A stretch of DNA of 64,000 bases from Branchipolynoe longqiensis. Lineage: Eukaryota; Annelida; Polychaeta; Phyllodocida; Polynoidae. Positions 1 to 64,000 of the stretch are shown one piece after another. The notes below the pieces were generated by a model. The model was given only the letters and a program-made list of their open reading frames with translations. It did no database searches and was not told the DNA's origin. A program made the position numbers and the translations under genes. Location of the stretch: positions 45,329,015-45,393,014 of the forward strand of contig CM059189.1 in assembly GCA_030323885.1 (NCBI GenBank), in the 5' to 3' direction. Numbering within the stretch: position 1 is the first letter of the stretch; every line of letters starts with the position of its first letter.

Positions 1-1592
1 GTGTTTCGTGTAAAGGGAGAACTCCAAGAAAACCTACCGCTGTTATACCAGGAACGTGAATGCTGCTGTTTTGCAGACTCACGAGGGTATGTATTAATAC
101 ATGCTTGTTTATCTATTTAAATTCTTTATTTACAGGTTTTGTTTGAAACTGATCACTCTCTAGCAGGGGCGTAGCTAGGCATACGCGTGTACGCCAAAAT
201 GTCCACATCGTTTTGTAACAACAAAATTAAATTAAAAAATAATAAAGAGAGAGAGAGAGAGAGGGGGGGGGTACTTAGATATGATTTCATATTCGGAAGG
301 GTGTGACGCCATAAGCGGCCCCCTAGACCCCCTGCCGAAATTAGGAGTACACATCGTTAAAGGTCTAGCTACTCCCCTGTCTAGTTATTGTTTGATGGCG
401 CCACCGGTGAATTTCTCACCTCCACTGACTGTTTTGATGGTGGTTAGTTTGTACTGTTCCGAAACTCTAGATTAAGTATATGACCGTGGACAGGCGTGCC
501 CTGCAGATGGATGTACGGTAGGGTTGGACTGCCACAGAGCAAGGTGGACGGGAGTGAAGCGAGTGAGTTGTGGTACAGTGGCCAGCAGGTGGGGCGGTGC
601 CCGTCAACTACCTGATTGAAACCAACCTGGAGTTGACACGCAATACTTCACTTGACTTGACTTTGTGGGGGGTTTGTGACCTAACGGTCACTGGCTGCAA
701 GCAGTACTGCAGCATTGTGTTTTTGGTACTTTTTTCTTGTTTTCCCCTTTTTTCTTCACTCGTTCTCTATTCTTCTGGCATGGCAGGAGAGGAGTAGTGG
801 GCTCTTTGGGCGTCAGGTGTGCTTGTGGATGGGAGTGCAGTGGTGGCCCGGCGGTTGGAACACGGTCTTGGGGCCCATGGCCCTGTGCCTCTGGCACTGG
901 TGATCGAAGCGGGAACTGATGTCGTTGGCAGCGGGGCCACAGGTGGCCTGCTGGTCCTCCAGGCCTCCGTCACAGTGTGGGTGATCCACGACCACCGGGG
1001 TTCCAATACTTCATATGAGTGAAAATGTTATATATCTCTATGGTGCCACCCTTCCCCCCCACACCCCACTGATGCCCCACTTACTCCACCCCCCCACACA
1101 CCCGACTTACCCAATCACATACCGCAATCTCCCCCCCCCCCCCCACACACACACCCTCGCCTCTACACACACACTAATAATACTCCATTCCACATTAACC
1201 ATCAGACAGAAATTGTCAATCCTCCAAACATATATTACTAACAACCTATTTACCCGAATCACTTCATGTAGTAAAAACACCCCCCCCCCACCCACACAGG
1301 TATTAATTAACGTTATAAGCGCAACCATATGTACATAGCCACACTCCATCTTACAAATCATTCTACTAACACTGCATTTCAAAACCATATCCCCCAAACA
1401 ATGTGACAATTAGGCAATTGATTGACACTGGAGGTGTGTAGACATGTGACTGGAAGCCACGCATCTAACCACTCCGTAAGTGAATGATCTAATCTGACTA
1501 ATCGATACACCTACACACAGATTTTTACCCACCCATCCCACCTTCCACACCACAAACCAGCATGCTCAACCTCACACTATACTTGTACATAT
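1..1592. other. no gene seen; low-complexity stretches
   Basis: I see no convincing gene here. There is a GA-rich then G-rich run at about 246-271 and a strongly C-rich, CACAC-rich stretch at about 1055-1310. The short open frames over 570-1020 overlap one another on both strands and show no domain, so I left them out. Confidence 0.6.
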
Positions 1593-1828
1593 GAAGAGTC
1601 CAAGCGCAAAACCACGTAAACGCCAATCCAAAAATGTAGTTTACAGAAAAGATGTTGCCCTGAAAATAATTGTAATTTTCACTAATTCCACTTTTAATAC
1701 GACCATATGGTTATGCGGCAATGAATAAAAAAAATAGGAATAACAAAAAGTACTTTTTGTAGATTTGATTCCAATGTTTATCTCCATTTCTGGATTGGCA
1801 TTTACTTGGTTTTGCGCCTGAACTCTTC
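1593..1828. mobile_element. MITE-T copy, 236 bp
   Basis: Both ends carry inverted copies of a terminal sequence close to GARGAGTTCAGGCGCAAAAC, followed inward by a GTAAACGCCAATCC-type segment. The four bases ATAT flank both sides (1589-1592 and 1829-1832) and look like a target-site duplication. The ends match those of the transposase-bearing element at 7429-10340, so this is probably a non-autonomous relative mobilised by that transposase. Confidence 0.8.
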
Positions 1829-1832
1829 ATAT

Positions 1833-3269
1833 GCTCATAGCAGATCCTGTCATTTGTGTATCTAAATCATACCCAATGTTAGCATAGTTTCAATGTATGC
1901 TACAACATATAATTACCATCTCATATGTGAATTTGTTAAACTGTACCAATTGCCATGTGTGATGGTTCAAATGATACAATATGTAAGTCTTGAAATCGTA
2001 TTGTTATTTCAGCTGACTTGAGCTAGCTCAGGTGGAAAATATCAGCTTACAAGTTACATATACAAATAAAATCCTCCGACGCGAGTCATATTTTCCGGCT
2101 ATACAGGTACCGGGTAGCGCCGGAGGTGGCGCCACCAGTCATGACACATGAAGGAGGCAGTACAGTGTATAGTGTAATAATAATAAGGACATAATTCCTT
2201 TCCACGCCTTTATACTCGCACAATGCGTTATGCATCACATATATAATATGTTATATGATATAATATATTATATTATATAATATATTATATTGTAAATAAC
2301 TGCATTGCCACATGGTCAGAAGACCAGTGCCACAGCCCTAACAAACAACTTCATCTAATGAATAAACTATATTCACAACAACAAATCCAAAACCTCCACA
2401 CAGACAAATCACCACAGCGATCAGCTTGATCTATCAATAACCAGTGATTCTCATTAGTGTTCATGTTACTCAGAGATCGATAGTGATTAGGTTTGCTCGC
2501 ATTGGTTGATCATCTGTCCATCCTTAATCCCTACCGGACTCGGTTCACTGCACACAGCATCCTCCTCCAGCACAGTTTATATTTGTGGATCAGAAATTCA
2601 CCGAAATATTCTTTAAAAATAAATATATCATTTGACCATGAACTAGTATGATCACAAAAGAAAACGGAAAAAAAACCCACATACAACCTCATTTCCACAT
2701 AAACAATCAACAAAGGTGATGTGTAAGTCGCTTAGTGTCGTGGTTAATATCAGCTGTAGTGAGCGAATTACTTGTAATATGGTGCCCTGATTATATCCGC
2801 ACAGGCTAAACTGGGCCTGTATTTCCAACAATTCACTCACCATTTTCAAATTTTCTTTTTTAAAAGAGGCAACAATAATTCTTGAGAAACTGTTCTTAAG
2901 CAATATATGAAACTATAGAGGATGTAATACATTATATATTCAGGATTCAAATATAGAATAACCTGCATTTAAGGTATATTCATTATTCAGTGCTAGTGGG
3001 TTCTCGCTATGGCGTCTGGACGGATAAGGGTGTTAAGGAAAGAAAGGAAGCAAGGATAATTTTGGTGGTCGTTGATTTGTTAGTATGACAGGCCCGGGTT
3101 GGTTGGGGGAGTGTTGGCAGTTGGATCCCTAGTCGGATCCCTCCAGGTGCCATAATGCGTGACAGTCATTGGACCGAAGCACTCCTGTTGGAATAAGACT
3201 GTGGATCCAGGATCTATGACAGGGTGATTATACCACGGCAGAAGGTAAATACTACTTTGGGGGGGGGGG
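1833..3269. other. no gene seen
   Basis: No supported gene. A TA-rich near-palindromic patch lies at about 2238-2292. The short open frames here are AT-rich and featureless. Confidence 0.55.
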
Positions 3270-3317
3270 GATGTTGCTAGGACGTAAAACAACAACAAAC
3301 AAACAAACAAACAAACT
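3270..3317 (+). mobile_element. SINE-A 3' tail fragment
   Basis: The piece matches the end of the long-tail SINE-A family (GTTGCTAGGACGTAAAACAA followed by AACAAACAAAC repeats). The body upstream is not clearly preserved. Confidence 0.55.
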
Positions 3318-3382
3318 TTTGGGGGGAAATATTTGTCTATTAAAGCTGCATGTGAATGTAACAGAGCTTTATTTGTGCCCTG

Positions 3383-3735
3383 CTGTTTTCTAGTCCCTTT
3401 AGCCGAGTTCGGCCAGAACGCCTCACCATAATACTGTCGTGGGGGTGATGAAAATGGGAAATATTGCGCCTAGAGCGGGACCCGAAACCCACATCTCTTT
3501 GCGTTCCAGGCCAGTGTGCTAACCATTACACCACCTAGGCTCCCTGATATCAATACACTCCCCACACCTACCTGTCTATGCGGTTACTTGCCTGAGAGGT
3601 CAGTGCAGACTACTACACTCGTCCCCCTGGAATTGTAAGTCTTTTAATGCTTACAATTACATACATACAGGCAATGCACTTACATACATACACAGGGTAG
3701 GTTCAACAACCATACAGCGCGTAGCTTGTACAGGA
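3383..3735 (-). mobile_element. SINE-B copy with tRNA-like head
   Basis: Read on the minus strand, about 3465-3540 forms a tRNA-like head. It starts GCCTAGGTGGTGTAATGGTT, has a B-box-like GGTTTCGGGTCCC, and closes with CTAGGC pairing to the start. The body ends in a sequence shared with 62205-62384 (ACACAGGGTAGGTTCAACAA on the plus strand). The extra body between head and tail makes it a SINE and not a functional tRNA gene. Confidence 0.65.
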
Positions 3736-3751
3736 TCATGGTCACGGCAAC

Positions 3752-4205
3752 CAGTGTCGTGCATAATAAATAATTCACTGTGATTATGCATCTGATGCAT
3801 AATCACCACAAATATGGCTTGTCTTGCCGGTACAACATGAAGAAAAACCTACCTTAAATATTATTGAATTTGATTTATTTTATTGTTGGTTATCAGTTTT
3901 TATTTGTATTCATATTATTTAAGGGAAGGCCAGTGCCAGGAGGCCTGGCGCCAGGAGGCCAGTAATCTATGATCATAAATAACACTGTAATTATGCATCT
4001 GGTGCATACTCCTCACGAATATGGCATTTCTTGCTGGTACAGTGACATTAATTAAAACTTACATTGTATATTATTGCATTTATAATTCATTTATTTTATT
4101 GTTGGTTATCACATTTGATTTATGTTTATATTATTTTAATTGAGGCCCGGTGCCGGGACTCTCGGCGCCGGGAGGCTGGGAACCCTGGCGCCGGGAAGCC
4201 GGTCT
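3752..4205. repeat. tandem duplication of about 220 bp
   Basis: Two adjacent diverged copies (about 3752-3970 and 3972-4205) share the same order of landmarks: a TTATGCATCTGRTGCATA palindrome, then an ATATGGC(TT) motif, then TTTATTTTATTGTTGGTTATC, and finally a GC-rich GGCGCC-containing end. The second copy ends against MITE-G. Confidence 0.7.
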
Positions 4206-4212
4206 TGCGGAT

Positions 4213-4682
4213 TCCGAGGGACACCAGTTTGCCAGGGACACTTCCATTCAAATGCATTGTCAACGGCAGTGAGCAAATCTTCATACAGAAAAAATCAAAT
4301 ATCTCTAAAATTACACCACCTAGAAACAAATCACTTTGTACACATATAGAAAACATCTTTACCATTAAGATTATATTAACTTGATAAGGTTAGGGTTCTT
4401 GATTTCTATTAATTTTGAATAAAACTAATGTTTTTCACTGCGCGTACCGTCCAACTCAAGGCATTGTCAATGGCCGTGAGCAATCTTCATACATAAAATA
4501 CAGGAAAAGTTAAATATCTCTAAAACGACACCACCTAGAAACAAATCGTTTGCTACACATATAGAAAACATCTTTACCAAAAACATTATATTAAATTTAT
4601 AAGGTTAGTGACGATGCTTTTTGATTTTGATGAATGCGCAGAAGCAATGTGTCCCTGGCAAACTGGTGTCCCTGGGAAACCA
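4213..4682. mobile_element. MITE-G copy, about 470 bp
   Basis: The TIRs read GGGACACCAGTTTGCCAGGG at the left and its complement at the right (about 4653-4678). A second copy lies at 47124-47592. The interior has two inverted half-copies of the same AT-rich sequence (AAATATCTCTAAAA, ACCACCTAGAAACAAATC) and no coding potential. The superfamily is undetermined. Confidence 0.75.
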
Positions 4683-4843
4683 CAACACCGGGATTCCCAG
4701 CGCCGATAGGCTGCCGTCTCCTCTCCCCCGAACCCCCTATGCCTATTATAAATGTCATACATATACCTATAAACATATACATACATATACATGCATATAC
4801 ATACATATACATACATATAGATACATATACATACATACATATA

Positions 4844-5004
4844 GTGTAAAATCTCTCTATACCGACCCATCCACAGATCGACCACTCCCCTATATCGATC
4901 GCTGTATTTGGGTCCCAACAATACCATTGTAAGGATATTCTAACTCTCTAAATGGACCACTTAAAGTCGGTCCCATGGTCAGGCGATTTAGTGAGGTTTT
5001 AGTG
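4844..5004. mobile_element. P2 pogo/Tigger-like MITE copy (diverged)
   Basis: The left end GTGTAAAATCTCTCTATACC and the right end GGTTTTAGTG are diverged forms of the P2 ends (CAGTAAAACCTCTCTAAATC). The body contains the P2 landmarks for an ATCGATCGCTGT block and a GGGTCCCAACAAT block. It sits inside TATACA microsatellite sequence. Confidence 0.65.
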
Positions 5005-5616
5005 TATGTACATATACATACATATACATACATATACATACATATACATGCACATACATACATATACATACTTATATATATGCAGAGATATACATCTATG
5101 TATACATAAATACATATGCAGACATATATATACATGACTATATATATATGTATATAAATACATATTGTATTTAGAGATGACTGCATCACATATTGTAGAG
5201 TGGTCCTCCATTTGTGACTGGTAAGTTAACCCATGTGTAGTCAGTCTGTGTAGAAGTTATTCTTCACCTGATATTGCAATATTATATATATATTATGTAT
5301 AATATATGCATATATATGTGCATATACACATATATACATACTACTTTATAAGTATGTGTACTTGTACATGCATAATCAAAAATCAAATATAAATGGAATA
5401 TGATTTCGGGTAATGGCAGTTTTGGGTTATAATCTGAGTGTGAAAGTGTCAGAGCTTAGGCCCCTTGCATTGTTGCAATAAGTCCAATAGTGACACAGAC
5501 TACATATGGATTAACTTAGCAGTGGCAAATGGAGGACCACTCTAAGATATGTGATGCAGTCATCTCTAAATACAACATGTATTTATATACATATATATAT
5601 ATGTCTATACATATAC

Positions 5617-5649
<33 letters not shown>

Positions 5650-5910
5650 CATATACATATATATATATATATATATGTCTGCATATGTATTTATGTATAC
5701 ATATATGTATATCTCTGCATATGTATATGTATATGTATGTATATGTATGTATATGTATGCATATGTATGTATATGTAAGTTTATGTATGTATATGTGTGT
5801 ATATGTATGTATATGTATGTATACACATATGTATATGTACGTATGTGTATGTATATGTATGTATATGTATGTATATGTATATATATGTATGTATATGTAT
5901 GTATATGTAT
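4990..5910. repeat. large imperfect inverted repeat rich in TATACA
   Basis: The best-conserved arm pair is about 5161-5217 against 5524-5582, where ATTTAGAGATGACTGCATCA and the following GTGGTCCTCCATTTG are mirrored. The pairing continues outward through microsatellite-like sequence: 5085-5133, with TATACATAAATACATATGCA, mirrors 5674-5720. The spacer is about 5220-5520. Long open frames across the arms are periodic [10 protein letters not shown] artefacts. Confidence 0.75.
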
Positions 5911-5992
5911 GTATATGTTGGTTACATACCAATACATATGCATACATGCATATGTAATATGTATATACAAATATGTATAAGTGTATGTTTAT

Positions 5993-6493
5993 AGCTTGGA
6001 TATACCCTTATATCCCGGTGTAGGGACAGCGCAGACAACATTGATACAACTGATCGCTGTCACGGTTTATTAACAACAAGTAGGGTAATTGACATAATGA
6101 TTTATTCCACCAAGCAACTGGCTGGGACTAACAACGCCCTACCGAATTATTGAGAGAAATAAAGTAAACATTTAAAAAAAGAGTGGAACAAAATAAAAAA
6201 TTCAGGTGTGTTCTCTCGTCACTGTCAAGTGTAGTCGAGTATGTGTCTCGGTCCACAGTGACCATCTCGAGTCACGCCCACCCACTCGCCTGCTGCGACA
6301 GCGCCGTCTGGCGAGTCCAGGTGGTAATTCAGATCAGTAATACAGTAGTAACAATAAACACAAGGGGGATCCTCTGTGGCACCCCCAGACTAGTTCCAAG
6401 TAGCAGTCAGAGATATGATAGTAGCAACCATAACCCAGGCGGGGCTTCTGTGCTGTCCCTACACTGGGATAAAAGGGTATATCCAAGCTGTAG
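5993..6493. mobile_element. 500-bp unit bounded by about 38-bp inverted repeats
   Basis: The left end (5993-6030, GGATATACCCTTATATCCCG) is mirrored at 6451-6492. Just inside the left end is a segment of about 120 bp (6031-6150, containing GTCACGGTTTATTAACAACA). It recurs as a direct repeat immediately outside the right end (6497-6620). On the minus strand both segments read AATAAACCGTG, which suggests retroelement 3' ends. A DNA transposon, tandem LTRs or a Penelope-type arrangement are all possible. Confidence 0.55.
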
Positions 6494-6496
6494 TTA

Positions 6497-6620
6497 AGCG
6501 CAAACAACACGGACACAACTGATGGTTGACACGGTTTATTAACAACAAGTAAAGTAATTGACATAATGATTGATTCCACTAAGCAAACTGTATCTGGCTG
6601 GGACTAACAACGCCACGGAT
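6497..6620 (-). repeat. external direct copy of the 6031-6150 segment
   Basis: It shares CACGGTTTATTAACAACAAG, then AATTGACATAATGATT, then GGCTGGGACTAACAACGCC with 6031-6150. It lies directly outside the inverted-repeat unit. Confidence 0.7.
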
Positions 6621-6639
6621 GCACGCGTCCCCCCAGCCA

Positions 6640-7428
6640 AAAATCAAGTGTCTGCAAGGGCCTGCTGAACTCTTCCTCGGTCTAGGTCACCGACTCGACA
6701 ATGAAGCGCCCCATGTAGGTGCACCACTGATACATGGGTCCAGTCACCCGTTTGATTACCCCTACTTTCTGTACAGGCCCTGATTTTTTATTTTTTTTAC
6801 TAAATTTATTTTATTCAGCGAATAATGTCTTCTGTCAGTGCCAGAGCACTGGTCTTCCGGCCGTTCATTACAATTTGTTGGTACATAAATGACAATATCA
6901 CTTGCAATAATAACCACATGAAAAACCTGTTCGATAATAGAAACATAATATTAATTAACTATTCGTTGTAATAGTAACTGCATACAATTCCAGTTCAGCA
7001 TATGTATTATGCACTTGATGAGCATGCATCAATAAATGGACAAGATGATTCTAGAATTGTCTTTAAACACTTCTTTCTTCCCTTGCTTTCTCTCTTCTTT
7101 TTTTAAAAAGATATAACATATCTCCAATACACATATATATATTATATTGTAAATATGCAAATCAGTGGATCCGATCACCAATACCAAATGCGAGAAACCT
7201 GCCCATTTTTTAATCCCATCACAAGTGTTCCGTATTGTGTGGCCTAATGATGGGATCGGAGGTCTGCGATTGCAGTGGGGACTTACATCAGACAGGTTTT
7301 ATGTCAATTTAAAGGAAAATGCTAGGTAATAGGTTTTGAACGAAGGTGTAGTAGGGGGTGGGGTAGGGGTGGGAAGGGGATCAGCGTGCAGGGCTGTGTA
7401 GTGCATTTGAGAACATTTATATATATAT
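6640..7428. other. no gene seen
   Basis: AT-rich, with a short TA-rich patch at 7124-7150 and a G-rich patch at 7350-7380. A GAGCACTGGTCTTC motif (about 6843) recurs near 10971, hinting at an old shared repeat. Confidence 0.5.
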
Positions 7429-7442
7429 GAGGAGTTCAGGCG

Positions 7443-7640
7443 CAAAACCAAGTAAGTCCATTTTAATGAGAAGTGAGATAACCAATGGAGACAGCACTTC
7501 TTAGTCCCTAATACACAATGAGCAAATCAGTTCTGTTTCAAAACCTGGTAAGTCCTATGGTAAATCGGCCCTAAAATACGGTTTTGTTGCAAAACCTTGT
7601 AAGTGCCATTTGAGTTTGTCTGCAGAACCACGTAAGATGT
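7443..7640. promoter_or_regulatory. four left subterminal repeats, CAAAACCNNGTAAGTCC type
   Basis: Copies lie at 7443-7460 (inside the TIR), 7539-7556, 7590-7607 and about 7622-7639 (degenerate), all in the same orientation. The right end holds three inverted copies. Repeats placed this way are typical of transposase-binding sites. The binding role is inferred. Confidence 0.75.
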
Positions 7641-7766
7641 ATAGGGCCAATCAGCGGCGCATGTCAGGTCACATGACGCACAAAATGGCGGCGCCCACAT
7701 TCCCTATTTGTACGCGCTGATATTGCTAGCTTCGTTCGGTCTACAGTTGTTTTGTCGACGTTTATT
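7640..7766 (+). promoter_or_regulatory. putative promoter/5' leader of the transposase
   Basis: The GC content rises just upstream of the transposase ATG. A TCACATGAC E-box-like site lies near 7668-7677 and AAAATGGCGGC, a YY1-like initiator motif, near 7682-7692. No TATA box is obvious. The assignment as promoter is inference from motif and position. Confidence 0.4.
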
Positions 7767-10018
7767 ATGGAAACCTACGATGCAATTGATGAGAACGTGA
7801 TGTTATCAACATCGGGAAAGCGTAAACGACGTCAGCCACAAAATTCCACGCGTTCTAGAGCCAAAGCAGCTCGCTACAGTGGAGGAGGTTTGATTCCGCG
7901 TGTCAAATGCGCGCATAACAATACCGTATGCTCTGCCCAAACTTTGACAGAAAACGATTTACAGTACATAAAAGAGCAGCTGTATGTCACCTCAGATAAA
8001 GTTAAGCAAGATGCAATCCTTGTGTCCCACATGGATATAACCCAGGTCCATCGCCGAAGGCCAAGAGAAGAAAATGAGGAAAGGGCACACAACAGAGGTG
8101 TGTCGATCAAGTACAGCTTTGTGAAGGAAGATAAAACGAAAATTTCAGTATGCCAGGCTTCATTTCTCAGCATATTGTGTAAGTATCGTTCCACATATGG
8201 CAAGAAATTTAATCTATTCTAATTATAGTTTATTTAATTTAATTATACTTATGATATTATATTTGCGCGCGCGCAATTTGCGAGCGCGCAAATTGCTAAC
8301 ACTTGTGCACGCGAGGGTTCTCGGTGGTATGAAGTGGGCGTGTCTACTCGCCTTGAGCAATTTGCGCGCGCGCAATTTGCGAGCGCGCAAATTGCTAACA
8401 CTTGTGCACGCGAGGGTTCTCGGTGGTAAAGCGTTGCTTAGCGACTAGCTAAGCAACGATCGGGGGTCGGGCGTTTGGGGCCAGACCCGGCGGACGTGTT
8501 TCTACACGCTCCGTCGTTTTCCAAAATAATTATAATTATTAACACGTAGGCTCGCCTTAGGCGGGGGCGGAAAAGCCGTACGGTTAAACTTACATTGACT
8601 AGAACCTGTAATAAAAGTGTTCATTAGCTTTGTTATATTTAATTTAATTCATTCTTTCAGGTGTCAAGGAATATCGAGTACAGAGCATCGCGAGGTTCTG
8701 GCTTGAGCAGGGTAGATCTCCTCCGGAATATCGTGGTGGTTACAGGAGAGCTGCAGAAAATGAGGGGAAGAAGGAGAGCGTCCGAAATCATATAAAGTCC
8801 TTCACGTGCAGAGCTAGCCACTATGCTCGTCGAGGTGCACCAGGGAGGAAGTACCTTCCTAGTGATTTAAGTGTTGCAAAGATGCACAAATTGTTCCAGA
8901 CGCAGCATCATGACAGGATAACGTACTCACTGTATTGGAGCATTTTTGTGTACGACTTCAATCTATCATTTGGTCACCCTGCCACAGATGTATGTTCCAC
9001 ATGTATGAAATTCCGCTTGAAAATTAAGGATCTAGAGCAAACCCCTGATGAAAAGCGAGAAAATCTTCTGCTGTATGGGTTGCATCGTCGCCGTGCCCGT
9101 CAATTTTACACCAAGATGAATGAGGTGGGAGATAGTTTCACTGTCTGTTTTGATGTCATGGAAAATCTGGTACTTCCGAAGTCCCCAATAGGGCAAACGT
9201 ATTATTCTCGCCAGTTATACATGTATGTGTTTGGGATTGTTCGTCACCGAGGTAGAGGAGAACCGCAGGGGAAAGATGACATTCATTTATATACATGGCT
9301 TGAACATCAGAATGCCAAAGACAGCAATACAATTGCTTCTGCATTACGTGATTACTTAGGTTCAGTGGTTAACATGGACATAAATCAAACTGAACTCCTA
9401 CGTTTGTTCTCAGATTCTTGCTACGGCCAAAATAAGAACATTAACGTTTTATCCATGTTGTTTGCTTTGTGCAACCAGAAGTACCCAAATCTTACTGTTG
9501 AGTAAACTTTCCCAATACAGGGACACAGCTTTCTTCCTGCAGACCGAGTGTTTGGAAGGATCGAGCAAGAAATCCGAAAGAAGGAAACAATATTAATGCC
9601 AGAGGAATACTGTGAGATTCTGAGGAACCATGGTTCTGTTCATGTGTATGGAAAGGATTGGATGTGCTATGATTACAAAGCAGAATCAGCCAGTTTCACA
9701 AAACGTCAAAGATCTTTCAAAATTAGTGAGGCAAGAGTGCTACAGATTTCTAAGAAAAATTTGGGGCTCAAAAGTGCATTTGCTGGGGAATATTGTCAAC
9801 ACTCCCTTCTAAAAAGGGGGAAAAAGTGGGCACAGTTCAATCCTTCACTACTGGCTGACATTAACTGCGTGAAAGAGGCTAAGAAGCAGGATGTCATGAA
9901 GCTGCTGAAACAGTTGGATGTAAATCAAGAGGTTCGGGGTTACTATGAGAATGCCCTCTCTCATGATGGTGATCAGAACATTGTGCAGGACCTTGAGGAT
10001 AGTGGTGATGATGAGTAA
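7767..10018 (+). pseudogene. transposase, two exons, one internal stop
   Basis: Exon 1 is 7767-8178 and exon 2 is 8661-10018, about 589 codons. The donor GTAAGT (8179) and the acceptor TTCTTTCAG (ending 8660) keep the frame. I chose the ATG at 7767 because upstream in-frame codons lack an ATG. The N-terminal part is basic (SGKRKRRQ, followed by a KRRQP-like patch). Exon 2 opens with [13 protein letters not shown], a likely DNA-binding helix. There is a CSTCMKF cysteine pair. Candidate catalytic acids lie in [24 protein letters not shown] and the FLPADRVFGRIEQE region. TAA at 9503-9505 interrupts the frame between the second and third acidic motifs. The frame reopens at once and the family-like sequence continues to 10018, so this is a single nonsense change, not a second gene. 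The family and catalytic residues are inferred from motif memory. Confidence 0.8.
8179..8660 (+). other. transposase intron with GC-rich tandem duplication
   Basis: The intron carries two tandem copies (about 8265-8328 and 8362-8427) of a block rich in GCGCGCGCAATTTGCGAGCG and ending in TGTGCACGCGAGGGTTCTCG. A further inverted segment (AGCGTTGCTTAGCGA against TAGCTAAGCAACG) follows at 8429-8458. The composition is quite unlike the AT-rich flanks, so this may be a separate insertion inside the intron. Confidence 0.7.
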
Positions 10019-10082
10019 GCTTATGGTGGAAATTGTGTGTTCTTTGATTCTGCAAGATTTCCATAAGATTAGTCTTTGACAA

Positions 10083-10327
10083 TGGACTTACATGGTTTTG
10101 CAAACAAACCGAAAGTGGACTTACTTGGTTTTGCAGAAAAATCAATAAAAGTTGATTAATTAATGAGTTTTGGAATAAAGGTTCATTTATCACTTTCATA
10201 GTATTTTGTTCATTGCCCATAACCCTATAATACAAAGAAAAGTGGAATTACTGAGAATTATATTTATGGCCATATACAAATCTTGATTTTAAAACAAAAG
10301 AGGTCGGGTGGACTTACTTGGTTTTGT
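10083..10327. promoter_or_regulatory. three right subterminal repeats (inverted)
   Basis: Copies of GGACTTAC-TGGTTTTG lie at 10083-10101, 10116-10134 and 10309-10327 (in the TIR), opposite in orientation to the four at the left end. Confidence 0.75.
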
Positions 10328-10344
10328 GCCTGAACTCCTCATAT

Positions 10345-10654
10345 GTATGTACTTTTAAAAATTAAATAAAAACTCTTATACAACTCTTTGTTCTTTCCTT
10401 CCGAGTGCAGCGAGTTAACAGAACATGGCTGAAACTCAAAACCAAATTTTACCTCAGCTATATATTCTACATTTATTATTTGTTTCCCCCTTGTAGATGA
10501 CGGTGTCTCTCCCTTCTAAATATCGTCTGCTTGTCCTCAATCAACCAACTCCGCCCAGACCGGAAGTGAAGAAGCGCCCATCAACATTACCCAGAAGGCC
10601 CTTCAACAACAAGAACAACAACTTACAAGAAACCAGGGCAACGCGACCAGACAG
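10345..10654. other. no gene seen
   Basis: I see no supported gene, repeat family or structured element between the transposon and the SINE. Confidence 0.45.
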
Positions 10655-10905
10655 AATAACTGGATGAATTGAGCGCCTGCCCGCTTTCCCCGTGGAAGGT
10701 CCTGGGTTCGAACCCTGGTGGAGTCCAATGATAGACTTATTCAAATTGATACTTGTTGCTACCTTTACTGGGGCTCAATATTATTATGATAGGGCAAGGA
10801 CTGGTTGGCTCAGTGTCAGGATAATGCGAGTGAGTGGGGATATCGGGTTATGGTGCCAAGTGGCGCACCATTGTGAAGTCGCCATGAGATGAGTGTGAAC
10901 TGCCA
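10655..10905 (+). mobile_element. SINE-A-type copy with variant tRNA head
   Basis: A B box (GGGTTCGAACCC) lies near 10703. It is followed by the SINE-A body landmarks: ATACTTGTTGCTACC, GATAGGGCAAGGACTGGTTG, CAGTGTCAGGATAATG and GGATATCGGG. The head sequence before the B box differs from the main SINE-A head. Confidence 0.7.
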
Positions 10906-11539
10906 GAAGACAGTATTGTTAAAATCTTTTTTAAAGTATTTATTCATCTGAATATGACATTTGTGAGCACAGGAGCACTGGTCTTCTGGCCATCTTACTA
11001 TTGGAATTGACAGTCTCAATAATCTAAGTTTGATCAGTGCTGTATTACTATTAGTTACAACACTGATCCTGTAGAATTAAGGGAGTGGCTCCTGCTGTAT
11101 TATGTACAACACCAGTCACTGTAGTTCATGCAAAAATGGGGAGCAGCACTGAGTAGAAAGTGCATACTCGGGGCAACTGAAACAATCGTTGTGGGTTACA
11201 TCTGCCCTTATGTGACCTTATATGTTACTGGGATGCAAAGCCTCAACAAAGAAAACCAGAGGCACAAAGGATGTTAGTGTACACATACGGAAACAGGCAT
11301 AAGAGACTTTTTAAGCAAATAGAAAACATGGAAATGTGACTGCCGGTGAATCTGAGAAAATGAAAGGAAATGACCTATATAAGGGTCAGTAAACAATTCT
11401 GAATTTGTCAAAGAATCTGAATTTTTAAGAAAAATCTGAAATGTGCAAACAAAAATCTAAACTAATTCGAAAATCTGGCGAAAACAGTACATTTCTAACC
11501 AAGTCAGAATCGGAAATTTGTTGGAAATCTGAATTTAGA

Positions 11540-11582
<43 letters not shown>
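10906..11582. other. no gene; (TA)n at 11541-11582
   Basis: A GAGCACTGGTCTTC motif at about 10971 is shared with about 6843. A perfect TA run closes the region. The rest is AT-rich and featureless. Confidence 0.5.
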
Positions 11583-11584
<2 letters not shown>

Positions 11585-12130
11585 CTTTGTGATTTATACT
11601 GCCTATCATGGATAAGTCTGAATAGACTTATTTTCACCATTAGACAGTTTGTCAATAGGAAGCCCGAGCCTACACTTTTACCGACCCAAGGGATTGTTTA
11701 CCTCCCACACCACATAGACATAAGAGAGTAAAAAAATGATGTAACCTAGAAATACACGATGATGTTTAAATGGATTAACACAAAGTATAGTGAAAGCTTG
11801 ATTTTGGACTATTTGCAATCTACAGATACGAAACATGAACAAGAAGCAAGAAAACCTAAATTAAAAGTAAATTCCAAAGATTTGAACCAAATTAGACTAG
11901 TGCTGCCCAGTGGTGAAAACAAGTATTAACAGACTTATCCGTTATGAGTGCATTCAATAAATTCATCACCAAAAAATGAAAAAATGAATAGCAACTGGCC
12001 TTCGATGACGCTTTTATACACAGCAGTGGAAATCTAAATTTGCAGAGGTGGAGGCACAGGTAATCGAACCACCACCCTTCAGATTAGGAGTCCGACCGAG
12101 AAAAAAGTCAGACACTCTAACCACTCCGCC
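11583..12130 (-). mobile_element. SINE-C copy, interrupted
   Basis: The minus-strand tRNA-Ser/Leu-like head (GTTCTCTGTGGCGGAGTGGT, near 12104-12127) is followed by a GGTGGTTCGATTACC B box and then the SINE-C body. About 250 bp of other sequence (11732-11985) separates the body from its tail at 11583-11731. Full-length copies for comparison are at 13038-13332 and 62590-62850. Confidence 0.7.
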
Positions 12131-12194
12131 ACAGAGAACACCACAAACTACAAATATAACACAAAAAGAGGCTTACCAACATACACACTATGTA

Positions 12195-12312
12195 ATCCAG
12201 AAGGGATGAACTCATATTTCTGTGTGGCAGGTCGCGGGTTCGAATCCAGTCCGAGTCAAACCAATACCTTAAACATTGATACTTGTCACTACCTAACTTG
12301 ATGCTCGGCATT
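12195..12312 (+). mobile_element. SINE-A head and body, running into a minisatellite
   Basis: A B box (GGGTTCGAATCC) at about 12235-12246 is followed by CGAGTCAAACCAATACC, GATACTTGTCACTACC and GATGCTCGGCATTACTGGGA, the normal SINE-A order. The short-type tail that should follow is amplified into the array at 12312-12720. Confidence 0.7.
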
Positions 12313-12720
12313 ACTGGGACAGCAAAAGGCGCAGGAAACTGTCTGCCATTGAAATTCCCCTGGGACAGGAAAAAGTGCACGAAACTGTCCGTCATTGAAA
12401 TTCCACTGGGACAGGACAAGGCACAGGAAACTGTCCGCCAATGAAATTCCCCTGGGACACCAAAAGGCGCAGGAAACTGTCCGCCATTGAAATTCCCCTA
12501 GGACAGCAAAAGGCACAGGAAACTGTCTGCCATTGAAATTCCTCTGGGACAGCAAAAGCCGCAGGAAACTCTCCGCCATTGAAATTCCCCTGGGTGCAGG
12601 AAACTGTCCGTCATTTAAATTGCATTGGGACAGGGCAATGCACAGTAAACTGTCCGCCATTGAAATTTCCCCTGGGACAGGACAAGGCACAGTAAACTGT
12701 CCGACATTGAAATTCCCCTA
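12312..12720 (+). repeat. minisatellite derived from a SINE tail, about 48-bp unit
   Basis: About eight units, each with GGGACAGSRMAARGCRCAGG, then AAACTGTCCGCCATT, then GAAATTCCCCT. The unit corresponds to the short SINE-A tail (GGGCAAGGAGCAGTGGAATG, then GAAATTTCCCC). Open frames here on the minus strand (FNGRQFPV repeats) are artefacts of the periodicity. Confidence 0.8.
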
Positions 12721-13037
12721 CTTACTCAACATTAGAACAAAAAACCATCTCACCCATGAACTCTCTCACTCATGGCAAATTATTTAAAGCTATATAATCA
12801 GATAAAGTCATCACCTTTTCTAAAATAAAACGAAATTCGATCATATATATCTAACCTATTTTTTTTTGTTGGTGCACCCTTTAAGCATTTATTACTGGTC
12901 ATAAGGAATGCAAAGTAAATTTAACAGAACATGTCGCTGCCCAAGCATATGCTGCCTATAAAGACTATTATGCCCAGCATTTCAATATGAATGCCAAAAT
13001 AAATTGTCGATCTTTTCATTTCAGATTGAAGAAGAAG
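12721..13037. other. no gene seen
   Basis: AT-rich sequence without a clear repeat family or reading frame. Confidence 0.45.
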
Positions 13038-13332
13038 ATTTATACTGCATATCATGGATAAGTCGGAATAGACTTGTTTTCACCATTAGACAGTTTGTCG
13101 ATAGAAAGCCCGAGCCTACGCTTTTACCGACCCAAGGGATTTTTAACCTCCCACACCACATAGACATGGTATGAGAGCAACCAGCCTTTGATGACGCTGT
13201 AAGTTATACACAGTGGTGGAAATCCAAATTGGCAGAGCTGGGGGCATGGGGAATCGAACCACTGACCTTCAGATTAGGAGTCCGACCTAGAAAAAAGTCA
13301 GACTCTCTAACCACTCTGCCACAGAGAACACC
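13038..13332 (-). mobile_element. SINE-C, near full length
   Basis: The minus-strand head begins GTGTTCTCTGTGGCAGAGTG. It carries the unusual TCTGACTTTTTTCTAGGTCG segment where an anticodon arm would be, has a GTTCGATTCCC B box, and continues with a conserved body (CCAATTTGGATTTCCACCAC, AAAGGCTGGTTGCTCTC). The tail end is near TTATCCATGATATGCAGTAT. Confidence 0.8.
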
Positions 13333-14020
13333 AAATATCTCCAACATTATCGAAGTTTCTTCGAACTAAAGAGAAATGGATCATAGTGATCAGTCTAATA
13401 TAGTCATCTAAAATTTAAAAGAAGCCAAAAACTCAAATCCATCGAAATATGATTTCCAGCATTTCCATGTGCACTGCAAAATTAACTTTTAATATTTTCA
13501 CTTGAAATATCTCCGAAGTTAACACTTGAAATTGCATTATTATAATCTAAAATGTTAACACTGTCAAGAGTACCCAGATAACACATCACACAGCCACGTA
13601 CAAGCCTATGATATGTAAATAGGAGTAGGCTAGTCTAGTAATAAGAGTAGAACAAAATAAAATACATATATGCCAAGAAAATCCAAAAAAACTAACATAG
13701 GCTACTGACCATACCAACCAACTATCTATCTGCTACTGATATGCAGGCAATCAAATTACTTATCAGCAGCTACTGTGTGGTAAGATAACACCAACACTAC
13801 AACTGGCCAGCATTGAAAACAAGCCTGGGTACCCGGGTGTATATGCTATGGACTGTATAAATACAGCCTCAATTAATAAATAAATAATTTAAAAAGAAAA
13901 ACACTTGAAAATAAAAGTTATTTCAAGCTAAAACAGTGTATATCCTAGCAATCAAACTATTATATTTGCTTAAAAATAGGACAGAAACTCAAAAGCATCC
14001 CATCATGCAACTGACATAGA
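13333..14020. mobile_element. MITE-R remnant, split by a LINE 3' end
   Basis: Left part 13333-13600 and right part 13906-14020 carry MITE-R landmarks (AATATCTCC, ACTCAAA, CATCATGCAACT). The LINE tail at 13600-13905 sits between them. Divergence is high, so the outer ends are approximate. Confidence 0.45.
13600..13905 (+). mobile_element. LINE 3'-end copy
   Basis: It is the reverse complement of the 3' flank of the LINE at 34720-37620. The shared landmarks are TCAGCAGCTACTG, TTACCACACAGTAG-type sequence, GGCCAGCATTGAAAACAAGC, CTGGGTACCCGGG and TGGACTGTATAAATACAGCC. It ends in AATAAATAAATAA, a short-repeat tail that supports a 5'-truncated insertion on the plus strand. Confidence 0.8.
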
Positions 14021-14604
14021 TTTAATATAACGCGGAAGTGGCCTACCGGAAATGCGCAGATCGGGTGCGCAAACGGCTTAAATTATGTGCGTTGAATGGA
14101 GTAGTTTTCAGCGCGGGGATACATGTCAATCAGAGGACAGGTAACATATTGCTGAGATTGCACTTCCTGGCTGTTGGTGTGCAACAGAGGAAAAGCTGGG
14201 AGGTTAGAGTTGGGCCGCAGCCAACTTCCCGACCCCTGCACGGAAAGGAGGAGTTTATTTGTGGGTTGGTCTCTCGCTGTGGAACCGCCGGGATGTAAAT
14301 GTTTAATTAAAACCATCCAGGGCGGACAAATCTAGTGGTCTCGGCCCACCCATTTCCACGACTGCATGTGGGTGTATGGAGGTATAGGGATAGGGTAGGG
14401 GGGCTATGTTTCTCCAGTGTGGGGGGATATATTAGTATATGCATAGTTCCTCCAGTGGGGAACATACACTTCCTCCAGTGGGGATATATTAGTATTTGCA
14501 TAGTTCTTCCACGGTCAGATGGTTAGTCAACGTAGCCCCGGGCTCAGGAAAGACACTACGGGAGGCTTTCGAGACATGGCCGTCAGTGTAACCATGGTGA
14601 GGTG
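14021..14604 (+). promoter_or_regulatory. upstream region of the 14605 gene
   Basis: CpG density rises from about 14030. Copies of the ETS-type core CGGAAGTG occur near 14033 and again at 14629 in the coding start. A small tandem repeat (CTCCAGTGGGGATATATTAG type, three units) lies at 14410-14512. Promoter identity is inferred from composition and position only. Confidence 0.35.
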
Positions 14605-16137
14605 ATGGCGAGGCCGCCAGGGTTCAGAGCGGAAGTGGCGGGCGGCAGACTGGGGCCGTCAGGCCGGGTGAGGAGTCGCCTACTTCCGGGTGCTGAGCCG
14701 AGTGTGGGCCGGGAAGGGATGGGCTACAGGACGGCAGCCGGCCGGGTTCCCACTGGTCCCGGGAGGGGGGGATTCGTGAAGGAGGAGGGGAAGGAGGAGG
14801 AGGAGGACTGTCAGGGACAGAGGGAGACAACACCAGGTTGGAGACATCAGCTGAGCAAATCTGGAGCAAGTGTCCACAGATCGCGAACTGCTCTCCGGCA
14901 GAGGGCGATGTGCATGGACATAAAACACGTGACTGTCCCACCAGGGTGCGCCACTGTGAAGGACCCCGCAGACTGGTACATGTGCACGCTGAAGCTGCTC
15001 CGGCACACGAATCTGTCAAAGAATCTCTTCGAGCTCTATTGCCTCGCCTCGCGAAAGGACCAGCGGTTCGCCAGGGTCGGCTCGAAGAACAACCGGAAGT
15101 GCCGGAATTCGGAAGTGTTCGAACCGGATGAGAGGCTGAGCGGATTGGCAGTTGGTGGTGAAGACTGGGAGTATGAATCAGTCGGCGTGTTGCCACCGAA
15201 AAGCACGGATGATGTCAATGAGCGCATTATGAAATTTGCGCAGACTACTTGGAAGACGCCTGGCGAGATTGCGATTTTGCTCGGACGCGAACAGAACCGA
15301 TCCAAATTATTGGAGAGCTGCTCAGGTGTGTCACGCAGTGAGGATGCTTCACGCAGAACGGATGCACGTAACCTGAAGAGCTTGTGGATGAAGACTTGCT
15401 CTGCGGAGCCCACTATCCAAGGGGCGCGATCCTCTGCGGATGTCGCTTGGAAGTCCACACTGCTCTCCGCCCGCACTGCCGCAGCTCCCTCCCCAGCAAG
15501 TGAGTGTTCTCCCTACCGATCACACCATGGCAGCGGCAGGGACATGCAATCACCTCTCAGGGTTAACACCTTTCATGGCCCAACATTGAAAAGCAGTCAG
15601 CACCAGGTCTCCATATCAGCGAAGCAGCACTCGAAGGACAGGAAGATCAGTACTTCACCAAACAAGTCAGACGCAAACATCACCCAGACGAACATCCTTC
15701 CCCGACTGCGCCTCACCAAGCGGCCATCGATGGTGGCGCCCAACGGCCATCCCAGAACTAAACCAGGACGCTGCGTGTGTCCGTTTCCGATCACCGCTGA
15801 CAGCCACGCGCGACACTCACGGGATCGTGACGTTACAATGACGTCAGACTCCTTCGACGGTGCGACAAGCATTGACGTCATCCACTCAGTGAACAGGGCC
15901 AACCACCAGGTTGACAACCCGACAGTCACGTGCGACGGAAATTCCGAATGGCAGCGCGATCCGAACCCGTCACCGGAACCAGCGGCGGAACGGGAAGTTG
16001 GTCAACTGCTGAGTCACGTGGTTAAGCTGCCTAACGTGAACGACGGTCGGAGTGTGTTTACCCCTGACACGGTCTCCTTGCTCGGTAGGCTGTCCCGCTT
16101 GTCGTCTGCCACGTTAGACGTCGACATGAATGGTTAA
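14605..16137 (+). CDS. uncharacterised protein, about 510 residues
   Basis: I do not recognise the family. The frame is open for 1.5 kb, GC-rich and full of CpG, unlike all the flanks, which argues for a genuine coding exon. The first ATG is at 14605. Alternative starts are at 14719 (MGYRTAAG) and 14908 (MCMDIKHV). Residues 1-100 are Gly/Arg/Glu-rich and may be leader. The best-structured part is roughly residues 102-240, with DPADWYMCTLKLLRH, NLFELYCLASRK, DDVNERIMKFAQTTWKTPGE and IAILLG, which reads like a small helical domain. The rest is Ser/Thr/Arg-rich and probably disordered, ending LLGRLSRLSSATLDVDMNG. It could be one exon of a larger gene. A minisatellite starts directly after the stop. 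Confidence 0.6.
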   Translation: MARPPGFRAEVAGGRLGPSGRVRSRLLPGAEPSVGREGMGYRTAAGRVPTGPGRGGFVKEEGKEEEEDCQGQRETTPGWRHQLSKSGASVHRSRTALRQRAMCMDIKHVTVPPGCATVKDPADWYMCTLKLLRHTNLSKNLFELYCLASRKDQRFARVGSKNNRKCRNSEVFEPDERLSGLAVGGEDWEYESVGVLPPKSTDDVNERIMKFAQTTWKTPGEIAILLGREQNRSKLLESCSGVSRSEDASRRTDARNLKSLWMKTCSAEPTIQGARSSADVAWKSTLLSARTAAAPSPASECSPYRSHHGSGRDMQSPLRVNTFHGPTLKSSQHQVSISAKQHSKDRKISTSPNKSDANITQTNILPRLRLTKRPSMVAPNGHPRTKPGRCVCPFPITADSHARHSRDRDVTMTSDSFDGATSIDVIHSVNRANHQVDNPTVTCDGNSEWQRDPNPSPEPAAEREVGQLLSHVVKLPNVNDGRSVFTPDTVSLLGRLSRLSSATLDVDMNG

Positions 16138-16139
16138 CC

Positions 16140-16757
16140 AGAATTGTGCTCATGGAAGGAGACCCAGAATTGTAATTAGGAATAGTGACCCAGAATTGTA
16201 ATAACCGCTAGTGACCATGAGTTATATTCATAGATGGTGACCCCGAATTGTTGTAATGATGGGTGGTGACCCCGAATTGTAATGATGGAGGGTGACCCCT
16301 AATTGTAATCAAAGATGGTCACCAAAAATTGCAATCAAGGATGGTGACCCCCGAATTGTAGTAATGATTGGTGGTGACCACGAATTGTAATGATGGAGGG
16401 TGATTCCTAATTGCAATCATAGATGGTGACCCAACATTTTAAGAAAGGATGGTGACCCCAAATTGTTATGATGGATGGTGACCCAAAATTGCAATCAAGG
16501 ATGGTGACCCCGAATTGTAGTAATCATGGTTGGTGACCCCGAATTGTAATGATGGAGGGTGACCCCTAATTGTAATCAAAGATGGTGACCCAAAATGTTA
16601 ATAAAGGATGGTGACCCCGAATTGTAATGATGGATAGTGACCCAAAATTGTGATCAAGGATGATGACCCAAAATTGTGATCAAAGATGGTGACCCCGAAT
16701 TGTAGTCATGAATGCCACCACATAATCGTAATAATGGGTAGTGACCCAGAATTGTGA
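16140..16757 (+). repeat. minisatellite, 23-27 bp unit, about 24 copies
   Basis: The unit is close to GGATGGTGACCCCGAATTGT followed by AATGAT or AATCAA. The copies vary by a few bases. It abuts the stop codon of the 14605 gene and would lie in its 3' UTR or 3' flank. Confidence 0.9.
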
Positions 16758-17584
16758 GAAATTCTCAAATGGATCAACACGCTGACTATTTAGTATCCAC
16801 CGCTTGGGAAGCATTTGCTCTGTAATATCTGATCTACATTGTATGAGAGATGGAGCCCAATTCCTTAGTTCACCGATTGATGTATGTGTGTTCTTAGATT
16901 AGGAGCTCAGTTTGTTCCCAATTAATAAAAGCTTTCACTTGTGATATATATGTATTAACATTCATCACGCTCTTAAAGCTGCATAATCCCTAGATAAAAG
17001 ATTCACCCGGTACTTGTAGTACACGGGTGAAGATCAGCCTTATATAAATACGGGCGAAAATAGCGTTAGTATGGAAGTGAGGCTCCAGTATCTAGCCCCA
17101 GTATCAAATGGCTACCAATATTATGCATATAGGCACAGAGTTGGTGAAATGGGAGAGAATGCAAAAAAGACAAGATGGCGGTCGTGGAACGCCGTCGATT
17201 TCACTTTTAGATCTTATTAAACTAGATATTATATTATATTTTTCATCTCAAAGGTAGCGGGTAAATAATAAGATATATGTAAAGAATAATTGTTGCTTCT
17301 TAGTTTGTGAAATTCGGCTCTCAATTCTTTGACCCGTTTTTTCGCCAGCTTTTACATAAGGCTGGTTTGCACCCCTACTGCAGCAGTACGGGGTGAATCT
17401 TGTATCTACATAATCCCATGAAATAATATCATTTTCAAAGCCAACCACTTATTTAGATTTGATTATACATACCCAATTAGGATAGTAGTAAACAGGGAAT
17501 GTCAAGTCAATTTAATAGGTGTATGCAGGTACGGAAGACTGAGATGCTGAAATGTATAATAAGAGTACAATAATTCCATAAGGG
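16758..17584. other. no gene seen
   Basis: AT-rich, with TTAAAGCTGCATAATCCCTA (about 16973) resembling one MITE-R end. No partner end is clear. Confidence 0.5.
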
Positions 17585-18680
17585 ATACATGTTTGTTTGT
17601 TTGTTGTAGTTTTATGTCATAGCAACATATAAGGTCATATCAGAACAGGTACCGACACGTGACAGTGTGCACTCATGGCGACTTTATAATTCACGACGAG
17701 ACGGGAGTGGTATAAAGTGGCTTTATTCATCAATAAAGTAGAACATGAGGTGTAAGGAGAACATGGTAATCAGTAATGTAGCATTGCAGAAGGCTTAGTT
17801 AGGCATTCAATGGTTCATTAAGTGTAATCAATAATGTCAAGTGGTGATCTCTTAGTCAATTAAAAATGGGAAAACAATTAGCTCATGGTCAATCAGAATA
17901 GGTCAATGTAATCATCAGGCAGTGAGGTCATAAGGTGAGTCGAGGCGGGGGATCAGGGACGGTCAATTAATCAAGAGGTAATTAGGTCAAGGCAATCGAG
18001 GTCAAGAGGTCAATGAGGGTTGGGGATCAGGGAGGTCAATGAATCAACAGTTGGAATCGTCGAGGTAACTCGGGCACTCAACCCTATCGTGGTGGTTTTT
18101 CCCTATCTAGTTGTTAGTTGAGGGGTGGTGGAGGCAATTGTAGATCAGCCTGACTTCGCGGGTTCGTGTCCAGGCGCCGAGTGACAGTGTGCGGGAGCAG
18201 GGCGATGAGCAGTAGGAGGAGGAGGGGGGGGGGGGTGAGGGAGGCCACACCAGGCGGCAGGAGGAGGAAGGGAAAGGGAGGGGGGTGGAGGCTGGGAGGT
18301 CTTAGGGAGGGAGGGGGTTTGCAGCAGGGCTGGTAGGTGGGGGAAGGTTAAGGAGGGGGGGGGGGAGTGAAGCAGCTCCCATCCCGTCGAGAATTACCCA
18401 TGTTATGCTAACATGTACAATGCTGCCCCACTGGGAGACAAGGCTGCCAGCACCATGATCTGATATCCCACTCAGTCCCATTATCCTGACACTGAGCCAA
18501 CCAGTCGTTGCCCTATCGAATAATGCCGAGCATCAGGCTAGGAAGTGACAAGCATCAATTGTTAAGTCATTGGTTTGAATTGACCAGGGTTCAAACCCAC
18601 AAACCCATGGGTTATGATCCCCCTGATCTCGCAAAACAGGAGACAGACGCTCAACTCATTCCGCCATCCAGTCTGGTATA
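17585..18680 (-). mobile_element. SINE-A (long tail), split by a DIRS-family insert
   Basis: The tail lies at 17585-17687 and the body plus head at 18419-18680, both on the minus strand. Joining 17687 to 18419 restores the ordinary SINE sequence CTTTATAATGCTGCC exactly, as seen intact at about 38212. Confidence 0.85.
17688..18418. mobile_element. non-autonomous DIRS-family element, 731 bp
   Basis: It starts AATTCACGACGAGACGGG and is followed by a TTTATT motif, as in the coding element at 49695. It ends in a GAATTACCC box, the palindrome CATGTTATGCTAACATG and a terminal GTAC. The middle is G-rich with long poly-G. It has no coding capacity and no target duplication in the SINE. Confidence 0.8.
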
Positions 18681-19275
18681 AATAGTATAATGATATTAAT
18701 AAAATATTTATTTCCACATGATCAATGTACACACAAGTTGACTTTTATATTAGTACTTTAAAGGATTAGACGAGTGAAATTCACCGTGCCACCACCTCTG
18801 CCAATTTGGATTTCCACCACTGTGCATAACTTACAGCGTCATCAAAGGCCAGTTGCTCTCAGACCATGTCACTGTGTTGTGGGAGGTAAAAAGTCCATTA
18901 ATTGGGTCGTGCTTTGCGGTGCTTTGAGCCCCATCAATGACCACCAATGAACGCCATCGCTCATTCCAACCAAGTATCGCAGAAATGAACCAATCCCAAC
19001 GTAAATAATTAATGGTGTGTATGACTAACTATTCATCATGTGAATAATCTCCATAATGTTCACGTGGATCCTATTGCCTGTAAATGACCGTATATGTTGC
19101 CAGGACGTAAAACTCCAACAACCAATCAACTATTGCTTGTAAAAGTACCTGGCCCATTCGAATACAAGTAAGCATCGATAAGGCTTAAGTCCGAATTTGT
19201 ACATGCACGCGAACATTAATTTGCCTTGTTTTCACTTCAAATATCTCCGAAATTAACCGTTTATGATAAAAGGTA
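18681..19275 (+). mobile_element. SINE-C body fragment (18790-18905) in otherwise blank sequence
   Basis: The SINE-C landmarks CTGCCAATTTGGATTTCCAC, then GCGTCATCAAAGGCC, then GTTGTGGGAGGTAAAAAG are present on the plus strand at 18790-18905, without a head. The rest of the interval shows nothing I can name. Confidence 0.6.
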
Positions 19276-19625
19276 ATTGACCAGACGGGATGGCCGAATG
19301 AGTTAGAGCGTCCGTCTCCCATGCTGGTAGATTGTGGGGTCATTGGTTTGAACCCTGGTCGAGTCAAACGAATGACTTAAAAATGTATACTTGTCACTTC
19401 ATAGCCAAGCGCTCGGCATTATTAGGATAGGGCAAGGACTGGTTGGCTCAGTGCCAGGATAATGTTACTGAGTAGGATATCAGGTCATGGTGCCGGCAGC
19501 CTGGTTTCCCAGTGGGACAGCACTATACAGTCACCATGAGTGTGCACTGCCACAAGTCAGTACCCATCCTGATATGACCTTAGATGTTGCTAGGACGTAA
19601 AACAATAACAAACAACAACAACTAA
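19276..19625 (+). mobile_element. SINE-A, long-tail type, full length
   Basis: Head CCAGACGGGATGGCCGAATG, B box GGTTTGAACCC, body with GATAGGGCAAGGACTGGTTG and GGATATCAGGTCATGGTG. The tail is CCTGATATGACCTTAGATGT, then GCTAGGACGTAAAACAA with AACAA repeats. The head resembles a class II (Leu-like) tRNA. Confidence 0.85.
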
Positions 19626-20145
19626 GAGGTACTTCAAACTGAAGTAACATAGATTATGACGATTAAGTTCACTGAGTTATCTAAAACAAGCGACAGAAAT
19701 TCAAAACCATTGAACTATGCAACTTTAAACAGCAACAAGTTCTATTAAATTGACTTAGTCCTCCCTTTTTGTGCAGCAGTGAATACTTAAAGTCGCATAG
19801 TCCGATGGTCTTGAGTTTGTGACATTTTTCTGAGATAAATATTTTAAATTGATCATTATAATCTACCTTACTTTAGTTTGAAATAACTTTTAATTGAAAT
19901 GGCTACCTTTTGAGATATTTGAAATTCAAACATGTGAAAATAATTTTGGCAAGCACGCCAAAACTCTGATACCATAGGCTTCTGCAGTAACATGTTCTAT
20001 TAAATCGACTCAGTGTTCCCTTCTATATGGCAACAAATACTTAATAAGTGCATCAGTATCTAAGTTAGATATGTAGAATCAAATCTAGATAATTGTTTTG
20101 ATTTTGAAAAGTTGATGCTTCATCGGACTATGCAGCTTTAATAAG
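19626..20145. mobile_element. MITE-R copy (19790-20140) plus a flanking half
   Basis: The left end TAAAGTCGCATAGTCCGATG and the right end CATCGGACTATGCAGCTTTA are inverted copies. The interior landmarks include AGATATTTGAA, GCACGCCAAAACTCTGA and CTTCTGCAGTAACA. The stretch 19626-19745 repeats the right-half landmarks and appears to be part of another copy. Confidence 0.75.
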
Positions 20146-20204
20146 TTCACCAGTATCTAAGTTGGGTAGAGAGGATATAATCTAGATAACTGCTTCTTTT
20201 TTTG

Positions 20205-20418
20205 TTCATTAGTTGTTTAAGCAGGGGAAATTTCAATTGTGGATGATTGGTCTTCCTCATTCCACTGCTCCTTGCCCTATCCTAATAATGCAGAGCGCCT
20301 GTCTAGGAAGTGACAAGTATCAATTTTTAAGTCATCGGTTTGACTCAACCAGGACTCAAAGCCACGATCTACCAACACGGAAGACGGACGCTCTAACTCA
20401 TTCGGCCATCCCGGCTTG
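20205..20418 (-). mobile_element. SINE-A, short-tail type
   Basis: On the minus strand the head runs to a tail of AAGGAGCAGTGGAATGAGGA, then GAAATTTCCCCTGCTTAAAC. This is the second tail type of the same SINE head family. Confidence 0.75.
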
Positions 20419-20926
20419 ATTTTGAAAAAGTGATGATTTCATTGAATTTTGTAAGGAACTCAATTCCAGCATTTGTACATAAACTCAAGAGAGCGATGTA
20501 CATATATATAGTACATTCAAACTACCGTCCCAGCCACACCATAGTTGTCCAGGTTCTCACTAGGTGGCAGCACCACTAGGAGCATACAGCAAAGTAGCCA
20601 TCGCAACCAGCCAACGGCACAGTGGGCCGTCACATGAAGCAATTAATAGCGGTTGTTGTTGTTTTACGTCCTGACAACATCTAAGGTCCTCTGGGCTCTA
20701 TAATAGCAATCAGCATGTCTGTCTGTTGCTGTGCAGTTGGAGTGTGAGGGGGGGGGGGAGGTAAGCAGGGTTTAACTGGGAAACTGCGGGACCCAGGACT
20801 CCCTGAGCAAAATGGCTTCCACTCGTGATTTGAGGACGGGGGCGGGGGGTTCTTTCCAGTTTGGGTCGTAATATTCGCATTGCGTTTGATTCGTGGCGGG
20901 GGAAGAGTACCCCCCTTCCACCCCAC

Positions 20927-20969
<43 letters not shown>

Positions 20970-21026
20970 CTACCTCAGCATCTTGGGCTTACGCAGAATT
21001 AAGGTGGGAACATCTTCTGTGTGAAC
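20419..21026. repeat. SINE tail scrap and (CT)n
   Basis: Position 20655-20695 holds the inverted SINE-A long-tail end (GTTTTACGTCCTGACAACAT). A CT microsatellite occupies 20927-20968. No gene. Confidence 0.6.
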
Positions 21027-21803
21027 CTAATAGACTACATCACCGTTCCAGCAGCGCGGTGCATTATGGGATGCGTCAGAGCAAAACAAACCCGCGAGAA
21101 GCACATGGCACATGCTAATATACTGGGTGCAGCTATGAAATGTGCTAGTTTCAGCTCATCTCAGCTCTTGTTTTTGTTTGACACATAGAATACCAACTAA
21201 AAAAACATATACAATAAATTAAGACATTAATCATTTATCCAGTGTTGCATTTATATCAATATAATCAGCACATCTTATGCCATGTGCATTTAGATTTAGA
21301 CACGTCTCGGCACTCAGACTAGTGTTAGAGCCATAGCCAGAGTCAGTTTTATTTATTTTATTCATGTTTTTATTTATATCCTATGGTTAATGACATATGT
21401 AGAAATAGAAAATGAATAAGGGTTAATCAGATATTAGTTATATATTTCTGTGAAACAAGTTTTTGTTGACATATTTGACAATTTAATATTTAGAACAAGA
21501 ATTACTTATGGCTAATCAATGGTGATGTAAACATCAACCTTTAAAGTGACTGAAATTGTATGTTTCTTAGCTCAAAATGCTTAATTATGGAGAGTTGTGT
21601 CTTAAACATATTCATTATATTATTATATTGCATCCTTCCATCCATGTTTGTGCAAAGCTGTTAGGTATTTTGATTAATTTTGAATAAAATCTAAGTTTTG
21701 CCCTCTGGGTATCGGCAAACTCAATGGCCGTAAGTCTTTGCTTTGCTGCCAACGGCGCTTTCAGCGCATGTGCAGTCGGAACCGTGATCCCGTCTATAGG
21801 CCT
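21027..21803. mobile_element. MITE-H copy, about 775 bp
   Basis: The ends are inverted copies of a TAGACTACATCACCATTCCA-type sequence (right end diverged). The body is shared in opposite orientation with 44601-45352, including CTCATCTCAGCTCTTGTTTT, CATCTTATGCCATGTGCATT and TTTAGAACAAGAATTA. No coding capacity. Confidence 0.75.
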
Positions 21804-21976
21804 ACACATCGGGGAATAAGATATGCATGTGATACAAATTAATTATAAAATGGATGCATGGGTACCTTCTAGTGTCTACTCTCTCATTAGCACATTGCCA
21901 AGCCGATTCTAGCCTCAGTGCAAATTTGGATGATTAAGGCTCTCTCACGAATCTTACCTGGGTATATATCTTTGGG

Positions 21977-22185
21977 ATACATTAGTTGATTAAGCAGGGG
22001 AAATTTCAATCACGGACAATTGGTCTTGCTCATTCCACTGCTCCTCACCCTATCCTAATAATGCTGAATGCCAGGCTAGGTAGCGACAAGTATAAATTTG
22101 TACGTCATCAGTTTGACTCAGCCAGGGTTTGAATCCAATGACCTACCAAAATGGGAGACGGACACTCAAATCATTTGGCCATCCT
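21977..22185 (-). mobile_element. SINE-A, short-tail type
   Basis: The tail GATTAAGCAGGGGAAATTTC is at the left and the head at the right (GGCCATCC). The body is intact and shows the uninterrupted sequence GCATTCAGCATTATTAGG on the minus strand. Confidence 0.75.
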
Positions 22186-22629
22186 ATCGATAAATCATTG
22201 GACTTAGATCTGCGAAATCAGATAAAAAGCTTAACATTTTCACAGAGCACAACACACCTGTAATTCTAATCTTACATATCCACCTTAGATACTAGTGCAT
22301 CCATTGGTGCTCTTGTGTTATGCTTCTAAGTTGGTTGGATGATTGTGGAGTCTAACGTCCTGGCAACATCTAAGGTCGTGTCATGCTTTTGGTTGGCATA
22401 TAAACATTAACTTTGGATCATTTCTAAAGTTACCCCTTTAAGCTAGTAATTACCCTAAACTAAAGAAAAGTGGATTATTACCCTGAACCTGCTATTTTAT
22501 CTATGAAGTACATATGGCAGAACAATTATAAACCATCAGGTTCAAACACACCACGGACTGCTCGGAACGAGAATTTAAACCAAGTTTAAAAAAGACACAC
22601 AAAAAACATTTCTCTTGGCCTATTTCTAA
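22186..22629. other. no gene seen
   Basis: AT-rich. A short inverted SINE tail (ACGTCCTGGCAACATCTAAG) lies near 22357. Confidence 0.5.
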
Positions 22630-23067
22630 AGGCCCTGTCACATACACGTTAGTGGACTTAGTTGAACATAGTGGAGGCTAACGTAGTTGAATGTAGTTGA
22701 ACGTAGTTGAACTAGTTGAACGTACTGGAGAAGTACGGATGCCAGTATGTTCAACTAGGTTCAACTACATTCAACTACGTTCAACTACGTTCAACTACGT
22801 TCAGCTACGTTCAACTACGTTCAACTACGTTCAACTACGGTCAACTACGGTCAACTCCGGTCAACTACGGTCAACTACGGTCGACTACGGTAAAGTACGG
22901 TCGACTACGGTCAACTACGGTCAACTACGGTCAACTACGGTCAACTACGGTCAACTACAGTCAACAACATTCAACTAAATTCAACTAGGTTCAACTACGT
23001 TAGCCTCCACTACATTCAACTACGTTAGTCTCCACTACGTTCAACTACGTCCACTAATACCCCTGTC
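22630..23067. mobile_element. cap-MITE 1 with TTCAACTACG word array
   Basis: Inverted arms run from TTAGTGGACTTAGTTGAAC (22649) to its complement near 23047. The outer cap is GGCCCTGTCACA at the left and CCCCTGTCACA at the right boundary, shared with the next element. The interior is about 30 tandem copies of the 10-mer TTCAACTACG and variants TCAACTACGG, made from the arm sequence itself. Confidence 0.7.
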
Positions 23068-23892
23068 ACATTACGACGTGTTTTCCGGCGAGCCGCCAAC
23101 GCTCGAAATATTTGCTAGCATGCTGGACACGTCCAAGTTTTCAGCGTCTTGGGAGAAAACTGGATGGGTTAGTAGCATGCTCTTAGCGCGCACCCAACGA
23201 GGTTCGACGCGCGGCGGACGAAAGTGTCAACGTCCCGCCAGCGGGTTCCCAGCGTGTTGTCAGCGTGTTGTCGGCGCGCTGTCGGCGCGTTGACGGCGTG
23301 GAGGCAGCGAGTTGGTATCATGTTAGTATTGTGTGAACCCATACACACCCGCCCCCAACACGTCAGGACGCGCCGGCAGCGCATCCAGACCTATCACCAA
23401 CGCGTCCAGGCACGCTGGCAACACGTCCAACGCGCTGAGAAATGCTGGCGGAGTGCCGACAATGCGTCGATAACATGCTGATGTCACGCTGGGAACCGGC
23501 TGGCGGGACGTTGCAGACACGCCAACAGAACGGTCGCAGTTTGGCGAAAAAAATGCCAACGTTAACTGACTTTGATCAACGTCCTGCCAGCGTTCCACCG
23601 GTGTGCCCCCAACGGGGGCGACATGTTGCTAACGTGTCTGTAACGCCCCCTCCAACACGTCGGCGCGCGTCGGTCCGCGCCGAAAGTTTTGTGCAAGTAC
23701 AAAACTTTCGCCCCGCACCGACGCGCGCCGACCGGCTCCGACACGCCGGCTCCGACACGCCGGAAACGCCCCTGTAACGTACAGTCACCATGACTGTAAC
23801 GTACAGTCACCACCGACGTTTCGCCCAAAAATGCAACCCGTCGGCACACGTCGACCCGCGTTGGGCCGAAACGTCGTAGTGTGACAGGGCCA
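23059..23892. mobile_element. cap-MITE 2, about 830 bp, GC-rich
   Basis: The left end ACCCCTGTCACATTACGACG and the right end CGTCGTAGTGTGACAGGG are inverted. The interior is loosely periodic in CACGTCCAACGCGC-type and GCGTTGTCGGCG-type words. It holds an internal palindrome around 23690-23712 (AAAGTTTTGTGCAAGTACAA) that also occurs in cap-MITE 4 (41669-41692). Confidence 0.7.
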
Positions 23893-24362
23893 TAACGCGT
23901 AAGTGACCGGGCCTTCAGACACACGGACATTGGAATCAACATCACAGCCAGGTAATTATGAAGAAAGCCACCGGAGATTCCAGTTTTCTGCCAAGAGATG
24001 TCCCATATCACTTTGATGCAACGGCAGAGATCTGCACATCTGTGAGGAGGCTACTGGAGGACAGGTAGGCAGAGTATCTGGGTCAGAGATGTCTACCTGG
24101 CACGACTGTAGACATCTGAGACAGGTACTAGAGAATTGAACTTAGTGAGGAAGAGCTCTTTTCCAAAACGCAATAAGGGCCAATCCAAAAGTTTGTAGAT
24201 CATGTTTGGGAAAAGAGCTCTTCAGATATAAATATATATATATGAAGGGCTCTTTATATATATGAAGAGCTCTTTTCCGAAACACGATCAACCGGCATTG
24301 GCATTGAAACATCATTTTTTTGTAATTGGCGTTTATTGCATTTAGTAAAATAGCTCTTCATA
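23893..24362. repeat. small GAAGAGCTCTTTTCC inverted pairs
   Basis: GAAGAGCTCTTTTCCAAAACG at about 24149 pairs with GGAAAAGAGCTCTTC ending 24226. A second copy begins near 24264 and closes at 24355-24360. These are short hairpin elements with the GAAGAG end also seen in MITE-T. The rest is blank. Confidence 0.5.
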
Positions 24363-25303
24363 TGAAGAGTTCAGGGCCTATATGTATGAGTCAATTTTTA
24401 ACCTGACTGGGGTTAAAGGAGGGTGCCGGGTTATCTAACCCCGGGGTTCCAAATGTGTCACGGGGGATGTATGGGTCCAAAGCGCGCGTGGGTTAGCTAA
24501 CGTTTCAGTTATTTATAGATTTGGGGAACCCCTGTGTGCGTATTTACATTCGTCGATTCGACACTATTAATATCTCCGCCAATGCGCCAGCAGCCTTAAT
24601 AATGGTTCGAATTTAGGGTTAAATTGGTAAACTTTCACTATTTGGCTATGTAACTTTGTTAAATATGATCGCATTGAATAGATTTGGGCCTAATATATAG
24701 CCGCCGATTCGGCGGCGGCGCCGGCGATTTGTTTACTTTACATTTGTCGATTCGACAATATTCATCATAATGCTGCCAATGCGGCGGCAGCGTTAATAAC
24801 GCTTCGAATTTAGGGTTAAATTGATCAAATTTCACTTATTGCGTATGTAATTCTGTTAAATATGATCGCATTGAACAGATTTGGCTATAATCGGTGCCTA
24901 ACCCCACCTTTAACCGTCCTATCACTTGGGGTTAGTGCAGGCGACTTTAAACTCGCTGAGTTAGTGTATCCCCGACACATACATATGCAGTTTTCGCCGC
25001 TAACCCGGGAAATCCGCACGACGCAGGGTTACGACCGCTAACCCGGGCTCATACATATAGGCCCAGGTGTAAAAACCGACAAATCCAGTTTAGGTGTTCT
25101 CTGTAAAATATCATTTGTTGTACTCTACAGATAAAGCCTATCAATTTCATATCAAGTCATGCATTATATAGGGGAAGTGCTAGTTTCTGGGGATACAAAC
25201 AAAGATTTGATTATCAGAATGATGGCAGCTTCAGCTCAAACCTGCTAGTCATTGTTTCATTTCAGTCCGAATGGCATTTGTCAGTTTTTGTGCCTGAACT
25301 CTT
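24363..25303. mobile_element. MITE-T copy split by another element
   Basis: The left end GAAGAGTTCAGG is at 24364 and the right end TGCCTGAACTCTTC ends near 25303. The left end breaks off after about 12 bases and resumes at about 25047 (AGGTGTAAAAACCGACAAAT) after a nested insert. The right half matches 31580-31766. Confidence 0.65.
24374..25046. mobile_element. nested element within MITE-T, about 670 bp
   Basis: Inverted ends GCCTATATGTATGAG and CTCATACATATAGGC. The inside has two diverged tandem copies (about 24545-24695 and 24750-24890) containing TCGATTCGACA, AATGCGSCAGCAG and TTCGAATTTAGGGTTAAATT. It also has several GTTAGC/GGGTTA blocks near both ends. Confidence 0.6.
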
Positions 25304-25398
25304 CATATATATATATATGTATGATGAGGTTGGTTCGCAGCACTCAACATTTGAAACTGAAAGAAAAGACACTAACATTGGTGTGTCAGTTCAATATT

Positions 25399-25636
25399 TG
25401 AAGGTTTCAGGTGCAAAACCATGTAAACGTCATTTGAAAAATAGAGATAAACATTGAAATCACACCTTCAAAAAGTTCCTTTTTTAAATCCTTATTTTTT
25501 GGTTCACTGCTCCATGATTATTATATCACTAGAAAAGTAGAATTAATCACAATTAATATTAACTTCTTGAAAAAAATCTTTCATTTTAATCAACATTTTG
25601 GATTGGCTTTTACAGGGTTTTGCGCCTGAACTCTTC
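25399..25636. mobile_element. MITE-T copy, about 238 bp
   Basis: The left GAAGGTTTCAGGTGCAAAAC and the right GGTTTTGCGCCTGAACTCTTC are inverted. Length and inner sequence (GTAAACGYCA, AAAAAGTTCCTTTT) match the copies at 1593 and 40969. Confidence 0.75.
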
Positions 25637-25920
25637 TTTGTTATTCCCAAGAAAGTATTAATCTGCCCTACATTATTAAAATAGGATGTTGGTACAGTGA
25701 TAGGAAAAAGGATCCTAGTTCATTATTTAAACTTGAGTAATACATTATACAGCATGTAAGTGCAGTGGTGTCAGTGGTACAACATAATTATAGTATTTGC
25801 TTATTATTTATCCTTACATAATACATGCTATTCACCATAGAATGAGCGCTACTACCGTCAGTAGTTTGATAGTTATACTCACATAATAACTAATATTTAC
25901 TATATAGAGTTTGTTTGTTA
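25637..25920. other. no gene seen
   Basis: AT-rich, featureless. Confidence 0.4.
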
Positions 25921-25924
25921 TTTT

Positions 25925-26440
25925 CAGATAGTAAAGATATTCACCATATATATATAGTGAATATCATTTATTATGTGAGAATAACTGTTATAAGAATATA
26001 TTCACTATATATATAGTGAATACCATTTATTATGTGAGAATACCTGTTAGAAGATATTCACTATATATATAGTGAATATCATTTATTATGTGAGAATAAC
26101 TGTTATAAGAATATATTCACTATATATATAGTGAATACCATTTATTATGTGAGAATAACTGTTAGAAGATATTCACTATATATATAGTGAATATCATTTA
26201 ATATGTGAGAATAACTGTTATAATAATACATTCACTATATTTATAGTGAATAATATTTATTATGTGAGAAAAACAAACAATCTATAATAACTATTATAAG
26301 TACAATACATTATATGCACATTTATCTAGTGAATATTATGTATTATGTGACAAACTATAATAACTATAATAATTATGATACATGATATTCATTATATATA
26401 ATGAATATCATTAATTATGTGAAGATAGCTAACAAACGAT
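25925..26440. repeat. tandem array of a palindrome-bearing 60-65 bp unit
   Basis: Each unit has the palindrome ATTCACTATATATATAGTGA, then ATCATTTATTATGTGAGAAT, then AACTGTTA(TAAGAATAT or GAAGAT). About five clean copies lie at 25940-26270, with weaker copies out to 26440. Every unit can form a hairpin. Confidence 0.85.
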
Positions 26441-27085
26441 ATAATATGCATTTATATATGCGGCAGTATGAGTGGCGCCACCTCTTGTGGGGGCTTGTTA
26501 TTTTGTACTCACATAGCAAATTATATTGACCACGTAGCTGTTCAGCATTCTGACTGGCGCCACCTGTAGTGCTAATTTGTTAGTTATCCTCTCATAATAA
26601 CATATGTAGATTACATATTGAAGGCGCTAAGGCCAGGCGCAGCTGGCATACAGTGCACCGGTACGCTCACAGGGGGCGCCACTGTGGCCTATGTATACTA
26701 ACAGGGTCAGCTAGATCGGATACAGCGCTAACTATTACATAGGGAACTGAAGATCGGTAGTGTCCTTGTTTATATTCCCATAATGGATTATAGAGCACAT
26801 ATATACCGATATATATACTTATATATATATAAACAGCAGTGTGATTAATGTGATCTTGGTAACACAAAGACTGCCATCTGACGCCGGAATGAGGCACTAC
26901 TGATGAAGCAGAGGGTGGTGTATACTAGCGCCGCCTTCAATTATTCAGTGACCAATCCTGCCAGCAGGCGGCGCGCTCACGCAATGCCTGGTTCTAGGCA
27001 ACTACCGAGGATGAAACAAACGGTAGCAGGGTGACCAGCCTCTGTAGGATCAGGCTCCAATGTTCGCCTATGTCCTCAGACATAG
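26441..27085. other. no gene; recurrent TGGCGCCAC motif
   Basis: GGCGCCAC occurs near 26473, 26551 and 26675, and SCGCCKCC variants near 26930. No reading frame is convincing. Confidence 0.45.
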
Positions 27086-27089
27086 GCGA

Positions 27090-27770
27090 TTATAATTAGC
27101 TGACTACTGAATGACTACTGAATGACTACTGGCTGACTGCTTACTGCTTACTAACTACTGACTGACTCTCCATATGAGTACTGATTGAATACTGAATGAC
27201 TACTGACCGACTATCTATCTGAGTACTTACTGATTACTGACTGACTACTTACTGACTACTTACTGACTACTGGCTGACTGCTTACTGCTTACTAACTACT
27301 GAGTGACTCTCTATATGAGTACTGACTGAATACTGAATGACTACTGACCGACTATCTATCTGAGTACTTACTGATTACTGACTGACTACTTACTGACTAC
27401 TTACTGACTACTTACTGACTACTGACTGACTATATATTTGATTAGTGACTACTGCATGACTACTGAATGACTACTGACCGACTATCAATCTGACGACTTA
27501 CTGATTACTTAGTGACCACTTGACTGACTTAGTGACTTAGTGACTTGACATAGTGACTACTTGACTGACTACTTAGTGACCACTCACTGACTATATATTT
27601 GATTAGTCCATCCTGACTAAATACTGACTGACTACTGATTGACTATCTATCTGACTACTTACTGATTACTGACTGACTACCGACTAACTAGTGACTGACT
27701 ACTGACTGCATACTAACTGACTACTGACTGACTACTGGCTGACTACTAACTGACTACTAACTGACATTTG
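27090..27770. repeat. minisatellite of CTGACTACT words
   Basis: Built from short words (GACTACTGACT, TACTTACTGA, GACTATCTATCTGA) in a higher-order pattern. A block of about 160 bp at 27130-27290 is repeated at 27250-27430. No coding capacity. Confidence 0.85.
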
Positions 27771-28025
27771 CCATTAGTTGGATAGAGCGAGGAGCAGTGG
27801 AATGAGAAAGGCCAATTATCCACAATTGAAATTTATCCAGTATAATCAATGAATTTAAGATAATAATAATGGACGTCATGAAACATTTGAAGGAACCAGG
27901 TTTAATTTTGGTTTATTGACTTTAATCTCAGCAAGTGGCTTTTCTTAACTCACTTGGCGCATGCGCAATAAGCATGGTTCCGCATGAGCGGGTCACGCAC
28001 GCAACCTGCTGCCAACTGTGAATGG
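27771..28025. other. short SINE-A tail scrap, no gene
   Basis: GGAGCAGTGGAATGAGAAAG then AATTGAAATTTATCC at 27791-27839 match the short SINE-A tail without a head. The remainder is blank. Confidence 0.5.
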
Positions 28026-28047
28026 GGTTGTGCTGTGTGAGGGTGTA

Positions 28048-28232
28048 TGCGTGTGAGTGTGGGTGTGGGTGTGGTGTGGGTGTGGGTGTGGGTGTGGGTG
28101 TGGGTGTGGGTGTGGGTGTGGGTGTGGGTGTGGGTGTGGGTGTGGGTGTGGGTGTGGGTGTGGGTGTGGGTGTGGGTGTGGGTGTGGGTGTGGGTGTGGG
28201 TGTGGGTGTGGGTGAGGGTGAGGGTGAGGGTG
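28048..28232. repeat. (GTGGGT)n hexamer microsatellite
   Basis: A nearly perfect hexamer run, changing to (GTGAGG) at the right end. Long open frames over it (VGVGVG, HPHPHP, TPTPTP) are artefacts. It is not the TTAGGG telomere repeat. Confidence 0.95.
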
Positions 28233-29389
28233 GGGGGAGTGAGAGAGTGGCGGCGGAGAACAGTTCGGGGTGAACAACTGCCAGCTTGTTCTGTGAGCAA
28301 CAGATTGCCATCCTGCCAGTCGATCCATGCAGCAACTAGGCATCAGTTGGGAATAGCTCACTTCGCGTCTCTTTGCTTGGTTTCACTTCGCTTCATGACA
28401 CTTCACTTCGCCCAGAGCGGACCCTCAGGAAGGATGGCCTGGCTGTCACCCCACAACAGTAACCAGGGGTGGGAGGCTCCGAGGAGTTGCTTCGGTGTTG
28501 TTAAGCTATAGAGTGAGCAGATCCCTGAACTGCTCAGTGAGTGCCTTCGTGAGAGGCGCTGCGAGTGGCTCACTCAGTGGAGAGAGCCCGCCATTGCCGC
28601 GCGCCGCCTGTGTTGCTCATTGTACATAGGGCTGTCTGATAATCTCAGGTGGAAGGATATAACCAACACCAACATCATCAACAACAACAAAAACAACAGG
28701 CAACAGCGCCACCTAGGTTTCCGGAGAGAAGGAAAGGAGAGTGAGGGCGGAGTGGGCTGACAACAAATGTGTGTCACCGGGAACTACTAACTATTCACCA
28801 GACGATATGCAGACTGGACCTGCTGTCTTCTTCATTTAAATTTGGCATGTACCGAAGCTGGACACTCTAGTTAGCAACCCGGGCAGAATACACACGGCAG
28901 AGTTATATATGGTTGGATCAATAAGGCACCAGTGCAATCTGCATGTATGTACCCGCCTTAGCGCCTCAACCGGAAGTCAGCCCAAAGATACCTCACCTCC
29001 GCCGCGAAGTAACGCCAAAAATGGATTGTGTAATTAATTAATTAATTAATTCAGTAATTAGCCCGGGAGTTATTATTCATCTAGTTACTGATTTAGCCGA
29101 CTGCAATCCGTGTCGCGTTGTCTAAGGCACCTTGAATTATTCCCGGGCTGTCAAGTTAAGCTACCAAGTACTTACCGATGAGGCTTGACGCTTGGTTCAA
29201 ACAATGGTGGTCGGATGAGAGCCAGTATTTATTCGCAACATGATACTGACTGTATTTATGGTAAACAAAGATATGGCAAGGCCTTTGTTGATGTGATCCA
29301 TCCCGTGACCTATACAAAACTAACCTGGGCATGCTGCAGAGTATTTCCCTACGCATGTCTCCAATGGAGTCACTGATGTACTTCTGTGC
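28233..29389. other. no gene seen
   Basis: I see no domain-bearing frame. A (TTAA)-type run lies at 29031-29050. Confidence 0.5.
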
Positions 29390-29835
29390 CTGCGTACTTC
29401 CTACAGAATTCATAGTCTAGCTACTTCTCCACCGATATACTTCCTACAGTGTAGGTACTTTAGGTACGTTGTGCCTACATACTTCCGATAGGGTGGGTAA
29501 TTTAGCTAATTGGTGCCTGGGTAATCCCCGTAGCGTGGGTATGCTATGTACCTTGTGTCTGCATTCTTCCTATAGGATGGGTAATTTAGGTAATTGGCGC
29601 ACGGGTTCTTCCTGCTTCTGCGCTTGCATATTTCCTATAGCATGGGTACTTTAGTTACTTTGCGCTTGCATATTTCCTATTGTGTGGGTACTTTAGCTAC
29701 TTATGTGCCTGAATATTTCCAATGCAGTGGGTACTTTAACTGTATCTATGCTTGCATATTTCCTATTGTGTGGGTACATTAACAACTTCAGTGCTTGCAT
29801 ACTTCCTACACAGTTGGTACTTGGGTATTATTTCA
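29390..29835 (+). repeat. minisatellite, about 45-60 bp unit
   Basis: Repeated order: GCTTGCATATTTCCTATWG, then TGTGGGTACTTTAG, then CTACTT. About eight diverged units lie just upstream of the gene at 29884. Confidence 0.75.
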
Positions 29836-29883
29836 CACCTGTGTGCACTACTCACAATTTGAGAAACAACAACACCAATTAAA

Positions 29884-30984
29884 ATGTGGTCGAAATCAAA
29901 GAAGTCGCGATTCGACTTGACCTTAAACGGCCGGAACGTGGTGAAGGAACGCGCGCCGAGCCAGCTAGTTCACACGGCGCCCGGTAGGGGGTACAACAGT
30001 CGCCAGCTGCGTTACGTTGACATACGCGACCTGCTGCAGGGTTCTTATTCGCAGTCGTGGCGCCTCGAGAATTCGCGCAAGCTCACGACCGCCAGGCTGG
30101 ATCCACTTCCGGTGCAGCGCGACGTCGACAGGATCAACGACTTCCTGTCGCGCAGCGCCGAGCCTCGGCTGGAGCGGGATCGACGTCGCGCGCCGCCGCC
30201 GCTGCCGCCGCCGCCACGCCGCACCCCTGCTGCAACTGCCGCCGCCGCTGGTTCCCGGCTCAGAGTCCCCAACGGCACCAACACCAACCCCAACCCCGAC
30301 AGTACGGGGAGGTCGCCGCGCGCAGACAGGAACTTCCGGTCGCCGACCGGAAGTCACGACCAGCTGGAGGAGGAGTACCGCGCGCTGCGCGATCTGACGA
30401 GAACGGACCCTCGCTACATCGAGCCGTCGAGCGGAAGTGAGTACATCAACTTCGTCGAGCCGAAGCCGCTGCACTCCTCGGACTACCCGGATGCGGATGA
30501 AAACGAGGCTTACCTTAACCCAGAGGATGACCTTGACAGCTACTACGGCGAAGACGCGACCTTCACCGAGATGGTCCCCCCGCCGGACTGTCCAGAGCCC
30601 GCCCCCGGCGATACAGCGGAGCATGCGCCGAACGAGGACCCGGCCACTTCCGGTCACGCTGCACCGACACAGGCGCCCTCTGGTGAGAGCGGTGGCGGCG
30701 GGGGTGGGGGTGGTGACCTTCAGATGATCTCCACCTTGGACCTGCAGCCGAAGCTGGCTCCGATCGCCGAGTCGGCGGGACCGCCGCCAAATGGACCGGC
30801 AGAAGGCGATATGGATGGGTACCGCCCTAGTGGATCGCCTAAGGGGACCGGCACCTCGCCTCCAGTCACCGGAGGAGGTGTTGTTGTGGCTAGTGTGGAG
30901 CAGGACGAGGAGGCCATGAGTGTGGCAGGGGAACAGGTGGACGAGACGCCGTATGAGGCGGACGGTGAACAGGAGGACGATTAA
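29884..30984 (+). CDS. uncharacterised disordered protein with YxN motifs, 366 residues
   Basis: I do not recognise a family. The single open frame is GC-rich and CpG-rich, unlike its AT-rich flanks, and begins in a good context (ATTAAAATGTGG). Residues 1-100 are basic and more ordered (WSKSKKSRFDL, RQLRYVDIRDLLQGSYSQSWRLENSRKL split over this part, DVDRINDFLSRSA). Residues 105-125 are proline- and arginine-rich (PPPLPPPPRR), a possible SH3 or WW ligand. SEYINFVEP and EAYLNPED fit the pYxN pattern bound by Grb2-type SH2 domains. The C-terminal half is acidic and Gly/Pro-rich. An adaptor or scaffold role is inference only. The frame has no introns here and may be a single exon. A P1 MITE begins 27 bases after the stop. 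Confidence 0.65.
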   Translation: MWSKSKKSRFDLTLNGRNVVKERAPSQLVHTAPGRGYNSRQLRYVDIRDLLQGSYSQSWRLENSRKLTTARLDPLPVQRDVDRINDFLSRSAEPRLERDRRRAPPPLPPPPRRTPAATAAAAGSRLRVPNGTNTNPNPDSTGRSPRADRNFRSPTGSHDQLEEEYRALRDLTRTDPRYIEPSSGSEYINFVEPKPLHSSDYPDADENEAYLNPEDDLDSYYGEDATFTEMVPPPDCPEPAPGDTAEHAPNEDPATSGHAAPTQAPSGESGGGGGGGGDLQMISTLDLQPKLAPIAESAGPPPNGPAEGDMDGYRPSGSPKGTGTSPPVTGGGVVVASVEQDEEAMSVAGEQVDETPYEADGEQEDD

Positions 30985-31010
30985 TCAACATACCTTTATA
31001 CATATATATA

Positions 31011-31344
31011 CAGTACAACCCCGTTAAACCAAGCTTGGTTAAACCAAACGATCAGTTAATCCAAACTTTTTTGGGGGGCCCGGCAAAATACTACCATTTA
31101 TCATATAAAAAGGTTGGTTAAACCAAAGTCGGTTAATCCAAAATATCGGTTAATCCAAACAAAATTGTCAGACCCCAGGGCACTCCGGTATGGTTAAGCC
31201 AAACTTTCATGTGGTTATAAGGTCATCTGAGACCCCACTGACTTTTTAAAATGATAAATTTTAGTATTTTGCCGGGCCGCCCAAAAAGGTTTGGATTAAC
31301 CGATCGTTTAGTTTAACCGAGCTCGGTTTAACGGGCTTATACTG
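31011..31344. mobile_element. P1 pogo/Tigger-like MITE, 334 bp
   Basis: Ends CAGTACAACCCCGTTAAACC and its complement (GGTTTAACGGGCTTATACTG), flanked by TA on both sides (31009-31010 and 31345-31346). CAGT ends with a TA duplication fit pogo/Tigger elements of the Tc1/mariner group. The interior carries several copies of GGTTAAACCAA and GGTTAATCCAAA. It may supply the 3' UTR of the gene ending at 30984. Confidence 0.8.
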
Positions 31345-31436
31345 TACATACATAAAAACCAATAATCAAAGTGTCCACATATATTGTATATTACATATGC
31401 AATACACACTTACTGAAAGCTAAAGTCAAAGCCAAA

Positions 31437-31516
31437 GCTAGGTTAAACCAATGATCGGTTAATCCAAACAAATTTCTAGGATTCCTTCAAGTTTGGTTTA
31501 ACGGGGTTATACTGTA
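31437..31516. mobile_element. P1 fragment (right end)
   Basis: Contains GATCGGTTAATCCAAACAAA and the right end GGTTTAACGGGGTTATACTG. The left half is missing. Confidence 0.7.
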
Positions 31517-31579
31517 TATATGTGTGTCCATATATATAATATATATATATGTATATATCTATATATGTAATTTATATAT

Positions 31580-31766
31580 GAAGACTTCAGGCACCAACAC
31601 CCATTAATCCGGTTTAGTTGTACTCCATAAAAGAGAATTTATTCTTGTGCTTTAAAAAATCCCACATAGTTAACTATCGTAATGATTGCAGCTTCAGCTC
31701 AAACCTGGTAGTCATAGTTTCATTTTGACCTGCATGACATTTTCGGTTCTTGCACCTGAACTCTTC
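31580..31766. mobile_element. MITE-T relative, about 187 bp
   Basis: Left GAAGACTTCAGGCACCAACA, right TGCACCTGAACTCTTC. The right half (GCAGCTTCAGCTCAAACCTG, then AGTCATAGTTTCATTT) matches the right half of 24363-25303. Confidence 0.65.
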
Positions 31767-32629
31767 ATAGACATAACTTTAAATAGAAATTCTGCACAAG
31801 GGTTCGCATCGTCAAAAGATACTTTGGTATCCAGGTGGACCAATCTTCTATAGATTACTGTGATTGTCTGTGAGGTATTGCTTGTGGATTAATATTAATT
31901 ACTATTCAATTGTATGTCCTATCCATTTCTAGTCTAATAAGCTGATTATAACCCTCATATTAATTAGATTTTATATCGGGCTACCAGTTTAATAGCTAGA
32001 CAGTATGTATATATAGTACATACATTTTAGTAGATGATATATATGTAATTGAATAGTTATGCACACCTTATTGTATACACATTATTCAGGTCAATAATAA
32101 GCTGCATTTAGGTAGCTTCTGAATACATATACCAGCCTTACTAATCATGATGTTATTAGAATGAAATATGAATGTCAACCATGCTGTACATTACACGATA
32201 ATCTGTCTTGAACTCCGTTAATCCCTGCTGGGGAGTCCCAATTCAAGCTTTCAGCCAAAATCATTTGCTGATAAAAATGGAGATTGGCTATAGAATGTGG
32301 ATGAAAGTGTTGGTCACAGGCACTTACTTACTTACTTACGCCTACCACCCAACTTTGGACATAGGCCACAAACAAGGGCTCTCCAGTTATCCCAGTCCTG
32401 GGCCGTCTTCTCCAGCTGTCTCCAGTTATGGCCAGAGTCTCCATGTATGGTCACAGGCACACTATCCAATAAATTGACTGAACAAATGCTCCCAATCCCC
32501 GATTAAATGAGCTTAACAAATATTACCGCGTACTGTATGGAGGTCTGTAGAAGCTGATGTGATAGATTAATTGTGTAGTGGTATGTAATGATCCACTGCC
32601 GTTTTGAAAGCAGAGTTCTATTCCTTATC
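31767..32629 (-). other. mostly blank; possible LINE 3' scrap at 32315-32455
   Basis: The run CTTACTTACTTACTTACGCC followed by a CCACCCAACTTTGGACATAG-type sequence looks like the inverted end of a LINE with a short-repeat tail. This is from general resemblance only. Nothing else is identified. Confidence 0.35.
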
Positions 32630-33310
32630 ATTTTCCTGCGGCCTTCAACAATTTTTCACTGCGGTTTTGATGGCAATGTTCTCTTGTGTACCAGAACCAG
32701 ACGGGATGGCCGAATGAGTTAGAGCATCCGTCTCCCGTGTTGGTAGATCGTGGGGTCGTGGGGTCAAACCCCGGTCGAGTCAAACCAATGAATTAAACAT
32801 TTATACTTGTTGCTTCCAACCTGGCGCTCGGCATTATTAGGATAGGGCAAGGACTGGTTGGCTTGGTGTCAGGATAATGTGACTGAGTGGGATATCAGGT
32901 CATGGTGCTGGCGGCCTGGTCTTCCACTGGGGCAGCACTATAAAGTCGCCATGAGTGCGCACTGTCACAAGTCGGTAACCGTCCTGATATGACCTTAGAT
33001 GTTACTAGGACGTAAAACAAAAACAAACAAACAAACTCTTGTGTACCATTTCCCTGCAGCACAAACCTTTTATCTACAGCCATTTTGAAAGGAATGACCT
33101 CTTGTTGGCCATTTTCTTGCAACACAAATATTTTTTCCACTGCTATTTCAAAAGCAGTGTTCTCTTGTTTACCATTTTGCTACAATAGGGACCATTTCTG
33201 TTGCCATTTTGAAAGCAATGTTCTCTTCTTTGCTATTTTCCTGCAACAACAACCCTTTTTCTCACTGCTATTTTGAAATCAGTGTTCTTATGTTTACCAA
33301 TGTCCTGCAA
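32630..33310. repeat. about 60-bp tandem repeat interrupted by a SINE
   Basis: Units carry CATTTTGAAAGCAATGTTCT, then CTTGTTTACCATTTTCCTGC, then AACAACAACCTTTTTTCACTG. They lie at 32630-32693 and 33036-33310, either side of SINE-A. Confidence 0.8.
32694..33035 (+). mobile_element. SINE-A, long tail, with clear target duplication
   Basis: Full-length copy of 342 bp. The 13-bp sequence CTCTTGTGTACCA flanks it exactly (32681-32693 and 33036-33048), the signature of LINE-mediated insertion. Head GGGATGGCCGAATGAGTTAG, B box near 32760, tail GCTAGGACGTAAAACAA-type with AAACAAAC. Confidence 0.92.
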
Positions 33311-33523
33311 GAGCAACAACCTTATCTCTGAACCTGACAGCCTCCCACCAAATCTAGGCTACATCACTGTATTCTACACCTTGCTGGATATGAAGATATC
33401 GGTAACTTGTCCATTGTCATGAACTGCAGGAGTAAGCAAATCATCGGGACTACCTACCTGTCTACTATTAAACTGTCAATCCAGTATAGCAAATCTAGTT
33501 AAATGAATATAGACTAGGAGGTT
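33311..33523. other. no gene seen
   Basis: Featureless. Confidence 0.4.
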
Positions 33524-34075
33524 ATACCCCAGTCACACAAGGCCTGCATTCGCTTACGATCGATTCATGATGTCAAAACGTCCTACTAACATCCTCCTTA
33601 TGCCCTCCTTACGCACTGGTGCCGCAAGGTTGCCAACCTCCTGGTGTCCATTTAGGAAATTTTGGATGCAAGGAGGTTGCAGCTGCTGCACTTGCAACCT
33701 CCTTGCGACCAGTCCTGTCAGTGCCATTAAAAAATGGTTGGTGACCTCTTGGTTGGCGAGTTGGCGCAGACTTTGCACCAACATGGTGCCGATCTGGCGC
33801 TGACCTGGCAGCACCAACCCATGCAATGCCGCGCTCGCTGTGTGGTCGGCCTTGGCACCGCCTTGGCGCCGACCTGGGGGCCGCCTTGGCGCCGACCTGG
33901 CGCCGACCCAGCACCGACCTGGCATTGACCAGGCACCAACCTGGTACCGACCCAGCGCCGGACTGGCGCCGACCATGGTTTTGAATCAATGTATTGAGTG
34001 GGACGCTGGGTGGTTGGCAACCTTTTGGGTGTAAGGAGGTTTGTGGCGAATGCAGGCTTTCATGTGACTGGGGTA
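33524..34075. mobile_element. cap-MITE 3, about 550 bp
   Basis: Left TACCCCAGTCACACAAGGCC and right CATGTGACTGGGGTA, with the inner arm GCCTGCATTCG mirrored by CGAATGCAGGC. The interior is an array of GGCGCCGACCTG / GCACCGACCTGGC words between about 33785 and 33975, plus a paired CAAGGAGGTTGCAGCTGCTG segment. Overlapping frames on both strands are periodic artefacts. Confidence 0.75.
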
Positions 34076-34233
34076 TCAGGGAAATATCTTTTTAATCAGT
34101 TTATGAATATGTAACCGTGTAGCCAACTTTATATTACAAGATGTTCTATTACATCTGTGTTATCATTCATTATCTGGTACTAAGGATGAGTGATCTAGTA
34201 AAGGCTGGAGCTGTGTCTATAAGTGAATTGGGC

Positions 34234-34490
34234 TGCTACACTGTTTGTTTGTTGGAGTTTTACGTCATGGCAACATCCAAGGTCATATCAGGATGGGTAC
34301 CGAGTTGTAACAGTGTGCACTAATGGCGACTCTCTAGTGCTGCCACACTGGGACCCGATATCCCACAAAGTCACATTATCCTGATACTGTGCTAAGCGCT
34401 ACTTGCCCTATCCTAGTAATGCTGAGCACCAGGCTAGGTAGTGAGAAGAATTAATTTTGCAAGTCATTGCTTTGACTCGACCGGTTGCTG
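34234..34490 (-). mobile_element. SINE-A, long tail, head incomplete
   Basis: The tail GTTGGAGTTTTACGTCATGG is at the left, then body to ACTCGACCGG at the right. The tRNA head beyond about 34490 is missing. Confidence 0.7.
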
Positions 34491-34719
34491 CTACATTGAT
34501 ATATTATATGCTGTATAAGCCAGTATACGAGTATAACACCCCGGAAGATTCATCTACTCCCCAGCCACTAAGTCATCGGCTGGTCACCTACTCATTAGCT
34601 CATCTACTAGTGCCTCATGACCTGAGCACCTGGCGTCACCTGCTCGCCCACGCCTCAGCGGCCTTGCTTTCACTCACTGTACTGCTGGAATTTTTATATT
34701 CTTTTTAAATTTGTTTTTC

Positions 34720-37620
34720 TTTATTGAGGCTGTATTTATACTGTCCATAGCATGTAAGCCCGGGTACCCAGGCTTGTTTTCAATGCTGGCCAGCGGTAGT
34801 TTTGGTGTTGTCTTACCAAGCAGTAGCTGCTGATAAGTTATTTGATTGTCTGAATTTCAGTAGCAGATAGATAGTCTGTTGGTATGTTTAGTAGTCTATG
34901 TTAGTTTTTTTGGGGCCCTCTTGGCATTGTATTTTTGTTCTATTCTTATTACTATGTTAGTTGTTTTCTTAAGGTTCTATGTTAGTGTTTTGGGGTTTTC
35001 TTGGGAAGAGTTTTCCACTTTTTTCTACTTAATTCTATACTAGCCTATTTTATTTACATGTCCATAGGCCAGTACGTAATACGTGGTTGAGTTATGTTTG
35101 TTTGAATTTGATTTGACTTATATTGTTGTTAGATATGTTATCTGGCTTTTATATTTCTGTTATCCCACCCTGGGCTGTCCAGTTGGGGGCCGTGACATAT
35201 CACCTGCCCCCTTGTGGTGCAGTTCAGTTGGGGTTTCCAATTTTTATTTTGCACAGATATTTTTTGTATGTTTTTAGGTCAGGGATTTGTCTTTCTTTCA
35301 CCGTTTGGACATTCCATGCCTTGGCGGCCATTTCCAGCATGCTCCTTTCATGGGCTTTGATTCGGCTTCTGGTCTGCCTTAGTAGTGGTGCCTTGCTTGC
35401 TTTGGTGTCCCTTAGTGGTTGGGTTAGATGCTTAATGTCTTGGCTATATCCATATGCTAATGTTTTTAGGTGGATTATTCTTCTGTTTTCTAGTAGCTTT
35501 ACTTTAGTTCTTTTGTGTAGGTCATAAGTGGGGTGTAGTTTGTCTACTTTCAGGCAGATTTTTAGGGCCCTATTTTGTATTATCTGCAATTTTTTTAGTA
35601 GCTCTTTTTTAGCACCCATGTAAATTACATCCCCATAGTCAAAGTAGGGGAGTACCATGCCTTTGAAGAGTTTTATTGACATATCTTGTGTCATATAGTT
35701 TCTTAGTTTAGCAAATAGCCATAGTTTGTGGTTTACTTTTTGTATGATTGTTGTTACACACAGATTGTAGTTTAGCTGGCTATCTAGTTCTAGGCATAGG
35801 TATTTGTAGTGATTTACACTTTCCAGTGTTTGGTTTCCTAGTGTACATTGTAGGTTTCTTCCTGTGATTGCTGTATGTGAGAAGAGTACAGTTTTAGATT
35901 TATTTGAATTCATGGTTATTTTATTGGATTCACACCAGCCGTCCAGCTTTAGCAGGAGGTTGTTCAGTTTGGTTGCTATCTCCTCTACTGTGCTTCCTTC
36001 TGCATATACGACAGTGTCATCCGCATTTAGCTGGAGACATTCTGTCTCCAGCCATTTTTCTAGGTCGTTTATGTATAGTATAAATAGTAGTGGTCCCAGG
36101 ACTGATCCTTGGGGTACACCACAGGTGACTGTTTGTTGGTCTGAGAGTGTACCATTTACTTAGGTTTTTTGCTGTCTGTTGTTTAGGTAGCTTTTTATCC
36201 AGGTTATTGATTTGGATGTAATGCCCATGTTGTTTAATTTTCTTATTAATATTCTGTGGTCTACAGTGTCAAAGGCTTTGCTGAAGTCGATGAAGGCTGC
36301 TCCAACTAATTTCTTCTGGTTCAATGATGCCAGCACATCACTTGGTAGGTTTTCTATTGTTTTTGATGTGGAGTGCAGTTTTCTGAAACCTCCTTGCCTC
36401 TTGTTTAGTATATTGTTTTTTTCCAGATGCTCATTTATGTGCCTGTGGAATATTTGTTCAATTAGCTTGCCTGATGTTTGCAAGATTGATATTGGTCTGT
36501 AGTTCCCCATGTTTTGTTTGTCACCGCTTTTGTAGATGGGGGTGATGGTTGCCATCTTCCATGCTGTGATGAAGTGTCCCTGTTCAAATGATATGTTGAA
36601 CAGGTCGACCATGATATCTCGGATGGATCTATGTCATTTATTAGTTGTGTTTCGTTTTGTTGCAATATGCGTTAACAGTTCCCTGTCTACCCACGGGTCT
36701 TGGTTTCTCTGTATTTTTAGTTTATTTATGGGACACATCTCATCTAATGATTGTTTTATTTCTGTGACAATGTTATTCCAGTAGATATCAGTGTCATCTC
36801 TGTTTGTTGTGAGGTTGTCTATATTTTCATATAGGTGTTTTTTTAATGTTTCTTTTGAGTAGTTTCTTAGGGATCTGCCCATCTTATATTTATATTGGCC
36901 TGTGTTTTTGAGTTTTTTCCTCGTTACATATATTAGCTCAATGTCACTTATACCCCAGCTTCTGGTGCCCCATTCTGTGGCATGGTTTGAGTTGGTTAGT
37001 ATTAGGTCAATTGTTGAGCTATTGTTTCCTAATCTTGTGCTGTCTGTAATAAGTTGCAGTAGCCCTAGGATTTTGATAGTGGTTTGTAGCATTAGTTTAT
37101 TTTTGTCGTTGCTACTGTAGTTTATGTTGAAGTCCCCTAGCACAAAGATTTCTGCATTTGTTAGTTTTCTCACTGTATTTTTGCTTTTGTCTAGAGTTTC
37201 AAGGAATGTTTCAATATCCCCGGACGGTGGTCTGTAGAGGCTTGCTATGGCTATGTTAGCCTGTTTCTCGTTTTTTATTAGGCACCATAGTAGCTCCAGG
37301 TGTTCATTTGAGTTGTTTGCTATTTTTAGGGCCTCAGTGTCTAGATTTTTTGAGGTTTTGCAGTAGATTGCAACACTTCCACCTTTTTTTGTTTGGTTTG
37401 CTATGTTAATTTGCTGTCTGTCTTTACGTACAAGCCTATATCCTTCTATGTTGAGGGTGTTGTATTGATGTCTGTCAGTGAACCATGTTTCTGATAGTGT
37501 TAAAAAAGGTGCATTTTTATTGTGTCTATTTTAGTGGATGCACTCTGGCAGTTTAGGTGGGCAAAGTGTGTGCCCCTTCCCAGCTTGCATTCAATTTCTT
37601 CTACCATCTTCCTTTACCAT
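34720..37620 (-). mobile_element. APE-type non-LTR retrotransposon (LINE), internally deleted
   Basis: Endonuclease and reverse transcriptase lie in the same minus-strand frame, followed by a 3' flank that also occurs as a separate insertion at 13600-13905. Motifs and domain order fit the Jockey/CR1 assemblage. I cannot place it further. Coding detail is in the next entry. Confidence 0.85.
35224..37600 (-). pseudogene. LINE endonuclease-reverse transcriptase, damaged
   Basis: Endonuclease part (about 37600-36634): GTHFAHLNCQS start, SETWFTDRH, YRPPSG, LGDFNINY, TIDLILTNS, then GISDIELIYV, where most relatives have SDH. The catalytic histidine appears replaced by Ile. A poly-T indel near 37503-37510 shifts the frame. 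TAA at 36634-36636 ends the endonuclease frame, and only about 20 bases later RT begins (VDLFNISFEQGHF). The roughly 100-residue linker and RT start usual in the family are missing. RT part: TPIYKSGDK, FIDFSKAFDTVDH, TAA at 36160-36162, then CGVPQGSVLGPLLF and NADDTVVY (usually F/YADD). The C-terminal part runs to 35224. No ORF1 was recognised. Confidence 0.85.
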
Positions 37621-37805
37621 TCTCAAGCCCCGTAGTTCTAATGGCACCAGCGCCGTCTGTTGGCAGCTTATCTCAATCAAGATACTAACTCTGTTCAGGA
37701 TCATAGCATAATATAATGCAACGTAGATATAATCTGTTCTATATCCCCACAGCAGTATAGCACTTAAACCTAGCTTCGATCTTGGCACACTCATTAAACC
37801 TTAAA

Positions 37806-38035
37806 CCAGACGGGATGGCCAAATGAGTTAGAGCATCCGTCTCCTGTGTGGTAGATCATGGGGTCATGGGTTCGAATCCTGGTCGAGTCAAACCAATGAC
37901 TTAAAAATTGATACTTGTCGCTTCCTAGCCAGGGGCTCGGCATTATTAGGATAGGGCAAGGAGCAGTGGAATGAGGAAGACCAATCACCTGCGACTGAAA
38001 TTTCCCCTGCTTAAACACCTAATGTACCAACAACA
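37806..38035 (+). mobile_element. SINE-A, short-tail type
   Basis: Head CCAGACGGGATGGCCAAATG, B box GGGTTCGAATCC, body, then tail GGAGCAGTGGAATGAGGAAG and AAATTTCCCCTGCTTAAACA. Confidence 0.8.
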
Positions 38036-38108
38036 AAAATCCACTGAAAGCCTCCATTTACAGAACCAAATACTGACCTAGACTTTATCCTACATATTCA
38101 ACTTAGAT

Positions 38109-38452
38109 TGTTTGTTTGTTTGTTGTTGGTTTACGTCCTAGCAACATCTAAGGTCATATCAGGATGGGTACTGACTTGTGACAGTGCGCACTCATGGCGA
38201 CTTTATAATGCTGCCCCAGTGGAAGACCAGGCCACCAGCACCATGACCTGATATCCCACTCAGTCACATTATCCTGACACTGAACCAACCAGTCCTTGCC
38301 CTATCCTAATAATGCCGAGCGCCAGGTGAGGAAGCAACAAGAATCAATTTTTAAGTCATCGGTTTGACTTGACTGGGGTTCGAACCCACGACCCCACGAT
38401 CTACCAACACGGGAGATGGATGCTCTAACTCATTCGGCCATCCCGTCTGGTT
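38109..38452 (-). mobile_element. SINE-A, long tail, with target duplication
   Basis: A 344-bp minus-strand copy flanked by the 12-bp duplication TTCAACTTAGAT (38097-38108 and 38453-38464). It supplies the intact reference sequence for the SINE interrupted at 17688. Confidence 0.92.
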
Positions 38453-38464
38453 TTCAACTTAGAT

Positions 38465-38620
38465 GCTGATGTTATACTTTCAAATATATCTCCAAAATTA
38501 AGCCTTTAAAATGCAAGTTACTACAGAATAAAATAAAGTAGATTATAATGATCAGTCCACTATATGAACTATAAATTATGGCAAAAACTCAAAACTATCA
38601 AATTATGCAACTTCAAAGCT
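38465..38620. mobile_element. MITE-R right-half fragment
   Basis: AAATATATCTCCAAAATTAA, TTACTACAGAATAAAATAAA and AACTATCAAATTATGCAACT are in MITE-R order. The left end is missing. The SINE-A at 38109 sits beside or in it. Confidence 0.6.
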
Positions 38621-38642
38621 AGATACTCCCAGAAACTGAATA

Positions 38643-38820
38643 CAGTAAAACCTCTCTAAATCGCCCGACCACGGGACCGAATTTAAATGGTCCATTTAGG
38701 GAGGTGGTCGGTTTATAGAGTTAGTATATCCTCACAATGTTATTGTTGGGACCCAAATAAAGCGATCGATAAAAGGGAGTGGTCGATCTGTGGAGGGGCC
38801 AGTATAGAGAGGTTTCACTG
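38643..38820. mobile_element. P2 pogo/Tigger-like MITE, 178 bp
   Basis: CAGTAAAACCTCTCTAAATC at the left and GAGAGGTTTCACTG at the right, with TA on both sides. The body holds nested inverted segments (AAATGGTCCATTT, GGTCGGTTTA, AGCGATCGATA). Confidence 0.85.
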
Positions 38821-39029
38821 TATACGAGATGGTCAACTCCGATTAAAATTGGTAACACAGACTCTGGTGGCGACACTCATGGTCAGTGTTGAACAACTAC
38901 AAACATTAGTCATATCATATATGATACAATATTCTCAGTGATACTGATAGTCTGTCGGCTTGTCCATTAGCTCCACATCGAGAATAAAACAATTAAAACC
39001 ATTAACTCCTGCATCGAACTAAACTACAA

Positions 39030-39605
39030 ACAATGTATGATTGTCCTGGTCAAGTCCAATGAATGACTTAATAATTAATACTTGTCGCTACCTAGCCTGA
39101 TGTCAGAATTTGCTACACTCGGTTGAAGGATGAAGGACAGAGACAGATATGGATTAAATAGAAATTTAATAAAAAAACAAGTCGGCAACCTATGTAGGTC
39201 TATCAAGCATGAATCAGGTGGCGACTAGGGCCAAGAATCAGGAGGCGACTAGGGCCAAGTATCTGGGCTGACTGGAATGGGCTACCAGTCGTGAGAATTC
39301 TTGAATCATGAATCAGGAGAGAGTAGGTCAGGAATCAGCGCTCAACCCCCCCCCCCCCCCCAGTAAGTGGGTGGGAGGGTGGGGAAAGCAAAGTGCACCG
39401 TAGCAGCGGTGAGTGCAGAGTGAAGACAGGCCAGACAGAACCAAACGAGGAAGGCTAAAAATAAACCAACCTCGTTAGGAAATTACCCATGTTAGCCTCG
39501 GGCCAACATGCACCATTATTGGAATAGAGCATGGAACAGTGCAATAGTGAAGACCAATTGTCTGTGATTGAAACCTCCCAAGCTTAAACAACTAGCATAC
39601 CAATA
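39030..39605 (+). mobile_element. SINE-A, short tail, split by a DIRS-family insert
   Basis: Body at 39040-39106 and tail at 39514-39605 (CATTATTGGAATAGAGC, then GTGATTGAAACCTCCCAAGC). Joining them gives GATGTCAGCATTATTGG with no extra or missing bases relative to the uninterrupted pattern at about 22055-22070. Confidence 0.75.
39107..39513. mobile_element. non-autonomous DIRS-family element, 407 bp
   Basis: Start AATTTGCTACACTCGG, TTTAATAA motif, poly-C/G segments, then GGAAATTACCC, the hairpin ATGTTAGCCTCGGGCCAACAT and the end GCAC. The same layout as 57307-57688. Confidence 0.8.
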
Positions 39606-40185
39606 TAAATGAATTGACATTTAAAAAATAAATAATTGACCTCTAAATACACGTGTTTGCCCAATCTTATTTGTTGTCCCCCATCCAGTGTTTCCCCCTC
39701 TTTCTTTCTTTCAATTTCAGAAGCCCGCATAGTTTACTGCACTCCTCACAATATACCCCGTCCTGATATGACCTTAGATGTTGCTAGGACATAAAACAAC
39801 AACAAACAAACAAACCTCACAATATAGAGTGTGATTTGGATATATTCTAAGAATGCTCCATTTATGTGGAGTTTGTGACCCGATAACGTCTCAGATCACA
39901 TCAGGAGGGGAACCTACCTATGAGCCTATGCACTCCTAATGGCTTTATACTGCTTCCCCCAGAGAGATACCTTGCTGCCAGCCTCGTAATATGATAGTCT
40001 TCATAACATGATGATCATGATATGAAATGGTGATAGGCCCATCTGTGGGGAAACCACCCCAGACTCATGGAAGGCATCAGTGGAACCAAGTGTTCCTTAG
40101 CCGCTGCCATATTGACCACTCATAGCTTATACCTTCTCCATAAGGGGAACTTCCCCCCGAAATGTTTTGGGTGTCAGTACCCAGT
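39606..40185. repeat. SINE tail scrap and 310-bp interspersed repeat
   Basis: Position 39758-39815 is a plus-strand SINE-A long tail (CCTGATATGACCTTAGATGT). Position 39850-40165 recurs at 59720-60035 at clear but diverged similarity. Landmarks are TGCTGCCAGC, CATAACATGATGATCATG, CAGACTCATG and TCTCCATAAGGGGAACTTCC-like ends. The middle resembles a decayed, inverted SINE-A body. Confidence 0.6.
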
Positions 40186-40560
40186 GACATGATCTATTCA
40201 ATTGCCTCACTATTCCCTACTGTGTGGCGACAAATGCTTAATAAGTGGTTCAGTGTCTAAGCAAGATATGTAGAATCAAATTTAGATCATTGTTTTGGTT
40301 TTGAAAATTTGATGATTTCATCGGACTAGGCAGCTTTAATATAACCTATTACGAATGAAGCCTATAGTCTCAAATTGTAATACATTTAGTACACTTTCAC
40401 TTCAATTATCTCCAAAATTAACCTTTTATAATAATGGTTACGTCAATATAAGTAATGTCAATTATAACAATAAAAATAATATATTGACCTAACATAAATT
40501 GGCGGAAACTCAAAATCATAGTACGATGCAACTTAAAATAGCTGACTCATCAATATAAAA
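40186..40560. mobile_element. MITE-R fragments
   Basis: The right end CATCGGACTAGGCAGCTTTA near 40318-40338 and a further partial right half to about 40545 (CGATGCAACTTAAA). No left ends. Confidence 0.55.
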
Positions 40561-40968
40561 TTAAGTAATACGTAAGGTGGTCGTAGGTATTTTTTTTTGT
40601 AATGTCCTAGATATAAATAAAGCAATTATTGTGAGTTTCATGAAAATAGTCGGCGATGTGCTTGTACAACATTACCACCCGAATGTGGTTCTATGGGCGA
40701 TTGTGGCACCGGCCCAACAGGAAGTGTACGGTGTTTAATTGATGGAGCCGGGCTTTCTACTGAATCCTTTGTGTTCTCTCCACACTCCAGCACCACCTCA
40801 GACCTCAACACTACAGATTACCATCTCCCATAGAAAAAAGCCACACTCACACGCCACCAGCGCCACCTAGGGGGGTATTGTGGAACTTCTCGGGAAGCCA
40901 CAGGTATACAAACAGCCCCAGGGGTCATGGTGCTATAGAACCTCTCGATAAAGGCTTTGCGAATATAT
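40561..40968. other. no gene seen
   Basis: Poly-T at 40590-40599. Otherwise nothing recognisable. Confidence 0.4.
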
Positions 40969-41204
40969 GAAAAGTTCAGGTGCAAATGCCCGTAAACACC
41001 AATCCATGAATTGACTTACAATTTAACAAATTTACCTGAAGGTAATGTGAATTCTCATTAATTCCACATTGGTTGTAAAGAAATGGTTATGGAGCAATGA
41101 ACACAAAATTAGGAATGTAAAATCCTAACCTTTTGAAGGTTTGACTCCAATGTTTATTTCAATATTCGGATTGGTGTTTACAGGGTTTTGCACGCAAACT
41201 CTCC
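40969..41204. mobile_element. MITE-T copy, about 236 bp
   Basis: Left GAAAAGTTCAGGTGCAAATG, right GGTTTTGCACGCAAACTCTCC. The inner CGTAAACACCAATCC at the left is mirrored at the right by GGATTGGTGTTTACAGGG. Confidence 0.7.
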
Positions 41205-41224
41205 TGCTTTGTGAGATAGTTCCT

Positions 41225-41824
41225 TTAGGTGCCTGTCACACCTTACCGATTCAGCAACCGACATAAACCGGACACAGAATTGTCTAGTCCGGTAGTGTTC
41301 CGTATGAAAATGTATCGAAATGATGTCAAACTGTTGCAACTGTCGCCATACTAAACGGATGCTAAATGGACAAGGAACGTACATTAACAAATATCCACCG
41401 CACGATAACCAGATGATAACCGGACGACAACCAAATGTCAAACGGACGGACCAAACACCAAACAGACACGTACCAGACTGTTCATGGACACGCTGAAAAC
41501 ATATACTGACCGAATTCCCGCAACACCATCAACAGACTTTGCAAGAAGCAAACCGGAGACCTAACGGATGGGTAACGGTCATGAACTGGACAAAATGAAC
41601 TAAACAGACTTAAAACGGACTTTAAACGGACACCAACCATACACATCAGTCCAGCGATGTCCAGTACAAGTTTTGTGCATGTTCAAAACTTGCCACCACA
41701 CACACCAGACCCAGAACGGACACGCCGGATGTGTACCATATATGAACCGTACATTGCCTATTTCACTGGACAGTGTCCATTTTCTAGCCATTTCCCCAGT
41801 CCGGTAAGGTGTGACTGAGCCTTA
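41225..41824. mobile_element. cap-MITE 4, about 600 bp
   Basis: Left GTGCCTGTCACACCTTACCG and right CGGTAAGGTGTGACTGAGCC, with TTTA/TTAA-like flanks. The interior is an array of AACGGACA / ACCGGA words (about 41390-41640). A CAAGTTTTGTGCATGTTCAA palindrome (41669-41690) matches that of cap-MITE 2. Confidence 0.75.
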
Positions 41825-41948
41825 AATCATTGATTTTTATGTCTCGGTTGACCTAGGCTGACAGGCCAATCTTTGTGGAACTGTGCTCTAGTCACTGCTA
41901 GTTAGTTACCCATCACTGAGAATTATTTTAGCTCAATAAGCATCTGTT

Positions 41949-42510
41949 AAAGTTCCATAATCCGATGGTCTCGAGTTTCTGCCAAATTTCCTTTTAAATG
42001 AAAGAATGTTTGATCATTACAATCAACGTAAATATTCTTGGAAGTAAATTTTCTCTTGAAGGGGTAAACTTGGGATATATTTGGAAAGGAAACATGCAAC
42101 ATTAATCTTTGTGTTCACGCACACAAAAAAGCCGGCCAGCACATTCTTTCAGCAGTGCCAGGTTCTCTGAAAATGATGCAGTGTTCCTTCCACGAAGCAA
42201 TACATATTGAATGAGTGTACCACCATCAACGTTAGATATCCAGATATCATTACAATCAACATAAATATTCTTGGAAGTAAATTTTGTCTTAAAGGGGTAA
42301 ACTTGGGATATATTTGGAAAGGAAACATGCAACATTAATCTTCGTGTTCACGCACAAAACAAAGCCGTCCAGCACAATCTTTCAGCGGTGCCAGGTTCTC
42401 TGAAAATGATGCAATACATATTGAATGAGTGTACCACCATCAACGTTAGATATCCATAGGTCACTGCATTGGTTTAGAAAATGTGAGGCTTTCCTGGGAT
42501 CATGCAGCTT
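41949..42510. mobile_element. MITE-R copy with internal 230-bp duplication
   Basis: Left TAAAGTTCCATAATCCGATG, right GGGATCATGCAGCTTTAA. Inside, 42015-42245 and 42247-42462 are close copies (AAATATTCTTGGAAGTAAAT, GGGATATATTTGGAAAGGAA, GTGCCAGGTTCTCTGAAAAT), so this copy has grown by a tandem duplication. Confidence 0.75.
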
Positions 42511-42696
42511 TAAGCCATTTCGTAATAACGGTTGAGTAATAAATCATCGCGACATTATTTCTTTTGTAATCAGCAAATGGAATCTCTCGTCCTGTGTCTT
42601 TATTTTGTGAAGACTTTCGAAATGGTCTTGGTACCAGTGCAGTATCATCACCATTATCGCTGGACTCTGCCAGATGAAGTGAGCCTCTTGTGATTA

Positions 42697-43055
42697 AAGT
42701 TGCATAGTCCGATGGTTTAGAGTTTCTGTAATTTTCTGAGATAAATAAATTAGATCGATCGCTATAGACTACTTTACTTTAGTTTGAAGTAACGTTTATT
42801 TTAGATGGTTAACTTTCGAGATATTTGACGTACAACCATGCAAAATTAATGTTGTACAAGCACGCCAAAACTCTGACACAATAAGCATCTGCAGTAACAA
42901 GTTCTCTTAAATTGCATCCGTATTCCCTTCAGTGTGATGACACGTGTTTAATAACTGCACCACTATCTAAGTTAGACATGTAGAATCAAATCTAGATAAT
43001 TATTTTGGTTTTGAAAACTTGATATTTTCATCGGACTATGCAGCTTTAAGTATTT
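42697..43055. mobile_element. MITE-R copy, near full length (about 357 bp)
   Basis: Left TTAAAGTTGCATAGTCCGAT, right ATCGGACTATGCAGCTTTAA. The interior landmarks are the same as at 19790-20140. Confidence 0.8.
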
Positions 43056-43189
43056 CGGTCTGTGACCAAAACCCATCAATTCAGCACTGGTGGCTAGGAA
43101 GAGCTGGCACATTTAGGAGCGGAGCCAGGCCGCCCTAATATAGCGTGACGTCGGGTGTGGGTGTGAGCGTAGTGTGGCCAACTCCTTGA

Positions 43190-43390
43190 TGGGCTCGAAA
43201 CTACTCAAGCTGTTCGGAGCTGTTCGGAGCTGTTCGGAGCTGTTGGAGCGGTTCAGAGCTTCTCGGAACCACTCCGAAGTGTTCGGACCTAGTCGGAGCT
43301 GCACGGAACTGCTCTGAATTGCTCGGAGCAGCTCGGAACTGCTCAAATTTGCTCGGAACTGCTCGGAACTGTTCTGGTAGGTGAATTCCT
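43190..43390. repeat. GCTCGGAACT minisatellite, 10/15/30-bp period
   Basis: Words GAGCTGTTCG and GGAACTGCTC alternate. Periodic frames such as SSEQFRAAP on the minus strand are artefacts. Confidence 0.8.
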
Positions 43391-43678
43391 GCTGACCGAC
43401 TACCACACAAGTACGGGTGACTTAGAGTTTGGGGACTGGCAGCTCATCATCATCATCATGCTGTCGGTCGCGATGCGACAAAGACTACTTTCATTACTTG
43501 ACTGCTGCTCTCCATTTAGCTCTCTGCTGTGAGAGTGATGTCCATGAGTCGGTCTTAATGTCTCTCAGCTTCAGGTTTCTCTTGATGGTATGGCTCCATC
43601 CTGCATGGAGCTATTTAAATGGAGAGAGGACTGTTATTGATTGCGAAATATACCAAGCACATATACTGGCTTGCTTAA

Positions 43679-43714
<36 letters not shown>

Positions 43715-44600
43715 TCCCGGAAAATTGGCCATATAAGCTGGTATTTTATGTTCCTTATATGAAAATGGCATTGACTACATTAAAGCATTGGTAGCCGAAT
43801 GAGTTGAGTGCCCACTTCTTTCCTGACTGTAGGTTCTAACCCTTTGTAAAGTCGCCGGCTGGTGGTGTGAGTGGTGTGGACAAGCCAATGAGAAATCAAT
43901 ACAGGTAATGAAGGAAAGTAGAGAAAGAGTGAAAAGTAGGAGAGTGAGACTCCCTGGTTTATTATCTTACATATGTTTCTAGAATCCAAGATGGTGGTGG
44001 TCACATAGGTTGATCCACCAATCAGGGTTCAATCTGTTGTATCCAAGGCCTTGTCATGCTGGCTACAGTGCCTTGTGGTGGCCAGTGATCCACAAATAAC
44101 ACCTTGGGGGAGGGGGTATGTGAGGTGACTCCTCCAAAGACTGTATCTAAGAAGTGACACTCCTCCTCTATACTATTTTACTATACAATTTCTATACCTA
44201 ATGAGTAATAGTTTACCAACTCCACATAACCCTCATATGTCTTTGGCTTTTATATATTACCATTTACCATTATATAGACAAGTTGCAATTTATTATAGTA
44301 GAGTTCACATATATCGTCATGTCATTACATCGGAAAATGTTACACCTTGTCCTGGGTTCGAGTCGCAGCAATGACTTAGCCAATTGATACTAGTCGCCAC
44401 TCAGCCTGATGCTAGGCTTTACTGGGATGGGAAGAAGGAACTTTGGGAAGAGGGAGACAAATTGCCTGAAATTAAAATGTCCCCTACTTAGAATCATATA
44501 ATATGACCAAAAGAAATAAAATTGTCCAAAAACACGACAAAAATCATATAATACGACCAACAAACCTCAAATTGTCCAAAAACTCGACAAAAAACGCACA
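43391..44600. other. no gene; (TA)n at 43680-43712; SINE-A body at 44350-44495
   Basis: The frame over 43429-43794 starts in a CATCATCATC run and crosses a TA microsatellite, so I do not accept it. Position 44350-44495 has a plus-strand SINE-A B box (GGGTTCGAGTC) and body without the usual head. Confidence 0.55.
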
Positions 44601-45352
44601 TTATAGATTACATCACCATTCCAAGTGCGCATGTGCTGAAAACGGCATTGGCAGCAAAGCAAATGTGTCTGGCCATTGAGTTTGCCGATACGCGTAGGGC
44701 AAAACTTCTATTTGATTCAAAATGAAGAGAACTACATAACAATTTGACATAAACATGTATGCACATATGCAATATAATGATCTGATGAATATAGCTAAGA
44801 AAAAACTAGCCATAGTTTAACATTTTGAGCTAAGAAACATATGATTCCACACAAAACAATCAGTGATATCCAAGTCACCATTATTAATTCTTGTTCTAAA
44901 TATTAAAATGCCAAATATCTCAACATACACTTGTTTCAGAGAAATATATAACCAACATCTGATTAACACTACTAATTTTCTACATCTACATATGTGATTA
45001 ACCATAGGATATAAATAAAAACATTAATAAAATAAGTAAACCTGTCTCTGCCTATCGCTCTAACACTAGTCTGAGTGCCCAGATTTGTCTGAATCTAAAT
45101 GCACATGGCATAAGATGTGCTGATTATATTGATGTAAATGCAATGCTGGATAAAAGATTCATATCTTAATTTATTATATATATTTTTTTAGTTGGTATTC
45201 TATGTTTCAAACAAGAGCTGAGATGAGCTGAAACTAGCACATTTCATAGCTGCACGCTGTGTATTATTAGCATGTGCCATGTGCTTCTAGCGGGTTTGTT
45301 TTTCTTCTACGCATCCCACAATGCACTGTGTGGCTGGAATGGTGATGTAGTC
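44601..45352. mobile_element. MITE-H copy, about 750 bp, opposite orientation
   Basis: Left ATAGATTACATCACCATTCC, right GGAATGGTGATGTAGTCTAT. The body is the reverse complement of that of 21027-21803. Confidence 0.85.
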
Positions 45353-45794
45353 TATTACCAAAGATAACTATGAGCTGTTTTAGCATTTCCGAAAATCAGT
45401 GTAGGCCCAACATACCACAAGGAGCTGTCAACAATACGGTCTATTTAAACACAATCACCCGCTTGCTATCTAAAAAAAGAAAGAACCTCACATAATACAG
45501 CTGTAATAACATATTATCAGTAGCTTGCCATTTTTTAGGATTAGACAGTATATATATATTATTTTTTCCCAATCTCTTTTGGCATTGATTGAGTTGAACC
45601 GTCCAACAAATCAAAGGTAAGTTCAATCAATCTCTCAGTCTGTGTCGGTATATTTAATGGTATGCTATTAAGTTTTTTCTATCTTTAAATAATTAATGGA
45701 GCCAATATTCAACTTGACAAGTGGGTGTGCAGCACACTTGTGACTAGGCGTGTCTGTAGACTGACACCCGTTGCCACGATACAGCTGACTCATC
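45353..45794. other. no gene seen
   Basis: AT-rich, with a short TATATATAT run near 45550. Confidence 0.45.
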
Positions 45795-46010
45795 AATCAT
45801 CAATGGGTGCCGTCTTCTCGAAGAACGTTGGCTGCAAAGGACCTCCATCTCTTCCTGTCATTCGTTCCTCTCACGCATTCCGCATAGCTCATTGCTGTCC
45901 ACTCAGTGATGTTGTCCATCCATGTTGTTCTCCTTCTCCCTCTTGGTCTTTTCCCTTCTATCTTCCCTTCCAGTATTCTTCTCTGTGATTCCTGGTGTTG
46001 TATCATGTGG
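45795..46010 (-). pseudogene. LINE RT C-terminal fragment
   Basis: The minus-strand frame contains RRILEGKIEGKRPRGRRRTTW followed by a WTAMSYAECVR-type segment and ends REDGTH. This is a C-terminal signature I know from APE-type LINE reverse transcriptases in invertebrates. It is close in sequence to the fragment at 63531-63818. An ATCATCAATCATCAA-type run at the left edge looks like the 3' tail. 5'-truncated. Confidence 0.75.
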
Positions 46011-46077
46011 CCAAAGTATATAATTTTTCTTTTAATTTAATTTTTAATTTAGCTGACTAGTGGCGGTTATTTGCTTG

Positions 46078-46440
46078 TTCATATTAAAGCTGCATAGTCC
46101 GATGAAGCATCAACTTGTCCAAACCAAAACAAGTATCTCAATTTGATTCTAAATATCTAACTTAAATACTGGTGCACTTGTTAAACATTAGTCACCACAT
46201 AGAAGGGAATACTGATACAATTTAATAGAACCTGTTACTGCAGAAACCTATTGTGTCAGAGTTTTGGCAAGCCTGTGAAAACTAATTTTGCTTGTTTGCA
46301 CTTCAAATACCTCAAAAGTTAGCTATTTAAAATAAAAGTTACTTCAAGTGAAAGTACGGCAGATTATAACGATCACGCTAATATGTTTATCTCAGAAAAT
46401 AACCTAAACTCAAAACCCATCGAACTATGCAACTTTAAAT
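46078..46440. mobile_element. MITE-R copy, full length (about 360 bp)
   Basis: Left TTAAAGCTGCATAGTCCGAT, right ATCGAACTATGCAACTTTAA. Inverted relative to 42697. Confidence 0.8.
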
Positions 46441-46549
46441 AAGGCATTCAAATTAGGATAGATGCCAACTCATCAATCAAAACACCTATAATAAATGAAT
46501 AACAAAGAAATAATCATTTATCTATACAATATATATTGTCGGTGTGGTT

Positions 46550-46877
46550 GGAGGAGGAGAAGTGGCCGAGGTGATGGGGAGGCGGAAGTAAGAAGGGGGG
46601 GGGGGGGGGGGGGGAAGTAGGAGCGGGGAACCAGCGGCGGGACGAGAGGGGGAGGAGGGGGGAGGGAGGCTGTGGTGGCGGCACCTGGAGGGAGTGGGGT
46701 GAAGGAGGAGAGGGGAGGTGGCGCCATCTGGGAGGGGGAGGGGTGTGGGAAGGTGAGTGAGTAGGGTGGGGGTAGGTTGGGGGAAGGGGTGTGGAAGGGT
46801 GAGGAAATGGAGGGGTAGGGAAGGGGAGGGTGGCCGTCCGCCTCCCCCGAATTACCCATATTGCCACAGCAATATGG
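46550..46877. mobile_element. DIRS-family terminal fragment
   Basis: A G-rich segment with an 18-base poly-G (46596-46613) is followed by GGCGCCATCTGGGAGGGGG, CCCCCGAATTACCC and the hairpin CATATTGCCACAGCAATATG. It matches the right end of the coding element (55520-55705). No matching left end was seen, so it is truncated or incomplete. Confidence 0.7.
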
Positions 46878-47017
46878 AAAATTTAGATTAACCGACTTTG
46901 GTTTAACCAACTTTTTGTTATATGATAAATGGTAGTATTTTGCCACGCCGCCGAAAAAAGTTTTTGATTAACCGATCGTTTGGTTTAACCGAGCTTGGTT
47001 TAACGGGGTTATACTGT
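46878..47017. mobile_element. P1 right half, broken by the DIRS fragment
   Basis: Begins mid-element (AACCGACTTTGGTTTAACC) directly against the DIRS-family end and runs to the intact right end GGTTTAACGGGGTTATACTG. Confidence 0.75.
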
Positions 47018-47123
47018 ACTGTGCTAAACAGTCCTTGTGGTATCCTATTAATGCCCATACATGGCTAGGTCACGACAAGTATCAATTTATAAATCATTGG
47101 TTTGACTCGGCTGGTGTTGCGGT
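47018..47123 (-). mobile_element. SINE-A body fragment
   Basis: CAGTCCTTGTGGTATCCTAT, AGTATCAATTTATAAATCAT and TTTGACTCGGC are the inverted SINE-A order. The head is cut by MITE-G. Confidence 0.6.
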
Positions 47124-47592
47124 TTCCCAGGGACACCAGTTTGCGAGGGACACATCGCTTCTGCACATGCATCAAAATCGAACAGCATCGTCACTAACCT
47201 TATGAAGTTAATATAATGTTTTTGGTAAAGATGTTTTCTATATCTGTACCAAACGATTTGTTTCTAGATGGTGTAATTTGAGAGATATTTGACTTCTTCT
47301 GTATTTTCTGTATGAACATTGCTCACGACCATTGACAATGCCTTGAGTTTGACAGTATGCGCAGTGCAAAACGTTAGTTTTATTCAAAATTAATAGAAAT
47401 CAAGAACCCTAACCTTATAAATTTAATATAGTCTTTATGGAAAAAATGTTTTCTATATGTGTACCAAGCGATTTGTTTCTAGATGGTGTAATTTGAGAGA
47501 TATTTGACTTCTTCTGTATGAAGATTTGCTCACGGCCGTTAACAATGCATTTGAATGGAAGTGTCCCTGGCAAACTGGTGTCCCTCGGAATG
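47124..47592. mobile_element. MITE-G copy, about 470 bp
   Basis: Left GGGACACCAGTTTGCGAGGG, right CCCTGGCAAACTGGTGTCCC. TGCG-like sequence flanks both sides (47118 and 47590), a possible target duplication within an inverted SINE head. Confidence 0.78.
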
Positions 47593-47712
47593 CGCATCAC
47601 CGGGATTCCAACTCATGATATTCTGCATGGGAAGCCTGCGCTCTACCGATTCGGCTACCGCGCCCATGGTAGCTTTACCTGCTTACCGGATGATGTTAGG
47701 GTTAAAGGTTAT
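47593..47712 (-). mobile_element. tRNA-like SINE head, variant type
   Basis: On the minus strand GCGCGGTAGCCGAATCGGTA then GAGCGCAGGCTTCCCATGC forms an A-box-like region. The same head type, attached to a SINE-A body, occurs at 49085-49140. It shows no full cloverleaf, so I do not call a tRNA gene. Confidence 0.5.
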
Positions 47713-48512
47713 GGGTCACTCTCCTGAAAACTGGCCAGCATGGGATGGGATTTTAAAACATCAATCAAAAAAACTTCCTACTTATTTTTGTCCTGATACT
47801 TTTCATATTCATGTTCAGATTTGATGAAAGAAGTAAGGGAAATAAAATAAACTGTGTGCAACTTTGGTCCTTTTAGTTATGAAGTGTTTTGTCCCCAAAA
47901 AAACCATTTCACAGTCAGCCATTTGTAACATGACATATGGGACATGGTTGAATCCTTATTAACATGTATTGCATTGATATATCAAACAAATCACTTCCCA
48001 CATCAAAAAGGAAGTATTTATTAACATGTATGCATGCTTAAATTTAAAAAAAATTGATGTTTTCAGAAATAACATTACAAATTTCAGTCACACATGTAAC
48101 CGGTGGTGTCTGGATGCCACACAAATATTGTACACTAATTATTCAGTGAATAAAGCATGGCTGGGAATAACATTTTTTTTGGTCAATATAATCACTACAT
48201 ATTTCTGTATATTATGCCATGATTAATATGCTTCTAAGTATTAAATTATTTAATTCTGCTTAGATTTTGTATTAAGCAGACTGTGTGGTGTCCTAAACAT
48301 GTGTTACATCTCAGCAACACATGTCACACTGCTGTAAGACATAGTTTAATCATGGACTACACCTTTATTTTGTATCTCATCAATTTATATTTTACATAGA
48401 TGTAAAGAGGCGATTTCCAGCTTTCATTTTCAACCAAAAAATGCTAAAAATTCAAATATTATATTTTAACTCTCCATGTGACACTTCTGGCCAGTTTTCA
48501 AGAGAGTGATCA
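47713..48512. mobile_element. 800-bp TIR element with TTAT duplication
   Basis: Left GGGTCACTCTCCTGAAAACT and right AGTTTTCAAGAGAGTGATCA are inverted over about 23 bp (core CTGGCCAG). TTAT flanks both sides (47709-47712 and 48513-48516). No coding frame. The superfamily is unknown. Confidence 0.8.
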
Positions 48513-48649
48513 TTATAGCTCTCACAGTGGTAGTAGTGGGGAGGGGGGGGGGCGGTGGTCTAGACTCTCCTAGTCAGACACTCCCACACTACCAGTGCTG
48601 CCACCTGCCAGCATCCCCGGTACAGTTCAGGTGCAATGGTAGCATGGCG

Positions 48650-49140
48650 GATTTAATGGTTTTGTTTGTTGTGGTTTTACATCCTAGCAACAGGTAACTA
48701 CGGTCATATATGGGCGGGAATCACCTTGTTGTGACAGTGCACACTCATTCTAAACTATTTCTGTTGGTACATAAGTTGATTAAGCAGAGGATTCAGGTTT
48801 AGCAATATATATATATATATCAATATATATCAATATATATATCAATATATATATATATAGAAAGAGTGTTTGCTTTTCCGTGTTATGACCTAGCAAAATC
48901 AAAGGTGCACTCATGGCGACTTCATTGTGCTTCCCCATTGGGAGACCAGGTCACCAGCACCATCACCCGATACCTAATACAGTCACATTATCCTCATACT
49001 GAGTTAACCAATCCTTGTTCTATCCCATTAATATAATCCACGAGACTAGGTAGTAACATGAACCAATTTTACAAGTCATTTGTTTGACCGGTCCAAATTG
49101 GGAAGCCTGCGTTCTACCGATTCGGTCACCACGTCCGGTC
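48650..49140 (-). mobile_element. SINE-A copies, tail and body, with variant head
   Basis: Tail at 48660-48750 (GTGGTTTTACATCCTAGCAA), body at 48890-49085 and a variant head at 49085-49140 (CCGGACGTGGTGACCGAATC on the minus strand). A short-type tail scrap and TATATATCAA microsatellite lie between them (48765-48860). Confidence 0.6.
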
Positions 49141-49694
49141 TTAAATATGTGGTATATAATTTATTATATGAATATAATGTGGTGGAGTTTATATCCTATC
49201 TGGTTTTATCGAACTTTAATTAATTCATCGCTATTTATTATGTATGTCTTATTTATTTGTGATATTTGCTGCGGGTCGGATCCTGCTCCACCTGGCTGGT
49301 GTCAAACCGTGTAGCCATAGCCCAGCCAGCGCACGTCACGATCACATGAGCTCCGAATTCTTTCCAATTTTTTTCTAGGTAGGGCTGTTTATTGCTCGGC
49401 CATATGGGCCTCGGAAATAAAGGTAAGCTTCCTCCACTCCTCGTCTCGTCTCTTTCTTTTATCCTCCTGAGTTGTAGCCTGTTTTATATATATATATATA
49501 TGTGTGTATATGTAGATATAAATATGCATATACATATATGTATATGTACATATATGTAGAGAGAGTATCAGTTCAATGCTTCGACGTCCTGATATGACCT
49601 TAGATGTTGCCAGGATATAAAAGTCCAACAACCAACCGACCATCAATGTTTCTACGAACACGCTCACTAGTTAATTAGTTGCCAATTGCAACAT
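49141..49694. repeat. microsatellite and SINE tail, no gene
   Basis: TA/TG microsatellite at about 49485-49560 and a plus-strand SINE-A long tail at 49585-49640 (CCTGATATGACCTTAGATGT). Confidence 0.6.
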
Positions 49695-50195
49695 AATTCA
49701 GGACACGAGACGGAGCTATAAGATGGAACTTTATTGGAGTTCGAAGCATAGTAGTACAAGGCAGGCAATGGATCAATGTAACAATGGGAGCAGTCGAGAA
49801 ATGTGACTCAGTTAATGTATGATCAATAGTGTCATGTCGGTAATCGGTGATCAGGAGTTATAGTACAATAGATCAGGACATTTTGAGGCATGATCAGGTA
49901 ATAATAGTTAATTAGAGAAGTCGAGCAGATCATTAGGTGATCAATAGTGACGTCGGTAATCGGTAATCAGGTATATAATGGTTATCGGTGCAGTGAAGAG
50001 ATCAATGAGAGGATAAGTACATCAGGCGTGCGGGGAGGTAAGTGGTATGTGGTTAGGGGGAGTAGGGGAGGGTGGTGTAGGAGGTATGGAAGAGAGTGTG
50101 TGGGAGGCGTAGGAAGGGGGGGGGGGGCGAGAGGAAAGTAGGGGGAGGTCAGTAGGGTAGGGTGAGGTAGTGTTTTCTCGGTCGCGATCCGGGCC
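49695..50195 (-). other. DIRS element 3' untranslated end
   Basis: Non-coding, rich in GATCA/AATCAG words (TGATCAATAGTGTCATG, GGTGATCAATAGTGACGTC), with a poly-G run at 50116-50126. The same words fill the left half of the non-autonomous element at 17688. Confidence 0.7.
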
Positions 50196-51151
50196 TCAAC
50201 CAAATAGTGTTGAGAGTGCCCGGGTCGCGGCCGAGAAGGCGTCGGGGCAGACATATCGGTGGATGGCGGAGGACCGCCAGTGGCCAATGTCGCGAACGTC
50301 CTGAAGGGTCGCCCCGGCTGCGGCACAAGCCTGGGCGGCGCCTCTGCGTATACTATGGAGAGTGTATTGTCGATAGTTTTGGACGGCGCTGTGCTCGAGC
50401 GCTTTCCGGAGGATACGGGTCATCGTCCGTGTCGTCAAGGGGCCGTCGGTGGAGGTCATGAAGGCTGGGTCGTCAGGGGCCAGTCGGGTGTAGGCGGCGT
50501 AGCGCCTCCAGGCGCGTACAGGGCAGTAGTTGGAGTTCTGTACCCTGGGTATTCGGATGGTGTAGGCGTCATGGGGCGATCGGGAGGTCTTAGTCGACCG
50601 CACCTTGACGATGAGGTGGGTCGTGTGGTCAGTGACGTCGGCGGCTCTGATGGTGTGCCCCGGATCGTCCCTGCGTCCGGTCACCAGGAGGTTTCCTTGT
50701 CTTAGTAGGGTGAAGTAGGCCATCAGGAGGGTCGACCTCAGGACAAGGGCCCGGTGGCCCGCGTCGGACAGGTAGTCGAGCACTCTCCTGAGCTGTTTCA
50801 CGGACAGTGGGGGCGCCTGCCTAGTCACGTGGTGGGAGGACCTCGTTACGCCGCGTTTGACAGTGGCGACTAGGTAGGTGTCAAAGGGGGCAACCGCGCC
50901 TGTCGACAGGCTGACCCATGTTCGGGCAGCGCTGAGATAGTTCATGACTGCCCCGGGTGTGGCCAAGGTGTCATCGAGGTGGGCAAGGTATGCGGCGACG
51001 TCCATCTGCTTGGGGCGGCGTGGGTCGTAGGAGGTCATCCGTGCGTGTTTGAGGTACCTCCTTGTTTGTTGTATCTTGTTGCGCCAAGTTCCGGGCGCTA
51101 GTCCGGCCCGGAATAGTCGGATGATGTCTTGGTTTCCGTTGCGGGTGCCTG
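50196..51151 (-). CDS. tyrosine recombinase of the DIRS element
   Basis: The enzyme is expected to insert the circular DNA copy by site-specific recombination, in place of a DDE integrase. Counting from the ATG at 51038, the catalytic set is visible: Arg113 (FTLLRQGNLL), Lys near 150 (VRSTKTS), His228 and Arg231 (HSIRRGAA), His253 (IGHWRSS) and Tyr262 (IHRYV). The frame stays open upstream to about 51151 with GNQDIIRLFRAGLAPGTWRN and a QQTRRYLKHAR segment, which looks like the start of the N-terminal SAM-like domain. The true start is therefore probably upstream. A CTCTCTCTCCCCAG just before it could be a splice acceptor or simply spacer. This is the only domain of the element without a lesion. 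Confidence 0.88.
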
Positions 51152-51184
51152 GGGAGAGAGAGGCAAATTAACGAACTCCCCAGG

Positions 51185-51847
51185 CTAGAGATTTCCGGCG
51201 AGGATGTCAATGTCATGTGTAACTCGGATCCGTTCGAGGTCCATATCCTCCACGAAGCGGTCTGCCTTGCGATGGGCAACTTCGTCGAATGGGGCCCTGC
51301 TGAGGGCATCGGCGAAGGTGATCTCGACGCCGGGTTTGTGGAGGACCTGGACCTCGCAGGAGCGGAGAGCGGCGAAGGACCAGATTGCTCTGGCACAAGC
51401 ACAGAGGATGGGGTCCCTCCCGGCCCCAGAGTCGAGAACCATCTGGGAAGACTGGTTGTCAGTATTGACTATTATGGCATAGTCATGTGGGTTCGGGGGG
51501 GAGAGTGCGTGGAGGGCCACAATGAGGTTGAGGGCCTCTAGCTGATGAATGCTGTGGTTGCCTTCCAGGAAGTTTTCTGAGTACGCCTCGGAGAGGTACC
51601 CTTTTGGTGAGTGTGCGCCTCCGGCCTTCAGGGAGGAATCGCATTCGATGATCCACTCGTGTTTGGGTGGTGGGCGGAGGAGGACCACGCCGTTTGAGGC
51701 TGCGGCGTAGGTGAGGAACCAGTGGATGTCCTTTGTCATGTCGAGTGTGATGGGGTGTTTTCCGGTGTGAGGTGCATGTCGGAGGGCATCGAGTATGCGG
51801 TTCATGAATCGACGTGCTGGGCGCACACACCTGGCTACGTGTTGTAG
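51185..51847 (-). pseudogene. RNase H domain of the DIRS polyprotein
   Basis: The domain degrades RNA of the RNA-DNA hybrid during reverse transcription. Acidic residues are in order: IIECDSSLKAGGAH, HQLEALNLIVAL, IIVNTDNQSS and FADALSR. The frame is continuous with the RT thumb across TGA at 51848-51850. That codon is a CpG-type CGA-to-TGA change, since the flanking sequence reads on without gap. It ends at 51185, about 35 bases before the recombinase frame. Confidence 0.85.
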
Positions 51848-53913
51848 TCACCCGACCAGTCGCTGGAGGTCTTTCTTAGATGCCTTTGCCTGTGGGGTCC
51901 ATCTGCGGCATTCGTCGATCACGTCAGTGAGCTTAGGTGATGGGATCTTGACCGTCATGTCATCAGTGTCAACCACGAATCCGAGCCATTCGAGGGAGTG
52001 GGTCGGGGGAACACACTTCTGGGGTGAAAGGGCCAGGCCCAGGTCTGCCGCGAGCTCTAGGGCGTCGAGGTAGGCGGCGTCCGCCATTTTTGGGATGCTG
52101 CCACTCCGACAAAGTCGTCCAGGTAACAGAGGACGAAGTGTCCTTTGCGGCGGAGTAGGTGGACGACCGCGTTCGTGGTTCGGGCACAGGCCATGGAGGA
52201 TGTGCGGCACCCGAACGGGGGGGCGATGTCGAAGTATGTTAGTCCGTCAAGGGTCACTCCAAGTAGTGGGACCGACAGTGGGCAGGTTCGTAACTGTCTG
52301 TAGGCTCTGGCGAGGTCGATGGTCCAGACACACGCCCCGACCCCCAGGCGGGTGATCTCGTCCGTGAGGTCAGCGATGTTAGGGAGGGTGTATGTGGCGG
52401 GTCGGCCTTGATAGTAGCCTTTTCTAATGCCCGAGTTGACGCTTGCGCCCCTCGGGAAGCTCAGGTCGACGATGATCCGCCTCTCCTGAGTGTTCTTTTT
52501 AGGGCGGGTCATCATCGGGCTGACCTGCGCCCAGGGCGTGAAGGGTGGCTCGAGGAAGGGGCCGATGAGGGCTCCCTTGGCCGCCTCGATTTGGATATAC
52601 TTCCTGACCCAGGCGAGGTGCTGGGGGGCCTCGCGGTGGTTTGCTGTGGAGGGGACGGTGGTGTAGTCAGCGGGCCACCCGTACTCCAGGAAGTCCACAA
52701 GCTGGTCGTCGTGGTATCCAGTAAGGAGGTCCCTCCAGCGGTCTATGTTGAGGTCGGATGGGACTGGGATCCGAGCTGCAATGTAGTTGGGGAGGCCTGA
52801 GCGCCTCACCTCGTCGTATGTATATCGATATATGTCGTTTTTCCATATCTGGGGTATGGAGGTAGGCCAGAATCGGTCTAGGATGTTCCTATATGAGAGT
52901 GGTGTGTGCGGAGGGTTGTAGTGGGGTGCCGCCGAGGTGAGGTCATTGTTGGTGACTTCGTCAATGTCCTCGTCGGCCGCCTCTCTTTGGTAGTAAGTGA
53001 GTAGGGCGTCGAGAGGTTCGGCCTCGTCGTTGTTCGTCCTATTGTCGTCGACGTGGTGGGTTATCGGCGACCGAGAGAACGGCTGAACACATCCGACCGT
53101 GGTGCGGGTCGGCTCGTAGCGGACTACAACAGCAGTCTGTGGTGGGTTGTCATCGACTGGTCGTTCTGTGTCAGTGATGTTCTCGGTGGTTTGTGCCGTC
53201 TGGGGCGGGTCCTGGGTGCCGTCGGATCTGAGGGGGGCTGGGAGGTGTGGGATAGGGGTGGCATGTGGGGTGGTGGAGTCTGGGAGTGAGGTCGAGCCTG
53301 TGGCGGGGTGGGGTGTGGGGGAGGGTTGGGTGCGGTGGAGGGTGGTGATGGGGGAGGCGGGGTGGTGGGGGGTGGTGTGGGCTATGGTTGGGGTGGAGTG
53401 GTTGCTGAGAGTGGGGTTGGGGGTGGGGGGGTTGGTAGGTCGGCGTGGTTGTGGTTGGGGGGGTGAGGTCGGGGGTGGGTGGGTGGGGTATGGGTGTGGG
53501 TCGGCGTGAGGGTGGGGTGCGGGTGTCCGTCCGATGCCAGTGAGCACGTGGTCTGTGTCGGTCTGGTTTTGGTCGTGGCCGTTAGGTGGGCTGGCGGCGT
53601 GTGCGGTGGTTATGTCCGTGGTGGCGTTTGATGGTCGTACCGCCTGAGGGCCGTCTGTCCCATTAGCGCTGCAGGGGTCTTGTGGCGGGCGGTCGGGCGT
53701 CTGAGTGCTGGGGGCAGTTTGGGGTTTAATCACCTCCGACCCGGGTTCGTGTGAGGTGCTCACCGCGTCGGTTGTGGTCACGTGGTGGGCTGGGGGCATC
53801 TGAGCGGCCATGCGTGGGGTGGGTGCAGGGGGCGCTAGCGTCCCACGTGGCGTTTTGGCGGGAGTCTGGTGTCCGTTGTCCGCGTCCCCACGCTTGATTT
53901 TGGCGGGAGCCAC
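51848..53913 (-). pseudogene. reverse transcriptase of the DIRS element, frameshifted
   Basis: The long N-terminal part (from about 53913) is Pro/Thr-rich low complexity. Structured sequence starts near PLSYRNILDRFWPTSIPQIW. RT landmarks follow: EPPFTPWAQVSPMMTRPKK, RRIIVDLSFPRGASVN, CVWTIDLARAYRQL (first catalytic Asp), FGCRTSSMAC and CYLDDFVG (Asp599-Asp600). Near 52087-52100, in CCCAAAAATGG, a one-base loss shifts the frame. The thumb continues in another frame (DAAYLDALELAADLGLALSP, SLEWLGFVVDTD, KKDLQRLVG) to the stop at 51848. Gag lies upstream. Confidence 0.88.
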
Positions 53914-54068
53914 GTGTGCGGCGGTTCCGTGTTGTGTCGGGCGTGGGGATTTGGCGGTCTCCTGGTATGCATTGTCTGCGTTCCCGCGCGTGGTGTTTGC
54001 GTTTTTGACGTTACGCGTGTCTGGGCCCGGGTCAAGGGTGGCGTTTTGGTCGGCACGTGCCCAGCCGG

Positions 54069-55358
54069 TTAGCGAAAATCCGCTTTTTGTTGTTCGTCGG
54101 CCTCGGTCGCGGCCGCTTTTCTCTCTAGTTGCCGCTTTTTGTTATTACAGTCTTGTTCACGGTGCGGGTTCGATTTTCTGTACTTGTTAGCACACCAAGC
54201 ACATACATGGGCGTACTTTTCGCTGCCTGTTCCGTGGGTGGCCGTGAATCCGCATTCGTTCCCCCAGTTCCACCTGTGGCAGGGGCGGCCGTCTGTGTCG
54301 GGTACAAACTCCGGCCTCTTATAGGGGGTGTTAGGTGCGGTTTGTTCATCCTGCCTGTGTTGGGCTCGCTGTGGTGCCTCCGATCTGGCCGTTCTCCTCT
54401 GCTCCTCTCTCCGTATGCCCGCTAGGCACGCTCCTCTCTGGAGATCTTTTATGGCTTGGTCATCGCGCCAGCCCCTAGGGAGGCGGCCGTCGTCTATCAT
54501 GGCGAACGTTTTTCTCCGACCATGCCAGACACGTCTCCCATTGCCACTCGGCGGCCATGGAGCAGATTTCATCTTGATGTTCTATGATGGCTTTGATCCA
54601 GTGGTTGGGGAGCCTTGGATCTTTCCTCATCCGGGCAAGGGCTGACATGTACTCGTGCCAGTTGCTCTCCCCCAATCCTACCTTCCCCTTCTTCTCATCA
54701 CGAATCACGTAGGTATGGGGGAGAAACTGCCTCCTACCTCTGCTCTTTGGTCGTCCTTCGTCGTTCGTCTCTAGTATTGCGTCCACGAATTCTTTGTGTC
54801 GGCGGTCATCGTCGCTGGAGGAGTCTGAGTGGGCTGGTCACGCCGTTCTGCTCCTGCGTGTTGCTGTGTGTTCGTCCTGTTCATCGCGTCCTCCTCTGTG
54901 CTTCCTCCTGTTGCTCCTGCAGCTCCGACTTGAGTCGTTGGAGGTTTCGCGCCACCCGCGACCACGTGGCGACGGGGTGCGCGGCGATTCTGTTTCGTGG
55001 CGTCTCCTCCGTTTCTTGCTTCGTGCCTCGTCCGGTGATCTGCTCAGGGTGCGGGATGTGCGTTTGGTGGTCTCCAGGGCTCTGACTCGCTCTGCCATGT
55101 CCTTAGAGTGGGCCGCCTGTTGCTGTATTGAGTCCGCGACGGATTGCCGTAGGAGTGCAATCTGACGCGCCGTGGTCCCGTCCTCAGACTCAGTGTCTTT
55201 TTGTGCTGTCGTCTGTTTTTTTGCCACTACCGACCGTGGTCTGCCGCGGAGGCGGGGGGGGGGGGGGGGGTTTTGGTCGTTTCTGTGTCGGCGGCTTGGT
55301 CGGCGGTCTGGGCCTGAGCCGTTGCGGCGGCATGGCGTGGTGTCTTGCGTGGCGGCAT
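54069..55358 (-). pseudogene. Gag-like protein of the DIRS element, three breaks
   Basis: ATG at 55358 starts MPPRKTPRH. A 17-base poly-C (55254-55270 on the plus strand as G) throws the frame. A basic, coiled-coil-like part follows (ALLRQSVADSIQQQAAHSKD, then KKRRRRHETES). TGA at 54838-54840 is in frame with the next part (FVDAILETNDEGRPKSRG, ESNWHEYMSALARMRKDPRL, HWIKAIIEHQDEICSMAAEW). A one-base slip near the AAAAACG at 54510-54520 leads to the last part (DDGRLPRGWRDDQAIKDLQR). That part ends in a Cys/His cluster, CHRWNWGNEC, HVCAWCANKY and HREQDC, resembling the zinc knuckle of DIRS-type Gag proteins. Confidence 0.75.
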
Positions 55359-55519
55359 ATTGAGTCGCTCGGTGAGTTGCTCGGCGGTCAGCCTGTCGGC
55401 GTTGAAGCGTTAGAGTTGGAGGGGTGTTGTCGGTGCGGCGTCTGGTGAGAAGTGGGCTGGGTGGAGGGCGGAGGGCAGTGTAGGGGCGGGGGAGGAATGA
55501 GGTCAGAGGTGCTGGTTCC

Positions 55520-55705
55520 CGGTCGTGAGTGGTAGTGGCGCCATCTGCAGGGTAGTGGGGAAGTGGGGAGGGGGAGCGGTGTCGCCGCCTGTAGGGAGGC
55601 GGGGCAGGTAGGGGAGGGGGAAGGGAGAGAGGAGGAAAGAGGGGGGGGGTGAGGGGCAGCTCCGACTAGGTCCCGAATTACCCACATTACCGAAGTAATA
55701 TGCAC
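55520..55705 (-). promoter_or_regulatory. DIRS element 5' terminus with hairpin
   Basis: On the coding strand the element opens TGCATATTACTTCGGTAATG, a stem-loop, then GGGTAATTCGGG and a C-rich leader. The hairpin plus GGGTAATTC/T box is conserved in four other family members, so it is probably a cis signal for replication or integration. Confidence 0.6.
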
Positions 55706-55802
55706 AATTAGGAATTTATTTGCTGAGTTAAGAATTCAGGGAGTCATCAGGGGATTGAATCCATTATACCGGAAATTGGGAGAGTGCTCGTGCTGATCAC
55801 TA

Positions 55803-56880
55803 GTGCGCATGGTCGCTGCTGTTGCTGTGTGTGGATGTGTGTTGCTGCGGTGCGTGGTTGTGTGTGGATGTAGGTGGCTGTGTGTGGGTGTGTGTGGTTG
55901 TCTGTGGCTGTGTGTGGTTGTGTGTATGTGTGTGGCTGTGCGTGGCTGTGTGTGGCTGTATGTGGCTGTGTGTGGATGTGTGTGGCTGAGTGCGGCTGTG
56001 TGTGGCTGTGTGTTGATGTGGTGTGTGGATGTGTGTATATGTGTGTGGCTGTGGGTGGGTGTGTGTGGTTGTGTATGGTTGTGTGTGGTTGTGTGTGGCT
56101 GTGTGTGGCTGCGTGTGGCTGTGCGTGGCTGTGTGTGGCTGTATGTGGCTGTGTGTGGCTGTGTGTGGCTGTGTGTGGCTGTGTGTGTCTGTGTGTGTCT
56201 GTGTGTGGCTGTGTGTGGCTGTGTGTGGCTGTGTGTGGCTGTGTGTGGCTGTGTGTGGCTGTGTGTGGCTGTATGTGGTTGTGTGTGGCTGTGTGTGGCT
56301 GTATGTGGTTGTGTGTGGCTGTGTGTGGCTGTATGTGGCTGTTTGTGCATGTGTGTTGCTGTGGTGTGTGGCTGTGTGTGGATGTGTGTGGATGTATGTG
56401 GCTGTGTGTGGATGTGTGTTGATGTGGGGTGTGGCTGTGTGTGGCTATGTGTGGCTGTGTGTGGCTGTGTGTGGCTGTGTGTGGCTGTGTGTGGCTGTGT
56501 GTGGCTGTGTGTGGCTGTGTGTGACTGTGTGTGGCTGTGTGTGGCTGTGTGTGGCTGTGTGTGGCTGTGTGTGGCTGTGTGTGGTTGTGCGTGGCTGTGT
56601 ATGGCTGTACGGGGCTGTGTGTGTGGTTGTGTGTGGATGTGTGTGGTTGTGTGTGGCTGTGTGTGGCTGACTGTTGCTGGGTGTGGCTGACCTGGTTGTG
56701 CATGGCTGTGTGTGTGGCTGTGTGTGTGGATGTGTGTGTGGCTGAGTGTGTGTGGTTGTGTGTGTGGCTGAGTGTGTGTGGTTGTGTGTGGGGCTTTGTG
56801 TGTGGCTGTGTGTGGCTGTGTGTGGCTGTGTGTGTTTGTATTAGATGTGTATGGTTGTGTGACTGGTGTGTCTAGTTGTG
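55803..56880. repeat. GGCTGTGTGT minisatellite, 1.1 kb
   Basis: A 10-bp unit TGGCTGTGTG with G/A/T variants throughout. It drives long open frames in five frames (VCGCVWLCVA; TQPHTATHSH), up to 318 residues, none of which I accept as genes. Confidence 0.95.
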
Positions 56881-56934
56881 TGTAGCAAGAGTTGTTGGTG
56901 TTGCTGTGTTTGGCTGTTGCTGTAGGAAGCTGAC

Positions 56935-57145
56935 ATAACTAGCATAGTTGGCATAGTTGGCATATTTGGCATAGTTGGCATAGTTGGCATAGTTGACATA
57001 GTTGACATAGTTGGGATAGTTGACATAGTTGACATAGTTGGCATATTTGGCATAGTTGGAATAGTTGGCAAATTTGGCATATTTGGCATAGTTGGCATAG
57101 CTGGTGTCACTGGCATAGCTAGTGTAACTGGTGTAGCTGGACAGA
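56935..57145. repeat. 9-bp GCATAGTTG minisatellite
   Basis: About 22 units of GCATAGTTG or ACATAGTTG. It reads as a PTMPTMSTM-type frame on the minus strand, an artefact. Confidence 0.9.
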
Positions 57146-57306
57146 ATGCTTAATTTGTTCCCATTTTTAGGAAATATTCATCACTGTCATTCTCATACTT
57201 ATACAAGATATATTGTTAAAACAAATCCGCAATTGCTAGGCTTTTGGTCTTTTTGGGGTGTTTTTAAAAATAATTTTATTGTTTTTACATCAAATCAGAT
57301 ATGTCT

Positions 57307-57688
57307 AATTCACACACTCGGACAAAAAGAGAGAAGAGAAGAGATAGGTTAAATACTTTTTATTTAATAATAAAATAAATCATAACCGAGATCGGTTGAG
57401 CAGTCGTGAATCAGTAATGTCCGGAGACTGAGCAGATATGGCAGTTCTTGGCTAAATAAATGACAGGCCGGTGCCGAATGTTTTGAGTGACGGAGCAAGT
57501 AGAGTAGAGACACCCGGCCAGCGCTCAAACCACTTAGTAATGGGTGGGAGGGTGGGTGAGTTGAAGCGTCTCAAGCAGCTGCCAGCGGAGGAGTGACGGT
57601 TCGGGGGTCCACGATTCAGGAGGTAAGCTAAAAATAGATCAGCGCCTCGTGTGCAAATTACCCATGTTAGCCTGCAGCCAACATGCAT
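57307..57688. mobile_element. non-autonomous DIRS-family element, 382 bp
   Basis: Start AATTCACACACTCGGAC, TTTATTTAATAA motif, GGGTGGGAGGGTGGGTGAG segment, then GCAAATTACCC and the hairpin ATGTTAGCCTGCAGCCAACAT, ending GCAT. Closest to 39107-39513. Confidence 0.78.
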
Positions 57689-57985
57689 CATTTGTTGCCA
57701 CATATAAGGGAATGGCGAGTTAATTAATATAATCTGTTACTGCTGAAGCCTATGGTGTCAGAGTTTTAGCGTGCTTGCCAAAATTACTGTTACATGTTTG
57801 AACTTCAAATATCTCCAAACTTAGCCATTTAATCCACAAGTTACTTGAAACTAAAGTAAGATAGATTATGTCGTAGTCTATTCATACCGTGGACTATCAC
57901 AATTATAACCATCAACCTAATATATTCATCTCAGAAAATGACAGAAACTCAAAACCCTCGGACTATGCAACTTTAATAAGCTCGA
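57689..57985. mobile_element. MITE-R right half
   Basis: Landmarks TCTGTTACTGCTGAAGCCTA, GTGTCAGAGTTTTAG, AACTTCAAATATCTCC and CCTCGGACTATGCAACTTTAA. The left end is missing, and the DIRS-family element sits against the break. Confidence 0.7.
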
Positions 57986-58008
57986 TTCACCTCAGGACGC
58001 TCGTCAAG

Positions 58009-58266
58009 ATGCCGTTGGCGCCACCTGCTGTCATATTCGGGGTGTGCATGCTCTGCCACCTGGTGGGTATAAGTGGAAGCTCCAACCTGGACGCCTGCCA
58101 GATGTACGGCCTGGCGACGGTCTATGATATGCCTGGTGACCCAGCAGACTGTAAGTCTATACCCACTGCATTAAATACTGCATTGCAGCAATGCCATGGA
58201 GATATCAATCTATTCATTGCCCAGATGGCAGGGGATTTTGTGATGGTTAAATGTAAACCCAGTTGA
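58009..58266 (+). CDS. small putative secreted protein or first exon, 85 residues
   Basis: Not recognised. The ATG at 58009 is followed by a plausible signal peptide (LAPPAVIFGVCMLCHLVGIS), with cleavage likely near SGSSN. The rest has four cysteines (LDACQ, ADCKS, QQCHG, VKCKP) that could form disulphides in an extracellular protein. The frame is also open upstream to 57889, but that part is MITE-R sequence, so I prefer 58009. A strong donor GTAAGT lies inside the frame at 58151. The real gene may splice there, so the sequence after GDPAD may be intron read-through. The start lies only about 30 bases from a MITE end. Confidence 0.45.
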   Translation: MPLAPPAVIFGVCMLCHLVGISGSSNLDACQMYGLATVYDMPGDPADCKSIPTALNTALQQCHGDINLFIAQMAGDFVMVKCKPS

Positions 58267-58689
58267 TACAATGTCCCTTCTTTAGCAGCGTCTCTAGTTT
58301 CTAACAAGAACCTGTAAAGGCAAAATTGTTTTTGACTTGTCATAATACATCTCAGTAAAATTATTGATTTATCTCATATCTGTCTAAATATAATTCCCGT
58401 TATTAATGATAATACTTATTATTAAGGTGTAGTAACTTCTGTTTATATCAAATTAGAGAAGTAACCAAGGTGGTATTGTGTGTTCATTTTACTGTCGGTG
58501 TGAATATCACGGCATATTACAAGGACTTGCTTAATTGTAATGTTGGGAATTTGGTGGGAAGTTTTGCCACATTGCATGGACTTGCCTATTGTAACTGTCG
58601 ATGCAATTTATGACAGTTTGTGATTGTTACAGTGACTTGCCTGTTGTAATGATATTGGTTCAGTGAATCCTAACAGAATGTGATAGCTT

Positions 58690-59245
58690 AATAGTAAACA
58701 AATGGTACATTGCAGGGACTTGTCTGTTGTTATTGTTGTTACAAATCATGACAGAATACAATTGCTAATCCGAAAACCTTGGCACATTGCGGGGACTTGC
58801 ATGCTATTATTGTTGTTGTTATGAATCCTGACAGAATGTGATTGCTTATCCATAAACAAGTGGCACATTGTATGGCCTTGCCTGTTGTTATTATGAATCC
58901 TGACAGAATGTGATTGCTTATCCGTAAAAAAGTGGCACATTGCACGGCCTTGTCTGTTGTTATTACGAATCCTGACAGGATGTGATTGCTTATCCGTAAA
59001 CAAGTGGCACATTGCATGGACTTGCCTGTTGTTATTACGAATCCTGACAGAATGTGATTGCTTATCCGTAAGCACATGGCACATTGCATGGCCTTGCCTG
59101 TCGTTATTGTTGCTGTGAATCCTGACAGAATGTGATAGCTTATCAGTAAACGCTTGGCATTTTGCAGGGACTTTCCCATTGTTATTGTTGCTGTGAATCC
59201 TGTTAGAATATGATTGTTTATCAGTAAACACTAGACACATTGCAG
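58690..59245. repeat. minisatellite, about 60-80 bp unit, 7-8 copies
   Basis: Unit landmarks are AATCCTGACAGAATGTGATT, then GCTTATCCGTAAACAAGTGG, then CACATTGCATGGACTTGCCT and GTTGTTATT. Length varies by GTT insertions. Weaker units extend back to about 58500. Minus-strand frames (ISNHILSGFV, DKQSHSVRIH) are periodic artefacts. Confidence 0.9.
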
Positions 59246-59719
59246 GGACTTGCCTGGCTCAGCATGGAGGCGGGCACAACACCAACACGCATGGCACAGT
59301 CTCTAATGGCAAGACTGTGCATGGCCTATTCTCCATCCACAGTAGTTACTGCCGAGGCCACCAGAGGGCGAATGCAACACTCTGCGGCACCACCCTGTGC
59401 ACAGGTGAACACTCGGCAGAACGATGTCTGTCTTAAGGTTTGGGTTATTAGGACATCTACGCTTGCCTCCAACTTGTGCCAGTGTACATGGATGGGAGCA
59501 TTATAGTGCTGCCACAAGGGGATACCATAGTAGCGACATCATGAGCCAATATCCTACTCAGTCACATTATCCACCACAGCCCCAACCAATCCTTTGTCAT
59601 ATTCTAATCTTACCGAACACTTGGCAAGGTAGCGATAAATATCAATTTTTAAAGCTTTTGGTTTGACGCGATTGAGTATTGATTACATAAGCTCCCGCAC
59701 AAGAACTGGATGATATAAT
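59246..59719 (-). mobile_element. decayed SINE-A body at 59510-59680
   Basis: TAGTGCTGCCACAAGGGGAT, ATCCTACTCAGTCACATTAT and AAATATCAATTTTTAAAGC follow inverted SINE-A order. The rest of the interval is blank. Confidence 0.55.
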
Positions 59720-60035
59720 TATCCTAGCGGTGCTCCATAGATGTGGAATTTGGGAACCAACAACATTTGAGGTCATATCAGGATTGTTAGCCACTTATCA
59801 CCCTATGCTCTCCAGGTGGATTTTTAGTACTGCCCCCAGTGAGATACCATGCTGCCAGCATCATTATATGATATTCCTCATAACATGATGATCATGGTAT
59901 AATATGGTGGTTGTCCCATCTTTGGGAAACTACCACAGACTCATGCAAGGGGGTGGGGGGAATGAAATGGTCCGTAGCCGTTGCCACATTGTCCACTTGT
60001 GGCTTATCCTCTTATTCTCCTCATGGGGGAACATC
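59720..60035. repeat. 310-bp interspersed repeat, second copy
   Basis: Matches 39850-40165 in the same orientation (CTCCATAGATGTGGAATTTG, CATGCTGCCAGCATCATTAT, CTCATAACATGATGATCATG). Confidence 0.7.
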
Positions 60036-60464
60036 TAAGTTTAGAAAACCTGTCCAAGTAATTTAAGCTAAGTTATTAAGTAACTATTAAATGCCTCTGT
60101 ATTGAGAGCTAGACATTCATTGCTTAATAGATGATTATTCAGGAAACTGTGATGAATTTGGCAATTTTGAGAGTTGTTTCACACTGGTTCACATTCGTTT
60201 TACAGAGCTACAGGACAACGACGTTTCGGATGATTTCAATTGTGCAAAGAAGATTTATAAAGAGAGAGATGGATTCAATGCTTGGTGAGAACTTAGGCAT
60301 ATTATTTTATTCAAAAAGACTTATCGGCTTTAGATGTTCATCTCCTTGTTCATAATGTATGTAGGATGGTTCAATCTTCAAACCCTGAGATTGCAAGCAA
60401 ATTATTAAAAGAAAATTGAATAATTAACAATTAAAAGAAAAGACCAAGTAAAAGAAAACTAAAT
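60036..60464. other. no gene seen
   Basis: Featureless AT-rich sequence. Confidence 0.4.
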
Positions 60465-60700
60465 CAACCAGACAGGATGGCTGAACGAGTTAGAGCGTCC
60501 GTCTCCTGTGTTGGTAGATCATGGGATCGTAGGTTCAAATCCTGGTCGAGTCAAACCAATGACTTAAAAATTGATACCTTTCGCTTCCTAGCCAGGCGCT
60601 CGGCATTATTAGGATAGGGCAAGGAGCAGTGGAATGAGGAAGACCAGTCGTCTGTGACTGCAATTTCCCCTGCTTAAACAAGTAATGTACCCCAACAACA
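60465..60700 (+). mobile_element. SINE-A, short-tail type
   Basis: Head CCAGACAGGATGGCTGAACG, B box AGGTTCAAATCC, tail GGAGCAGTGGAATGAGGAAG then TTTCCCCTGCTTAAAC. AAATCAA occurs at both edges and may be a short target duplication. Confidence 0.8.
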
Positions 60701-61160
60701 AAATCAAACACAACCCCCAAGCTCACCCTCAAAAGAGATGAAGTTGAATGAGCAACAATATATTGAAAAATAACTGAAATGCCATGCTTAATTATATATT
60801 CAAGGTACTGGTTAACCATGTTCCGCTGGTTCCTCAAGGAAAGACCTGATTAGGTTGTGACCCAGCACGCCCGGTTGAACTTTCAGCATAAATGCCGGAA
60901 GCTGGGGGAGGTGGTGAATACACATCCATGACGTAGTATTTGATCTAATGTTAAATATTTACCACGACACTTTCACTACAATCTACATTTGAAACAAATA
61001 TACTGCAAGAACATAACAGTTTGGTCAACAGCAGGAATATAGTTAAAAGTGCAAAGTGTGTTTAACATATAAAGGAAAGTTTCTTTGATTTAACCCCGCC
61101 TCTAGAGCACATCAATTTTTATCATTGGCTATTGGACGTCAAACAAATGGTCATTCTGAC
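60701..61160. other. no gene seen
   Basis: Nothing recognisable. Confidence 0.4.
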
Positions 61161-61164
61161 ATAT

Positions 61165-61425
61165 TTCTTTGGAGGAAACCCGCTGCCGCTCCACATAGGT
61201 TACTCATTCCGATAAGCAGCAAGGGGTCTTTTATATGTACTTTCCCACAGACAGATCAGCACATACCACAACCTTTGATGAACCAGTTGTGGACCACTGG
61301 TTGGAACAGAAAATAGCGCAAACTGCAAATGGGTCCACTGAGCAGGATCAATCAGATGACCCACACCTTTGCAGGTGGACACTCTACCACCTGAGCCACG
61401 TCCTGCGCCCCGAGTTTAATGCATA
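61165..61425 (-). mobile_element. tRNA-headed SINE of a type known from molluscs
   Basis: The minus-strand head GGCGCAGGACGTGGCTCAGG then TGGTAGAGTGTCCACCTGC is at the right. The body (on the plus strand GAGGAAACCCGCTGCCGCTC, AGCAGCAAGGGGTCTTTTAT, CCCACAGACAGATCAGCACA) resembles a widespread molluscan SINE. The resemblance is from memory. The match is the main taxonomic hint in the window. Confidence 0.65.
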
Positions 61426-61615
61426 GGGCCTATAGTGAAGGATATAGCAATAAGTGGCATCAACCCCAACCTTCGATGTACAAACTGAAGCTGTAATTTA
61501 GCGTGCTGAGACACAGCTTCAGTCGTTTCTGAGGGACCAGGAACACTAAGAATACCATATTCATCTTCATATTCCAATTCGCATTCCTAGTACCTTTAAT
61601 ATTTTTGTCTCCCTA

Positions 61616-61870
61616 ATACCCCCATCACACCAAACTAGTTCTCTCTATGTTCTTGAAAATGTTGCTGTTCAAACTGTGTGTGAACCGAATGGACATCGTA
61701 GCAACTTTTTACAGTCTGTTTACGAATGGAATGGACGGGCTAGAACGGAATGGCGCTCCAGAACTTTGAGCATGCCCAAAATTGTCCTGCAGCCACGTTC
61801 TACCCTGATCACATCCCATTTTAGAATGGGGTCGAACGGTTTGAGAACTACTTTGGTGTGATAGGGGTAT
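61616..61870. mobile_element. cap-MITE 5, 255 bp
   Basis: Left TACCCCCATCACACCAAACT and right TTTGGTGTGATAGGGGTA, with the inner AGTTCTC mirrored by GAGAACT. The interior has ACGGAATGGAC / GAATGGACGG-like words (61685-61760) and GTTCGAC variants. Confidence 0.75.
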
Positions 61871-62204
61871 AAGTGTATTACTAATTGAGGTTCACTTCCT
61901 TATTTGCCAGGCCCCATTGGATCACACACTGCAAAGGACAGGACCTAACCGGTTACAAGCGGAACTGCTGATTGATGACCTGCGCATGCGCAAATGAACT
62001 GCAGGTCTAAATTGTAGACCTGAACAGACCGATCCAATTATCCCTTGGCGCCACTTGGTGTTTGGATTGCACACTGCAGTCTCGGGTTAGAACTCACGGA
62101 AGCAGAGCTTGTCTGTGTGCACTCGTGGTAGATATGGATTAAAGAACTGGCTTTAGAAAAAAAAGAATATGTGTTACATATGTAGTCGTCTGCGATGACC
62201 TGTT
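61871..62204. other. no gene seen
   Basis: Nothing recognisable. Confidence 0.4.
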
Positions 62205-62386
62205 AGGCCTAGGTGGTGTAATGGTTAATTTGCTAGCCTCGAAATGACAAGAGATGTGAGTTTGAATCCTGGTCTAGGCGCCATATTTCCAATTGTCATC
62301 ACCCCCATTACACTGGTTCCCGTGAGCAGAGTGCTGTACAAGTTACATGCTGTATGGTTGTTGAACCTACCCCGTGTATGTATATA
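62205..62386 (+). mobile_element. SINE-B copy
   Basis: Head GGCCTAGGTGGTGTAATGGT at 62207, B-box-like GAGTTTGAATCCTGG, closing CTAGGC, then body AATTGTCATCACCCCCATTA and TTGTTGAACCTACCC. Same family as 3383-3735. Confidence 0.7.
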
Positions 62387-62554
62387 CAGTAAAACCTCTC
62401 TAAATCGACCGACTATGGGACCGACTTTAAATGGTCCATTTAGGGAGGTGGTCGGTTTAGAGAGTTGGAATATCCTTACAATTGTATTGTTGAGACCCAC
62501 ATAAAGCGATCGATATAGGGGAGTGGTCGATCTGTGGAGGGGTCGGTATTACTG
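62387..62554. mobile_element. P2 pogo/Tigger-like MITE, 168 bp
   Basis: Left CAGTAAAACCTCTCTAAATC. The right end is shortened (GGTCGGTATTACTG), having lost the AGAGAGGTTT part. TA on both sides. Confidence 0.8.
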
Positions 62555-62589
62555 TATTGTAAGAATTGTAAGAATTAAACAACTTGATG

Positions 62590-62855
62590 ATGTGTGTTCT
62601 CTGTGGCAGAGTCGTTAGAGTGTCTGACTTTTTTCGTGGTTGGTATCCTAATCTGAAGGTTGGTGGTTCGATTTCCTGTGCCCCCATCTCTGCCAATTTG
62701 GATTTCCACCGCTGTGTATAACTTACAGTGTCATCAAAGGCTGGTTGCTCTCATACCATATCTATGTGGTGTGGGAGGTTAAAAGTGTAGGCTCGGGCTT
62801 TTTATCGACAAACTGTCTAATGGTGAAAACAAGTCTATATAAATCTTTAGGAAAC
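62590..62855 (+). mobile_element. SINE-C, near full length
   Basis: Head TGTGTTCTCTGTGGCAGAGT, B box GGTGGTTCGATTTCC, body GCCAATTTGGATTTCCACCG and GGCTGGTTGCTCTCATACCA. The tail ends near GTGAAAACAAGTCTATA. Confidence 0.8.
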
Positions 62856-63515
62856 CATTTTAAAGACTACAATTCCATGGGGACGAGTGTAGTATTCAAC
62901 ACGGATCTCTCAGGCAAGAAGGCCCATAGACAGGTAGGTGTGGATTGCATTATAGCTGGTTCCAAATAAAATCTTCACCCAAGAAAAGGAATGTCAATAC
63001 TTCCTAACGCCCCCAAGTTATCCACCTTTAAATTATTCTGTTATTTAACTATTTCAGATTATCACGTACATTTCTTTCATGGAATCATAAATGTGACTTT
63101 TATTTCTCTATGAAACGAAAGTAACGGATTAAATTATACTATCTTCGCACCCTGAACAGAGCCTTTGCTGCTGACATTGCATTAAACCTTCACAAATCAA
63201 TCAACCAACCAATCACTGACTAAGTAGGCTACAATCACAAAGTAGCACTGGTAAAATAAACCAGTCATACACGTGTACACAATTGGTTCAATATTAAATA
63301 AGAATTACACAAGCAGTGGCGGAATAAATAATAATAATAAAGCAGGCACAGCCAATTTATATTCATATAATAAAGTATATCACAAATACATAATGCACTG
63401 TTGGACATACATCTATCATTCGCATGTCACGTGATACTTACTATTTGTGGTAATTGCATTCATCAATCACCACACGGCTACTCACCATATTTTCAACCTT
63501 CCTGTAAATTGCCAG
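62856..63515. other. no gene seen
   Basis: AT-rich. A short AATAATAATAA run lies at about 63328. Confidence 0.4.
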
Positions 63516-63830
63516 CAATATGTCAATCAATCAATCAATAGTTCCATCCTCTAGTCGAGGGTTGGATGCAATGGTTCTCCACTTGTCCCGATGTTGTGCT
63601 GTTCTGATAGACTGTGAATAATTCAAGCCTGTCCACTGTGAAATATTTGTAAACCATGATGTTCTTGGTCTCCCTCTCCCTCTGCTGCCATTCACCTTCC
63701 CTTCCAACAATGTACGGTATATTGAACTCTGACGAATGATGTGGCCAAAATAAATAAGTTTCTTTGTCTGTATAGTGGCAAACAAGCATTTCTTATTTTT
63801 AATTTTTCTGAGAAGCAATATGTCAACATT
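63516..63830 (-). pseudogene. LINE RT C-terminal fragment with tail
   Basis: The minus-strand frame reads KLIYFGHIIRQSSIYRTLLE, then GKVNGSRGRGRPRTSW, NISQWTGLNYSQS and DKWRTIASNPRLEDGT, the C-terminal signature of APE-type LINE RTs. The plus-strand ATCAATCAATCAATCAATA at 63523-63541 is the short-repeat 3' tail. It is 5'-truncated, and the N-terminal side ends near 63830. Related to 45795-46010 but not identical. Confidence 0.8.
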
Positions 63831-64000
63831 GTCTTAAACCAGGCCATCCCTTGGGTAATGGGTTCAGTGCTAATAAGAAACATATGTACACCTCCAGTTT
63901 CTCTCACGTCAGCAACAATTCGCTCATACTTATCTACCTGCAGTGAACCTAATTTTCCACTAAGCGATAATGGGGCCGCTTTCAGGGTGCACTTCAGAGG
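63831..64000. other. no gene seen
   Basis: Window edge. Nothing recognisable. Confidence 0.4.

Follow-up and report, generated by a model that had tools for sequence, protein, structure and literature searches.

A probable Sola2-like DNA transposon with a spliced DUF7869 transposase gene, its mosaic subfamilies and its short relatives

Sola2 transposons have ends that read 5'-GRG. In passages of PMC10741241, Sola elements are described as mostly 2–9 kb long, with a DDD transposase, terminal inverted repeats (TIRs) of at least 11 bp and 4-bp target site duplications (TSDs), and a part of PMC3627910 describes the Sola2 duplication as AT-rich and AWWT-like. Our analysis of a stretch of 64,000 nucleotides, here called the window, leads us to read its region 7429–10340 (plus strand, 2912 bp), with a probability of about 0.8, as a Sola-type, Sola2-like DNA transposon that moves by cut and paste and has a 589-aa DUF7869 transposase encoded by a spliced two-exon gene.

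The left TIR (7429–7460, plus strand) and the right TIR (10309–10340, minus strand) are 32 bp long and differ at a single base (31/32 match). The ATAT target duplication lies at 7425–7428 and 10341–10344. The preliminary description of this region, made from the letters alone, had reported both the 32-bp TIRs and the ATAT flanks, and its coordinates were exact. The inner part of the TIR is an 18-base motif, GCAAAACCAAGTAAGTCC, which has four copies at 7442–7639 on the plus strand (starts 7442, 7538, 7589 and 7622; 0–5 mismatches) and three at 10084–10327 on the minus strand (starts 10084, 10117 and 10310; 0–1 mismatches). All seven copies point inward, and they are candidate binding sites of the transposase.

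A search of the 1.85-Gb host genome with the whole element found 10 full-length places at 97–100% identity, including the window copy, and many further copies that align in at least two pieces; since scoring covered 40 of 3341 first-look candidates, the genome copy counts are lower bounds. We fetched 39 copies with 300-bp flanks and examined them together with the window copy (n = 40). The 4-bp flanks were identical on both sides in 37/40 copies, one copy with a damaged left end (L039) had mismatched flanks (AATT/ATAT), and in two copies one flank was N. The target duplications thus have the constant length across genomic copies that the preliminary description had expected. Among the 37 duplications, 32 fit AWWT (29 ATAT, 2 ATTT and 1 AATT), and the other five depart from it by one base (2 ACAT and one each of ATGT, ATCT and GTAT). 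Because ATAT could match by chance in AT repeats, the greatest weight falls on the eight pairs other than ATAT and on the empty sites. For the latter, the flanks were joined with one 4-base copy and aligned to unoccupied relatives of the target repeats. Three of six comparisons gave clear alignments, each with two empty sites: 274/296 and 257/291 positions aligned for L021, 255/284 and 235/283 for L040, and 262/286 and 272/287 for L013; those of L037, L030 and L045 were too gapped or weak to count. These empty sites confirm the 4-bp duplication. Two copies, L016 and L018, on contigs C7 and C16, have identical left flanks and are therefore probably a single insertion that a duplication, or the assembly, has doubled. 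With this left flank and a right flank of N, L018 was excluded from the copy alignment. The window itself holds two copies of a repeat, at 21028–21752 and 44603–45357, into which the transposon has inserted at least three times elsewhere in the genome (L021, L037 and L040).

The transposase gene lies on the plus strand. Exon 1 (7767–8178) is followed by a GT–AG intron (8179–8660) containing two 69-bp GCGCGC-rich repeats (8261–8329 and 8360–8428), and by exon 2 (8661–10018), which matches the DUF7869 profile. The spliced exons comprise 589 codons and a stop. The two-exon structure proposed earlier is supported by a fish relative (P0003) of exactly 589 aa and by a snail gene model (P0002) with an exon 1 of similar kind. 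In the window copy, a premature TAA at 9503–9505 replaces the TAC of the other 38 aligned copies. The frame up to this stop matches DUF7869 (PF25273) at 26.4 bits, against a curated cut-off of 26, and reading across the stop raises the score to 47.4 bits. Because the stop lies upstream of the third conserved acid, the product should be inactive, and the window copy is probably dead. The uninterrupted copy that the preliminary description had suggested seeking does exist, the spliced frame being open and the splice dinucleotides intact in 26/39 aligned copies.

The predicted structure of the protein contains an RNase H-like core resembling those of retroviral integrases and mariner transposases, with the conserved acids present. 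In exon 2 numbering, D165 (9152–9154), D252 (9413–9415) and D295 (9542–9544) are conserved and placed as in such a core. We prefer D295 as the likely third acid, giving a DDD centre; the alternative is a DDE centre with E302 (9563–9565), which is equally conserved. E441 of P0009, equivalent to E302 here, is conserved in 70/76, against 69/76 for D434. The statement on the fold is based on VIA-align realignment of Foldseek's own candidates and on how strands and helices follow one another: Foldseek without realignment gave nothing at E ≤ 0.001, its top rank being an Argonaute PIWI domain or TnsB, and no PDB chain matched in sequence at E ≤ 10.

The preliminary description left the superfamily unnamed, and we consider it most likely to be Sola. 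AT-rich 4-bp duplications, size and the probable aspartate triad fit the Sola descriptions, and therefore point to this superfamily and best to Sola2. The window copy of 2912 bp, the 2675–2716 bp of the copies of a second subfamily (B, described below) and the 32-bp TIRs lie within the described ranges, and the ends begin with GAG. We state with good confidence that the element works like a Sola2 element, and with moderate confidence that it is a Sola2 member, placed by published descriptions rather than by protein comparison. Two other superfamilies were considered and rejected. Tc1/mariner elements have a 2-bp TA duplication according to passages of PMC10741241, whereas the duplications here are 4 bp long and several (ATTT, ACAT and AATT) lack TA. 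Zisupton/KDZ elements, as described in part of PMC12730594, have 8-bp duplications (7 bp in Kyakuja) instead of 4 bp.

DUF7869 transposons might instead form a superfamily of their own that shares the cut-and-paste DDD/E chemistry and acquired Sola2-like 4-bp AT-rich duplications by convergence. No sequence link to Sola was made, and passages of the Repbase overview, of a bivalve survey and of a TET/JBP transposon paper contained no Sola sequence signature. Moreover, one Sola2 transposase is 888 aa long in the part of PMC3627910 considered, against 589 aa here, and our literature search found no paper naming DUF7869 or PF25273. We regard a separate superfamily as unlikely, since duplication length, AT-rich target, size and the probable aspartate triad all agree with the Sola descriptions. 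Similarly doubtful is the bolder proposal that DUF7869 marks an unrecognised, animal-wide DDD/E superfamily, distinct from Sola. Such a superfamily would evolve by trading between lineages a 5' module, made up of the 5' subterminal repeats, the N-terminal region and the intron, while the catalytic 3' module stays the same.

The window also contains short elements related to the transposon by their ends. A 15-base end motif, allowed up to two mismatches, matches the window at 10 sites, against 0.1 expected from 20 Markov-1 simulations; eight lie in short elements and two in the transposon. The five shorter elements listed in the preliminary description all exist, with the starts 24363 and 25399 corrected to 24364 and 25400. 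M1 (1593–1828) has ATAT on both sides, as had been reported. M3 (25400–25636; flanks ATTT/TTTG) and M5 (40969–41204, end approximate; right end degenerate; flanks ATAT/TGCT) belong to the M1 family, and the three are mutually 70–73% alike. Inside their ends, all three match the 3' non-coding part of the transposon (M1, 65 bp at 78%, E 1e-10; M3, 92 bp at 71%, E 1e-4; M5, 69 bp at 75%, E 2e-8), while 5/900 shuffled controls reach E 1e-3. From their sequences, we read M1, M3 and M5 as internal-deletion relatives of the transposon. M2 (24364–25304; ATAT on both sides) and M4 (31580–31766; flanks ATAT/ATAG), of the M2 family, resemble each other at 82% over 93 bp. What they match in the transposon is limited to 19–28 bp at the ends, apart from one extra 17-bp match of chance level in M2. 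A further MITE copy, with ATAT on both sides, lies inside the genomic copy L008. M2 is split by a nested 689-bp element (24375–25063) with inverted ends GGCCTATATGTATGAG and a 3-bp duplication, CAG (24372–24374 and 25064–25066), which we take to be non-autonomous and of PIF/Harbinger type.

The preliminary description regarded the present element as the source family of these MITEs. The internal matches of M1, M3 and M5 uphold the kinship, while M2 and M4 share only ends with it and the parent is more likely an older sister. In the host genome, we count 4130 exact 21-base ends of the M1 type (GAAGAG) and 561 of the GAGGAG type, which autonomous copies carry; the reversed 21-mers of both types, used as controls, occur 0 times there. 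The M1 relatives that were scored are 80–95% identical to M1, and the window MITEs look older than the autonomous copies. On contig C1, in the part common to both lists and judged by eye, a GAGGAG end lies near three of five DUF7869 places and a GAAGAG end near none of the five. By their end types, their divergence and these places, the MITEs more likely descend from an older GAAGAG sister than from the subfamily of the window copy, and such a sister, now rare or extinct, was probably the direct parent. Among the first 100 listed GAGGAG places, inspected by eye, at least 12 pairs lie 2677–3479 bp apart and at least 11 pairs 648–711 bp apart; the latter suggest that the autonomous subfamilies have their own class of about 670 bp.

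We consider it improbable that the window's own subfamily is both the direct parent and the present mobiliser of the five window MITEs. The ends differ by a few bases (the right end of M1 is identical to the transposon end at 26/27 positions), M1, M3 and M5 contain internal sequence of the transposon's 3' part, and ATAT borders M1 and M2 on either side, all of which would suit such direct descent. It is contradicted by the GAAGAG-type ends of the MITEs against the GAGGAG ends of autonomous copies, by the counts on C1, by the 80–95% identity of M1 relatives against 97.8–100% among autonomous copies within subfamilies, and by the restriction of M2 and M4 to common ends.

The autonomous copies fall into two young subfamilies. 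Subfamily A is the window type (10 copies used, 2876–2916 bp) and subfamily B comprises 27 copies (2675–2716 bp); majority sequences were built from these, leaving out the A-like copies L019 and L020. Copies differ from the majority sequence of their subfamily by 0.75% (A) and 0.51% (B) on average, and pairwise distances are 0.45–2.24% and 0–1.91%, respectively. The family has thus moved recently, as its copies differ by 0–2.2% within subfamilies. Between A and B, the sequence 5' of about position 8836 differs by 7%, whereas that 3' of it differs by 0.3%. Outside the intron, the majority sequences differ at 69 positions; 65 of them fall within the 926 bp that end at 8836, against four within the final 1504 bp (Fisher p = 2e-23, descriptive only because the sites are linked); some of these positions, including three of the last four, still vary inside B. 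The introns are not homologous, that of A having GCGCGC-rich repeats and that of B a tandem repeat, and dS is lower in exon 2 (0.022) than in exon 1 (0.204). These results indicate that, before both spread, one of the two subfamilies came into being when a 5' module was exchanged, the break lying in exon 2 just beyond 8836, in the zone 8836–8929 where the divergent 5' and near-identical 3' modules of the majority sequences meet. The exchange probably came about by repair-template switching or ectopic conversion. The dN/dS of exon 1, about 0.09, indicates that the lineages were under constraint.

Differing selection along one lineage, with no exchange of modules, could be proposed for this pattern because the 3' part encodes the constrained catalytic core. 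Such an explanation is very improbable: synonymous divergence itself falls between the exons, the 3' non-coding part is near-identical too (A/B identity 0.993–1.000 in windows from 9979 on), and the introns are not homologous. The mosaic subfamilies therefore suggest that a DNA transposon can exchange its 5' module, both combinations then spreading. A further reading, in which a DUF7869-bearing host gene happens to sit among repeats and is no transposon, can be dismissed almost entirely. Such proteins are "uncharacterized" in database entries, but the reading is refuted by the dozens of near-identical copies that are scattered through the genome and have TIRs, duplications and empty sites.

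Older copies were compared through 12 stretches downstream of exon 2 matches, in which the element ends were not reached. In 10 of the 12 (L078–L083, L085, L086, L088 and L089), similarity resumes only at element position 2603, at a distance 420–490 bp greater than in the window copy; the stretches of L084 and L087 gave no match to the transposon. The older copies seem to carry extra sequence after the reading frame, and perhaps represent a longer, ancestral class.

The DUF7869 profile matched 121 places in the host genome (131/131 candidates scored) and none of 14 control genomes. Our protein search gave 501 matches; among the best 120 listed, hosts given by name are, among others, snails, sea slugs and fish, as well as a starfish, Hydra, a springtail and a sea spider. 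Starting from distant relatives gave 546 matches, with more insects and one "transposon protein" among the 120 listed; no dictyostelid was noticed among these 120, most of which are given without an organism name. The five literature matches to the letters GQNKN, part of the protein sequence, were, by their titles, ecology and evolution papers. Our study offers a likely function for a large family still listed as of unknown function: the DUF7869 proteins seen here in fish, molluscs, insects, cnidarians and further groups probably act as transposases, to be masked and not counted as genes. The enzyme is of a little-explored kind, without a solved relative by sequence, and the youth of the family, its many open-frame copies and its clear empty sites make it a good study case.

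We propose that the transposase would bind the 32-bp ends and the inward-facing 18-base repeats, and that its RNase H-like DDD centre (D165, D252 and D295) would cut the DNA. The ends would then be joined, 4 bp apart on the two strands, to a target that is AT-rich and palindrome-like, and repair of this stagger would leave the 4-bp duplication. The window copy, having lost the third acid through the nonsense codon, would be mobile only with enzyme from other copies, and M1-type short elements would have arisen by internal deletion in older relatives.

Other repeats are present in the window. On the minus strand, adjacent frames at 50196–54141 resemble tyrosine recombinase, RNase H and reverse transcriptase, probably a DIRS-like retroelement, and frames at 35224–37530 resemble a LINE reverse transcriptase and endonuclease. 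The long tandem-repeat frames of HTQPHT type at 55736–56938 are open on either strand and probably reflect a simple-repeat artefact.

Examples of related DUF7869 proteins come from two genes of Gigantopelta aegis. LOC121378605 (P0002) is 82% identical over 78% of exon 2 and has a similar exon 1, and LOC121380568 (P0009; 592 aa) is 60% identical over 100% of exon 2; both are annotated as uncharacterized proteins, not as transposases. Tc1/mariner transposases (Mos1 and SETMAR) and retroviral integrases resemble the predicted core, but gave no sequence match. Mariner elements duplicate TA and have other ends. Compared by description, the dictyostelid Sola2 elements DFa and PPa, as presented in part of PMC3627910, differ from our element in their Fanzor genes and in the 888 aa of one transposase. 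They resemble it in their 4-bp AT-rich duplications, which include ATAT and ATTT, in their short TIRs, in their transposase gene and in having derivatives without the gene.
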